NCBI GenBank assembly: GCA_017445315.1
Contig: JAFSUI010000017.1
Span: 1-48,952 of the forward strand
From: Bacillota bacterium
Lineage (GTDB): Bacteria > Bacillota > Clostridia > Peptostreptococcales > Anaerovoracaceae
DNA: 48,952 bases
Direction of reading: 5' to 3'
Position 1 is the first letter of the stretch; each line of letters starts with the position of its first letter. The notes beneath the pieces are model-generated. The model searched no databases and had not been told where the DNA came from. It saw only the letters and a list, made by a program, of their open reading frames with translations. The position numbers and the translations under genes are program-made. Positions 1 through 48,952 of the stretch are shown piece by piece.

Positions 1-170
1 TCTATTTTTCCTACTTTTACCTTTCCGTTCAACTCTCCGGAAAGCTCCTCGATTACAGGTGCCATCATCTTGCATGGACCGCACCATGTTGCCCAAAAGT
101 CTATTACTACGGGCATATCGGAATTGAGAACCTCTGCCTCAAAGTTTTCTTTGGTTATTGTAAGTGCCAT
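1..170 (-). CDS. trxA: Thioredoxin, N-terminal part (cut by window edge)
   Basis: General protein disulfide reductase of the cytoplasm. The 56 codons visible begin at an ATG read on the minus strand at 170-168, preceded by an AAAGGAG ribosome binding site (about 175-183). The redox motif WCGPCK is complete, with the two cysteines at residues 30 and 33, after the typical beta-strand VVIDFWAT. The visible end ([10 protein letters not shown]...) matches the helix that follows the active site in classical thioredoxins. The gene is divergent from the lipoprotein gene at 290. The C-terminal half lies outside the window, so fusion or truncation cannot be judged. Confidence 0.95.
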
Positions 171-255
171 TTCATACTCCTTTACTAAACAATTAAAGTT
201 CTTGTCTTATTTATACCTCTTTTTTGCGTATAAAAACTATTTTTTCTCTGAAATA

Positions 256-264
256 TGGTAAAAT
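256..264 (+). promoter_or_regulatory. Extended -10 element for the barnase lipoprotein gene
   Basis: TGG followed by TAAAAT (259-264) gives an extended -10. No good -35 is seen 17-18 bases upstream. The predicted start of transcription near 271 would leave a leader of about 20 bases that still contains the GGGAGG ribosome binding site at 277-282. Position and spacing fit; the call rests on motif only. Confidence 0.4.
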
Positions 265-289
265 ATTTAGGATATTGGGAGGAAATATT

Positions 290-943
290 TTGAAACCAAG
301 ATTTGATAAAAATAGCATAATTACGCGGATAATTATACTTTTGCTCATAATAGTGCTCACGGCGGCTTTTTTACCGGGATGTAAGAAGAAAGCCGCTGAG
401 CCTGTCAATGAGCCCATACCGCAGAGCGAGCAAGTGCAGGAGGAGGCAGCCAATTCTGAGCAGGAGGAGGCAGCTAATTCTGAGCGAGAGGAAGCAGCTA
501 ATTCTGAGCAAGAGCCTGCTGAGGAGCCTATAGAGGAGGACGCTCCCGCGAGTGGCGAGGATTTAGTAGAGCCGGAAGAAGCCGAAGAGCTTCCTGAGGA
601 TGGCTGGTATTATAGCAAGGACGAAGTAGCGCTATATATACATATTTATGGGCATCTCCCTGAGAACTTTATTACAAAAAAAGAAGCTCGTAAGCTTGGT
701 TGGTCGGGTGGCTCTGTTGAAAAATATGCTGAGGGCAAGGCTATCGGAGGCGATGAGTTTGGAAACTACGAAGGAAACCTACCTGAAAAAAACGGCAGAA
801 CTTATTGGGAATGTGATATAGACACAAATGGCAAAAAGAGCCGTGGAGCAAAGAGAATAGTTTTCTCAAGCGACGGACTCATATACTATACGGATGATCA
901 CTACGAAACCTTTAAACTCCTATACGGGGAGGAGGACGCTTGA
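290..943 (+). CDS. Barnase-like guanyl-specific ribonuclease, exported lipoprotein
   Basis: 217 residues from a TTG start at 290, chosen because GGGAGG sits 7 bases upstream and the product then begins with a basic N-region, a long hydrophobic core and a lipobox LPGC (Cys31). An in-frame ATG at 224 lies upstream of the -10 and has no ribosome binding site. After Cys31 comes an acidic spacer with three 8-residue repeats (residues about 51-74), then a barnase domain (about 106-213). Aligned by eye with Bacillus amyloliquefaciens barnase, the counterparts of Lys27 (K130), catalytic Glu73 (E174), Arg83 (R185), Arg87 (R189) and catalytic His102 (H204) are present; the Arg59 position is Tyr160. The expected activity is RNA cleavage after G, on the outer face of the membrane. 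The stop codon overlaps the start of the barstar-fusion gene (TGATG), so the pair is translationally coupled. Family call is strong; the biological target is unknown. Confidence 0.9.
   Translation: MKPRFDKNSIITRIIILLLIIVLTAAFLPGCKKKAAEPVNEPIPQSEQVQEEAANSEQEEAANSEREEAANSEQEPAEEPIEEDAPASGEDLVEPEEAEELPEDGWYYSKDEVALYIHIYGHLPENFITKKEARKLGWSGGSVEKYAEGKAIGGDEFGNYEGNLPEKNGRTYWECDIDTNGKKSRGAKRIVFSSDGLIYYTDDHYETFKLLYGEEDA
440..511 (+). repeat. Three tandem 24-bp repeats in the barnase spacer
   Basis: Units 440-463, 464-487 and 488-511 encode EEAANSEQ, EEAANSER and EEAANSEQ. They differ at only a few bases. They lengthen the acidic linker between the lipid anchor and the RNase domain, and copy number could vary between strains by slippage. 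Confidence 0.9.
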
Positions 944-2493
944 TGAGAGTAATATCAATAAATATATCAAAAGTGAGAACAAAGAAAGAACTCATGGAAC
1001 TTATCGGGCAGGAGCTAGGCTTTCCTGAGTATTACGGAAAGAATCTGGATGCGCTCTATGATTGCTTAAGCGAGATAGGTGAGCCTACGGAGGTAGCGTT
1101 TGAGGGGGTTTGCGAATGCAGGGAATCATCCGCCGAGATGGAGGAATACCTGGAGAAACTCGCGAGGGTTCTAGAAGATGCTACGGGTGAGAATGAGAAT
1201 CTTACCTTTGTCATGATAGAAGATAGCGAAGAACTTGATACCCTAATTGGGAGAATGGAAAATATGGAAACTATTAGATTTAGAGATTTGAACAAGCAGT
1301 ACGAGATTCTTGGAGAAGCAATCGATGCTGCTATAAAGAACGTCTGTGAAGAAGGTGTCTTTATCGGCGGAACTCAGGTAAAGGAACTTGAGAGAGAGCT
1401 TGCTGAATACGTAGGCGTTAAACATTGCATCACATGTGCAAACGGCACCGATGCGCTTGTTATACCCCTTATGTGCTGGGGTATAGGGCCGGGAGATGCA
1501 GTGTTTGTTCCTGATTTTACATTCTTTGCGACAGGTGAAGCTGTTTCTTTCTGCGGAGCGACACCGATATTTATAGATGTTTCTCCGGATACATTTAATA
1601 TTGAGCCTAGACTCTTGGAAAGAGAGATAAAGAGGGTAAAGGAAGAAGGCATCCTAAATCCTAGGGCAGTAATCGCAGTGGACCTCTTTGGTCTTCCTGC
1701 AAGCATGAATGTCATCAAGGAGATATGCGAAGAAAACGGATTATATCTACTTGAGGATGGCGCCCAAGGTTTCGGCGGATCAATAAATGGAAAGATGGCA
1801 TGTAGCTTCGGAGATATCTCCACAACGTCATTCTTCCCTGCAAAGCCGCTTGGCTGCTATGGTGATGGCGGAGCTATCTTTACGGATAACGACGAATGGG
1901 CGGATTTAATTCGCTCAATATGCGTTCACGGAAAAGGAGATAACAAATACGATAACGTCAGAATCGGAATGAACTCAAGAATTGACTCAATTCAGGCTGC
2001 GATTCTAAGGGTTAAGCTTAATGCATTTATTGAAAATGAACTTGAGCAAGTAAACCGCGTGGCCGATGCATACCGCTTTGCGTTCAAACTGAGATTCGGT
2101 GAGGGAACCTCACGTCTATGGCTCCCGAGAATTCCGGATGGATATAGATCGAGCTATGCGCAGTTTACGCTTAGGTTCGCCGACGAGGAGACGAGAGATG
2201 GCGTAAAGGCTTATCTTGATGAAAAGGGAATCCCCACGGTCGTATATTATCCAAAGCCGATGCATTCTCAGGAGGCATTTGGGGTTAGCGATGAATATGG
2301 CCTTGACGTTACGGTTTCAAACAAGCTTTCAAAGACGGTCCTCTCCCTTCCGATGGGACCATATGTGGAGGCAAAGGCGATTACGATGGTTGTGGATTCA
2401 ATCTGGGAATACTTCGGAAAACCAGAGGCTGAGGAGAATCTAAATCCATTCCCGGTTTTCGACACGAGCAATACGGAATATGGTACTAGATAA
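943..2493 (+). CDS. Barstar-like inhibitor fused to DegT/DnrJ/EryC1-type PLP aminotransferase
   Basis: 516 residues from ATG 943, whose A is the last base of the upstream stop codon; GGGGAGGAGG lies just upstream. Residues 1-95 are barstar-like: PEYYGKNLDALYDC (28-41) carries the counterparts of barstar Asp35 (D36) and Asp39 (D40), which fill the barnase active site. Residues from about 107 are a complete fold-type I sugar aminotransferase of the DegT/DnrJ/EryC1/StrS family: substrate/PLP loop ANGTDAL, acidic LEDGAQ, Schiff-base Lys301 in FFPAKPLGCYGDGG and the dimer-contact segment MNSRIDSIQAA. Such enzymes transaminate keto-sugars on nucleotide sugars, but no nucleotide-sugar genes are near. 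An in-frame ATG at 1264, 9 bases after a GGGAG (1249-1253), could start the aminotransferase alone. The barstar part should protect against the neighbouring RNase; the reason for the fusion is unknown. Confidence 0.88.
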   Translation: MRVISINISKVRTKKELMELIGQELGFPEYYGKNLDALYDCLSEIGEPTEVAFEGVCECRESSAEMEEYLEKLARVLEDATGENENLTFVMIEDSEELDTLIGRMENMETIRFRDLNKQYEILGEAIDAAIKNVCEEGVFIGGTQVKELERELAEYVGVKHCITCANGTDALVIPLMCWGIGPGDAVFVPDFTFFATGEAVSFCGATPIFIDVSPDTFNIEPRLLEREIKRVKEEGILNPRAVIAVDLFGLPASMNVIKEICEENGLYLLEDGAQGFGGSINGKMACSFGDISTTSFFPAKPLGCYGDGGAIFTDNDEWADLIRSICVHGKGDNKYDNVRIGMNSRIDSIQAAILRVKLNAFIENELEQVNRVADAYRFAFKLRFGEGTSRLWLPRIPDGYRSSYAQFTLRFADEETRDGVKAYLDEKGIPTVVYYPKPMHSQEAFGVSDEYGLDVTVSNKLSKTVLSLPMGPYVEAKAITMVVDSIWEYFGKPEAEENLNPFPVFDTSNTEYGTR

Positions 2494-2505
2494 TGGTCAT
2501 ATTTC

Positions 2506-2535
2506 TTGAAGGAAAGTATGCCAATATGATATAAT
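2506..2535 (+). promoter_or_regulatory. Promoter of the pyrH-polC operon
   Basis: TTGAAG (2506-2511), an 18-base spacer and a perfect TATAAT (2530-2535) preceded by TGA, i.e. an extended -10. The predicted transcript starts near 2542, about 30 bases before pyrH. It separates the housekeeping operon from the barnase/barstar cassette upstream. Confidence 0.8.
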
Positions 2536-2569
2536 TAGTCGTATTGTTTTGCTAGGGAATAAGAGGTGA

Positions 2570-3277
<708 letters not shown>

Positions 3278-3292
3278 ATTTGGAGGTGCATT

Positions 3293-3841
3293 ATGGCCAA
3301 TAAGACTTTGGAAGAGAGAATTGAAAAAAGTAAAGAGGTTCTCCGTGCGGACCTTAATACCGTAAGAGCGGGTAGGGCAAATGCTGCTCTCCTGGATAGA
3401 GTTGTTGTTGATTACTACGGATCACCTACACCTCTCAAAAATATAGCCAATATTTCAACACCGGACCCAAGGACGCTGCTTATTGCGCCATTTGATCCAA
3501 AGTCCGTGCCGGACATTGAAAAGGCTATAAATATCGCTGATATAGGAATCACACCGTCAAATGACGGCAAGAACGTAAGACTCGCAATTCCTCAACTTAC
3601 CGAGGAAAGAAGAGTTGAACTCAACAAGGTCGTCAAGAAGATGGGAGAGGAAACAAAAGTAGCAATCAGAAACCTGAGACGTGAGGGTGTCGATAAGCTT
3701 AAGAAGGAACAAAAAGACGGAGAAATCTCCGAAGACGTTCTTAAGGGTGAACTGGAAGATCTTGAAAAGGTTATCGAAGCCGCAATCAAGGACGTGGATA
3801 AGATTGTTTCCGAAAAGGAAAAGGAGATAATGGAAGTATAG
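3293..3841 (+). CDS. frr: Ribosome recycling factor
   Basis: 182 residues, standard size. It splits post-termination 70S ribosomes with EF-G. The conserved LRADLNTVRAGRANAALLD start of the long three-helix bundle, the PDPRTLLI/PFDP beta domain and the RNLRREGVDKLKK helix are all visible. It lies 15 bases after pyrH with TGGAGGTG as ribosome binding site, the usual pyrH-frr pairing. Confidence 0.98.
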   Translation: MANKTLEERIEKSKEVLRADLNTVRAGRANAALLDRVVVDYYGSPTPLKNIANISTPDPRTLLIAPFDPKSVPDIEKAINIADIGITPSNDGKNVRLAIPQLTEERRVELNKVVKKMGEETKVAIRNLRREGVDKLKKEQKDGEISEDVLKGELEDLEKVIEAAIKDVDKIVSEKEKEIMEV

Positions 3842-3867
3842 CTTCCAAACTAAATCCTTTTGGATTC

Positions 3868-3897
3868 ATGAGGGCTGTCTCTATGGGATAGCCCCAT
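3868..3897 (+). other. Intergenic stem-loop between frr and uppS
   Basis: GGGCTGTC (3872-3879) pairs with GATAGCCC (3887-3894), with one G-U pair, a 7-base loop and a further ATG/CAT extension across a bulged A. No T-run follows, so it is not a standard terminator; it may protect or process the operon mRNA between the translation genes and the lipid genes. Confidence 0.5.
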
Positions 3898-3919
3898 CTT
3901 TATGATAAGAGGTAGGAAT

Positions 3920-4660
3920 ATGGAAAACCTTCCTGTGCATGTAGCTATAATCATGGATGGTAATGGCCGATGGGCCAAAAAGAAAAAATTGCCTAGAGTA
4001 GCCGGACATAATGCCGGCATGCTTGCCATGAAGGAAATAGTAAGGTGCGCATCGGATATGGGGATTAAATATCTTACCGTTTATGCCTTTTCCACGGAGA
4101 ATTGGAAGAGATCCATGGAGGAGGTAAGCGGTATCTTTGGTCTTCTCGTAAAATACGTTGCGAGCGAATTGGAAGAACTCAGTAAAGAGAACGTTAGGGT
4201 TAAGGTTTTTGGTGATTACTCTGCGATACCTGAAGCAGCAAAGGAGAGCCTCGATAGAACCCTAATGGAAACCGAATCAAATACGGGCATGCAGTTTAAT
4301 ATCGCACTTAATTATGGAAGTAGAGCAGAGATACTTAGGGCGGTAAATACCATTATGGCTGAGCGAATTGGTGAGGCCATGAATTCAAATGGCGATGCCG
4401 GAAGCATAAATCCGATTACGGAAGAAGATATATCCAAATACCTGTACTCGGGAGAGGAAAACGGAAATGTTCCTGATCCCGATTTGGTAATAAGAACGAG
4501 TGGTGAGGAGAGAATATCGAACTTCCTCCTTTGGCAGATTGCATATAGCGAATTTGCTTTTACCGATACTCTTTGGCCGGACTTTACACCGGCGGAATTT
4601 AAGGAAATCATAGAAAACTATGGCTCGCGCGAAAGAAGATTTGGAGGGCGCAACAAATGA
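3920..4660 (+). CDS. uppS: Isoprenyl transferase (undecaprenyl diphosphate synthase)
   Basis: 246 residues from ATG 3920, preferred over ATG 3902 because AAGAGG lies 7 bases upstream and family members begin a few residues before HVAIIMDGNGRW. Asp13 in that motif is the catalytic Mg-binding residue. ENWKR and the C-terminal RTSGEERISNFLLWQ / FTDTLWPDF signatures are present. It condenses isopentenyl diphosphates in cis to make the lipid carrier for peptidoglycan. The stop overlaps cdsA by ATGA, so the two are coupled. Confidence 0.97.
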   Translation: MENLPVHVAIIMDGNGRWAKKKKLPRVAGHNAGMLAMKEIVRCASDMGIKYLTVYAFSTENWKRSMEEVSGIFGLLVKYVASELEELSKENVRVKVFGDYSAIPEAAKESLDRTLMETESNTGMQFNIALNYGSRAEILRAVNTIMAERIGEAMNSNGDAGSINPITEEDISKYLYSGEENGNVPDPDLVIRTSGEERISNFLLWQIAYSEFAFTDTLWPDFTPAEFKEIIENYGSRERRFGGRNK

Positions 4661-5442
4661 AGACCAGAATAATATCGGGACTTATAATGGCACCTCTTCT
4701 TGTTATCCTTTATTTCAGAGGCATTCCACTTGCGATAGCGGCATTCCTAATCGGTGCTGTCGGAATATATGAACTATTTGAAGGCTTTAAGAAAATAGAA
4801 ATACATCCAAACATCTTTGTTGCGGAGGGGATGCTGATTCTTCTTTATCTATTGCATTTTCTCATGCCGGGAAGACTAGCATGCACGATGCTATGGACTG
4901 TTCTTGCTATCGTGACATCTGCGCTTTCGATTTTTGCTATAGATAAACATAAACTAGAGGATGCACTTGCCACACTTCTTGGAATGATTTATGTAGGGCT
5001 TCTCTCATATCATATGGTTTTGATCGACGAGACATCATACGGAATCATGGTATGGATGGTAGTGATAGTTGCTTTTGGTACTGATATAGCGGCATATTTC
5101 ACAGGTTATTTTCTTGGAAAGCATAAGCTTTGTCCAAATCTTTCACCAAAGAAGACAGTGGAAGGAGCGCTTGGCGGCGTTATCGGCGCGACGGTTCTTG
5201 GAATTATCTTTGGGCTAATTTTCAAGATTCAAATCTTCCCGCAAATCATTCTTATGAGCATTATAGGCTCCGTTATGTCGCAGCTTGGTGATCTTACGGC
5301 ATCTGCGTTTAAACGTAAAATGGGTATAAAGGATTATGGCAATCTGATTCCGGGACACGGAGGTATCCTGGATAGGTTTGACAGCGTATTGTTTGCTGCA
5401 CCTGCTGTTTATTATTATTTACAGCTTGCGATTGCCAAATAA
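4657..5442 (+). CDS. cdsA: Phosphatidate cytidylyltransferase
   Basis: 261 residues, a polytopic membrane protein with about seven to eight hydrophobic segments. It makes CDP-diacylglycerol from phosphatidate and CTP. The family signature SQLGDLTASAFKRKMGIKD...GHGGILDRFDS is present near residues 208-242. It overlaps uppS by 4 bases. Confidence 0.97.
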   Translation: MKTRIISGLIMAPLLVILYFRGIPLAIAAFLIGAVGIYELFEGFKKIEIHPNIFVAEGMLILLYLLHFLMPGRLACTMLWTVLAIVTSALSIFAIDKHKLEDALATLLGMIYVGLLSYHMVLIDETSYGIMVWMVVIVAFGTDIAAYFTGYFLGKHKLCPNLSPKKTVEGALGGVIGATVLGIIFGLIFKIQIFPQIILMSIIGSVMSQLGDLTASAFKRKMGIKDYGNLIPGHGGILDRFDSVLFAAPAVYYYLQLAIAK

Positions 5443-5457
5443 AAAATGGGTAGGGAT

Positions 5458-6639
5458 ATGAAGCAAGTTATTATTCTTGGAAGCACAGGTTCAATAGGCA
5501 CGCAGGCGCTGGAGGTCATAAGAGACAACCCGTCTATGTTTAGCGTTGTCGGATTATCCTGTGGAAGCAAAATAGAAAAAATTTACGAGCAAATTCAGGA
5601 GTTTAAACCTAGCATTGTAGCTGTGTCTGACTACGAGGCCGGGATGAGATTAAAGAAGCTCCTCGCAGGTTCAACTGGCGTTAAACTTCTTATTGGTGAA
5701 GACGCACAGCGAGATATAGCAAAGGAAGACTGTGATATCGTTTTGAACTCTCTTATGGGAATGAGAGGTCTTCTTCCTACACTTGCAGCTATAGATGCGG
5801 GGCATGATATAGCGCTTGCCAACAAAGAAACTCTTGTTGCGGGCGGTGCGCTTGTAATGGCAGCCGTAAAGAATAATGGTATAAAGCTACTTCCTGTGGA
5901 TAGTGAGCACAGTGCGATTTTTCAGTCACTTCAAGGTAATAACGGAAATCCGATTAAGAAAATCCTTCTTACCGCATCGGGCGGACCTTTCAGAGGTTAT
6001 TCTCTGGAGAAGTTAAAAGGTGTAACGCCCGAGGATGCGCTTAAGCATCCAAATTGGACGATGGGACAGAAAATAACCATAGATTCAGCTACGATGATGA
6101 ATAAGGGGCTTGAGGTTATAGAAGCTAAATGGCTTTTTGATGTGGATATTGACGACATAGAGGTTCTTGTTCATCCGCAGAGCATTCTTCATTCTGCAGT
6201 AGAGTTCCACGATACTGCGGTTATAGGGCAGATGGGAACTCCGGACATGAAGGTGCCGATCAGTTATGCATTGGGATATCCAAATAGAATCAATTCCGAT
6301 GCCATGAGCATAGACTTTTTTGGAAGGGCTTCCAATTTGACATTTGAGAAGCCGGACCTAAATGTATTTAAATGCCTGGCACTTGCGATAGATTCATCAA
6401 AGCGAGGCGGAACCTATCCTGCAGTTATGAATGGCGCAAACGAGGTTCTTGTCGATCTGTTCCTGAAGAAAGCGATTGGATTTACGGATATTCAGGAAAT
6501 CATAGAAAAGGTTATTAATCTTCATGCCGAGTCAGGACTTTTGGCATCTGAAGAAGAACTCACACTAGAAAAAGTTTTATCAGCGGATAAATGGGCCAGA
6601 GAGCAGGCCGTAGAAATTGCGAAAGGAGGAGAAAAATGA
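5458..6639 (+). CDS. dxr: 1-deoxy-D-xylulose 5-phosphate reductoisomerase
   Basis: 393 residues. It catalyses the committed step of the MEP isoprenoid pathway, DXP to MEP with NADPH. ILGSTGSIGTQ is the NADPH-binding loop; ANKETLV, VDSEHSAIFQ and the flexible-loop region PFRGYS...HPNWTMG are as in the family. ATG 5458 gives the standard MKQVIILGSTG start; ATG 5446, four codons upstream, has no ribosome binding site, while GGGTAGGG precedes 5458. Its stop overlaps the rseP start. Confidence 0.97.
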   Translation: MKQVIILGSTGSIGTQALEVIRDNPSMFSVVGLSCGSKIEKIYEQIQEFKPSIVAVSDYEAGMRLKKLLAGSTGVKLLIGEDAQRDIAKEDCDIVLNSLMGMRGLLPTLAAIDAGHDIALANKETLVAGGALVMAAVKNNGIKLLPVDSEHSAIFQSLQGNNGNPIKKILLTASGGPFRGYSLEKLKGVTPEDALKHPNWTMGQKITIDSATMMNKGLEVIEAKWLFDVDIDDIEVLVHPQSILHSAVEFHDTAVIGQMGTPDMKVPISYALGYPNRINSDAMSIDFFGRASNLTFEKPDLNVFKCLALAIDSSKRGGTYPAVMNGANEVLVDLFLKKAIGFTDIQEIIEKVINLHAESGLLASEEELTLEKVLSADKWAREQAVEIAKGGEK

Positions 6640-7649
6640 CTCTAGTACTTATGATTGTTCTTTTTGTTCTCCTTATCTTTCCGCACGAGCTCGGACATTT
6701 TTTGGCTGCAAGAGCCTGTAATGTTCAGGTTAACGAGTTTTCATTTGGTATGGGGCCTGTGATATTTAAGAAGCAGGGAAAAGAAACCCAGTATTCCATA
6801 AGAGCGGTTCCGGTTGGAGGATTCTGCGCCATGGAGGGTGAAGACACCGAGGATGCAGGAGATAACCCGAGGGCATTCAATAATAAGAAGTGGTGGCAAA
6901 AGATATTTATTCTTCTTGCTGGCGCAACGATGAATATACTAATTGCCTTTGTCGTTATGATTTTTGTTTCCGGAATCGGTGGAATAATTACAACAAAGCT
7001 CGCAGCGGTTTCACCGGGTGGACCTGCTGATATTGCAGGAGTCATGGCCGGAGATATTGTAATTGCGGTTGAGGAAGAAGAAACAGACACATGGGGAGAA
7101 GTAGTTAATGCTCTTGACATTGCCATGAAAAATGAGGACCCGGTAAGCATAACGGTAAAGCGTAACGGCGAGGTTCTTTCGTTTACAATGCCATATATGG
7201 TAAATGAAGAAGGAAGAAGAGTCGTAGGTATAGAGGCTGAGATAAGTCATAGTCCGGGAACTGCCATAAAATCTGCGGCCATTGCTACCGGTGAGATGTT
7301 CACCGTTATTGTGAAGTCTCTCCGAGAACTCCTGCACTCGGAAAACGTGCTTGAACAGGTAAGCGGACCCGTTGGTATAGCGCAGGAGGTTGGAAAAACA
7401 ACTTCCTACGGATTTATGTATTATCTTTATCTTGTGGCTATGATCAGCGTTAACCTTGCTATATTTAATCTACTTCCTTTCCCGGCGCTTGACGGTGGAA
7501 GAATTATCTTTGTAATTATTAGGGCGATAACAGGAAAAGCAATCAGCGATAAGGTTGAAGGCATAGTTCATATGGTGGGAATGGTATTTCTTATTGGACT
7601 TGCGATTATTATTACCGGAAGCGACCTGTTTAAGCTCTTTACCAGATAG
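6636..7649 (+). CDS. rseP: Site-2 intramembrane metalloprotease RseP/RasP
   Basis: 337 residues from ATG 6636 (AAAGGAGG upstream; ATGA overlap with dxr). The zinc site HELGH is at residues 17-21 in the first membrane segment, a PDZ domain follows (about 105-190) and the third zinc ligand lies in NLLPFPALDGGR (Asp286). It cleaves anti-sigma factor stubs and remnant signal peptides inside the membrane. The uppS-cdsA-dxr-rseP-ispG order is the usual Firmicute one. Confidence 0.96.
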   Translation: MTLVLMIVLFVLLIFPHELGHFLAARACNVQVNEFSFGMGPVIFKKQGKETQYSIRAVPVGGFCAMEGEDTEDAGDNPRAFNNKKWWQKIFILLAGATMNILIAFVVMIFVSGIGGIITTKLAAVSPGGPADIAGVMAGDIVIAVEEEETDTWGEVVNALDIAMKNEDPVSITVKRNGEVLSFTMPYMVNEEGRRVVGIEAEISHSPGTAIKSAAIATGEMFTVIVKSLRELLHSENVLEQVSGPVGIAQEVGKTTSYGFMYYLYLVAMISVNLAIFNLLPFPALDGGRIIFVIIRAITGKAISDKVEGIVHMVGMVFLIGLAIIITGSDLFKLFTR

Positions 7650-7657
7650 GTGGACCG

Positions 7658-8722
7658 ATGAAAAAAGAAACCAAACAAGTCAATATCGGTGGCGTGGTTA
7701 TCGGTGGAGATAATCCTATAGCAATTCAGTCCATGACAAATGTGAGTTCAAGAGATAAGAGCGCCTTGGTAAATCAAATCTCGGAGCTTAAGGACGCAGG
7801 CTGCGAAATTGTTAGAATTGCCATTCCTGATATGGAGTCGGCAAAGCTGCTTCGTGAGGTAAAAAAAGAGACCGATATTCCAATCGTCGCAGATATACAT
7901 TTTGATTATAAGCTCGCGATTGAATCTATACTTTCGGGTGCAGACAAAATAAGAATCAATCCGGGAAATATCGGTGATATAGAAAGAGTGAAGGCCGTTG
8001 TTACCGAGGCAAAAAAAGCATCTATACCTATACGTATAGGCGTTAACTCCGGATCACTAGAAAAAGATATAGTAGAAAAGAACTCCGGAGTTACAGCAGA
8101 AGGCCTTGCGGAAAGTGCACTAAGAAACCTCGCTTTGATAGAGGATATGGGTTATGACAATTTGGTTATTTCCCTAAAGTCATCTGACGTTTCTATGAAC
8201 TATATGGCTCATAAGCTAGTTTCTGAAAAGACCAATCATCCTATTCATATTGGAATTACAGAGGCGGGAACAATAAGACGCGGAAAGTTAAAGTCCGCAG
8301 TGGGAATTGGTGCGCTCTTGCTTGAGGGGATTGGTGATACGCTTCGTGTATCTCTTACTTCCAATCCTATAAACGAAGTTATTTTTGCAAGAGAGTTACT
8401 TGAAACAGTTGGAGAAAGAACTCCTGCATACGATCTCGTATCTTGTCCGACCTGTGGCAGAACGCAGATAGATCTTGAAGGACTTGCGGACAGAGTTGAC
8501 GAAGAACTCTCAAAATTGGATGGTCTTAAACGTGGACTAAAAATTGCTGTTATGGGTTGCGCGGTTAACGGACCCGGAGAGGCAAAAGAATCCGATTACG
8601 GAGTAGCGGGTGGAGATGGCAAGGGAATAATCTTTTCCAAAGGAGAGATAGTAAAGATTGTGCCTGAAGACATGCTTTTGGATGAGTTTATTGCTTTGAT
8701 TAAGAAAGATATGAATATTTAA
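7658..8722 (+). CDS. ispG: 4-hydroxy-3-methylbut-2-en-1-yl diphosphate synthase
   Basis: 354 residues. An iron-sulfur enzyme of the MEP pathway converting MEcPP to HMBPP. Cluster ligands Cys263 and Cys266 (CPTCGRT) and Cys301 (GCAVNGPGEA) are visible; the TIM-barrel N-terminus with IAIQSMTN and VADIHFD is intact. It is the single-barrel short bacterial form. It follows rseP by 8 bases in the same operon. Confidence 0.97.
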   Translation: MKKETKQVNIGGVVIGGDNPIAIQSMTNVSSRDKSALVNQISELKDAGCEIVRIAIPDMESAKLLREVKKETDIPIVADIHFDYKLAIESILSGADKIRINPGNIGDIERVKAVVTEAKKASIPIRIGVNSGSLEKDIVEKNSGVTAEGLAESALRNLALIEDMGYDNLVISLKSSDVSMNYMAHKLVSEKTNHPIHIGITEAGTIRRGKLKSAVGIGALLLEGIGDTLRVSLTSNPINEVIFARELLETVGERTPAYDLVSCPTCGRTQIDLEGLADRVDEELSKLDGLKRGLKIAVMGCAVNGPGEAKESDYGVAGGDGKGIIFSKGEIVKIVPEDMLLDEFIALIKKDMNI

Positions 8723-8729
8723 TTCTAAA

Positions 8730-11700
8730 ATGCGCGAAATATTTGAGAAACTGATTGACTGGAATGAAATAAAAGAGAGCCTTAATGAGGAACCATCTTT
8801 TCTCGTTAAGGACATTTTGATTAGAAAAGATGAGAGCGTTCTTGAGATTTGTATTGCTCTCAATTTTCTTATGCCTGAAAAAAGTGAAAAGATAATAAAG
8901 GCTACAATTTTGAACAAGTATCCGACATTAAAGAATGTGGTTTTTAAATATGATCATGTTAATTCTGAGAATGCTGAGAAGGAGCCTGCTGAAACTAATA
9001 ACAAGCCCCTCACGCCTGATGAGAAGAAAGCGAAGCTAAAGGAAGAAAAGGAAAAGGCGGAAGAAAAGAAAAAGAAGAATGCCGCCTGGAAGAAGCGTAG
9101 ATCCACTATGCGTGCGCGTGAGCTCCCGGTAATAGGAAAGGCGATAATGGGTGGAAAAGCTATTCCTGAAGTACCTGTTCCTATTTCTGAGATTTCACCT
9201 GAGGAAGAGAGTATTGTAACAGCGGGAATCGTGTTCTCTATGGACTCAAGAGTCATCAAGAGCGACAGCGTTCTTGCTATGCTTTACATCACCGACAAAA
9301 AGAGCAGCATAGTTCTTAAGACGTTTATTAGCCAGAAAAAATGGGACGAGATTTGCGAGCATATTTCAATCGGTGATTATATCAAGGTAAAAGGTCAACC
9401 AGAGATAGATAGATATGAGAACGCGCTTGTCGTCATGATAGACGCAATTGAAAAGGGAACTGTTGAGAAGAGAAAGGACAATTATCCCGGAAAGCATAGA
9501 GTTGAACTCCATTGTCATACAAAGATGAGCCGCCTGGATGGCTTAAACGATATTGATACAATTGTAAAAACGGCAGCCATGTGGAATCAGCCAGCTGTCG
9601 CAATTACGGATCACGGTGTGGTTCAGAGTTTCCCTGATGCAGCATCTCTCGCAAAGAAAACAGGCGTGAAAGTCATTTACGGAATGGAGGGCTATGTCTT
9701 TGATGATTCGGATTGCATCCGAGAGGACGGCTCTATTGATTATAAGAAGAATCCAACCTATCATATAATCCTTCTTGCATCCACACAGGAGGGAATTACC
9801 AATCTTTATAGGCTGGTTTCATTTTCACATATTGACTATTTCTATAAACGCCCAAGGCTTCCAAAGTCAATTATCTCAAAATATCGTGAAGGTCTGATAA
9901 TTGGTTCTGCTTGTGAGGCAGGTGAAGTCTATCGCGCAGTTGCTGAAGGAAAGAGCGACGAAGAACTGGATAAAATCGCTTCCTTCTATGATTATCTAGA
10001 AATTCAGCCTCTAATTAACAATCAATTCATGATTGATAAGGGTGAGGTAAGAGGAAAAGAAGAACTTCGCGAGTTTAACCGCAGAATAATTAACTGCGGA
10101 GACAGGCTCGGCAAGCTTACCGTCGCAACGACGGATGCACATTATGATGAACCGGAATCCGCAATATTTAGAAATATAATTATGGGCGGTATGGGATATA
10201 GCGATGCCGAAAACGGACAAGGACTATATTTAAGAACCACTGAAGAGATGCTTGAAGAGTTTTCATATCTTGGAGAGGATTTGGCATACGAGGTTGTAGT
10301 TGAGAATACCAATGCAATCGCAGATATGATAGCGGACGGAATTAGACCTGTTCCGGAGGAGAAATGTCCGCCGACGATTCCAAACGCCGACAATATCCTA
10401 AGAGAAAGCTGCATGGAAAGGGCTCGCGAACTGTACGGAGAGAATATTCCTCCGCAGATTGAGGAGAGACTTAATACCGAGCTTGATTCTATTATAGGAA
10501 ACGGTTATTCCGTAATGTATGTTTCCGCTCAGATGTTGATCAATAAATCCAGGGAAGATGGATATCCTGTTGGATCGCGTGGATCTGTAGGTTCGTCCTT
10601 TGCTGCAACCATGGCTGGAGTTACCGAGGTAAATCCTTTGGATCCGCATTATGTATGCCCGGATTGCAAGCATTTTGAATTTGGTGACAGAAAGGAATAC
10701 GACTGTGGCGTTGATATGCCACCCAAAAAATGTCCTGACTGTGGCGCAGATATGATTAGAGACGGATATACGATTCCTTTTGCTACATTCCTTGGGTTTG
10801 ACGGAACAAAGGAACCGGATATAGACCTTAATTTTGCAGGTGAGTATCAGGCGACCGCTCATAAATATGTTGAGCATATCTTTGGGGCCAAGAATATCTA
10901 TAAGGCGGGTACTGTTTCCAAACTGGAAGAAAAAACGGCCTATAGATATCTTAGAAAATACTGTGAGCTCACGGGAGATGCCTTCCCGAAATATGAGGAG
11001 GAGCGTCTCGCAAAGGGCTGCATGGGTGTAAAGAGTACCACGGGCCAGCACCCCGGAGGTATGGTAATAGTTCCGGATGATCGCGAGATATATGAGTTCT
11101 GTCCGGTACAGCATCCTGCGAACAAGGATATAGATATAATCACAACGCATTTTGATTATCATAAGATAGAAAAGAATCTTCTTAAGCTTGATATACTCGG
11201 GCATACCGGACCGACAATGCAGAGATATTTATACGAGCTTACGGGAGTTAATCCTATAGACATCGATATGAACGATCAAAAGGTCATCAGCATTTTTAGT
11301 GGACCTGAGGCCCTTGATATCAAAGATCCTGAGTATCAATTCACTGACGGAACCTACGGAATACCTGAGTTCGGTACATCCTTTGTTAGGGGAATGCTGC
11401 AGGAGATAAAGCCAAAGAAAATCGGCGATCTCGTACGAATTGCAGGCTTCTCACACGGAGAAGATGTATGGCAGAACAATGCGCAGGATTATGTAAAGAG
11501 CGGCGTTGCTACCATGAACGAGGTAATCTCCACTCGTGACGACATAATGAACTATCTCATGCTTATGGGCCTTAAGAATATAGATGCGTTCTCTATCATG
11601 GAAACTGTCAGAAAGAAGGATAGATTCCTAAATGATGAACAGAAGGCGCTTATGAGATCGCATAATGTACCTGAATGGTATATAGATTCGTGCGATAAGA

Positions 11701-12287
11701 TTAAGTATATGTTCCCTAGAGCTCATGCCGCGGCATATGTAATCAATAGCTTTAGAATGTCTTGGTATAAGGTCTATTATCCACAGGCATTCTATGCCGC
11801 ATACTTCACTGAGAATGCGAGTGGATTTGATCCTGAAATCATATTGAAAGGGCCGGGTGCGTGCTTTGATGTGGTTAGAAGAATAAGGAGCCATGGTGGG
11901 GATGTCACAGAGGAGTCCGATGACGAAGGCATGATGGCTGAACAAAAGGACGAGAGCACCGATAAGGACAAGAGAACACTTAAATGCTGCGAAGTGGCCT
12001 ATGAAATGTATGCAAGGGGCTTTGATTTTAAGGCGCCGAAGCTTGGGGCATCTCATGCAAGAAGGTTCAGAGTTGAAGGAAACTCGCTTAGACTTCCGTA
12101 TGTAGCGCTTGAAGGTGTGGGCCTAGCTGCTGCAAATGCTATTTACGAAGCTTATGAAGATAAACCGTTCTTTACTCTGGAGGACGCAATCGGGAGGGCA
12201 AAGATAAATAAGACTGCCGTTGATGCGCTTAAAAACTACGGCGTGTTCGATGGTCTTCCGGAAACGGATCAGGTAAGCTTTTTCTAA
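8730..12287 (+). CDS. polC: DNA polymerase III alpha subunit, PolC type, lacking the exonuclease domain
   Basis: 1185 residues; typical PolC is about 1430-1450. Order seen: short N-terminal domain (1-90), charged Lys/Glu linker (90-130), OB-fold region (about 150-250), PHP domain starting with H261-C-H263 and TDHGV, palm/fingers with GSRGSVGSSF, a four-Cys zinc knuckle (CPDC...CPDC, about 640-680), catalytic aspartates D697 and D699 (PDIDLNF) and D821 (LLKLDILG), then helix-hairpin-helix and tail. In ordinary PolC the DEDD 3'-5' exonuclease (FVVFDVETTGL...) is inserted within PHP; here the sequence goes from YVFDDSD to YHIILLA across about 15 residues (near 9690-9765) with no exonuclease. No clear Shine-Dalgarno precedes ATG 8730. 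It replicates the chromosome, but proofreading must come from elsewhere or be absent. Confidence 0.96.
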   Translation: MREIFEKLIDWNEIKESLNEEPSFLVKDILIRKDESVLEICIALNFLMPEKSEKIIKATILNKYPTLKNVVFKYDHVNSENAEKEPAETNNKPLTPDEKKAKLKEEKEKAEEKKKKNAAWKKRRSTMRARELPVIGKAIMGGKAIPEVPVPISEISPEEESIVTAGIVFSMDSRVIKSDSVLAMLYITDKKSSIVLKTFISQKKWDEICEHISIGDYIKVKGQPEIDRYENALVVMIDAIEKGTVEKRKDNYPGKHRVELHCHTKMSRLDGLNDIDTIVKTAAMWNQPAVAITDHGVVQSFPDAASLAKKTGVKVIYGMEGYVFDDSDCIREDGSIDYKKNPTYHIILLASTQEGITNLYRLVSFSHIDYFYKRPRLPKSIISKYREGLIIGSACEAGEVYRAVAEGKSDEELDKIASFYDYLEIQPLINNQFMIDKGEVRGKEELREFNRRIINCGDRLGKLTVATTDAHYDEPESAIFRNIIMGGMGYSDAENGQGLYLRTTEEMLEEFSYLGEDLAYEVVVENTNAIADMIADGIRPVPEEKCPPTIPNADNILRESCMERARELYGENIPPQIEERLNTELDSIIGNGYSVMYVSAQMLINKSREDGYPVGSRGSVGSSFAATMAGVTEVNPLDPHYVCPDCKHFEFGDRKEYDCGVDMPPKKCPDCGADMIRDGYTIPFATFLGFDGTKEPDIDLNFAGEYQATAHKYVEHIFGAKNIYKAGTVSKLEEKTAYRYLRKYCELTGDAFPKYEEERLAKGCMGVKSTTGQHPGGMVIVPDDREIYEFCPVQHPANKDIDIITTHFDYHKIEKNLLKLDILGHTGPTMQRYLYELTGVNPIDIDMNDQKVISIFSGPEALDIKDPEYQFTDGTYGIPEFGTSFVRGMLQEIKPKKIGDLVRIAGFSHGEDVWQNNAQDYVKSGVATMNEVISTRDDIMNYLMLMGLKNIDAFSIMETVRKKDRFLNDEQKALMRSHNVPEWYIDSCDKIKYMFPRAHAAAYVINSFRMSWYKVYYPQAFYAAYFTENASGFDPEIILKGPGACFDVVRRIRSHGGDVTEESDDEGMMAEQKDESTDKDKRTLKCCEVAYEMYARGFDFKAPKLGASHARRFRVEGNSLRLPYVALEGVGLAAANAIYEAYEDKPFFTLEDAIGRAKINKTAVDALKNYGVFDGLPETDQVSFF

Positions 12288-12300
12288 ATTTTCGTTGAAG

Positions 12301-12335
12301 ACGGGTACTGCAAATACGTGCAGCGCCCGTTTTTT
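12301..12335 (+). terminator. Rho-independent terminator after polC, directly before the LytTR gene
   Basis: ACGGG and CTGCA (12301-12312) pair with TGCAG and CCCGT (12319-12330) around a small internal mismatch and the loop AATACG, followed by six T. It closes the pyrH-polC operon. It ends only 19 bases before the LytTR start codon, so it may also act as an attenuator for that gene. Confidence 0.85.
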
Positions 12336-12353
12336 AATGGAAGGGAGAAAGAT

Positions 12354-12755
12354 ATGAAAAAGAACTACCTAGTCGTAAGGACCCGTAGCGCGGTAACCAG
12401 ACTCGAAAGGGAGGAGATTGTGTATGTCCTAAAAGATGAGAGAAGGCTAATTGTTGTAACGCAGGAAAAAGAATACGTATATAATGCAACAATGGAAGCA
12501 GTGGAAGAGGTCGCGGATAGTAGTTATTACCGTCCATTGGACCGCTGCTATGTTAATTTAAGCCATCTTAAGAGTGTAGATACTGAACGTCGCCGTCTCA
12601 TTTTTATGAACGACGATGAGCTTTTTTTGGGTAGAGATGCCTGCGCAAAGATGAAGAAAATCTTCTACTCATATCTAATACACAATGGCTTGGACGGCGG
12701 AGAACTGGGTGATGAGCCAGAAATTGCAGCGGAGGAAGAATCTGCCTACAAATAG
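12354..12755 (+). CDS. Stand-alone LytTR-type DNA-binding protein
   Basis: 133 residues from ATG 12354 with AAGGGAG upstream. Residues about 10-105 match the LytTR fold: a beta-strand start (EEIVYVLKDERRLIVVT), YRPLDRCYVNLSHLKSV, which corresponds to the family's F-R-HRSYLVNLxHI, then a final strand and helix. There is no response-regulator receiver domain and no membrane segment, so its input is not apparent. The acidic C-terminal tail is variable. No room for a promoter exists between the upstream terminator and its ribosome binding site. It likely regulates transcription; the target is unknown, with mscL next to it a candidate. Confidence 0.75.
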   Translation: MKKNYLVVRTRSAVTRLEREEIVYVLKDERRLIVVTQEKEYVYNATMEAVEEVADSSYYRPLDRCYVNLSHLKSVDTERRRLIFMNDDELFLGRDACAKMKKIFYSYLIHNGLDGGELGDEPEIAAEEESAYK

Positions 12756-12773
12756 GATTAAGTGAAAAAGGTC

Positions 12774-12802
12774 TTGCCACAAAAGAATCAAAGTTATAGA
12801 AT
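12774..12802 (+). promoter_or_regulatory. Promoter of mscL
   Basis: TTGCCA (12774-12779), 17-base spacer, TAGAAT (12797-12802). The predicted transcript would start near 12809, within the stem-loop at 12807-12823. Confidence 0.7.
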
Positions 12803-12806
12803 GTTC

Positions 12807-12823
12807 AGTGGCGAATAGCCACT
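12807..12823 (+). other. Stem-loop at the predicted 5' end of mscL mRNA
   Basis: AGTGGC (12807-12812) and GCCACT (12818-12823) form a perfect 6-bp stem with loop GAATA. No T-run follows. It sits at about +1 of the predicted transcript, a place where stems shield mRNA from 5'-end-dependent decay. Confidence 0.55.
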
Positions 12824-12846
12824 TGGAATTATTTGAAGGGAGAAAG

Positions 12847-13221
12847 ATGATGAAGAGTTTTTTCAAGGAATTTAAGGAATTTATAACAAAGGGCAATATG
12901 ATGGCCATGGCAGTCGGTGTTATTATAGGCGGCGCATTTAAGGCTATCATAGATTCTTTGGTTGCAGATGTATTTGGACCGATTATCGGTATTTTCCTGG
13001 GTGGAACCGATTTTTCACAGCTCAGCTTTGGAGTAGGCGGAGCTCAGATTATGATTGGTAACTTCATTCAGGCAATTATCTCCTTCCTGATTACAGCTCT
13101 TGTTGTATTCATTCTTATGAAACAGTACAACAGAATGCAAAAGCCGGAAGAAGAGGCTGATCCGGAACCATCGGATGAAGTTAAGCTTCTTACAGAGATT
13201 AGAGATTCCCTTAAGAAGTAG
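12847..13221 (+). CDS. mscL: Large-conductance mechanosensitive channel
   Basis: 124 residues. It forms the pentameric channel that releases solutes at hypo-osmotic shock. The start has GGGAG 4 bases upstream of ATG 12847 (7 bases from the following ATG 12850, an equally good start). The amphipathic N-helix FFKEFKEFITKGNMM, first membrane helix AMAVGVIIGGAFKAIIDSLVADV and second helix FLITALVVFILMK are clear, with a short periplasmic-type loop and a charged C-terminal helix. Confidence 0.96.
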   Translation: MMKSFFKEFKEFITKGNMMAMAVGVIIGGAFKAIIDSLVADVFGPIIGIFLGGTDFSQLSFGVGGAQIMIGNFIQAIISFLITALVVFILMKQYNRMQKPEEEADPEPSDEVKLLTEIRDSLKK

Positions 13222-13223
13222 GT

Positions 13224-13253
13224 TTGACAGAAGGCACAGGTTTGTGCTATTAT
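13224..13253 (+). promoter_or_regulatory. Promoter of the rimP-nusA-infB operon
   Basis: Consensus TTGACA (13224-13229), 18-base spacer, TATTAT (13248-13253). It starts three bases after the mscL stop codon. The predicted transcription start near 13260 leaves a leader of about 65 bases. Confidence 0.8.
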
Positions 13254-13281
13254 CCCTATGTTAATAGTATCCGTTATTTCT

Positions 13282-13306
13282 GAAGAGTGGGCCAAGCCCA
13301 CTCTTC
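13282..13306 (+). other. Perfect 11-bp stem-loop in the rimP leader
   Basis: GAAGAGTGGGC (13282-13292) pairs fully with GCCCACTCTTC (13296-13306) around a CAA loop, followed closely by AAGTTTTG. It lies downstream of the operon promoter and upstream of the rimP ribosome binding site (13313-13320). It may be a weak terminator/attenuator for the NusA operon, a terminator for mscL read-through, or a protective 5' hairpin. Confidence 0.65.
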
Positions 13307-13325
13307 AAGTTTTGTAGGGGTTTTT

Positions 13326-13793
13326 ATGGCAAAGGGAAAGAAAGTAGTAGAAGTGGCCGAAGAAATCCTAGCAGGGTTCCTTCGTGAAAACGGTCTTACT
13401 CTTTATGACGCCGAGTACGTAAAAGAGGGGCCGGATAGAGTTCTAAGGATCTATATAGACAAGGAAGAAGGATATATAGGAACCGAGGAATGTGAAAAAG
13501 TAAGCAGATACCTTTCCGAAAAGATGGATGAACTTGACCCTATAGAAGAAAATTATGTTTTAGAGGTGAGTTCGCCGGGATTGGATCGCGAGCTAAGAAA
13601 AGAAGAGCATTTCCAAAAATACATGGGAGAGCTCGTAGAGGTAAGCCTATATAAGGCGATAGACGGAGAAAAGAAACTTATGGGCAGGATGATTTCAAAG
13701 GATGAAACCTGCCTTAAGATAGATGTTGAAGGTAAAGAAATTTGCCTTGAAAATGATCAGATTACTAAAGTCAATTTGGCTGTCACCATATAA
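13326..13793 (+). CDS. rimP: Ribosome maturation factor RimP
   Basis: 155 residues, standard. It assists 30S assembly. ATG 13326 is preferred over an upstream in-frame ATG (13287) that lies inside the leader hairpin and lacks a ribosome binding site. Visible family features: LYDAEYVKEGPDRVLRIYIDKEEG and LEVSSPGLDRELRKEEHF. It is first in the classical rimP-nusA operon. Confidence 0.96.
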   Translation: MAKGKKVVEVAEEILAGFLRENGLTLYDAEYVKEGPDRVLRIYIDKEEGYIGTEECEKVSRYLSEKMDELDPIEENYVLEVSSPGLDRELRKEEHFQKYMGELVEVSLYKAIDGEKKLMGRMISKDETCLKIDVEGKEICLENDQITKVNLAVTI

Positions 13794-13807
13794 ATGGAGG
13801 TAAAGAA

Positions 13808-15025
13808 ATGGACAACAAATTACTGATGGAAGCTCTGGACTTACTAGAAGAGGAAAAGCAGATATCAAAGGAAAAGATACTTGAAGCGCTTGAAGCAGCC
13901 CTTCTTTCTGCTTACAAGAAGAACTATTATCAGAATTCCGGTAAGAATAAAGATAAGGAAAGAGAGAGCGCAAAGGATATCAATAATGTAACTATTAGCA
14001 TTGACAGAAAAACCGGCGAGCTTTCCATCATCGCAACCATGACTGTAGTTGAGGAAGTTCACGATGATAAGACTGAGGTAAGCCTAGCTTATGCACAGCA
14101 GATAGATCCGCGTTTTGAACTTGGAGATACTATTGACTTCCAAATTCCTAACGACAATTTCAAGAGAATTGCAGCACATGCGGCAAAGAACGTTCTCAAG
14201 CAGAAAATCAGAGAGAACGAGCGTAGCATGATTTATGCGGACTTTGTTGGAAGACAGGGTGAAATAGTTACGGGTATTGTTCAGAGAAAGAGCGGCCGTA
14301 CAATCTTTGTTGATATAGGAAGAACCGAAGGAATACTTCCGTCAAAGGAACAGGTTCCGGGAGAGAATTTTAATGTTCATGACAGAATCAAAGCTCTCAT
14401 CATGGATGTTAAGAAGGCTAGCGATGACAGCAAGACCAATAAGAGAAACGATTCGGGTTCGCAGGTTTTCCTTTCTAGATCACACCCCAATTTTGTAAGA
14501 AAGCTATTTGAGATGGAAGTTCCGGAAATCCAGGATGGAACAGTTGAAATCAAAGGAATAGCAAGAGAAGCCGGGTCACGTACAAAAATCGCTGTTTATA
14601 CAGAGTTTGAAAACGTTGATCCTATTGGCTCCTGCGTTGGAACAAGAGGATCAAGAGTTCAGGCGGTTGTAGATGAACTTTCCGGAGAGAAGATTGATAT
14701 TATCGCTTGGAGCGAGGTTCCTGAGGAACTCATCGCAAGTGTACTTTCACCGGCAGAGGTTGAAGAAGTAATAATTGACGACGAGGAAGAAAAGAAGGCC
14801 ACAGCAATTGTGCCTGATAGACAGCTTTCACTCGCCATCGGTAAAGAAGGACAGAACGTAAGATTAGCTGCAAGAGTTAGCGGTTGGGGAATCGATATAA
14901 AGAGCCACAGCCAGTACTTTGGAGAGAGCGATGACTACGGTTACGACTACGGCGATGCATCCGAAAAGGAAGCAGATGATATAGTAGAAGTAGAGACTGA
15001 AGCGGAAGTTGAGTCCGAAGAGTAA
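13808..15025 (+). CDS. nusA: Transcription termination/antitermination factor NusA
   Basis: 405 residues. The N-terminal RNA-polymerase-binding domain is at 1-125, then S1 (about 135-200; GEIVTGIVQR...IFVDIGRTEGILP), KH1 (about 230-285) and KH2 (about 300-360, with LAIGKEGQNVRLAARVSGW), ending in an acidic tail. There are no C-terminal acidic repeats as in Enterobacteria, the usual Firmicute form. The ribosome binding site is TGGAGG. Confidence 0.98.
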   Translation: MDNKLLMEALDLLEEEKQISKEKILEALEAALLSAYKKNYYQNSGKNKDKERESAKDINNVTISIDRKTGELSIIATMTVVEEVHDDKTEVSLAYAQQIDPRFELGDTIDFQIPNDNFKRIAAHAAKNVLKQKIRENERSMIYADFVGRQGEIVTGIVQRKSGRTIFVDIGRTEGILPSKEQVPGENFNVHDRIKALIMDVKKASDDSKTNKRNDSGSQVFLSRSHPNFVRKLFEMEVPEIQDGTVEIKGIAREAGSRTKIAVYTEFENVDPIGSCVGTRGSRVQAVVDELSGEKIDIIAWSEVPEELIASVLSPAEVEEVIIDDEEEKKATAIVPDRQLSLAIGKEGQNVRLAARVSGWGIDIKSHSQYFGESDDYGYDYGDASEKEADDIVEVETEAEVESEE

Positions 15026-15034
15026 AAGCAAACC

Positions 15035-15295
15035 ATGGAAAAGCATATTCCTTACAGAAGATGTATAGGCTGCATGGAGTCAAAGCCTCAGATAGAGCTT
15101 GTTAGAATAGTACTCGATGCTGCAAACTCTGCGGTTCTTGACGAGAGTGGAAATATGCCTGGAAGAGGCGCATATATTTGCAAATCTCAGGACTGCATTG
15201 AGAAGGCGATTAAAAAAAGAGCCTTTTCAAGAGCGTTTAGACGCGAGGTCAAGATAGATTCAATAAGGCAAGGCTTACAGAACTTGAAGTTATAG
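15035..15295 (+). CDS. ylxR: YlxR family RNA-binding protein (RnpM type)
   Basis: 86 residues of the DUF448/YlxR family, always encoded between nusA and infB in Firmicutes; family work links it to RNase P modulation. It shows RRCIGCMESKPQIELVRIV, GRGAYIC and a basic KKRAFSRAFRR helix. It follows nusA by 9 bases with no strong ribosome binding site, suggesting coupling. Confidence 0.93.
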   Translation: MEKHIPYRRCIGCMESKPQIELVRIVLDAANSAVLDESGNMPGRGAYICKSQDCIEKAIKKRAFSRAFRREVKIDSIRQGLQNLKL

Positions 15296-15311
15296 AAACA
15301 AAGGGGAATTA

Positions 15312-15668
15312 ATGCAGGAAGATAGATTGCTAGGCTATTTGGGACTGGCTACCAAGGCGGGGAAATTGGTTACGGGATATAACACATGTCTCGATATGAT
15401 TCCGCGAGGGAAGATAAAACTGATTATCCTGGCCGAAGACGTCGGTGAAAAAACAAAAAAGAGATTTGAACAAAAATGCAAATCTTATGAGATTGAATTA
15501 AGAGAAGGAATCGGTGCCGATCAAATGTCCAAGGCATGCGGAAAGCAGGGCAAAGGAATATTTGGGATAACCGATAAGGGCTTTGCAAAAAGTATAATCG
15601 CTTTGATTGACAAGGCCGAGTCTAAAGAAACTGTGAAAGACGAAGAGTCAAAAAGGGAGGTGTTCTAA
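15312..15668 (+). CDS. ylxQ: L7Ae-family ribosomal-like protein YlxQ
   Basis: 118 residues of the L7Ae/L30e/S12e/Gadd45 fold that binds kink-turn [24 protein letters not shown] and [22 protein letters not shown] are typical. The ribosome binding site is AAAGGGG. Its stop overlaps the infB start by one base (TAATG). Confidence 0.93.
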
Positions 15669-18436
15669 TGGCAATAAAGGTGCATGAACTTGCCAAAGAA
15701 CTAGGCTTAACCAGCAAGGAACTATTGGAAAAGATAAAGGCGCTGGGAATTGAAGTAAAAAGCCATATGAGTGCATTGTATGAAGGAGATGTAAAGAAGA
15801 TAAGAGGCTCCATCTCCGGAGATGAACCTACTAGTGATAAAAAAGAGCAGGCTGCAAAGGGTAAGGTAGTAGCGGGTGCTCCTCCTTTTGCTGCGGTAGC
15901 GGGTGCACCGCCGTTTGCCGCGGGAGCTGTTGTAACGAGCAGTAAGCCACTCGTAGATGAGTCGTATTTTGAGAATAAAAAGAGAAAGACGGACGAGGCA
16001 GAAGGAAAGCTTGTTCCGATTGAAGAAAAAGAGGAGAAGCCTGAAGAACTAGAAGACAAGAAGTCCGATAAGGCCAAGGAAGAAGCTCCCAAAGAAAAAG
16101 ATTCCGATGAAAAGAAGGAAGATGTTAAAGAGCAAGTAAGCGAAGCAGCTGAAAAAGAAGATGAAAAACCTAAAGCTGTAGAGCCTGCCGAGAAAAAAGA
16201 AGAAAAGAAGGAAGAGGTGCCTGAGGAGAAGCCAAGCAGAAGGCTTGACAAGAAGCCGATTCAGGAACTCAAGATTGTTGAGAGAGCTTCAGATAGACAG
16301 GACAAGGAGAGCCAGCAAGGCGCAAAGAAACCTCAGGAAAGAAAGAATGCCCAAGATGCAAAACGCGATAAGGGCGAAAGAAGACCGCTTTCCGAAAGAA
16401 AGTCGCGTGAACAGAGAGAAGAAAGACGTCCTTCTCCTAGAGACAATAGAAACGTTGAACCTGAGCTTCCAAAGTCTGCCGATAGACGTCAGCGCGGAGG
16501 GGATTCCGCTCGTCAGGATGGAAAAGGACAGGGCAAACGTCAGGATAAGAAGAACAAACAGTTTGACGGAAATAAATACGATAAGCTTGAGCGTAAATCT
16601 CTTGAGAAACAGTCCAAGGGAAAACATGCCAAGTATAAGACCGTTGATGTTGCTCCGGTAATAGAGGAAGAACCACTACCTGAGGGAACAGTAGTTGTAA
16701 ATGTTCCAATAACCGTAGCTGGTTTCTGTGAACAGGCCGAGGTATCTACTTCAAGAGTAATTACGACGCTCATGAAGCTTGGAATAATGGCTAATATCAA
16801 CCAGAACATAGATGAAGAGACCGTTCTTATTCTTGCAGACGATCTAGGAATCGATGTACGTATAGGAAAGGTTGAGGAGAACCTTGAGGAAGAAGGACTT
16901 GAACTCTTTGAGGATAAGGAGTCGGATCTCAAGCCTCGTCCACCGATTATTACTGTTATGGGTCACGTTGACCATGGTAAGACATCGCTTCTTGACGCGA
17001 TCAGAAAGACCAATGTAACAGCAAAGGAATCAGGTGGAATTACACAGCATATCGGTGCGTCGGAAGTTGTTATAAACGGACAGAGAATCGTATTCCTTGA
17101 TACTCCGGGTCACGAAGCGTTTACGGCAATGCGTGCGAGAGGTGCTCATGTAACTGATATTGCGGTTCTTGTTGTAGCTGCAGACGACGGTGTAATGCCA
17201 CAGACGATTGAATCCATAAGCCACGCTAAGGCAGCGGGAGTTCCTATTATCGTAGCTATAAATAAGATGGATAAGCCTGGTGCTAATCCGGATAGAGTAA
17301 AGCAGGAGCTTTCAGAGCATGGCGTTTTGGTTGAAGAATGGGGCGGAGATGTAATTACTGTTCCTGTATCCGCAAAGACCGGAGAAGGAATAGTAAATCT
17401 ACTTGAAATGATTCTTCTCCAGGCAGAAGTTTTGGAACTCAAGGCAAATCCGAACAGACTTGCTATGGGTACTGTAATTGAAGCAAGGCTGGATAAGGCA
17501 AAGGGTCCTGTTGCCACGCTTCTTGTTCTTAACGGAACTCTTGAAAGTAGCCAGAGTATCGTTGCGGGAACATGTGCCGGACGTATCCGTCTTATGACCG
17601 ACGATAAGGGAAAGACAATAAGAAAGGCAGGCCCTGCTACTGCAGTAGAGATTCTCGGTCTTACTGAGGTTCCTCAGGCAGGAGACGAATTCAATGCAGT
17701 TAAAGAAGATAAGATTGCTCGTGATATCGCAGAGCGTCGTCGCGACAAGTTAAGAGAAGAGGTACTTGCAAGGAAGTCAAGCATGTCGCTTGAAAAGCTC
17801 TTCAGCCAGATCCAGGAGGGCGAGGCAAAGGAACTCAATCTTATCATCAAGGGAGACGTTCAGGGATCAATCGGCGCTATTGTTGCGTCGCTTGAGAAAC
17901 TTAATACGAGCGAGGTAAGAGTTAATATCATCCATACCGGTGTAGGAACGATTACAGAGTCCGATGTAATGCTTGCGGGAACATCAAATGCCGTAATTAT
18001 CGGATTTAATGTAAGACCTACAACTGCTGTTCAGAGTATGGCTGATAGAGATAATGTTGAACTAAGAACCTATAGAGTAATCTATGACGTTATAGACGAT
18101 GTAGAGAATGCTATGAAGGGTATGCTGGATCCTGAGTTCAAGGAAGAAATACTCGGAAAAGTTGAAATAAGAAATACATTTAAGGTTCCAAACGTCGGCA
18201 TAATAGGTGGTGCCTATGTAACCGAAGGCAAGGTAGTAAGAAATGCTGAAGTAAGACTCGTTAGAGACGGAATTGTAATCCACGAGGGTAAAATCAGTTC
18301 ACTCAAGCGTTTCAAGGACGATGCCAAAGAGGTTAATCAGGGCTATGAATGCGGTATTGGACTGGAAAACTATAACGACATCAAGGAAGGCGATATAGTT
18401 GAATGCTTCCGCATGGTAGAGGTAAAGAGAGACTAA
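15668..18436 (+). CDS. infB: Translation initiation factor IF-2
   Basis: 922 residues. An IF2-N module is at 1-50, then a long Lys/Glu/Arg-rich linker to about 340, a second IF2-N-like region, and the GTPase domain with G1 GHVDHGKT at 432-439, G3 DTPGHEAF and G4 NKMDK, followed by domains II-IV that bind fMet-tRNA. The linker carries a duplicated VAGAPPFAA unit (15869-15922). It delivers initiator tRNA to the 30S. Confidence 0.98.
15869..15922 (+). repeat. Two 27-bp units encoding VAGAPPFAA in the IF-2 linker
   Basis: Units 15869-15895 and 15896-15922 encode identical peptides but differ at several third positions, so the duplication is old and kept at protein level. It is the only hydrophobic patch in an otherwise highly charged linker. 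Confidence 0.85.
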
Positions 18437-18437
18437 G

Positions 18438-18842
18438 ATGAAGGGACATAGAACAGGTCGTCTTGGGGAGGAAATCAAAAAGATAGTAGGCGCAATGCTT
18501 ATTACTGAGGTTAAGGATCCAAGGCTCCAGGGAAAAATAATCAGCGTGACAGATGTCGATGTTAGCAGAGACGGCTCTTATGCAACATGCTATGTTTCTG
18601 TTATGGCGGGAACAAATGATAAGACTGCGGAGGAGGAAGCCGTAGAAGGTCTCCGCTCTGCAACAGGCCTCTTTAGGAAAGAAATAGGAAAGCAGGTCAA
18701 GCTGAGAAGAGTACCCGAACTGACATTTAAAATCGACAATTCTCTGGAATATGGTCTCCATATAGAGAATGTCATAAAGGGACTGGATATTAAGCCCGAG
18801 GAAGAAGTTGAATCTCCGGAAGAAGACGGTGAAGATGAATAA
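18438..18842 (+). CDS. rbfA: Ribosome-binding factor A
   Basis: 134 residues. It is a 30S maturation and cold-adaptation factor with a KH-like fold. RTGRLGEEIKKIV, EVKDPRLQG, VDVSRDGSYATCYVSV and LRRVPELTFKIDNSLEYG are family signatures. The last bases overlap nrnA by 8. Confidence 0.96.
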   Translation: MKGHRTGRLGEEIKKIVGAMLITEVKDPRLQGKIISVTDVDVSRDGSYATCYVSVMAGTNDKTAEEEAVEGLRSATGLFRKEIGKQVKLRRVPELTFKIDNSLEYGLHIENVIKGLDIKPEEEVESPEEDGEDE

Positions 18843-19800
18843 TTCGTTCAAAGAGATAGCGGCAGAAATAAAAAAGGCAAAGAAGATAGTTCTTTATCCC
18901 CATATGCATATGGACGGAGACGCCCTTGGTTCATGTGTCTCTCTTTGTCATGTGTTTAGAGGAGAGGGAATTGAGAGCTATGTCTATATCCAAGAGGATA
19001 TTCCGGACAATTTAAAATTTCTTGATAACGGATACTGCACATCCGATGAGGAAAAGGTTAAGAATGCAGATATATCCATGCTGGTTGATTCAGGTGAGCT
19101 TAAGAGAATCAAAGGAAGAGAAGACGCCTTTAATTCAGGAAAGACTAGTATCTGCATAGATCACCATGAAACGACGGCGCCTTTCTGCGATTTCAATTAT
19201 ATTGATTCAAAGGCAGCCGCAACCGGTGAACTTGTTTTTGAACTTTTAAATGAACTCGGAGCAAAAGGAGATTCCGTAACAGCGAATGCTCTCTTTGCCG
19301 CAATTACAACTGATACAGGTAACTTCCAGTATTCAAATACAGATAAGCTTTCTCATGAGATTGTCGCAAAACTTTATGACTGGGGTTTGGAATCTTCCAA
19401 GATCAGTATCGAGATATATGAGAACTATAGGCTTGAGAGGCTCAAACTTGAGGCGGAGGCTATGTCAAATTCTGTAATCTTTGGAGGCGGAAGAGCGGCA
19501 ATTACAACAGTTACCCAGGAGATGCTTCGTGAGACAGGCGCGCTCATGAACGAGACGGAGAGCATTGTCGATAACCTTCGTTCGATAAGGGGCGTAGAGG
19601 TCGCCATCCTTCTCAAGGAAGAGGAAGAAAAACTCATAAGAGCAAGCATAAGATCAAAGGAATGGTTTGACGTCGCAGAACTTGCGACAGCCTTTGGTGG
19701 AGGTGGGCATAAGCATGCATCCGGCTTTACTTCACATAAGACACTCTCAGAAACCTGGGAGGATGCAAAAAGAGAAATCGAGAAGAGATTAGATTTATAG
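18835..19800 (+). CDS. nrnA: DHH/DHHA1 phosphoesterase NrnA (nanoRNase / pAp phosphatase)
   Basis: 321 residues from ATG 18835 (inside the rbfA end). It degrades 2-5-nt RNA and often pAp. Metal ligands are visible in HMDGDALGS (about 23-31), DSGE, DHHE (109-112) and the C-terminal substrate loop GGGGHKHASGF. Position between rbfA and truB is the standard Firmicute one. Confidence 0.94.
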   Translation: MNNSFKEIAAEIKKAKKIVLYPHMHMDGDALGSCVSLCHVFRGEGIESYVYIQEDIPDNLKFLDNGYCTSDEEKVKNADISMLVDSGELKRIKGREDAFNSGKTSICIDHHETTAPFCDFNYIDSKAAATGELVFELLNELGAKGDSVTANALFAAITTDTGNFQYSNTDKLSHEIVAKLYDWGLESSKISIEIYENYRLERLKLEAEAMSNSVIFGGGRAAITTVTQEMLRETGALMNETESIVDNLRSIRGVEVAILLKEEEEKLIRASIRSKEWFDVAELATAFGGGGHKHASGFTSHKTLSETWEDAKREIEKRLDL

Positions 19801-19822
19801 CATTGGGAGGTCATGAGGACTG

Positions 19823-20776
19823 ATGGTAGGTATATTAAATATCAACAAACCTCAAGAGATGACCTCTTTTGATGTGGTCGCAATCCTTAGGAAAAAACTC
19901 GGCGTAAAGAGAATCGGACATCTGGGCACATTGGATCCCATGGCGGAAGGTGTTCTTCCGGTTGCTATCGGAAAAGCAACGAGGATAATGGAGTACCTGG
20001 ACGGAGACCTGAAGGAATATGTCGGAGAGTTTATCTTTGGTATATCATCTGATACGGACGATATCTGGGGAGAAGAGATAAGGCAGAAAGAAAAGCCGAT
20101 TATTTCTCGGGACGATATTGAGGAGGCTATAAAGAGTTTCACGGGAGTTATTACTCAAACTCCGCCTAAGTATGCCGCAATAAAGATTGACGGTAGAAAG
20201 CTATATGAATACGCAAGGGCCGGAGAAGAAGTTGATATAAAAAGCAGAAATATCTATATTGAGAGATTTGATATATTGGACTTTGGGAATAAATACGTTG
20301 CTGAGGTAGAAAAAGAACTTCCATATGTCATAGCGAGAATTATTTGCAGCAAGGGAACATATATCAGATCTATTGCAAGGGACCTGGGAAAAGCTCTCGG
20401 AACCTGCGGACTTATGTCGGGCCTACAAAGAAGAAGGAACGGATGCTTTGATATAGAGGAAGCAATAGATATAGATACCATAAGAAATATGGAAGAAAAA
20501 GATATTGAGAAGCTTCTTCTAAAGATGGAAGATGCGCTTACTTGTTTTCCCGAGGTTCATCTCTCGGGTTGGGAGGCAAAGCTTTTTTCCAATGGAGTAC
20601 CGCTCGAAAAAGGGCAATGGCAAAAACCTGATAAAGCGCTCGGAAGAAGAAACTTTCCGCTCGGGCTACCTGAGTCATATAAGGATTTATACAAGGTATT
20701 TGGAGACGAAGGGTTTTTGGGAATAGGTTATGAGACGCCGGAGGGCGGACTAAAGGCAGATAAGATATTATTATAG
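19823..20776 (+). CDS. truB: tRNA pseudouridine-55 synthase
   Basis: 317 residues. It makes pseudouridine at position 55 in the T-loop of tRNAs. The catalytic Asp is in GHLGTLDPMAEGVLP (about residue 38); the KYAAIKIDGRKLYEYAR and GTYIRSIARDLG segments match the family. GGGAGG lies upstream, with TGAGGA nearer the ATG. Confidence 0.96.
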   Translation: MVGILNINKPQEMTSFDVVAILRKKLGVKRIGHLGTLDPMAEGVLPVAIGKATRIMEYLDGDLKEYVGEFIFGISSDTDDIWGEEIRQKEKPIISRDDIEEAIKSFTGVITQTPPKYAAIKIDGRKLYEYARAGEEVDIKSRNIYIERFDILDFGNKYVAEVEKELPYVIARIICSKGTYIRSIARDLGKALGTCGLMSGLQRRRNGCFDIEEAIDIDTIRNMEEKDIEKLLLKMEDALTCFPEVHLSGWEAKLFSNGVPLEKGQWQKPDKALGRRNFPLGLPESYKDLYKVFGDEGFLGIGYETPEGGLKADKILL

Positions 20777-20787
20777 CGAGAAGAGAA

Positions 20788-21735
20788 TTGAAAGTATTTA
20801 GAACTATTGAAGAAATAAAGAATATACCCGAAACCGCAGTTGCGCTCGGAAGCTTTGACGGTGTTCATCTTGGACATCAGGAGCTTATAAAAAAGACTTC
20901 CGAACTAGCGAGAAAGCTAGGTGTTCATACTGCTGTTTTTACGTTTTCAAATCATCCTAGGGACCTTATTCCAGGAAGTGAGAAGACAAAGAATATCCTC
21001 TATAGAAGCGAGAAGGAAAGACTGATGGAGGAACTCGGGGTAGAATATCTCTTTGATGTCCCATTTACAGAAGAAATCATGAAGATGGATCCTAGATCCT
21101 ATGTTTCGGATTTGCTTTTGGAAAAGCTTAATGCAAAGGTTCTTTGCTGTGGGTTCAACCATCGTTTTGGGCACAAGGCGGAGGGGACACCTGAGCTTCT
21201 TAAAAGTCTGGGAGAAGAACTCGGGTTTACATCCTTTGTTATGGAACCATTTTATATCGGCGGTACGCTTGTTAGCTCTACACTTATTAGAAAGCTGATT
21301 TCTGATGGCGAGGTTTCAAAATGCCATGAATATATGGGACGGCATTATGCAATATCCGGAGAAGTGGTTGTAGGAAATAGACTCGGAAAGAGCCTTGGTT
21401 TTCCGACATCAAATCTTTTGATAGATGACAGTATGGCTTCGCCGAAAAACGGAGTTTATATCACATATTGCACCTATAGCGGCGTGAGATATCCGAGCAT
21501 CACAAATGTAGGAGTAAAGCCGACTATAGGCGCATACGAAAAGAACGTGGAAACCCATATTTTTGGCTTTGAGAAGGAACTCTACGGAAAGCAAATCTTG
21601 GTAGAATTCCTCCTGAAAAAGCGCGATGAGGTCAAATTTGACTCCATAGACGATCTAAAGGATCAGATAAAGAATGACTGCGAGGAGGCCAGGGAGATTC
21701 ACGAAAGACTCAAAAGCGGCGAATTAACCCTATAA
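20788..21735 (+). CDS. ribF: Bifunctional riboflavin kinase / FAD synthetase
   Basis: 315 residues from a TTG start at 20788, which gives the standard KVFRTIEEI...ALGSFDGVHLGHQ N-terminus; GAGAAGAG precedes it. The N-terminal nucleotidylyltransferase (HLGH, about 25-28) makes FAD and the C-terminal flavokinase (GKSLGFPTSNL, about 195) makes FMN. It is the last gene of the nusA-infB operon. Confidence 0.96.
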   Translation: MKVFRTIEEIKNIPETAVALGSFDGVHLGHQELIKKTSELARKLGVHTAVFTFSNHPRDLIPGSEKTKNILYRSEKERLMEELGVEYLFDVPFTEEIMKMDPRSYVSDLLLEKLNAKVLCCGFNHRFGHKAEGTPELLKSLGEELGFTSFVMEPFYIGGTLVSSTLIRKLISDGEVSKCHEYMGRHYAISGEVVVGNRLGKSLGFPTSNLLIDDSMASPKNGVYITYCTYSGVRYPSITNVGVKPTIGAYEKNVETHIFGFEKELYGKQILVEFLLKKRDEVKFDSIDDLKDQIKNDCEEAREIHERLKSGELTL

Positions 21736-21744
21736 ATTGCCTAA

Positions 21745-21762
21745 AAGCATTGAAAAATGCTT
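21745..21762 (+). other. Stem-loop with GAAA loop after ribF
   Basis: AAGCATT (21745-21751) and AATGCTT (21756-21762) form a 7-bp stem closed by a GAAA tetraloop. No T-run follows. The 3' arm overlaps the first bases of the infC -35 box. It may mark the 3' end of the ribF transcript. Confidence 0.4.
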
Positions 21763-21789
21763 GACAAACAATTTGCTACGTGATACCTT
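21761..21789 (+). promoter_or_regulatory. Promoter of infC-rpmI-rplT
   Basis: Consensus TTGACA (21761-21766), 17-base spacer ending in TGA, then TACCTT (21784-21789), an extended but imperfect -10. The predicted transcript begins near 21796, giving a leader of about 150 bases. Confidence 0.7.
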
Positions 21790-21795
21790 ATCAAG

Positions 21796-21945
21796 GTACG
21801 AAAGAAGAAGTTATCCGCTTCTCACCCAAGGATTTTGCTCTAAAGGGTAGTGATATGGAAATCGGGCTAAGGCCTTTTGATTTTGGCGGATACTTCTATG
21901 TATCCGCTTTGTATATCTTGTAAGTGAAGTTTTGGAGGTACAGCC
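21796..21945 (+). promoter_or_regulatory. infC leader with alternative stem-loops (L20-leader-like attenuator)
   Basis: A hairpin GCGGATAC (21886-21893) / GTATCCGC (21900-21907) lies before the ribosome binding site and is followed by the T-rich TTTGTATATCTTG. An earlier copy of TATCCGCTT at 21812-21820 can pair with the same 5' arm, so two exclusive folds are possible. Such leaders control infC-rpmI-rplT in Bacillus, where L20 binds the leader; membership of that RNA family is inferred from position and layout. Confidence 0.6.
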
Positions 21946-22458
21946 ATTAAAGAGAACAAGATAAACGAAGAAATTCGCGATCCTGAACTTAGGATCATAG
22001 ACGAAGAAGGAAATATGCTCGGAATAATGGGAAGAGACGAAGCGCTCGCTCTTTCCGAGGAGAAGAATCTAGACCTCGTTATGATTTCTCCCAATGCGGA
22101 GCCGCCTGTATGCAAGATTCTTGACTACGGCAAATTCCGTTATGAGAATCAAAAGCGAGAGAAGGATGCCAAGAAAAAACAAAAGGTTATCCAGGTCAAA
22201 GAGGTTCGTCTTAGCACGTTTATAGAAGAGCATGATATCCAAGTAAAGGCCAACACAGCCTGTAAGTTCTTGCAGGATGGTGATAAGGTCAAGGTTTCGC
22301 TGAGGTTCAGAGGAAGAGAACTCGGACATACGGATCTCGGTAAGGAAGTCATGGAAAAATTCGCTGAACTTTGCAGCGAGTACGCTACAGTTGATAAGAA
22401 TCCGGTTATGGAGGGCAGGGTACTTACCATGTTCCTGGCTCCGAAAGCCGATAAATAG
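21946..22458 (+). CDS. infC: Translation initiation factor IF-3, ATT start codon
   Basis: 170 residues. The reading frame begins with ATT at 21946, six bases after GGAGGT, and gives the family N-terminus [21 protein letters not shown]; no ATG or GTG fits until 22015, which would delete the start of the N-domain. Rare ATT/AUU starts are a known hallmark of infC, because IF-3 itself rejects such codons and so limits its own synthesis. Both domains, linked by the [11 protein letters not shown] helix, are intact. Confidence 0.93.
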
Positions 22459-22472
22459 GAGGGAGAAAAAAC

Positions 22473-22670
22473 ATGGCAAACAAAATGAAGTCGCACAGAG
22501 GCGCATGCAAGAGACTTAAACTGACAGGAAGCGGCAAGATTAAGAGAAACAAGGCGTATAAGAGCCATAAGCTTACCAAGAAGGCTCCAAAGAGAAAAAG
22601 AGGCCTTCGTCAGGCAACAATTATCACGAGCGCGGACCACAAGAGAATGCTTAGGTCCATGGCTAAGTAA
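22473..22670 (+). CDS. rpmI: 50S ribosomal protein L35
   Basis: 65 residues, highly basic. [20 protein letters not shown] and [18 protein letters not shown] are the family signatures. It lies 14 bases after infC with AGGAGGGAG upstream. Confidence 0.98.
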
Positions 22671-22693
22671 TTAGGTAGTAGGAGGTAAGAAAA

Positions 22694-23050
22694 ATGGCAA
22701 GAGTTAAAAAGGGTGTAAACGCCCATAAGAGACATAAAAAGATTCTTAAGCTGGCAAAGGGTTTTTACGGTGCAAAGAGTAAGCAGTTCCGTGCAGCAAA
22801 CACAGCTGTTATGAGATCCCTCCGTTCCGCTTATATCGGAAGAAAGCTCAAGAAGAGACAGTATAGACAGATGTGGATTGCAAGAATCAATGCTGGAGCA
22901 AGAATGAATGGTCTTTCTTATAGCCGCCTCATGGATGGTCTTAAGAAGAACGGAATTGAAATCAACAGAAAGATGCTTTCCGAGATGGCAATCCATGACG
23001 CAGACGGTTTTGCAAAGCTTTGCGAAACAGCCAAGAACGTAGCAAAATAA
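22694..23050 (+). CDS. rplT: 50S ribosomal protein L20
   Basis: 118 residues. [23 protein letters not shown](Y)GAKS and the [13 protein letters not shown] segment are typical. Besides being an early 50S assembly protein it is the likely repressor that acts on the infC leader. Confidence 0.98.
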
Positions 23051-23059
23051 GACGCTTAA

Positions 23060-23085
23060 GATCCGGAGCCTTTCCGGGTCTTTTT
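23060..23085 (+). terminator. Terminator after rplT
   Basis: GATCCGGA (23060-23067) pairs with TCCGGGTC (23073-23080), one G-U pair, loop GCCTT, then five T. Confidence 0.85.
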
Positions 23086-23133
23086 GCAAGTGGAATAATT
23101 AAATCGTTGTTTATGCGATAGAAAGGGAATCAA

Positions 23134-24045
23134 ATGGCCAATATCATTGCAGTGATTTGGGATTTTGACAAGACCTTGGTTGACGGATATATGCAGGATC
23201 CAATCTTTGAGGAATACGGTGTAGATGCAACCGAGTTTTGGCGCGAGGTCGCGAGCCTTCCCGAGAAGTATATGAAGGAGCAGGGTGTCAGAGTTAACAA
23301 GGACACCATATATCTTAATCAATTCATAAAATATACAAGAGAAGGAAAATTCCCGGGACTAAACAATGCCAAGCTTAAGACCTTTGGAACAAAGCTTAAG
23401 CTTTATCCGGGTATCCCCGAACTCTTTCAGAAGACAAAGGAAATAGTCCTTAATAATGCGGAGTACCAGAAGTACGAAATCAAGGTTGAGCATTATGTTG
23501 TAAGCACCGGAATGACTCCAATCATTGAGGGTTCCGAGGTTATGGACTATGTAGATGGAATCTGGGGCTGCGATCTTATAGAATCGGGCGAGGGTGAAGA
23601 AAGAGTTATCAGTGAAATCGGTTATACGATTGACAATACCAGTAAAACCCGCGCGATTTTTGAAATTAACAAGGGTTCCAACATCCATCCCGAGATAGAT
23701 GTAAACTCAACCATACCTGAAGAAGCAAGGCGTGTTCATTTTAAAAATATGATCTATATAGCCGATGGTCCGAGCGATATACCTGCATTCTCGGTAATCA
23801 ATGCAAACGGCGGTGCGACATTTGCTATTTATCCAAAGGGCGATGAAAAGGCATTTAGACAAGTAGAGGCTCTTCGTGCCAACGGAAGAATAGATACTTA
23901 TGCCGAAGCGGATTATACCGAGAGTTCTCAGAGTTTTATGTGGATTAGCTCAAAGATAAAAGAATTCGCGGATCGTATTTGCAAAGAAGAACAGGCAAGA
24001 ATCAAGGAAACGGTAAAGGATGCGCCGAAGCATCTCAATACTTAG
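23134..24045 (+). CDS. HAD-superfamily phosphatase
   Basis: 303 residues. Motif I DFDKT gives nucleophile Asp10 and acid/base Asp12; a Ser/Thr motif II lies in YVVSTGMTP and motif IV is IADGPSDIPAF. The cap is mostly helical. The substrate is unknown; the fold resembles phosphoserine-phosphatase-like HADs. It has GAAAGGG before the ATG and stands alone between the rplT terminator and coaBC. Confidence 0.8.
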   Translation: MANIIAVIWDFDKTLVDGYMQDPIFEEYGVDATEFWREVASLPEKYMKEQGVRVNKDTIYLNQFIKYTREGKFPGLNNAKLKTFGTKLKLYPGIPELFQKTKEIVLNNAEYQKYEIKVEHYVVSTGMTPIIEGSEVMDYVDGIWGCDLIESGEGEERVISEIGYTIDNTSKTRAIFEINKGSNIHPEIDVNSTIPEEARRVHFKNMIYIADGPSDIPAFSVINANGGATFAIYPKGDEKAFRQVEALRANGRIDTYAEADYTESSQSFMWISSKIKEFADRICKEEQARIKETVKDAPKHLNT

Positions 24046-24066
24046 TCTTAAGCATGAGGTTAAGCG

Positions 24067-25254
24067 ATGTATAAGGGAAAGACAGTACTTCTTGGTGTAA
24101 CGGGCGGAATAGCGGCATATAAGATGCCGTATGTTGCAAGTGGTCTCATAAAGAAAAACGCAAACGTAGAAGTGATGATGACCAAGAACGCATGTGAGTT
24201 TATTTCGCCGATGAACTTTGAGGCTCTTACAAAGAACAAATGCCATACCGATTTATTTGACGGTGAGGATGGCGGGAAAATAATGCATATCACGCTTGCA
24301 AAGAGTGCGGATGTTATTCTTATTGCACCCGCTACGGCAAATGTGATAGCAAAGCTGGCACATGGAATTGCGGATGATCTTCTTACATCCACAGTCCTTG
24401 CAGCTACATGCCATAAGATAATTGCACCTGCAATGAATACAAATATGCTAAGAAACCCTATCACGATTTCAAATATAGAAAGGCTGAAGGCCTTTGGATT
24501 TGAAGTGATAGAGCCTGCGGAGGGTTTTCTTGCTTGTGGAGACGAAGGTGCAGGAAAACTTCCTGAACCGGCTGTTCTTCTTGAATATATAGAGCGCGAA
24601 ATTGCAAGAGAAAAGGATATGGTCGGTAAAAAGGTTCTTGTTACCTCAGGTGCAACCAGAGAAGCCCTTGACCCTGTAAGGTTTATTACAAACCATAGTA
24701 CGGGCAGGATGGGTTTTGCACTTGCTAAAGAAGCGATGCTTCGCGGTGCCGATGTTACGCTCGTAAAAGCATCTACAACAGCTGAGGTTCCTCCCTTTGT
24801 GAATGTAGTAAATGTTGAAAGTGCGGAAGAAATGTTTGAAGAAGTAAAAAGCCTATCTTCTGACATGGACATAATAATCAAAGCAGCAGCAGTTTCTGAC
24901 TATACCCCTGAGACCTTTAGTGAGGAGAAGATTAAAAAGTCCGACGGAAGCATTTCTCTTTCTCTAAAGCGTACAAACGATATACTCGCTTATCTTGGAG
25001 AGCATAAGAAAGAGGGACAGTTTATCTGTGGATTTTCAATGGAAACAGAGAATCTGATTGAAAACAGTCAGAAAAAACTCCAGAAGAAAAATGCGGATAT
25101 GATCGTTGCAAATAATCTCAAGGAAGCCGGAGCAGGCTTTGGAACAGAAACTAATAAGGTGACGTTCATAACTAAGGACGGCGTATTCCCACAGGAACTG
25201 GACAGCAAAGAAAACGTTGCCAAGGCAATAATGGATAGGATACTTAATAAATAA
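24067..25254 (+). CDS. coaBC: Phosphopantothenoylcysteine synthetase/decarboxylase
   Basis: 395 residues, bifunctional and flavin-dependent, two steps of coenzyme A synthesis. The N-terminal CoaC part has GVTGGIAAYK, MHITLAK, PAMNTNM and the flap Cys in ACGDEGAGKLPEP (about 158). The CoaB part has TSGATREALDPVRFITNHSTGRMG and LKRTNDIL. It overlaps the next gene by one base (TAATG). Confidence 0.97.
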   Translation: MYKGKTVLLGVTGGIAAYKMPYVASGLIKKNANVEVMMTKNACEFISPMNFEALTKNKCHTDLFDGEDGGKIMHITLAKSADVILIAPATANVIAKLAHGIADDLLTSTVLAATCHKIIAPAMNTNMLRNPITISNIERLKAFGFEVIEPAEGFLACGDEGAGKLPEPAVLLEYIEREIAREKDMVGKKVLVTSGATREALDPVRFITNHSTGRMGFALAKEAMLRGADVTLVKASTTAEVPPFVNVVNVESAEEMFEEVKSLSSDMDIIIKAAAVSDYTPETFSEEKIKKSDGSISLSLKRTNDILAYLGEHKKEGQFICGFSMETENLIENSQKKLQKKNADMIVANNLKEAGAGFGTETNKVTFITKDGVFPQELDSKENVAKAIMDRILNK

Positions 25255-26123
25255 TGCATGTTTTAATTCATAGTTTGGAACACGGGATCAAAGATACTCT
25301 TTCGCTGATTCCGTTTCTCTTTGTGACATATTTAATAATGGAATCGGTGGAGAGGACCGGTCAAGAAAAGGCCTCTGAAATCGTAGCAAAGGCGGGGCCC
25401 TTTGGACCGCTTCTTGGTGCTATTTTTGGTGTTTTCCCGCAATGTGGTTTTTCTGCCGCAGCATCCAATTTCTATGCGGCGGGCCTCGTGAATATGGGGA
25501 CGCTCATCGCAGTATTTATGTCAACATCCGACGAGATGCTCCCGATATTGATTGCGGAAAAGGTGGCCCCAGTTTCTGTTATTAAGATACTTTTGGCGAA
25601 GATTTTGATAGCCTTGTTCTTTGGTTATCTGATCACGTTTATCTCAAAGCGATTCTTCAAAAAACAACAGATTTCACTTGATGAATATAGGGCAAGGCAC
25701 GGACATGACTGCAGCGAAGATGGACATGGAATAATTCAGGAGGTAATTATTAGAACAGTAAAGACCTTGCTGATAGTCCTTGTAATTACAATAGCGCTGG
25801 AACTTGTTCTGGAAACTGTCGGAGAGGATGCACTGAGATCTGCCATGACGAATGTTCCGGTTCTGGGAGAGGCCCTTTCCGGAATTATTGGTCTTATACC
25901 AAACTGCGCAGCCTCTATACTTATTACTGAATTATATCTTTCGGGTGTAATAGGTTCAGGTGCGATGATGAGCGGTCTTCTTGTCAGTGCGGGAATCGGT
26001 ATCTTGGTTCTGTTCCGTGAGAACAAAAATATCAAGGAGAATCTTTTTATAATTGGCATTCTATATTTGTTTAGCGTAACGGCGGGATTCATTATTAGCT
26101 TTATGGGTATAAGCTTTATATAG
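25254..26123 (+). CDS. Putative heavy-metal/arsenic efflux-type permease (10TM exporter family)
   Basis: 289 residues with about eight to ten hydrophobic segments. It is built from two similar halves: FGVFPQCGFSAAASNFYAAGLVNMGT and IGLIPNCAASILITELYLSGVIGSG, each with a Pro-x-Cys in the membrane, typical of the ArsP-like family sometimes labelled putative manganese transporters. A central cytoplasmic loop ARHGHDCSEDGHG could bind metal. The substrate is not shown by sequence. It is coupled to coaBC and followed by a Cys-rich membrane protein. Confidence 0.75.
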   Translation: MHVLIHSLEHGIKDTLSLIPFLFVTYLIMESVERTGQEKASEIVAKAGPFGPLLGAIFGVFPQCGFSAAASNFYAAGLVNMGTLIAVFMSTSDEMLPILIAEKVAPVSVIKILLAKILIALFFGYLITFISKRFFKKQQISLDEYRARHGHDCSEDGHGIIQEVIIRTVKTLLIVLVITIALELVLETVGEDALRSAMTNVPVLGEALSGIIGLIPNCAASILITELYLSGVIGSGAMMSGLLVSAGIGILVLFRENKNIKENLFIIGILYLFSVTAGFIISFMGISFI

Positions 26124-26140
26124 TAAGGGTTATAAATAAT

Positions 26141-26368
26141 ATGTCAACTATTCTTTCACATCTTTTTTATATAGTAATTGGAGCGCTTCTTATTGCGGCA
26201 CTTGGAACGATCTGGGCATTCGGAGCCATGCATAATGCAAAAAACAGAGATCCCGAAATGCAGGAAAAACAAGACAAGGCTTGCGAGAATTGTTCGCTTG
26301 CTTCCATGTGCACGAGATTTGGTAAAGAAGGAAATGACTGCGGCGATTTTTCGGGAAATAATGGCTAG
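26141..26368 (+). CDS. Small Cys-rich single-pass membrane protein, function unknown
   Basis: 75 residues: one membrane helix at 9-29, then a soluble tail with Cys48, Cys51, Cys57 and Cys67 (CX2CX5CX9C). I do not recognise the family. The four cysteines suggest a metal or iron-sulfur site, in keeping with the metal permease 17 bases upstream. The ribosome binding site AAGGG is 12 bases from the ATG, longer than usual. Composition matches neighbours, which supports it being real. Confidence 0.65.
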   Translation: MSTILSHLFYIVIGALLIAALGTIWAFGAMHNAKNRDPEMQEKQDKACENCSLASMCTRFGKEGNDCGDFSGNNG

Positions 26369-26410
26369 ATAAAAACTTTGTGTAGTTTGCGTGAAATCTG
26401 TATTTTTCAA

Positions 26411-26439
26411 TTGAAAATGGCATTTTTACATGATAGAAT
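26411..26439 (+). promoter_or_regulatory. Promoter of the trigger-factor-like lipoprotein gene
   Basis: TTGAAA (26411-26416), 17-base spacer ending TGA, TAGAAT (26434-26439). The start of transcription would be near 26446, at the base of the next hairpin. Confidence 0.75.
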
Positions 26440-26443
26440 TAGT

Positions 26444-26471
26444 CGTTGTCCTCAGGGCAACGAGCTTTTTT
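26444..26471 (+). terminator. Terminator-like hairpin at the 5' end of the lipoprotein transcript
   Basis: CGTTGTCC (26444-26451) pairs with GGGCAACG (26455-26462), one G-U pair, loop TCA, then AGC and six T. Its place between promoter and gene means it is either an attenuator or a 5'-protective stem; it could also end read-through from the Cys-rich gene. Confidence 0.65.
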
Positions 26472-26513
26472 ATTAAAGAATATGAGACCAAAGTAAAGAG
26501 AGGGTTTTGGAAA

Positions 26514-27854
26514 ATGAAAAAGAAATTGGGAATAGTTTTTCTCGCATTGGTACTTATGCTTACTCTTATCACGGGATGTGGGAAAAAGACAGAAGAAGTA
26601 GTTCCCTATAATTACGATCTAACAGAATACGTTAAGATTCCGGATTATCATGATCTTCCGTTCATGACTAAGACAGCTGAGATAACAGACGAAGACGTAG
26701 AAAAAGAAATTCAGTCTTTGCTGGAATATGCATCCACAGTTGAGAACTCAACAACAGGTGTTGTTGAAGATGGCGATACGATTAATATTGCCTTTGCCGG
26801 AAAAATAGACGGAGAACTTTTTGAGGGAGGATCTTCTGAGTCCTACGATCTCACTGTTGGCACAACCTCAATGATAGACGGATTTGTTGAAGGCTTAATC
26901 GGAAAGAACGTTGGAGAGACTGTTACATTGGATCTCCAGTTCCCTGAAGAATATCATAGCGCTGAGGTTGCAGGTAAGCCGGTAGTATTTGAGGTTACCA
27001 TCAACAGCAAGAAGATAGTAACAAAGCCGGAATTCAACGATGCATTTGTTCAGGCCAATTCCGAATTCCAAACAACGGATGAATTCAGAACAAACCTCAA
27101 GGAAACTCTTACAAAGCAGGCACAGGACAGCATTGACGCAGAAGTTAAAGATGCTCTATGGAGTGTAATTCTTAATGGTGCAGAAGCAGTTCAGTATCCT
27201 GAGGAAGAACTTGCTACAGCTACAACAGCTGCTGAAGAAATGGAAGCTGAGTATAAGGCTCAGGCAACGCTTTACGGAATGGAATGGGAACAATTCCTCG
27301 AGCTTCTCATGGGAACTGATGAAGCTGGCTTTGCGGAAATGAAAGAAGAATACGCAAAGAATATGGTTCTCTCCGATATGGTTCTTTATAAGATGGCAAG
27401 AGATGAGGGTGTCACAGTAAGCCAGAGTGAGTTTGAAGAAAAGGTAAAGGAAATACTTGCTGCCAACAACTTCACAGAGGAAAGTTTCCAATCATCATAT
27501 GGAACAACCATCTATGAATTCGCGGAGGATAACGGATGGAAGACAAGCTTCCTCTTGGAAAGACTTATGGACAAGGTCATTGAATATGGTCATGAAGTAA
27601 GTGAAGAAGAGTTCAACGAATACGTAGATCATGAGCTTGGACGTGAGCAAGACCATGATCATGAGCACGAGGAAGCAGAAGAGGGTGAAGAAGTAGAAGA
27701 AGGTTCCGAAGGTGAGGGCGAAGCATCTGAAACAGAAGAAGGTGCTGCTGAAACCGAGGAAGGATCTTCAGAGACCGAAGAAGGAGCATCTGAAGAAGGA
27801 GCATCTGAAGAAGGCTCTGAGCAGTCCGAAGGCGAAGGAAACGGTGGCAATTAA
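26514..27854 (+). CDS. Lipoprotein with trigger-factor-like FKBP and chaperone domains
   Basis: 446 residues from ATG 26514 (AGAGAGGG upstream). A lipoprotein signal ends in LITGC (Cys22). Residues about 50-170 form an FKBP-type prolyl isomerase like that of trigger factor (EDGDTINIAFAGKIDGELFEGG...VGTTSMIDGFVEGLIG), and 175-370 match the trigger factor/SurA-like C-terminal arm. The ribosome-binding domain of trigger factor is absent. A His/acid stretch (HDHEHEE) leads into a Glu/Ser/Gly-rich tail of about 70 residues. It probably folds exported proteins at the outer membrane face, a role parallel to PrsA. The cytoplasmic tig is at 47627. A single-gene transcript. Confidence 0.88.
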   Translation: MKKKLGIVFLALVLMLTLITGCGKKTEEVVPYNYDLTEYVKIPDYHDLPFMTKTAEITDEDVEKEIQSLLEYASTVENSTTGVVEDGDTINIAFAGKIDGELFEGGSSESYDLTVGTTSMIDGFVEGLIGKNVGETVTLDLQFPEEYHSAEVAGKPVVFEVTINSKKIVTKPEFNDAFVQANSEFQTTDEFRTNLKETLTKQAQDSIDAEVKDALWSVILNGAEAVQYPEEELATATTAAEEMEAEYKAQATLYGMEWEQFLELLMGTDEAGFAEMKEEYAKNMVLSDMVLYKMARDEGVTVSQSEFEEKVKEILAANNFTEESFQSSYGTTIYEFAEDNGWKTSFLLERLMDKVIEYGHEVSEEEFNEYVDHELGREQDHDHEHEEAEEGEEVEEGSEGEGEASETEEGAAETEEGSSETEEGASEEGASEEGSEQSEGEGNGGN

Positions 27855-27895
27855 TCGTTTCTAATACGTAAATTCGTGTAAAAATAGAGCTTTTT

Positions 27896-27926
27896 AAGGG
27901 CAGTTAATCTAAAAACTGCCCTTTTT
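27896..27926 (+). terminator. Terminator after the trigger-factor-like lipoprotein gene
   Basis: AAGGGCAGTT (27896-27905) pairs perfectly with AACTGCCCTT (27914-27923), loop of 8, T-run to 27926. Confidence 0.9.
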
Positions 27927-27949
27927 GCTTATATATAGGTATTTTTTTG

Positions 27950-27978
27950 TGGAAATAACTAAGGATTTATTGTAAAAT
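27950..27978 (+). promoter_or_regulatory. Candidate promoter of nrdR
   Basis: TGGAAA (27950-27955), 17-base spacer, TAAAAT (27973-27978). No NrdR box is evident. Likely transcribes nrdR-cmk and possibly further. Confidence 0.45.
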
Positions 27979-28044
27979 ATTGTGGGAGTTTATGTTCACG
28001 TTTTTGTGGCAATTCTAACGGTTTATCAGGGATGGAGGTTAATT

Positions 28045-28521
28045 ATGAGATGCCCCTTTTGTGATTATGAATACAGCAAAGTAATCGATTCGAGACCTAG
28101 CGAAGAAGGAAGAGCAATTAGACGTCGAAGAGAGTGCGAGAAATGTGGAAAGAGGTTTACTACGTACGAAAAAGTGGAAGCCTCCATTATCATGGTTATA
28201 AAGAAGGACGGAAGTAGAGAAGCCTTTGACAGAAACAAACTAATGAACAGTATCGTCAAGGCTTGCGACAAGCGTTCCGTACCTGTATCGGAAATTGAAA
28301 GGGTTGTCGATGAAATCGAGCGTGGACTTAACAATATGCTCGAAAAAGAAATTAGCAGCTCCTTTATCGGGGAACTTGTAATGGATAAGCTCAAAGAACT
28401 TGACGAGGTTGCCTATGTAAGATTTGCTTCCGTATATCGTCAGTTCACGGATGTAAATACATTTATCGAGGAGATTGAAGAGCTTGTCGGAAGAAGAAAA
28501 AAGCAAACAAAGAAACAGTAG
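28045..28521 (+). CDS. nrdR: Transcriptional repressor NrdR
   Basis: 158 residues from ATG 28045 (GGAGG upstream), giving the standard MRCPFCxY start; upstream in-frame ATG 27982 has no ribosome binding site. Zinc ligands are Cys3, Cys6, Cys31 and Cys34; the ATP-cone follows (about 47-137). It represses ribonucleotide reductase genes according to ATP/dATP. None of those genes is in the window. Confidence 0.97.
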   Translation: MRCPFCDYEYSKVIDSRPSEEGRAIRRRRECEKCGKRFTTYEKVEASIIMVIKKDGSREAFDRNKLMNSIVKACDKRSVPVSEIERVVDEIERGLNNMLEKEISSSFIGELVMDKLKELDEVAYVRFASVYRQFTDVNTFIEEIEELVGRRKKQTKKQ

Positions 28522-28531
28522 GAGGCTTAAC

Positions 28532-29209
28532 GTGACAGAAGATACAAAGCTTTTGCGCATCGCAATTGACGGTCCGAGTGGTGCAGGAAAGAGCACTGTG
28601 GCAAAACTGATCGCCAAGGAATACGACATAGATTATGTCGATACCGGTGCGATGTATAGAGCCATGGGACTTAAGATTTTGAGAGAAGGCATCGCTTGTG
28701 AAGAAGGCGAGGAGCTTGATAATCTTCTCGAAAGTACAGACGTGGATTATAGCAATTGGCGTGTGTATTTGGACGGAGAGGATGTAAGCGATCTTATCAG
28801 AACTGAAGAAGTTTCCAAGATCGCATCCGACTGTTCCGCTATTAAGGCGGTCAGAAGCAAACTGGACTCCATCCAAAAGAGGATAGGAAGAACCAGAAGC
28901 GTCGTTATGGACGGACGCGATATCTGTACCGTTGTTATGCCTGATGCTGAGCATAAATTCTATATAACTGCAACCGCTGAAGAAAGAGCAAGAAGAAGAT
29001 ATAATGAGCTCATCGGAAAAGGCCAGGAAGCAGATTATGAAAAGGTGCTTGAGGACATAAACAAAAGAGACTATAACGATATGAATAGAGAGGTCAATCC
29101 TTTAAGAATTGACGAAGAAGCAATCGTGGTTGACACAACCGAAATGAATATCGATGAGGTAGTCGCTTTTGTAAAGTCTCTTATAGAGGACAAGGAGAGT
29201 AAGAACTAA
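28532..29209 (+). CDS. cmk: Cytidylate kinase
   Basis: 225 residues from GTG 28532, six bases after GGAGG; an in-frame ATG at 28475 lies inside nrdR and is unlikely. P-loop GPSGAGKST, DTGAMYRA and the MDGRDICTVVMPDA segment are the family marks. It phosphorylates CMP and dCMP. Confidence 0.96.
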   Translation: MTEDTKLLRIAIDGPSGAGKSTVAKLIAKEYDIDYVDTGAMYRAMGLKILREGIACEEGEELDNLLESTDVDYSNWRVYLDGEDVSDLIRTEEVSKIASDCSAIKAVRSKLDSIQKRIGRTRSVVMDGRDICTVVMPDAEHKFYITATAEERARRRYNELIGKGQEADYEKVLEDINKRDYNDMNREVNPLRIDEEAIVVDTTEMNIDEVVAFVKSLIEDKESKN

Positions 29210-29270
29210 CTCTCGCAAATATAGATTGAGGGAGCTTGCTTTGATGCGATTGGGTCTATAAGGAGGAACC

Positions 29271-29957
29271 ATGAGCATTAAGCAATTGCCCGAAGAAGAG
29301 CGGCCTGTTGAGAAGGCGCTTCAAAAAGGATTGGGCACACTGTCCAACGGAGAGCTACTGGCTTTGATTTTAAAAACAGGTAGCTCAAGCAAATCCGCCA
29401 TGGGTTTGGCGGAAGGAATAATTAAATCGCTTGACGGAGGTCTTCCGGGGCTTATTTCTGTAACTCCGCAGGAGCTTATGGGAATAGAAGGTATTGGTCC
29501 TTCAAAGGCGTGTTCTATAGCCGCAGTTGGAGAACTAGCCAAGAGAATTTACCTTAAGCCAATAAGAGATAAATACCGCGTTGACTGTGCAAGCGATGTA
29601 GCGGATTTCTTTATGGAGGAATTGCGCTACGAAAGAAAAGAGCATTTCAGAACATTAATGCTAAATGCCAAAGGAATAGTAATCGGGTTTGAGAATATAT
29701 CGATTGGAGGACTTACATCAACAACTGTCCATCCAAGAGAAGTGTTCTCACCCGCGATTAGAAAAAACGCATCCACTCTTGTTTTGGTTCATAATCATCC
29801 GAGTGGAGATCCGACTCCTAGTGAGGCAGATGTAGAACTCACAAAGAGAATCCAGGGTGCGGGAAGGCTTATCGGCATAAAGGTTCTAGATCATGTGATA
29901 ATTGGCGACGGAAGATATGTAAGTCTTTTGGGCGAGGGATACATAAAAGAGGATTAG
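29271..29957 (+). CDS. radC: RadC/YsxA-type JAB domain protein
   Basis: 228 residues. An N-terminal helix-hairpin-helix region (GIEGIGPSKACSIAA) is followed by an MPN/JAMM metalloprotease-like domain with H174-N-H176-P-S-G-D. Despite its name, its function is not settled; a DNA repair role is doubtful. Its position just before mreB is the Firmicute standard. Confidence 0.94.
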   Translation: MSIKQLPEEERPVEKALQKGLGTLSNGELLALILKTGSSSKSAMGLAEGIIKSLDGGLPGLISVTPQELMGIEGIGPSKACSIAAVGELAKRIYLKPIRDKYRVDCASDVADFFMEELRYERKEHFRTLMLNAKGIVIGFENISIGGLTSTTVHPREVFSPAIRKNASTLVLVHNHPSGDPTPSEADVELTKRIQGAGRLIGIKVLDHVIIGDGRYVSLLGEGYIKED

Positions 29958-29973
29958 TGGAGGAAGCAAAAAA

Positions 29974-31017
29974 ATGATGAGCTTTTTGGGCGCAAAAGAT
30001 ATGGGAATAGACTTAGGAACTGCCAATACCCTTATTTATCTTAAGGATGCGGGTATTGTTCTTAACGAGCCCTCTGTTATAGCTATAGACAAGCGACGCG
30101 ACGTTGTTGTTGCAGTTGGTAAAAAGGCTAAGGCTATGATAGGAAAAGCTCCGGCAAATATCAATGTAATTCGTCCTCTTAGGGATGGAGTTATCTCCGA
30201 CTTTGAGAGAACGGCAGAGATGCTTAAGGCATTTATTGACAAGGCTGTAACATCAAATCGCATCAGAAACTTCAGAGTTGTAGTAGGAGTACCGAGCGGT
30301 GTAACAAATGTTGAACAGAAGGCGGTAGAAGAAGTGGTTCGTCAGATGGGCGCATCCGATGTTTATATTCTTTCCGAGCCTATGGCTGCCGCGCTCGGTG
30401 CAGGACTTGATGTAGATAGCTCTACCGCATGTATGATTGTTGACATCGGAGGTGGAACAACGGATATCGCTATTATCGACCTCGGTGGAATTGTTAATAG
30501 CACATCCATAAGACATGCGGGAGATAAATTCAACGAAGCTATTATCAACTATGTAAGAAAAAGATATTCGCTAAATATAGGCGAGAAGACTGCAGAACGT
30601 CTAAAGATAGAAGCGGGCGCAGCCTGTCTTGATTTGGACGAGGATGGAAATGAAATCATAGTGACCGTTCCCGCAAGTGGACTGGATCTTCTTTCGGGAT
30701 TACCAAAGGTGATAGACGTAACCAATAGAGATATCATGCAGGGACTTCAGGAGTCGATTGATATGGTTATCGACGGAATTAAGGCGACTATTGAAGAAGC
30801 TGAACCTGAGGTTGCGGCAGATATTGCTGCAAATGGAATGGTCTTAACCGGAGGCGGTGGTCTTATTCATAATCTCGACAAGCTTATCGAGAAGAGAACA
30901 GGCATCAAAGCCACGGTTGCGGAGAATGCGTTTGAAGCCGTTGCTATGGGAACGGGCCTAAGCTTTAACGATGTAGAAAGACTTAAGATTCATGCATCGA
31001 CAGTAAAGAGGAGATAG
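29974..31017 (+). CDS. mreB: Rod-shape actin homologue MreB
   Basis: 347 residues. GIDLGTANTLIYLKD (phosphate 1), DIGGGTTDIAIIDLGG (phosphate 2) and LTGGGGLIHNLDKLI (adenosine) are intact. It guides peptidoglycan synthesis along the cylinder and heads mreB-C-D-mrdA-minD. Confidence 0.98.
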   Translation: MMSFLGAKDMGIDLGTANTLIYLKDAGIVLNEPSVIAIDKRRDVVVAVGKKAKAMIGKAPANINVIRPLRDGVISDFERTAEMLKAFIDKAVTSNRIRNFRVVVGVPSGVTNVEQKAVEEVVRQMGASDVYILSEPMAAALGAGLDVDSSTACMIVDIGGGTTDIAIIDLGGIVNSTSIRHAGDKFNEAIINYVRKRYSLNIGEKTAERLKIEAGAACLDLDEDGNEIIVTVPASGLDLLSGLPKVIDVTNRDIMQGLQESIDMVIDGIKATIEEAEPEVAADIAANGMVLTGGGGLIHNLDKLIEKRTGIKATVAENAFEAVAMGTGLSFNDVERLKIHASTVKRR

Positions 31018-31030
31018 GAGAACTGGCTAA

Positions 31031-31849
31031 ATGTTTTCCAGATGGATTAAGGAACACAAAATAATCAGCATATTCGTGATTCTTTTGGTCGTATCTGTTG
31101 CACTTCTGGTTGTAACAAAAACAACGGGAGGAACAGTAAAACTTGGACCACTTAATCGCTTGTATATGCTTATAGAAAAACCGATGACTACGCTCGGCAC
31201 TCAGATAAAAGAAAATGTGTCGGGCATTTTTTCCTACAGAAAACTCCTTGCGGAGAACGAGGAACTGCGTGCCGAAAACGAAGCTCTGAGGAGCGAGATG
31301 AGCCAACTTACGTTTTCTACCAAGGAACTTCAGAGGCTTGAGGAATTATCCGCCGCACTCAATTATGAATTTGTACAAGGCGGACTTAATATAGTCACCG
31401 CAAATGTTATTTCGCTCGATGTTGCTAACTGGACCAATTCTTTTGTTATAGACAAAGGAACAGAGAGCGGTATTGAGGTTGACGATATCGTTATCTGTGG
31501 ACGTGGACTTGTAGGACGAATCACTGCCACCGATACCGATTGGTCAAAGGTTGTTCCTATTATCGATGAATCAAGTCATATCAGTTTCTATGTTGAAGGA
31601 ACCGGAAATATGCTTGGAATAATTGAGGGCACGGAAAACGGAAGAATTACGGGATATATGCTTGACAATACCGTTGAGATAAGCGAGGGAGACAGACTTA
31701 TCACATCGGGAATAGGGCTTTATCCTGAAGGAATAGAACTCGGAAGAGTAACAAAGAGCTGGTATGACAGCACAAAGCAACTCATGATGCTTGAGGTAAA
31801 GCCGGAGGTCGATTTCGGTTCAATAGACAAGGTGAGCGTAATAATATGA
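31031..31849 (+). CDS. mreC: Rod-shape protein MreC
   Basis: 272 residues: one membrane helix at about 13-33, a coiled coil (about 70-110, ENEELRAENEALRSEM) and two beta barrels. It scaffolds PBP2 and RodA outside the membrane. Four-base ATGA overlap with mreD. Confidence 0.95.
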   Translation: MFSRWIKEHKIISIFVILLVVSVALLVVTKTTGGTVKLGPLNRLYMLIEKPMTTLGTQIKENVSGIFSYRKLLAENEELRAENEALRSEMSQLTFSTKELQRLEELSAALNYEFVQGGLNIVTANVISLDVANWTNSFVIDKGTESGIEVDDIVICGRGLVGRITATDTDWSKVVPIIDESSHISFYVEGTGNMLGIIEGTENGRITGYMLDNTVEISEGDRLITSGIGLYPEGIELGRVTKSWYDSTKQLMMLEVKPEVDFGSIDKVSVII

Positions 31850-32361
31850 AACCCAGAATGATGATCATCTTTACCATAATAGCGATTGTACTTCAGCCCC
31901 TGTTCTTGAGCCTGTTCCCTGAGTCCATGGCTCCAAATCTGGGGTTCTGTATTTTGATTGTCTGTGCGGCGACGCTTGATGAGAAGAATGCTATTATACC
32001 TGCGATTATTGTTCTCGTAACTTCTTTGTTTAGAGACCTATTCTCCAACCAGTATGTTGGTGTTGTAGCAATCTCCATGCTTATAGTTGCAATCACTGTT
32101 ACCTATGTTAGAAGGAGACTGGACTTAGAGAATCCGATAATACTTATAAGTTTTGTGATTCTTGCAAATGTTTTGTATGAAATTGTTTATTGGGTGATCT
32201 ATAGGATTATGGGAACGCCCTATGACATTTTATATGTGATAAAGAATATTCCGCTCGGCATAGTCGTGGATGTTGTGATTATGTTTGTAGGTCTATTTTT
32301 TGCCGAAAGATATCTAGGAAGATTGAGGCGAGAAAGCTATTTCAAAGAAATGAAATGGTAA
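31846..32361 (+). CDS. mreD: Rod-shape protein MreD
   Basis: 171 residues, about five to six membrane helices with few charged loops. It is identified by hydropathy, size and its place between mreC and mrdA; sequence is weakly conserved in this family. Confidence 0.9.
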   Translation: MKPRMMIIFTIIAIVLQPLFLSLFPESMAPNLGFCILIVCAATLDEKNAIIPAIIVLVTSLFRDLFSNQYVGVVAISMLIVAITVTYVRRRLDLENPIILISFVILANVLYEIVYWVIYRIMGTPYDILYVIKNIPLGIVVDVVIMFVGLFFAERYLGRLRRESYFKEMKW

Positions 32362-32367
32362 GCTGTA

Positions 32368-35115
32368 ATGAATAAAAAACCGGAGCATGTAGAAAGACGA
32401 TATAGGAATATAGTTGCGGTTATCGTTGTGCTAATGATTATTCTTGCACTACGTCTTTTTGTGCTTACCGTCGTTCAAAAGAGCCAGTGGAATGCTGCGG
32501 CTTCATATCAGAATACAAAAACACTCTATTCTTCTTCTCCGAGAGGAAATATTTACGATAGAAACGGGAATCTTCTTGCGGGCAACAGGCAGGTTTTCAG
32601 CGTTGTATTTAACGCAAGTAATCTAACAACCGAAGATATAAACAATTCATCATTGACACTTATCAACAAATTGATTGAGAACGAAGACGAGTATATAGAT
32701 GACTTCCCAATCAAATTTGATGAGTGGGGGCAGATGTATTATACGTATGACGAGCAGCTGGAAGAGTGGCTTGCAGAAAACGGATATGAGAAGGATACAA
32801 CTGCTGCCGAGGTTTTTGAAACAACTTGCAGATACTATAATCTGGATCCTAACGCAGATAGATATGAGGCAATGAGTACGCTCAGAGAGCGTCATAATAT
32901 ATATCTTCCTATCAACGTTAGAAATATGCGTTTTACCTATGTAGAAAGCAAAGAATATTTCTGGAACAAGTTTGGAATATACGGAGTGGAATCCGAAAAT
33001 GGATTATCTGCCAAGGAATGCTTTGCGATGCTCAGAGAGAATTATTTGATAGATGAAACGCTGAGTGATTCCGATGCAAGAAAAATCTTTATAGTAAGAA
33101 ATAAGATTGCCTCTAACAGCTTCCAAAAATATATTCCGCTCACTATTGCGAACGATATAAGCGATATTTCCGTAGTTTTCTTGGAGGAGAGAAATCTTCC
33201 GGGAGTTGAGGTTGAGTCCTCCACGATAAGATATTATCCTTATGGATCTACCGCATGCCACTTAATCGGATATCTTGGTTATATCTCCGAGGGTGAGGTT
33301 GACTATTATGTGAACCAAAAGGGATATAACGTAAGCGAAATGGTCGGTAAAGCCGGAGTTGAATCCTCAATGGAGGACAAACTCCACGGTGTTCCCGGTG
33401 TAACAGAGGTTCAGATAAACAGCACCGGAGAATATGTTGCTACACTAAGCGAACAAAAGGGAAGTACGGGAAAGGATGTCTATCTAACAATAGATATAGA
33501 GCTTCAGAAGGCGACCCAGGATGCACTTAGCTCTCTGGTTAAATCAAATCCAAACAGCAGAATCGGAGCAGCTGTAATGCTAGATGTTGCAACAGGGGAT
33601 GTCCTTGCGATGGATAGTTATCCGGGTTTTGACCTTAATACATTTGCGGATGGAATAACCGACGAGGAATGGGCATCTGTTCAGCGTGAAAACCCGAGAG
33701 ATCCGGTTTCTCCTGCACCGCTATATAACAACGCTACTATGTCTGCATTTGCGCCAGGATCTACGTTTAAGCCTCTAACGGCAATAGCTGCATTAAAGAA
33801 GGGGCTTGACCCGGATCACTGGATAGTTGATGAGGGACATATTGAAATCGGAGATCTTGTCTTTGGTTGCTATGCGTGGAATGACCATCAGGGAACACAC
33901 GGCACGCAGGATCTGGAATGGGGAATGTGTAATTCTTGCAACTACTATTTTGCCTGCATAGCGACGGGATATGACTGGGGAAACAAATCATCTCTTGGTT
34001 ATTCAATATCCATTGATGATATAATTGAAGAAGCAAGAAAATATGGTCTATACGAGAAAACGGGAATAGAAATACCGGAGGTAAGCACGAGACCGGTTTC
34101 CGCTGAAACAAAGCTAAACAATTATAGATATTCTGCATGGAACGGTCTATATGCAAAGGCGAGCGAGTTCTTCCCGCAATCCGTATATAGAAACAATGAA
34201 GAACTTGAGAAGAACATTGATTTAATTGTTAGCTGGATTGAGGAGAATCCTTCCTATCTTGACCTGATAGATCGCTTGATTGCGGAAACGGATGTAATTC
34301 CGGAGAAGGCGGAAGACTGCGCCGCAATGGTCAAATTTGACTATTTCAACATGGCGGAATGGACGACCTACGACGTATTCAATACATCCATTGGACAGGG
34401 TGACAATATCTATACTCCTGTGCAGATGGCCAATTATGTCGCAACCATAGGCAATAACGGTTTTAGAAACAAGGTTAGCATAATATATGGTGTAGAAGGA
34501 GAAGGAAAAACCGTAAAGCCGGAGCCATTCAATACTGAGACGAGTGAGTATGAAATTCAGTCGGTGCTCAGGAGTATGAGAAGGGTATGTACCAACGGTA
34601 CTCTCAAGACCGCATTTGGAGACTACCCGATAGAAGTTGTCGGAAAGACCGGTACTGCTGAATATCAGAGTATTAAGCAGCCTGATGACGAGGCGGAGTA
34701 TATAAAGGCGCATCTTCATTTAATCAATGCCAGAGCAGGAACAGATATTTCCTGGGAAGAGGTTGAAGAGAAGATTAACGAGCTTATGAAGTCCGATGCC
34801 AATGAGTATCCAACGGCAAGCGCCACTGCGGATGAGGCTCTTATCACACTTAGTGATTTTAAGATAACGCAGAGTATGATAGATGCATATAAAGAAGGGT
34901 ATGAGCCGTTTTCAATGGTTGTTGCTCTTGCTCCTTATGACAACCCCGAGGTTGCGGTAGTTGTACAGCTCCCAGAGGCCGGATCAGGTCCTGATGCATC
35001 CGGAGCAGTAAAGGAAATGCTTGATGCATACTTTAAATTGAACGAAGAAAAAGACGATGATTCCGATGTTGTCTTTGTTGAAACCGACGACAATGGCGAG
35101 AATATAATGCAGTAA
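32368..35115 (+). CDS. mrdA: Elongation-specific penicillin-binding protein 2, enlarged
   Basis: 915 residues, longer than the usual 600-700. It has an N-terminal membrane helix (about 13-33), a dimerization/pedestal domain, and a transpeptidase with S465-x-x-K468, S523-C-N525 and K760-T-G762. It cross-links peptidoglycan with RodA as polymerase. Extra sequence lies in the pedestal (about 90-230) and around the active site: the SxN-to-KTG distance is about 235 residues, against about 155 in E. coli PBP2, with another acidic insert after KTG. The tail is acidic. Confidence 0.95.
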   Translation: MNKKPEHVERRYRNIVAVIVVLMIILALRLFVLTVVQKSQWNAAASYQNTKTLYSSSPRGNIYDRNGNLLAGNRQVFSVVFNASNLTTEDINNSSLTLINKLIENEDEYIDDFPIKFDEWGQMYYTYDEQLEEWLAENGYEKDTTAAEVFETTCRYYNLDPNADRYEAMSTLRERHNIYLPINVRNMRFTYVESKEYFWNKFGIYGVESENGLSAKECFAMLRENYLIDETLSDSDARKIFIVRNKIASNSFQKYIPLTIANDISDISVVFLEERNLPGVEVESSTIRYYPYGSTACHLIGYLGYISEGEVDYYVNQKGYNVSEMVGKAGVESSMEDKLHGVPGVTEVQINSTGEYVATLSEQKGSTGKDVYLTIDIELQKATQDALSSLVKSNPNSRIGAAVMLDVATGDVLAMDSYPGFDLNTFADGITDEEWASVQRENPRDPVSPAPLYNNATMSAFAPGSTFKPLTAIAALKKGLDPDHWIVDEGHIEIGDLVFGCYAWNDHQGTHGTQDLEWGMCNSCNYYFACIATGYDWGNKSSLGYSISIDDIIEEARKYGLYEKTGIEIPEVSTRPVSAETKLNNYRYSAWNGLYAKASEFFPQSVYRNNEELEKNIDLIVSWIEENPSYLDLIDRLIAETDVIPEKAEDCAAMVKFDYFNMAEWTTYDVFNTSIGQGDNIYTPVQMANYVATIGNNGFRNKVSIIYGVEGEGKTVKPEPFNTETSEYEIQSVLRSMRRVCTNGTLKTAFGDYPIEVVGKTGTAEYQSIKQPDDEAEYIKAHLHLINARAGTDISWEEVEEKINELMKSDANEYPTASATADEALITLSDFKITQSMIDAYKEGYEPFSMVVALAPYDNPEVAVVVQLPEAGSGPDASGAVKEMLDAYFKLNEEKDDDSDVVFVETDDNGENIMQ

Positions 35116-35137
35116 AACAATTCTTAGGAGGAACCTG

Positions 35138-35860
35138 ATGGGAAAGGTAATTGTTGTAGCATCCGGTAAAGGTGGAACGGGAAAAACTATGTTTTCCGTT
35201 AATCTTGGCGCAACTTTGGCAAAGATGGGCCGAAGTGTCGTGATGATCGATTTGGATATGGGATTAAGAAATCTTGATCTCTATTTTGGACTTGAAAACA
35301 ATGTCGTCTATGATGTTCACGATGTGCTCACCGGACTTTGCAAGATAAAGCAGGCGCTGATTAAGGACAAGAATTTTCATGGTCTATATCTGATGGCATC
35401 GTCTCCCGATAGAAGTGACGGATATCTGACGCCGCTTCATATGAAGGTGCTTTGCGACAAAATCAGAGCCGAGTATGACTATGTGATAGTTGATGCTCCA
35501 TCGGGAATTGATGATGGCCTTGTTTTGGCGGCAGCCGGAGCAGACAGAGCCATTATCGTTTGCACGCCTGATTATTCTGCAATAAGAGATGCGGATAATC
35601 TTGATAGGGAGCTTCTGAAACTTGGCATTACCGACAGGGTTCTTGTTGTAAATAACGTAGATGCAGAACTGATGGCAGAAGGGTATGCGCCCAGACTCAG
35701 GGATATTACCGGAATGCTAAAGCCTGAGCTTATCGGTGTAATTCAGAACGACCAAAATATAAGGGTTTCAACCAATCTTGGAGTTCCGATTGTAATTAAG
35801 GACGGAACATATATTGCTGAAAACTTTAGAAATATTGCCGAGAGAGTAGAGAATAGTTAG
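35138..35860 (+). CDS. minD: Septum-site ATPase MinD, no MinC/MinE partner nearby
   Basis: 240 residues; usual MinD is about 265. Deviant Walker A GKGGTGKT with Lys11 and Lys16, and the MinD signature DMGLRNLDLYFGLENNVVYDVHDVL, are present. The protein ends at FRNIAERVENS and shows no C-terminal amphipathic membrane-targeting helix rich in Lys/Phe/Leu. minC and minE, often next to minD in Clostridia, are absent here. GGAGG is upstream. The stop is two bases from that of the convergent rodA. Confidence 0.9.
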   Translation: MGKVIVVASGKGGTGKTMFSVNLGATLAKMGRSVVMIDLDMGLRNLDLYFGLENNVVYDVHDVLTGLCKIKQALIKDKNFHGLYLMASSPDRSDGYLTPLHMKVLCDKIRAEYDYVIVDAPSGIDDGLVLAAAGADRAIIVCTPDYSAIRDADNLDRELLKLGITDRVLVVNNVDAELMAEGYAPRLRDITGMLKPELIGVIQNDQNIRVSTNLGVPIVIKDGTYIAENFRNIAERVENS

Positions 35861-35862
35861 TT

Positions 35863-36972
35863 TTAGAGAAGACCTGTGATAGGCTTCTTATCTCTCACAT
35901 AGACATTCATTACAAGGGCTACGGCGAGGACATTTGAAATGATGGAGGATCCGCCGTAGCTTAAGAACGGGAGTGTGATTCCTGTAACAGGCATAAGACC
36001 CATGGTCATTGCAATGTTCTCAAATATTTGGAATGTCAGCATTCCGATAACTCCGGAGATTATAAGAGAACCGAAGAAATCCTCTGATTTCTGGAGTATC
36101 TTCATCATTCTAACCAGGAGGAATCCAAAGATAATTATTACGGATACACCTCCAATAAGCCCTAATTCTTCACCAATTACAGAGAAAATAAAGTCACTTG
36201 TTGGAACAGGTACAAAGTCCAAGCTTTTTTGCGTGCCGTTAAACAGGCCTTTTCCGAATATTCCGCCGGAGCCTATTGCTACCTTTGATTGATAAACCTG
36301 ATAGTTTCCCGTGAGTGCGAGGTTGTCTGGGTGTAGGAAAGCGATTAGACGCTCCCTCTGGAAATCCTGAAGGAAATAATATCCTACAGGAATCATGGCC
36401 GCAAAGAGTGCAAAGAATTTTGCGAAAACCTTTAGATCTATTCCTGCATAGAAAACCATAAATAGCCATATAGAAGCAAATACCATGGCACTTCCGAAGT
36501 CTTCTTTTAAGACTATCAGAATAATTGGTGCCGCAACCAGGCCGGCTTTTACAAGGGCGCCAAAGGTATTAAGTGTATTGTGATGCTTGTTTAGATAATC
36601 AGCCATTATCATGATAAAGATAAGCTTTACGATTTCCGATGGCTGGAAGGTTACAACCCTTAAATCAATCCATGCGCGGGCACCTGAAACCTCGATTCCG
36701 AGTCCGGGAATATAGACGAGGGCAAGCATCCCAAGAGCCAATATATATAGCGGGATAGAAAGATCCTGGAAAACCTTATAGTTTATTGCCATATAAACAA
36801 GCGCCGCTACGATACCTATGACGTAGGCCGCTATCTGGACGATTACGATACGTGAGAAGAAATTGCTTTCTATGCTCGTACTGCCTATGATTAGCACGCT
36901 TAATGTGGCCAATATAAGCACTATGAGGCAGATAATTTTATCTACGCCTTTTAAATATGAAAAATACTTCAT
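35863..36972 (-). CDS. rodA: SEDS peptidoglycan glycosyltransferase RodA
   Basis: 369 residues with about ten membrane helices. It polymerizes lipid II as partner of PBP2. Family marks: ARAWIDLRVVTFQPSEIVKL, the catalytic-site LKEDFGSAMVF with Asp, and VPTSDFIFSVIGEELGLIG. The translation start lacks a strong ribosome binding site (AAGGAAA lies about 15 bases away). It is transcribed on the minus strand from a promoter overlapping that of rny. Confidence 0.96.
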   Translation of the reverse strand: MKYFSYLKGVDKIICLIVLILATLSVLIIGSTSIESNFFSRIVIVQIAAYVIGIVAALVYMAINYKVFQDLSIPLYILALGMLALVYIPGLGIEVSGARAWIDLRVVTFQPSEIVKLIFIMIMADYLNKHHNTLNTFGALVKAGLVAAPIILIVLKEDFGSAMVFASIWLFMVFYAGIDLKVFAKFFALFAAMIPVGYYFLQDFQRERLIAFLHPDNLALTGNYQVYQSKVAIGSGGIFGKGLFNGTQKSLDFVPVPTSDFIFSVIGEELGLIGGVSVIIIFGFLLVRMMKILQKSEDFFGSLIISGVIGMLTFQIFENIAMTMGLMPVTGITLPFLSYGGSSIISNVLAVALVMNVYVRDKKPITGLL

Positions 36973-36991
36973 TGAATTGTCTTTTGTTTCC

Positions 36992-37021
36992 TTGACATAA
37001 TGTTGTGGGAAATATTATAAT
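36992..37021 (+). promoter_or_regulatory. Promoter of rny, overlapping the rodA promoter
   Basis: Perfect TTGACA (36992-36997), 18-base spacer and perfect TATAAT (37016-37021). Its -10 shares four bases with the -10 of the minus-strand rodA promoter. Confidence 0.85.
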
Positions 37022-37043
37022 ATATTTTGTATAAATATGGCAA
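37014..37043 (-). promoter_or_regulatory. Promoter of rodA, overlapping the rny promoter
   Basis: Read on the minus strand: TTGCCA (37043-37038), 18-base spacer, perfect TATAAT (37019-37014). Both polymerases would melt the same ATTATAAT at 37014-37021. Confidence 0.75.
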
Positions 37044-37111
37044 GTTATATTCAAAAATAGGACTTTTTAGATATAGAAAAGTTAATAATTTAAGAGAGGA
37101 AGGTACAAGAA

Positions 37112-38656
37112 ATGCCACCGGTAGTGATGACAGTATTGTCTTGTGTACTTACACTGGTCCTTGGACTGTTAATCGGATACATTCTTAGAAAAAACGTAGA
37201 CGAAAAAGTTAGAGGAAACGCAGAGCAAGAGGCGAAGAATCGCATTTTGGACGCCGAAAAGAAGGCGGAAGCAATCAAAAAGGAGATTACTCAAGAAGCA
37301 AAAGACGAAGCACATCGCATTAGAAGCGACGCGGACAGAGAGGTAAGAGACAGAAGAAACGAGGTAAATCGTTCGGAAAGAAGGATTCAGCAGAAGGAAG
37401 AATCCATTGACAGAAAACTTGAAAGCATAGAGAAAAAAGAAGAAAATATCAACAGACAACAGCAAGAAATTGCTAACAAAAAGAAGGAACTTGATAGTTT
37501 TGTAGAGAAGAAGGTTGTTGAGCTTGAGAAGATCTCGGGACTTACGGCTGATGAGGCCAAGCAAATTCTTCTGGATGAGATTGAAAAGGACGTAAGACAT
37601 GATGCGTCCGTAATGATTAAGGATATTGAACAGAAGGCCAAGGAAGAAGCCAATTCCAAGGCTAGAGACATAATCGTTGGAGCCATCCAGAGATGTGCGG
37701 CTGACCAGGTTGCAGAATCCACAGTATCGGTTGTAGCGCTTCCGAATGACGAGATGAAGGGAAGAATCATCGGTCGTGAGGGAAGAAACATAAGAGCAAT
37801 CGAAACTCAGACGGGAATGGAACTTATCATAGACGACACACCTGAAGCGGTAATCATCTCAGGATTTGACCCGGTTAGACGTGAAATTGCAAGAGTCGCT
37901 CTTGAAAAACTTATAACTGACGGAAGAATCCATCCTGCTCGCATAGAGGAGATGGTTTCAAAGGCAGAAAAAGAAGTTAACAATACAATCAAGGAAGAAG
38001 GAGAGCGTGCGGTATTTGAGGCCGGAATACATAACCTTCATCCTGAGCTTGTAAAGCTTCTTGGAAGACTTAAATATAGAACATCCTACGGACAGAATGT
38101 ACTAAATCATTCGCTTGAGGTAAGCCACCTTGCTGGACTTATGGCAGGTGAGCTCGGTCTCAACGTAAAGCTTGCGAAGAGAGCGGGACTCCTTCACGAT
38201 ATAGGAAAAGCCTTGACTCATGAATCGGAAGGAACCCACGTTGACCTTGGTATTTCGGTTTTGACCAAATATAAGGAATCGGATCTCGTGATAAATGGTG
38301 TTGCCGCACACCATGGTGACTATGAACCAAAGACACCGGAAGCTGTTCTTATAGCAGCTGCCGACGCTCTTTCGGCAGCAAGACCGGGAGCCAGAAGAGA
38401 GACTCTTGACGCATATATCAAGAGACTTGAAAAGCTTGAGGAAATTGCAAATACCACACCTGGCGTTGAAAGATCCTTTGCTATTCAGGCAGGTCGCGAG
38501 ATTAGAATCATTGCAAATCCGAACGAAATCGGAGATGATAGCATAGCACTTCTTGCAAGAGACATTGCAAAGAAGATAGAAGGTGAAATGGAGTATCCCG
38601 GGCAGATCAAGGTAAATGTAGTTAGGGAAACTCGTGCCACGGATTACGCTAAATAG
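37112..38656 (+). CDS. rny: Ribonuclease Y
   Basis: 514 residues, membrane-anchored endoribonuclease that starts mRNA decay in Firmicutes. One N-terminal membrane helix (about 5-25), a long coiled coil (about 30-170), a KH domain ([15 protein letters not shown], about 213-227) and an HD domain with H362-D363 are visible. The ribosome binding site is GAGAGGAAGG. The leader is about 85 bases. Confidence 0.97.
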
Positions 38657-38676
38657 AATTAACGAATAGTGGTCTT

Positions 38677-39819
38677 ATGGTTGTTTATCTGGATAACAGT
38701 GCTACAACAAAGGTATATGATGAAGTTGCTGAGAAGATGACTGCCGTGATGCTTAAGCATTACGGCAACCCATCTTCTCTTCATACTTTGGGGCTTGATG
38801 CCGAGAAATTACTTAAGGAAGCAAGAAGGGAAGTTGCTTCTGTTTTTAATGCTGAGGATAAGGAAATAGTTTTTACTTCAGGTGGAACCGAGAGTGACAA
38901 TATGGCTATCTTTGGCGCATATAACAGCAAAAAACGCGAAAGCAATCATATAATCACTACGACAATTGAGCATCCTGCTGTTCTTGAGGCGGTAAAGAGG
39001 CTTGAAAAGCAAGGGGCAAAGGTTACGTATATAGATGTTGATAGAGATTCAAGGCTAGATATGGATGCGCTAAAGGATGCTGCGGAAAAAGGTGCGACTC
39101 TTATAAGCGTTATGGCAGTCAATAACGAAACCGGCGCCATGATGCCTCTATGCCTAGTGAACGAAGTGAAAGGAAATGCAATCCTTCACTGTGATGCCGT
39201 TCAGGCATTTTGTAAGGAGGAGATTAACAATCTCCCTGCGGACCTAATATCCGTAAGCGCACACAAGATTCATGGACCAAAGGGAATTGGTGCGCTATAT
39301 ATAAAAAACGGAACCAAGATTTCCCCGGTTATTGAAGGCGGAGGACAAGAGAGAGGCCTTAGATCCGGAACGGAGAACCTCCCCGGAATTGTCGGGATGG
39401 CCGAAGCCGTAAAAATCTCGATGAAGGATAAAGAGGGATATGATAGAATTCTTAAACTCAATCAGAGAATGAGAAAAGGAATCCTAGATACCCTTTCGGA
39501 TATCAGGATTAATAGCCCTGAAAACGGCGTTCCATATATACTTAATATTTCATTCCTTGGGACAAAGGGTGAAGTGCTTCTTCATAAGCTTGAGCAGGAT
39601 GGTATCTTTGTTTCTACGGGATCGGCTTGTTCATCGGGAAGAAATGGAGGAAAGTCAGGAAGCCATGTCCTACGAGCCATGGGCCTTAACAAGGAAGAAG
39701 TTGAGGGTGCTATAAGATTTAGTTTTAGCACATTCAATACTGAAGAAGAAATTGATTATGTTATTGAGAAAGTCGCGATTTCTGTCAATGATTTCAGACG
39801 TCTCGGAAGGTATCAATAG
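38677..39819 (+). CDS. Cysteine desulfurase, NifS/IscS type
   Basis: 380 residues, PLP enzyme that takes sulfur from cysteine. YLDNSATTKVY start, PLP Lys197 in SAHKIHGPKG, and the persulfide loop GSACSSG with Cys318 are intact. With thiI 65 bases downstream it most likely feeds sulfur for tRNA 4-thiouridine; an additional Fe-S role is possible as no iscU is adjacent. The ribosome binding site is weak. Confidence 0.95.
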   Translation: MVVYLDNSATTKVYDEVAEKMTAVMLKHYGNPSSLHTLGLDAEKLLKEARREVASVFNAEDKEIVFTSGGTESDNMAIFGAYNSKKRESNHIITTTIEHPAVLEAVKRLEKQGAKVTYIDVDRDSRLDMDALKDAAEKGATLISVMAVNNETGAMMPLCLVNEVKGNAILHCDAVQAFCKEEINNLPADLISVSAHKIHGPKGIGALYIKNGTKISPVIEGGGQERGLRSGTENLPGIVGMAEAVKISMKDKEGYDRILKLNQRMRKGILDTLSDIRINSPENGVPYILNISFLGTKGEVLLHKLEQDGIFVSTGSACSSGRNGGKSGSHVLRAMGLNKEEVEGAIRFSFSTFNTEEEIDYVIEKVAISVNDFRRLGRYQ

Positions 39820-39840
39820 CCTTGATAAATATTATTTGGA

Positions 39841-39873
39841 AATCTCTTATAAATCTCTTATAAATCTCTAATG
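39841..39873 (+). repeat. Three 11-bp direct repeats before thiI
   Basis: AATCTCTTATA at 39841-39851 and 39852-39862, with an imperfect third copy AATCTCTAATG at 39863-39873 that runs into the thiI ribosome binding site (GAGG). The role is unknown; slippage here would change the spacing upstream of the gene. Confidence 0.8.
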
Positions 39874-39883
39874 AGGTATTGTT

Positions 39884-41068
39884 TTGGAAAAGGACAAGAT
39901 ACTTATTGTGCGCTGCGGCGAAGTGGCGCTTAAAGGAATGAATAAGCCGTATTTTGAGAGGATGCTTACGGAGCGTATTGGAAAGAGGCTCAAGGCATCC
40001 GGCTTTTCTGCGGAAGTAAAGAGGCACGAAGGTCTTATCTTTGTTCGTTACAATCATGAGGTAAGTACCGACGAGATAGCCGGTGAAATATCAAAGGTCT
40101 TTGGTGTCGCATCCATAAGTCCTGCGGTAGAGGCCAAGTCGGATCTTGATGATATCGGAAGAGTCGCAGTTGAGTTCATGAACACGCTCATAAAAGAGCG
40201 CGGCGTAAAGACTTTTAAGGTAGAAGCAAAGCGCGCCGATAAGAACTTCCCGATAGAATCCCCGGAGATTGCGAGAATCGTAGGAGCAAAGGTCCTTGTG
40301 GGCTGCAAGGTTCTCTCTGTGGATGTGCATAATCCTGATGTAAAACTTTATGTGGATCTAAGGCATGACGGAAGCTTTATCTATGCGGACAAGATTTCGG
40401 GGTTCGGCGGCCTTCCGCTTGGAACCAACGGAAAAGGTCTCATCCTTCTTTCCGGAGGCATTGATTCTCCTGTAGCTGCCTGGATGATGGCAAAGCGCGG
40501 AATGCTTATAGAGGCGGTTCATTTCCATTCATATCCATATACGTCCCCGAGAGCCCAGCAGAAGGTAGAAGAGCTCGCAAGGATAGTAGCTTCATACTGT
40601 GGAAACTTTAAGATGCATGTTGTGAATCTTCTCCCGGCTCAGGAAGAAATCGTAAAGAATTGCCCTGAGGCAGAAACGACGATCCATGTAAGAAGATTCA
40701 TGATGAGAATTGCAGAAAGAATCGCTAAAGATAGTAATTCCATGATGCTTATTACGGGTGAAAATCTGGGGCAGGTAGCCAGCCAGACTGCTGAAGCTCT
40801 TGTTGTAACGGACGCATCGGTAAGCCTTCCTGTAATGAGACCATTAATAGCCATGGACAAAGTAGATATTATGGATAAGGCAAAGGAAATCGGAACCTTT
40901 GAGACATCTATAGAGCCCTACGAGGACTGCTGCACGGTATTTCTTCCTAAGCATCCAACTACTAAGCCGAAGCTCTCAAAGATAGAAGAGTCAGAGTCAA
41001 AACTTAATGTAGAAGAGCTTATAGAGAGGGCTCTTGCCACCAAAGAAATAGTGGATATAAAGGCATAG
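39884..41068 (+). CDS. thiI: tRNA 4-thiouridine synthetase ThiI
   Basis: 394 residues from TTG 39884, seven bases after GAGG, giving MEKDKILIVRCGEVALKG. An N-terminal ferredoxin-like and THUMP region is followed by the PP-loop SGGIDSPVAAW (190-200) that adenylates U8 of tRNA. It lacks the C-terminal rhodanese domain of the E. coli protein, the usual Firmicute form that takes sulfur directly from a dedicated desulfurase, here the upstream gene. Confidence 0.95.
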   Translation: MEKDKILIVRCGEVALKGMNKPYFERMLTERIGKRLKASGFSAEVKRHEGLIFVRYNHEVSTDEIAGEISKVFGVASISPAVEAKSDLDDIGRVAVEFMNTLIKERGVKTFKVEAKRADKNFPIESPEIARIVGAKVLVGCKVLSVDVHNPDVKLYVDLRHDGSFIYADKISGFGGLPLGTNGKGLILLSGGIDSPVAAWMMAKRGMLIEAVHFHSYPYTSPRAQQKVEELARIVASYCGNFKMHVVNLLPAQEEIVKNCPEAETTIHVRRFMMRIAERIAKDSNSMMLITGENLGQVASQTAEALVVTDASVSLPVMRPLIAMDKVDIMDKAKEIGTFETSIEPYEDCCTVFLPKHPTTKPKLSKIEESESKLNVEELIERALATKEIVDIKA

Positions 41069-41076
41069 CAAATAAG

Positions 41077-41119
41077 TGCATCGGAAGGTGTTCAGTGAAC
41101 CGATTTCGGTGCATTTTTT
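41077..41119 (+). terminator. Terminator after thiI
   Basis: TGCATCGGAA (41077-41086) pairs with TTTCGGTGCA (41104-41113), two G-U pairs, over an inner stem, followed by six T (41114-41119). Confidence 0.8.
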
Positions 41120-41157
41120 CATTTTTTGGGATTATTTATAGTTACAATAGAAAGAAC

Positions 41158-41188
41158 TTGCAATATTATCGCAAAGGTGCAATACTAT
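41158..41188 (+). promoter_or_regulatory. Candidate promoter of acd-etfBA
   Basis: TTGCAA (41158-41163) and TACTAT (41183-41188) separated by 19 bases, longer than ideal. The predicted start near 41195 falls at the edge of the Rex-like operator. Confidence 0.4.
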
Positions 41189-41196
41189 AAACGATG

Positions 41197-41214
41197 CTGT
41201 TATTTTTATAACAA
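41197..41214 (+). promoter_or_regulatory. Rex-like redox operator upstream of acd-etfBA
   Basis: TGTTAT-TTTT-ATAACA is a perfect inverted repeat. The 18-mer matches 11 of the 14 fixed positions of the Rex consensus TTGTTAANNNNTTAACAA and fully matches its core TGTTA-N6-TAACA. Rex represses butyryl-CoA and alcohol pathway genes in clostridia when NADH/NAD+ is low. Confidence 0.6.
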
Positions 41215-41302
41215 AGTCGCAAAACATCATTTTTTTGTTAAGAAACAGGCTAACCTTCTCCTTTAACGAAGGGCCGTGAATATCAATTAAGGAGGCATAT
41301 AA

Positions 41303-42445
41303 ATGAACTTTCAACTGACGAAGGAACAAGAATTCGTAAGAAAGATGGTGAGAGAGTTTGCTGTAGCCGAGGTTGAGCCACTTGCGGCAGAAATCGACAA
41401 GGAACATAGATTCCCTGTAGAAACTGTTGAAAAGATGGCCAAATACGGTCTCATGGGCATTCCTTTCCCAACCGAGTATGGCGGAGCAGGCGGAGACAAT
41501 ATTTCTTACGCCATCACCGTAGAAGAACTCGCAAGAGTATGCGCATCAACAGCTGTAATCGTTTCAGCACATACATCACTTTGCTGCTGGCCGATTTATG
41601 CTTATGGTAATGATGAGCAGAAGAAAAAATACCTGCCTGATCTTTGCACAGGAAAGAAGCTTGGAGCTTTTGGTCTTACTGAACCAAATGCGGGTACCGA
41701 TGCTTCCGGACAGCAGACAAGAGCAGAGCTTGATGGAGATGAATGGGTTCTTAACGGCGCCAAGTGCTTTATAACAAATGGCGGCTATGCAGACGTATTC
41801 ATTATTATGGCTATGACTGATAAATCACAGGGAACACGCGGCATCAGCGCATTTATAGTTGAGAAGGGTGATCCTGGATTCTCAATAGGCAAGACTGAAG
41901 ACAAGATGGGTATCTGTGCTTCTTCAACAACAGAGCTTATCTTCCAGAATTGCCGCATTCCAAAGGACAGACTATTAGGCGGACTCGGCAAGGGATTTAA
42001 AATCGCCATGTCAACACTTGACGGTGGTCGTATCGGAATTGCTTCCCAGGCACTCGGTATTGCACAGGGCGCGCTCGATGTAACTATCGAATACATGAAG
42101 CAGAGAAAGCAGTTCGGAAAGAAGCTTTCGCAGTTCCAGGCTCTCACATTTGTTGTAGCTGAGCTTGCAACAAAGATTGAAGCTGCAAGACTTCTTATTT
42201 ACAAGGCTGCATATAACGAAACAGCAGGACTTCCTTATGGTGTAAATGCTGCTATGGCTAAGCTCTTTGCTGCAGAAACAGCTATGGAAGTTACTACAAA
42301 ATGCGTACAGCTTCACGGCGGTTATGGTTATACAAAGGATTATCCGGTTGAAAGAATGATGAGAGATGCCAAGATTACAGAAATCTACGAAGGCACTTCC
42401 GAAGTTCAGAAGATGGTAATCTCTGCTGCCGTAATAGGTAAATAG
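41303..42445 (+). CDS. bcd: Short-chain acyl-CoA dehydrogenase (butyryl-CoA dehydrogenase type)
   Basis: 380 residues, FAD enzyme. TEPNAGTDASG (FAD/substrate loop), TKDYPVERMMRDAKI and catalytic base Glu363 in IYEGTSE are present. With EtfBA downstream it likely reduces crotonyl-CoA to butyryl-CoA in the fermentative direction; crt, hbd and thl are not in the window, so branched or other short acyl substrates remain possible. The ribosome binding site is AAGGAGG. Confidence 0.95.
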   Translation: MNFQLTKEQEFVRKMVREFAVAEVEPLAAEIDKEHRFPVETVEKMAKYGLMGIPFPTEYGGAGGDNISYAITVEELARVCASTAVIVSAHTSLCCWPIYAYGNDEQKKKYLPDLCTGKKLGAFGLTEPNAGTDASGQQTRAELDGDEWVLNGAKCFITNGGYADVFIIMAMTDKSQGTRGISAFIVEKGDPGFSIGKTEDKMGICASSTTELIFQNCRIPKDRLLGGLGKGFKIAMSTLDGGRIGIASQALGIAQGALDVTIEYMKQRKQFGKKLSQFQALTFVVAELATKIEAARLLIYKAAYNETAGLPYGVNAAMAKLFAAETAMEVTTKCVQLHGGYGYTKDYPVERMMRDAKITEIYEGTSEVQKMVISAAVIGK

Positions 42446-42461
42446 GAGGAGGGTCTAGAAA

Positions 42462-43256
42462 ATGTTTAACATTATTGTATGCGCAAAACAGGTTCCGGAT
42501 ACAAACGAAATCAAGATCAATCCGGAAACCGGTACTCTTATAAGAGACGGCGTTCCAAGCATCCTCAATCCTGATGATGCCAACGCTCTTGAAGAAGCTC
42601 TTAAAATCAAGGATAAGGATCCTGAAAACGTTCATGTAACTGTAGTTTCAATGGGACCGCCACAGGCACAGGATATGCTTTTTGAATGTCTTGCCATGGG
42701 CGCTGACGAGGGAGTTCTTCTCTCCGACAGAGCAGTAGGTGGTTCAGATACATGGGCAACATCAAATGCTATTACTGCTACAATCAAGAAGCTTGACTAT
42801 GACATCATTTTTGCCGGACGTCAGGCTATCGACGGAGATACAGCTCAGGTTGGTCCTCAGATTGCAGAAAAGCTTGATCTGCCACAGGTTACATATGTTC
42901 AGAAATTTGAAATTTCCGATGACAAGAAGACCGTTAAGGTAGAAAGACAGCTTGAAGACGGATACGAAGTAATAGAAGTAGGCGTTCCATGCATGCTTAC
43001 ATGCATCAAGGAACTCAACACTCCGAGATATATGAATACTTGGGGAATCTTCAATCCTAACAAGGATATCAAGGTATGGAGTGCTGCAGATGTAGAAGTA
43101 GATCTGAATACAGTAGGTCTTAAGCCATCTCCAACAAACGTATTCCGTTCATTCACACCGAAGCCCAAGGGAAAGGGCACAATGCTCGAAGGCGATTCGG
43201 AAAAGGAAATCTCAGAAAAGCTTATCGGAAGCCTTAAGCAGAAACATATAATCTAA
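42462..43256 (+). CDS. etfB: Electron transfer flavoprotein beta subunit
   Basis: 264 residues. [24 protein letters not shown] start, [20 protein letters not shown] (nucleotide loop) and the docking-loop region are as in the acyl-CoA-dehydrogenase-linked ETFs. In clostridial Bcd-Etf complexes this subunit holds the bifurcating FAD; whether this one bifurcates cannot be decided by eye. The ribosome binding site is AGGAGGAGGG. Confidence 0.96.
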
Positions 43257-43269
43257 GGAGGAAAGTAAA

Positions 43270-44376
43270 ATGACAGCTGTAAAAGATTTTACTGAGTATA
43301 AGAATATATGGGTATTTGCGGAACAGCGTGACGGTAAGATTATGAACGTTGCTCTGGAACTCATTGGCGAAGGTAAGAGACTTGCCGCTGAACGCGGAGA
43401 CGATTGCAAGGTTGGAGCACTTCTTGTTGGTGCAAAGGAAGATATCGAGCATCTCGCTGACGAATGCTTTGAATATGGCGCTGACATGGCTTATCTCGTT
43501 GCAGATCCACTTCTCAAGCAGTTCACAACAGATGCCTATACAAAGGTTATAACACAAGCAATTGAAGAGTTTAAGCCTGAGATTATACTCTATGGTGCTA
43601 CCCATATCGGTAGAGACCTTGCACCGCGTGTTGCCGGTAGAGCCAATGTTGGTCTCACCGCAGACTGCACACACCTCGATATATCCCTTGCTAGCTATAT
43701 CGAGTTCAACGAAAAGAATACAACACTTAACACAGCAGGCCTTGCTAACGAGGATCCTAACGATACAAAGCTTAAGATGACTCGTCCTGCATTTGGCGGA
43801 AACCTCATGGCTACAATCGTAAGCCCGACATCGCGTCCACAGATGGCAACAGTACGTCCTGGCGTTATGCAAAAGCTTGAGCCAAAGAAGGGCGCAAAGG
43901 GTGAAGTTATTGAAATGAAGCCTGAAATCGCTGCTTCTGATATCAGAATCAAGGTTCTTGATGTTGTAAAGGCTGCTAAAGAGCTCGTTTCCCTTACAGA
44001 CGCTGACATCATCTGCTCCGGCGGACGTGGTCTTGGTGGTCCTGAAGGATTTGAACTCATGCAGAAGTTCGCTGACAAGGTTGGCGGAGTTGTTGGTTCA
44101 TCACGTGCCTGCGTAGATTCAGGTTGGATTGGACACGATCATCAGGTTGGACAGACAGGAACAACCGTTAAGCCTAAGATTTACTTCGCTTGCGGTATCT
44201 CCGGTGCTATCCAGCATCTCGCAGGAATGCAGAACTCAGAATGCATCGTAGCAATCAACAAGGATCCTGATGCTCCTATCTTTGAGGTTGCAGATTATGG
44301 AATCGTTGGCGACCTTTACAAGGTAATTCCTGAAATCATGGAAGCATGGGACAAGGCAGAAGAATTGGCTAAATAG
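43270..44376 (+). CDS. etfA: Electron transfer flavoprotein alpha subunit
   Basis: 368 residues. The C-terminal FAD domain shows [55 protein letters not shown] and [20 protein letters not shown]. No N-terminal ferredoxin extension, unlike some acryloyl/lactate-type ETFs. It pairs with EtfB and Bcd and is the last gene before a strong terminator. Confidence 0.97.
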
Positions 44377-44395
44377 TTCATTAATAGCTCCTAAA

Positions 44396-44427
44396 TAGCC
44401 CCGACTCAAAAGTCGGGGTTATTTTTT
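44396..44427 (+). terminator. Terminator after etfA
   Basis: An 11-bp stem (44396-44406 with 44411-44421) with CCCCGACT/AGTCGGGG core and CAAA loop, then six T. Confidence 0.92.
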
Positions 44428-44460
44428 ACATTTTCCTCACATATTGGTGCACTTTTGGGT

Positions 44461-44466
44461 TATAAT
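44461..44466 (+). promoter_or_regulatory. -10 element of the LCP gene promoter
   Basis: Perfect TATAAT at 44461-44466. The -35 region (TCACAT, 44437-44442, 18-base spacer) is weak, so an activator or alternative factor could be involved. Confidence 0.45.
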
Positions 44467-44506
44467 TCATAGGTATTCTAAATTTAGTCTAAGCTTTTTA
44501 CTGGAT

Positions 44507-46015
44507 ATGAGAACGGAAGAAGAAACAACCCAAAAAGTAGATATAGGTCTTAAAAGAAGGAAGATTATCCTTATTTGTCTTGTTGTACTCGCTGTTTTAA
44601 GCGTATCTGCAGCAGTAGTAAATCTTTATATTACCAGCAAGCTAGATAAGATTAAACCGAAATCCGGAGATGAAATAATAGAATATACGGATAATGAACT
44701 ATCATGTGTTGGCGTGGATGGTTTCATTAATATTCTCTTACTTGGTATAGACTCCAGAGATATGAACGAAATGGAAGGATGGAGAGCGGATGCCATCATA
44801 ATTGCCAGTATCAAAGAAGAGACAGGGGAGGTTTTCCTAACGTCGGTATATAGAGATACATTTTTGCTCTTGGGCGAAGAAGGTTTCTATGACAAGGTTA
44901 CTCATTCCTTCTATTACGGCGGAATGAAGGAAAGTATGATAACCCTGAACAAGGCGATGGATCTCAATATTAAGAATTATGTTGTCTTTAATTTCAAGGC
45001 TGTGTCGGATGTTATAGATGCTATTGGTGGTGTAGATATAGAAATCGAAGATTATGAGATTAATGAATTAAATAAATGTATTAATGATACCTGCAAACAC
45101 TTGGGAAAGAGCGAAGTAAATTTAATTTCTGCGGCAGGACCTCACAAACTTGATGGTGCGCAGGCTGTTGCATACGGGCGTATCAGAAAAGGCGTCGGTG
45201 ACGATTTTAAGCGTACCGAGAGAATGCGGATCGTAATATCAAAGGTCCTAGAAAAGGTTAAGACTATGAGTCTTACTGATATAGATAAAATCATTGAATT
45301 AGGTATATCGCAGATTAAGACGAATCTTAGTAACCAGGATATTATGGGCATTGGCATGAGGGCTCCTAAGTTTAAGATTGCGGGGAGCGTTGGATTTCCT
45401 TATACGGTTGTGACAGGCACCTTAAACGGTACTTCCTATGTATTCCCGTATAATCTATATGGCGATGTTGCCAAGCTCCATGAGGAATTATTTGCACAGG
45501 AAGGTTATGAGCCAAGTGAAACAGTTGCTGTGATTTCTGATGAAATACTGTCTTATTATGGGATGACGGAAGGCCAAAATGAAGTCGATGTTAATCAGTA
45601 TTATGAGAATCCGACAGAGCAACCGGAACTAATCCCATCCGACGAAGGAGCGGGAGAGGCTGCAGGATGGCCTAGCCAGACAGAAGAAAATCCCTCAGAG
45701 GAAGCAGCGGTGGAAGAATCAGGAGAAGAAACTGCACCTTCTGATAACGGGGAGAATACTGAAGGAGAAATTTCTGAAGGAGGAGAAACAAATCCTGAGG
45801 AAGAGAATCCCGGCGAAGGTACAGATAATGAAAATATAAATCCCGAAAGTGGAAGTTCCGGTGAAGGAGAGGCGACAGAGCCTGCGGAAGGAGAAGAGCC
45901 GGGAAGTGAAGAACCACCTGCCGAGGAAGTTCCATCTGAGCCTGAGCCTGCGCCGGTACCGGAGCCTGAACCCGAACAACCGGCAGAAGAAAACCCCGCA
46001 GATGGCGGGGCGTAG
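44507..46015 (+). CDS. LytR-CpsA-Psr (LCP) family cell-wall glycopolymer ligase
   Basis: 502 residues from ATG 44507 (start uncertain, no clear Shine-Dalgarno). A cytoplasmic N-tail, one membrane helix (about 20-42) and an LCP domain (about 75-300) with LLLGIDSRD, WRADAIIIAS, SVYRDTFL and GRIRKG...DFKRTERMR, the Arg/Asp set that binds polyprenyl-pyrophosphate. It transfers teichoic-acid-like polymers to peptidoglycan. The last 140 residues are a Glu/Pro/Gly/Ser-rich low-complexity tail. Its stop is two bases from that of deoC. Confidence 0.92.
   Translation: MRTEEETTQKVDIGLKRRKIILICLVVLAVLSVSAAVVNLYITSKLDKIKPKSGDEIIEYTDNELSCVGVDGFINILLLGIDSRDMNEMEGWRADAIIIASIKEETGEVFLTSVYRDTFLLLGEEGFYDKVTHSFYYGGMKESMITLNKAMDLNIKNYVVFNFKAVSDVIDAIGGVDIEIEDYEINELNKCINDTCKHLGKSEVNLISAAGPHKLDGAQAVAYGRIRKGVGDDFKRTERMRIVISKVLEKVKTMSLTDIDKIIELGISQIKTNLSNQDIMGIGMRAPKFKIAGSVGFPYTVVTGTLNGTSYVFPYNLYGDVAKLHEELFAQEGYEPSETVAVISDEILSYYGMTEGQNEVDVNQYYENPTEQPELIPSDEGAGEAAGWPSQTEENPSEEAAVEESGEETAPSDNGENTEGEISEGGETNPEEENPGEGTDNENINPESGSSGEGEATEPAEGEEPGSEEPPAEEVPSEPEPAPVPEPEPEQPAEENPADGGA
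45990..46010 (-). terminator. Terminator of deoC embedded in the LCP coding end
   Basis: CCCCGC (45994-45999) and GCGGGG (46005-46010) form a perfect 6-bp GC stem with a 5-base loop. On the minus strand the stem is followed by TTTTCTTC, i.e. a terminator about 8 bases after the deoC stop. On the plus strand it encodes the last residues of the LCP protein and no T-run follows. Confidence 0.65.
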
Positions 46016-46017
46016 GA

Positions 46018-46674
46018 TTAAAGCTCTGTAACTATTTTAATACCGGAACTTGTTCCGATTCTATCTGCTCCGGCATCGATCATGTCGAGAGCAGTTTTTT
46101 TGTCCCGGATTCCTCCGGAAGCCTTTACCATTACATCTTTTGATACGGTTTTACGCATCAGTTTTACATCATCGAGCTCTGCACCACCATGTCCAAAACC
46201 GGTAGAGGTTTTGACAAAGGCAGCACCTGCAGTTTCGGATAGCTCGCATGCGGTTACGATTTCTTCCTTTGTAAGAAGACCTGTCTCAAGGATTACCTTA
46301 ACGATTGCACCATATTCTTTTGCGGCATCAACTACGCTTTTGATATCGTCCTTTACGGAGTCATAGTCCTTTGATTTTAGGCTACCGATATCAATTACCA
46401 TATCAACTTCACCGGCGCCTTCTAGGCAAGCAATCTTTGTTTCATAGGCCTTTGCTTCCTTTGACATAGCGCCAAGAGGGAAACCAACTACCGAGCATAC
46501 CTTTACATCACTATCTTTAAGCAGCGATTTACATAGAGGTACCCAGCGTGAATTTACACAGACAGAGTAGAAATCGTACTCAAGTGCTTCCTCGCAAAGC
46601 TTCACAATTTCAGCCCTTGTAGCATCGGGTTTAAGAAGCGTGTGATCGATATATTTATTAATACTTTTATCCAT
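46018..46674 (-). CDS. deoC: Deoxyribose-phosphate aldolase
   Basis: 218 residues, normal. It splits deoxyribose 5-phosphate to glyceraldehyde 3-phosphate and acetaldehyde. Schiff-base Lys155 (FVKTSTGF), Lys184 (VKASGG) and the Asp in DMVIDIG (91-97) are present. GGAGG lies upstream on the minus strand. No other deo genes are near. Confidence 0.97.
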
Positions 46675-46693
46675 AATCTATCCTCCTTCGGTT

Positions 46694-46722
46694 AGTATAT
46701 CACTTGTTGTATTGACATTCCA
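46694..46722 (-). promoter_or_regulatory. Candidate promoter of deoC
   Basis: On the minus strand TATACT (46699-46694) preceded by TGA, with TGGAAT (46722-46717) 17 bases upstream. It overlaps the -35 of the divergent CYTH promoter. Confidence 0.45.
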
Positions 46723-46740
46723 TTTTTTTTATGATAGAAA
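46712..46740 (+). promoter_or_regulatory. Promoter of the CYTH gene
   Basis: TTGACA (46712-46717), 17-base spacer ending TGA, TAGAAA (46735-46740). Because transcription would start near 46747, the in-frame ATG at 46741 cannot be the start codon. Confidence 0.75.
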
Positions 46741-46776
46741 ATGACGGATGCTTTTTTTAGAAGAGGTATTAAGGAA

Positions 46777-47397
46777 ATGGAAATAGAACTCAAATATCAT
46801 GTGGATAATAGGGAAGTTGTGGATTCTATCTTTGAATCCGAAGAAATCAAGGCGATAACAGATCCAAATTCTGAAGAGTCTCTTTTTATGCATGCTGTCT
46901 ATTTTGATACTGCGGACAGGCGCCTTGCTCGCGAACTTATGACATTTAGGGTAAGACGTGAGGGCGAGAGGCTTATCGGAACGCTAAAATGGAATGGACA
47001 GGGTGAAAATGGCCTCTATGAGAGAGAGGAGATCAACGTCCCGATCATGGATGAATCCAAACTAGAGACGCCGGACCCCGAGATTTTTATTGAAACTCCA
47101 ATGTATGACACTCTTAGAGAGATAATTGGTCATAGGACATTGTCAAAGACCATTGAGGTAGAGGTTGTCAGAAGAGAAGTTAGGCTTGATAACGGAAAGG
47201 CTATATTTGAACTCTCCTACGACGAAGGAAAGGTCATGGCAGGAGGAAAAGAAGGCCCAATTTCCGAGCTTGAGATAGAACTTTATTCAGGAAGCAAGGA
47301 AGATTTGGAGATTTTCGGAGAAGAACTCGCTGAAAAATATAATCTTCTTCCTGAAACCAGAAGCAAATTCAAACAAGGCCTTGAGCTTATTAAATAA
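46777..47397 (+). CDS. CYTH-domain phosphatase (triphosphate tunnel metalloenzyme)
   Basis: 206 residues from ATG 46777, chosen because the promoter places upstream ATG 46741 outside the transcript and the family signature ExExK (EIELK) then sits at residues 2-6. Alternating basic and acidic strands (TFRVRREGERLIGTLKWNG, SELEIELYSG) line the tunnel that binds triphosphate. Such proteins hydrolyse inorganic triphosphate or thiamine triphosphate; the substrate here is open. Confidence 0.88.
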   Translation: MEIELKYHVDNREVVDSIFESEEIKAITDPNSEESLFMHAVYFDTADRRLARELMTFRVRREGERLIGTLKWNGQGENGLYEREEINVPIMDESKLETPDPEIFIETPMYDTLREIIGHRTLSKTIEVEVVRREVRLDNGKAIFELSYDEGKVMAGGKEGPISELEIELYSGSKEDLEIFGEELAEKYNLLPETRSKFKQGLELIK

Positions 47398-47433
47398 AAA
47401 GCCCAAAAATCAGGATTATCCTAGAAAAATCTC

Positions 47434-47462
47434 AAAAAAACGGTCCAAAAGGGACCGTTTTT
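47434..47462 (+). terminator. Terminator after the CYTH gene
   Basis: AAACGGTCC (47438-47446) pairs with GGACCGTTT (47452-47460), loop AAAAG; flanking A-run and T-run lengthen the stem and make it potentially bidirectional. Confidence 0.88.
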
Positions 47463-47545
47463 ATATATTTGTCATGGGTTTTATGTGTTTTTTTCGACAA
47501 ATAAAGGGTGGTTTTGGGGTTTTTTCACTTTAAACTAGCGGTATA

Positions 47546-47574
47546 TTTACTTTTTTTTGTAAAAATGATAGAAT
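47546..47574 (+). promoter_or_regulatory. Promoter of tig
   Basis: TTTACT (47546-47551), 17-base spacer ending TGA, TAGAAT (47569-47574). A weak stem-loop TGTGGG (47585-47590) / CTCACA (47600-47605) lies a few bases after the predicted start near 47581. Confidence 0.7.
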
Positions 47575-47626
47575 TACTACTTAGTGTGGGTATATATTTC
47601 TCACAGAATTCAGGAGGAAGAATATA

Positions 47627-48952
47627 ATGAAGACAACTTTTATTTCCAAAGAGAACAATGTAGCAAAATTCACCATCGAGTACACTGCTGAAGAATTTGA
47701 AGCGGCAGTAATTAAGGTTTATCAGAAGAACAAGGATAAATTCAATATAGATGGATTCAGAAAAGGCAAAGCACCGCGTAGCATAATAGAAAAGCATTAT
47801 GGAGAAGGTGTTTTCTTTGAGGATGCAATTAACGAGCTTCTTGGAACCGGATATCCGGATGCTATAAAGGAACTCGATCTTGAAGTAATAGATTATCCAA
47901 AGGTAGATACAGGTGAAGTTAAGAAGGGCGAGCCGCTTAAGGTAGATATAACCGTTGACGTATATCCAAGAGTAGAAGTTAAGGATTATAAGAACCTTAC
48001 TGTTGAACAGGTTACGCCGGAAGTTGATGAGGAACAGGTTACGAGAAGACTTGAAATGGAGCAGAAGAAGGTTGCTCGTTCAGTTCCTGTTGATAGAGAA
48101 GCTAAGAATGGCGATACCATTACGCTCGACTATGCAGGCTTTGTAGGCGAAGAACAGTTTGAAGGCGGAACAGCCGAGAATCAGAAGCTTACGCTTGGTT
48201 CCGGACAGTTCATACCGGGATTTGAAGACCAGCTAATCGGTGCAAAGGCAGGCGAAGAAGTAGATGTAAAGGTTACATTCCCGGAAGAATACCATGCTGA
48301 AAATCTCGCAGGAAAAGATGCCGTTTTCCACTGCAAAGTCAACGAAGTAAGAGAAGAGCAGCTTCCTGAACTTGACGATGAATTTGCAAAGGATGTAAGC
48401 GATTTTGATACTCTAGAGGAAATGAAAAACGATATTAAGGCTAAACTTCTTGAGACAAGCGAAGTTAGATCCCTTAATGAAGCAAAGGACAATTTGGTAG
48501 AACAGATTTATGAGAACAATAAATTTGACCCACCACAGTCAATGGTTCAGGATGAGCTTTCAAGAGCACTCTCCGAGAGAGACCAGCAGCTCAGATATCA
48601 GGGAATTACACTTCAGCAGTTCCTCCAGTTCACAGGAGTAAAACTTGAGGACATGATGAACGAGATGAAGCCTGAGATTGAGCAGCGTGTAGCAAGCAGA
48701 ATCCTGCTCCGTTCAATAGCAGAGCAAGAAAAGCTTGAAGTGACCGATGAAGATCTCGATAAGGAACTCACTCGCATGGCGGAGCTTTACTCATCTCCTG
48801 AAAAGAAGTACGACGCTGAGGAAATGAAGAATCTTCTTGGAACAGAGCTTGAGAGCTTCAAGAAGGACATCATAATCACAAAGACTATTGACTATCTCTA
48901 CGACAACGCAAAGGTTAAGATGGTCAAGGCCGAAGAAAAGAAGGATAAGAAA
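47627..48952 (+). CDS. tig: Trigger factor (3' end beyond the window)
   Basis: 442 codons to the window edge without a stop; the family is about 430-450 residues, so nearly complete. An N-terminal ribosome-binding domain with GFRKGKAPR (about 45-53) is followed by an FKBP-type isomerase domain (about 162-245; GDTITLDYAGFVGEEQFEGG) and the C-terminal chaperone arm. It folds nascent chains at the ribosome exit. AGGAGG precedes ATG 47627. clpP/clpX commonly follow but are out of view. Confidence 0.96.
   Translation, partial: MKTTFISKENNVAKFTIEYTAEEFEAAVIKVYQKNKDKFNIDGFRKGKAPRSIIEKHYGEGVFFEDAINELLGTGYPDAIKELDLEVIDYPKVDTGEVKKGEPLKVDITVDVYPRVEVKDYKNLTVEQVTPEVDEEQVTRRLEMEQKKVARSVPVDREAKNGDTITLDYAGFVGEEQFEGGTAENQKLTLGSGQFIPGFEDQLIGAKAGEEVDVKVTFPEEYHAENLAGKDAVFHCKVNEVREEQLPELDDEFAKDVSDFDTLEEMKNDIKAKLLETSEVRSLNEAKDNLVEQIYENNKFDPPQSMVQDELSRALSERDQQLRYQGITLQQFLQFTGVKLEDMMNEMKPEIEQRVASRILLRSIAEQEKLEVTDEDLDKELTRMAELYSSPEKKYDAEEMKNLLGTELESFKKDIIITKTIDYLYDNAKVKMVKAEEKKDKK

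Follow-up and report, generated by a model that had tools for sequence, protein, structure and literature searches.

We observed that the analysed window, a stretch of 48,952 nucleotides from a Bacillota bacterium of the family Anaerovoracaceae (contig JAFSUI010000017.1), carries a barnase-type RNase gene directly followed by a reading frame that joins a barstar domain to a DegT-type aminotransferase (Table 1). The RNase ORF matches Pfam Ribonuclease (PF00545) at 5.6e-21 and the PDB barnase structure 1bse at 1.7e-26. Its E, R and H columns, which we take to be the catalytic residues of barnase-type RNases, were preserved in 12 of 12 sequences, the window's among them. The lipobox pattern was present in 7 of these 12 RNases, so lipoprotein export is not general; the window RNase carries an export signal by reading, which argues against the class of type II addiction modules. 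The RNase stop and the fusion start overlap by one base (TGATG; CTTGATGAGA at 939-948), with GGAGGAGG immediately 5' of the fusion start, which bears out the earlier note's proposal that the fusion is translationally coupled to the RNase gene. Such tight coupling is not universal, as a 48-base gap separates the two genes in the relative G010. That genome has trxA (−) before barnase (+) as in the window, and G007 shows the mirror arrangement. The genes 3' of the fusion, named by reading, are pyrH, frr, uppS, cdsA and dxr, and a sequence resembling the window's promoter-like element ahead of pyrH is visible in G012 and G003.

Table 1 Features of the barnase/barstar-aminotransferase locus and its immediate neighbours, in window positions.
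Feature	Position	Strand	Remarks
trxA, 5' part (thioredoxin, WCGPC)	3..170	-	truncated by contig start; neighbour, outside the system; named by reading the translation
Barnase-type RNase	224..943	+	likely start TTG 290 after GGAGG; lipobox LPGC and acidic linker; RNase domain about 638-919
Barstar (immunity) domain	943..1233	+	residues 1-97 of the fusion; Pfam 4.8e-19; PDB barstar 1a19 5.6e-9
Linker	1234..1263	+	residues 98-107; GGGAG at 1249-1253, 10 bases 5' of the in-frame ATG 1264
DegT/WbpE-type aminotransferase domain	1264..2400	+	from about residue 108; PLP lysine 301; Pfam 4.3e-93
C-terminal segment (tail), 30 residues (487-516)	2401..2490	+	mostly without counterpart in 10 aligned stand-alone DegT proteins
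Promoter-like TTGAAG-18-TATAAT	2506..2535	+	between fusion and pyrH (2573); scan sites no more numerous than in shuffles

Elsewhere in the window, further proteins drew notice for their domain matches. PolC normally has an exonuclease inserted in its PHP domain; in the PolC-type DNA polymerase III at 8730-12287 (1185 aa) the PHP domain match is uninterrupted, and no exonuclease domain was found by Pfam at E 1e-5. There are two trigger-factor-like proteins (26430-27854 and 47627-48952), the first without a Trigger_N match at E 1e-5. In the penicillin-binding protein at 32368-35115 (915 aa), 177 profile positions of the dimerisation domain are spread over 305 residues and the transpeptidase domain match is split in two stretches, as if insertions were present.

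The fusion ORF (940/943-2493) is a single frame without an internal stop. Read from 943, it encodes a protein of 516 residues, in which a short linker connects barstar to an entire DegT/DnrJ-type aminotransferase that ends in the C-terminal tail; on the 517-residue reading, the Barstar match covers residues 2-87 and the DegT_DnrJ_EryC1 match residues 125-488 (profile positions 4-359 of 360). These two full Pfam domains in one frame confirm that the barstar is the N-terminal module of a complete PLP enzyme, as first noted from the sequence. Aspartates D35 and D39, which by this numbering are presumably the RNase-facing residues of barstar, align with 1a19, and the position of E76 is not decided by that alignment. 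Because the inhibitor is no small single-domain protein and carries a full enzyme, we file the pair as a variant working like the barnase-barstar pair rather than as an ordinary member. The closest solved structures to the DegT domain were PDB 4qgr (2.5e-108) and WbpE 3nyu (1.6e-89). With 10 stand-alone DegT proteins and their 101 invariant columns as reference, the window domain keeps 97 of the 101 positions including the PLP lysine, the other four being conservative changes. With a WbpE-type enzyme joined in full, the fusion product of this species most likely has two functions, and would combine immunity with a probably still active aminotransferase. A loop around LRFGEG was dropped as a fusion-specific insertion, given that a stand-alone DegT fragment in G011 has an insertion of the same length. 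The GGGAG motif ahead of ATG 1264, near the start of stand-alone DegT proteins, raises a further reading in which free DegT is made from this internal start besides the fusion, itself then partly incidental; but this is one short motif in a region deleted in G012 and G003, and we regard two products as very improbable.

The barstar-DegT fusion was found in 3 of 13 genomes of the genus, namely the window's own (G000), G012 and G003. In the latter two, barstar is in frame with the same DegT lineage, ahead of pyrH and frr. The G012 fusion is located inside an 87-kb contig; in G003 a contig end cuts the barstar and the RNase lies on another contig, so the RNase-barstar order there is not seen. An artefact of assembly or binning could be suspected from the position of the window fusion near a contig end, but the same fusion lineage recurs in three assemblies, once deep inside a contig. 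As it stands before pyrH in two other assemblies it is not an assembly join, and we give an artefact a practically negligible probability. Neither observation that the earlier note had named as damaging, an assembly join or absence from all relatives, was thus made: three assemblies share the fusion, and of the 12 other genomes in the genus two carry it. When 14 DegT rows were placed in a tree, the three fused proteins split from the 11 stand-alone rows (support 96/92); the next branch, weakly placed (88/90), is a stand-alone DegT fragment from another genome of the genus, G011. This separation makes one fusion event the simplest account. An ordinary barstar was seen elsewhere in the genome in G002 and G011, and the G007 barstar runs off its contig.

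The aminotransferase has decayed in both relatives. The DegT parts of G012 and G003 keep 18 of the 101 invariant positions each, and 50 and 49 invariant columns, respectively, are deleted, the lysine region among them; a full domain with its PLP lysine is present in the window protein and absent from these two. The remnant is nevertheless under purifying selection, strongest in the tail. Between G012 and G003, the DegT-derived part gave a pN of 0.194 and a pS of 0.716 (omega 0.097 over 269 codons), and omega was 0.061 over its last 145 codons, values that are rough because pS is near saturation. When neutral drift was run up to the observed third-position divergence of 0.535, the two copies together acquired 14.8 stops on average, and both stayed open in 0 of 400 runs. 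In the tail, 20 of 30 residues are identical between the window and G012 and 27 of 30 between G012 and G003 (pS 0.75, pN 0.04). A scan of 258 loci for the tail motif matched only in the stretches of G000, G012 and G003. Regulatory DNA was rejected as the cause of this conservation, as the synonymous sites of the tail have diverged as much as elsewhere, which points to a constraint on the protein and not to the nearby pyrH promoter. Our main argument for a role of the tail, which could be any role, is that neither remnant lineage took the simple escape of a stop codon after barstar.

To place the fusion among barstars in general, we read the barstar rows of the window's GTDB family, where a search of 349 genomes returned 60 rows in 59 genomes. 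All 15 rows with frames of at least 140 aa were read, and frames below 140 aa were scored unfused by length. Ten of the 15 carry a C-terminal partner behind barstar and two have a partner in front. The other three were rejected as spurious, since an ordinary barstar is there merely extended upstream, as in G293, G344 and G116. The ten fusions represent eight partner kinds, most of them in one genome only: DegT (G000, G012, G003), a Cys/Met PLP enzyme (G010), IspD (G001), a nitroreductase (G234), a carbonic anhydrase (G247), a BspA-type LRR protein (G214), DUF1653 (G104) and, behind a barstar below the Pfam cut-off, GNAT (G078). Left out of this count were G345 and G343, with an FMN reductase in front, and the contig-edge G342. 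In these three (L077, L078, L082) the FMN reductase precedes a different-looking barstar, with Pfam shown for L078; in G343 and G345 the RNase gene lies on a separate contig, and the contig start truncates L082.

Outside the family, a C-terminal partner was seen in 3 of 149 barstar rows (G059, G470 and G830), 17 of the 18 rows of at least 140 aa having been read and G679:C1:785067 left out. Rows with an N-terminal partner (G523, G1268, G1229, G969, G1007 and perhaps G564 and G599) were not counted. G059 and G470 (L193, L194) have the barstar after barnase and share one C-terminal domain, about 110 residues long, of no recognised kind. Among 80 loci picked by likeness to the window barstar, three have a C-terminal fusion of at least 60 residues, G012 being one. 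This set includes a Saccharofermentans MAG with barstar, a periplasmic-binding domain and GGDEF, which the G830 partner resembles, and a Ruminococcaceae MAG with barstar and an M32 carboxypeptidase; L158 was not counted, its 76 extra residues being an insertion after a short match. Motifs that we take to mark active sites were present in the partners where checked: the Cys/Met enzyme has its lysine, the carbonic anhydrase CSDSR and HTRC, and the M32 carboxypeptidase HEGGH, and GGDEF is there as well.

The RNase adjoins the fused barstar in G000, G012, G010, G001, G234, G104, G078, G059 and G470, and also in L102 and, by the RNase end only, in L132. A search for PF00545 in 20 genomes gave matches in 19, and none in G247 (71% complete). 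The RNase lies 18 kb from the barstar in G214 and on another contig in G830, and the gene 5' of the fused barstar in G214 and G247 encodes another membrane protein, not barnase. Barstar fusions thus also occur without an adjacent RNase, as G214, G830 and G247 show, and the question raised earlier, whether barnase always precedes the fusion, has a divided answer: it is adjacent in most cases and distant, on another contig or not found in these three. In G214 (L074, 3196-5385) barstar is followed by a stretch that reads like a signal peptide and by BspA leucine-rich repeats, so that a presumably cytosolic inhibitor is joined to a surface-type protein. In G234 (L073/L207) the RNase domain forms the C-terminus of a 654-aa protein encoded directly 5' of barstar::nitroreductase.

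Gene order was compared with names by reading. In G010 the order is trxA, barnase, barstar::Cys/Met enzyme, two genes, trxB and pyrH, and in G001 it is tsf, barnase, barstar::IspD, trxB, one gene and pyrH. In G005 and G009, a stand-alone IspD-type gene stands in series before trxB and pyrH, and no barstar was found there. Within the same neighbourhood, barstar is thus joined to different local genes.

The partners bear on what the fused enzyme might be for. A functional coupling, in which the aminotransferase makes a glycan, or senses metabolism, and thereby regulates the RNase at the surface or the level of immunity, draws on the structural match to WbpE, whose family we take to act in surface-glycan synthesis, and on the barstar::IspD-type gene of G001, two genes before a gene that reads as glycerophosphotransferase-like. 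A DegT relative in G010 sits with Wbp-like genes (by reading an oxidoreductase, an acetyltransferase and a UDP-sugar dehydrogenase), parts of which set also adjoin the DegT relatives in G030 and G013. However, the WbpB-like protein of G010 as query found homologs of 35-36% in G000 and G012, none in G003 and one of 72% in G001, G000, G012 and G003 being 77-85% complete; the only candidate for a WbpB pathway partner in G000 (77% complete) is thus a 35% homolog. The catalytic core is also gone in two relatives, and we know of no glycan role for the other barstar partners. We consider such a coupling improbable. Two options of the earlier note are likewise not supported: a glycan controlling the toxin is at odds with a partner that is not constant and with loss of the catalytic lysine region in G012 and G003 while the pair persists (in G003 on two contigs), and the same varying partners and lost core object to an immunity level tuned by enzyme metabolism, at least as far as catalysis is concerned. 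On viral contigs, a single DegT query gave no match, and a DegT alignment as query gave 18 DegT relatives; two distant barstars were also seen on such contigs.

Fusion behind an indispensable immunity gene could instead secure a needed enzyme gene. The fused IspD is the sole IspD match found in G001 (78% complete), and the fusion protein as query in G000 finds itself only, with no second DegT found. Against this anchoring, the enzyme has decayed in G012 and G003, and G010 has another full-length copy of its fused Cys/Met enzyme; we consider anchoring quite unlikely. The related suggestion that the RNase/inhibitor pair is an addiction module for the enzyme gene is not supported, the enzyme having been lost in two of three carriers.

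We quantified the excess of fusions in the family. Barstar with a C-terminal partner accounts for 10 of 60 rows in the family vs 3 of 149 outside (Fisher 2.8e-4). As a control we used PhdYeFM antitoxins (PF02604) in 345 genomes of the same family, taking the best 150 rows and counting long frames by length alone: frames of at least 200 aa made up 11 of 60 barstar rows (two with the partner in front) vs 3 of 150 PhdYeFM rows (Fisher 8.6e-5). Counted as captures, 8 of 58 barstar vs 3 of 150 listed PhdYeFM rows gave 0.002. All these p values are optimistic, since the rows are related. That long frames occur among other small antitoxins too, in those 3 of 150 listed rows by frame length, and that the partners resemble arbitrary neighbours, would suit pure accident, with stop codons lost in compact genomes and a C-terminal part without a selected role. 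This reading is already strained by the drift runs and the tail, and both the protein-level purifying selection on remnant and tail and the fusion excess over the control speak against it. We think it unlikely.

We favour, at a probability of roughly 60%, a reading in which an indispensable immunity gene has repeatedly captured the gene lying downstream of it, yielding a two-function protein whose enzyme may die while the remnant stays selected within the immunity protein. The barstar gene would have captured its downstream gene through loss of a stop codon. By analogy with their families, the RNase would be synthesised in the cytosol and reach the surface as an exported lipoprotein, and the barstar domain would keep the unexported RNase inactive in the cytosol. 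As the immunity part must stay while the RNase is present, the fused enzyme would ride along and could lose its catalytic core; as several unrelated partners have joined barstar, this reading requires no chemistry that connects the sugar with the toxin. The simplest reason for the retention of remnant and tail would be that the immunity protein became dependent on them to be stable or to assemble. On this reading the fusion would inhibit the RNase, the remnant would fold and the barstar would need it. More tentatively, barstar may be a capture platform that entrenches the genes fused behind it, the fused domain being remodelled into a non-catalytic part of immunity and the barstar-pseudoDegT of the relatives forming a new kind of immunity protein that requires its dead domain and tail.

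These genomes offer a natural series, in which one immunity domain has various enzymes as partners, some of them in a shared chromosomal neighbourhood of a single genus, and in which one fused enzyme can be traced from intact to dead across three genomes. Two questions thereby become testable: how a domain can turn indispensable even without the activity it once had, and whether toxin-immunity genes influence what becomes of the genes next to them. The series likewise carries a warning for annotation, as a barstar-enzyme fusion need not imply a toxin pathway. The suggestion that this pairing was undescribed fits the literature searched, mostly titles and abstracts, in which no description of barstar fused to an enzyme was found, although this is weak evidence of absence.

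In comparison with known systems, the pair shares with Bacillus amyloliquefaciens barnase-barstar the RNase and inhibitor families, adjacent genes with the toxin first, and the catalytic columns; it differs by the lipobox and the long acidic linker of its RNase and by the enzyme at the C-terminus of its inhibitor. The DegT domain resembles the UDP-sugar aminotransferase WbpE (PDB 3nyu, 3nu7) over nearly its whole length and in the PLP lysine, but it stands behind a barstar, has an extra C-terminal tail and no adjoining Wbp-like genes, and its catalytic core is deleted in two relatives. In the passages on barstar of a study of polymorphic toxin systems, barnase-barstar neighbours are termed simple gene pairs and no barstar fusion is mentioned (PMC3482391). 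The polyimmunity proteins described in the parts of that study consulted likewise join immunity domains to other domains, but these are further immunity domains or repeats, not housekeeping enzymes (PMC3482391). Finally, the synthetic entanglement of relE inside ilvA also ties a toxin-system gene physically to a metabolic gene, and differs in being engineered, in using another reading frame, in involving the toxin rather than the inhibitor and in aiming at circuit stability (PMC10359631).
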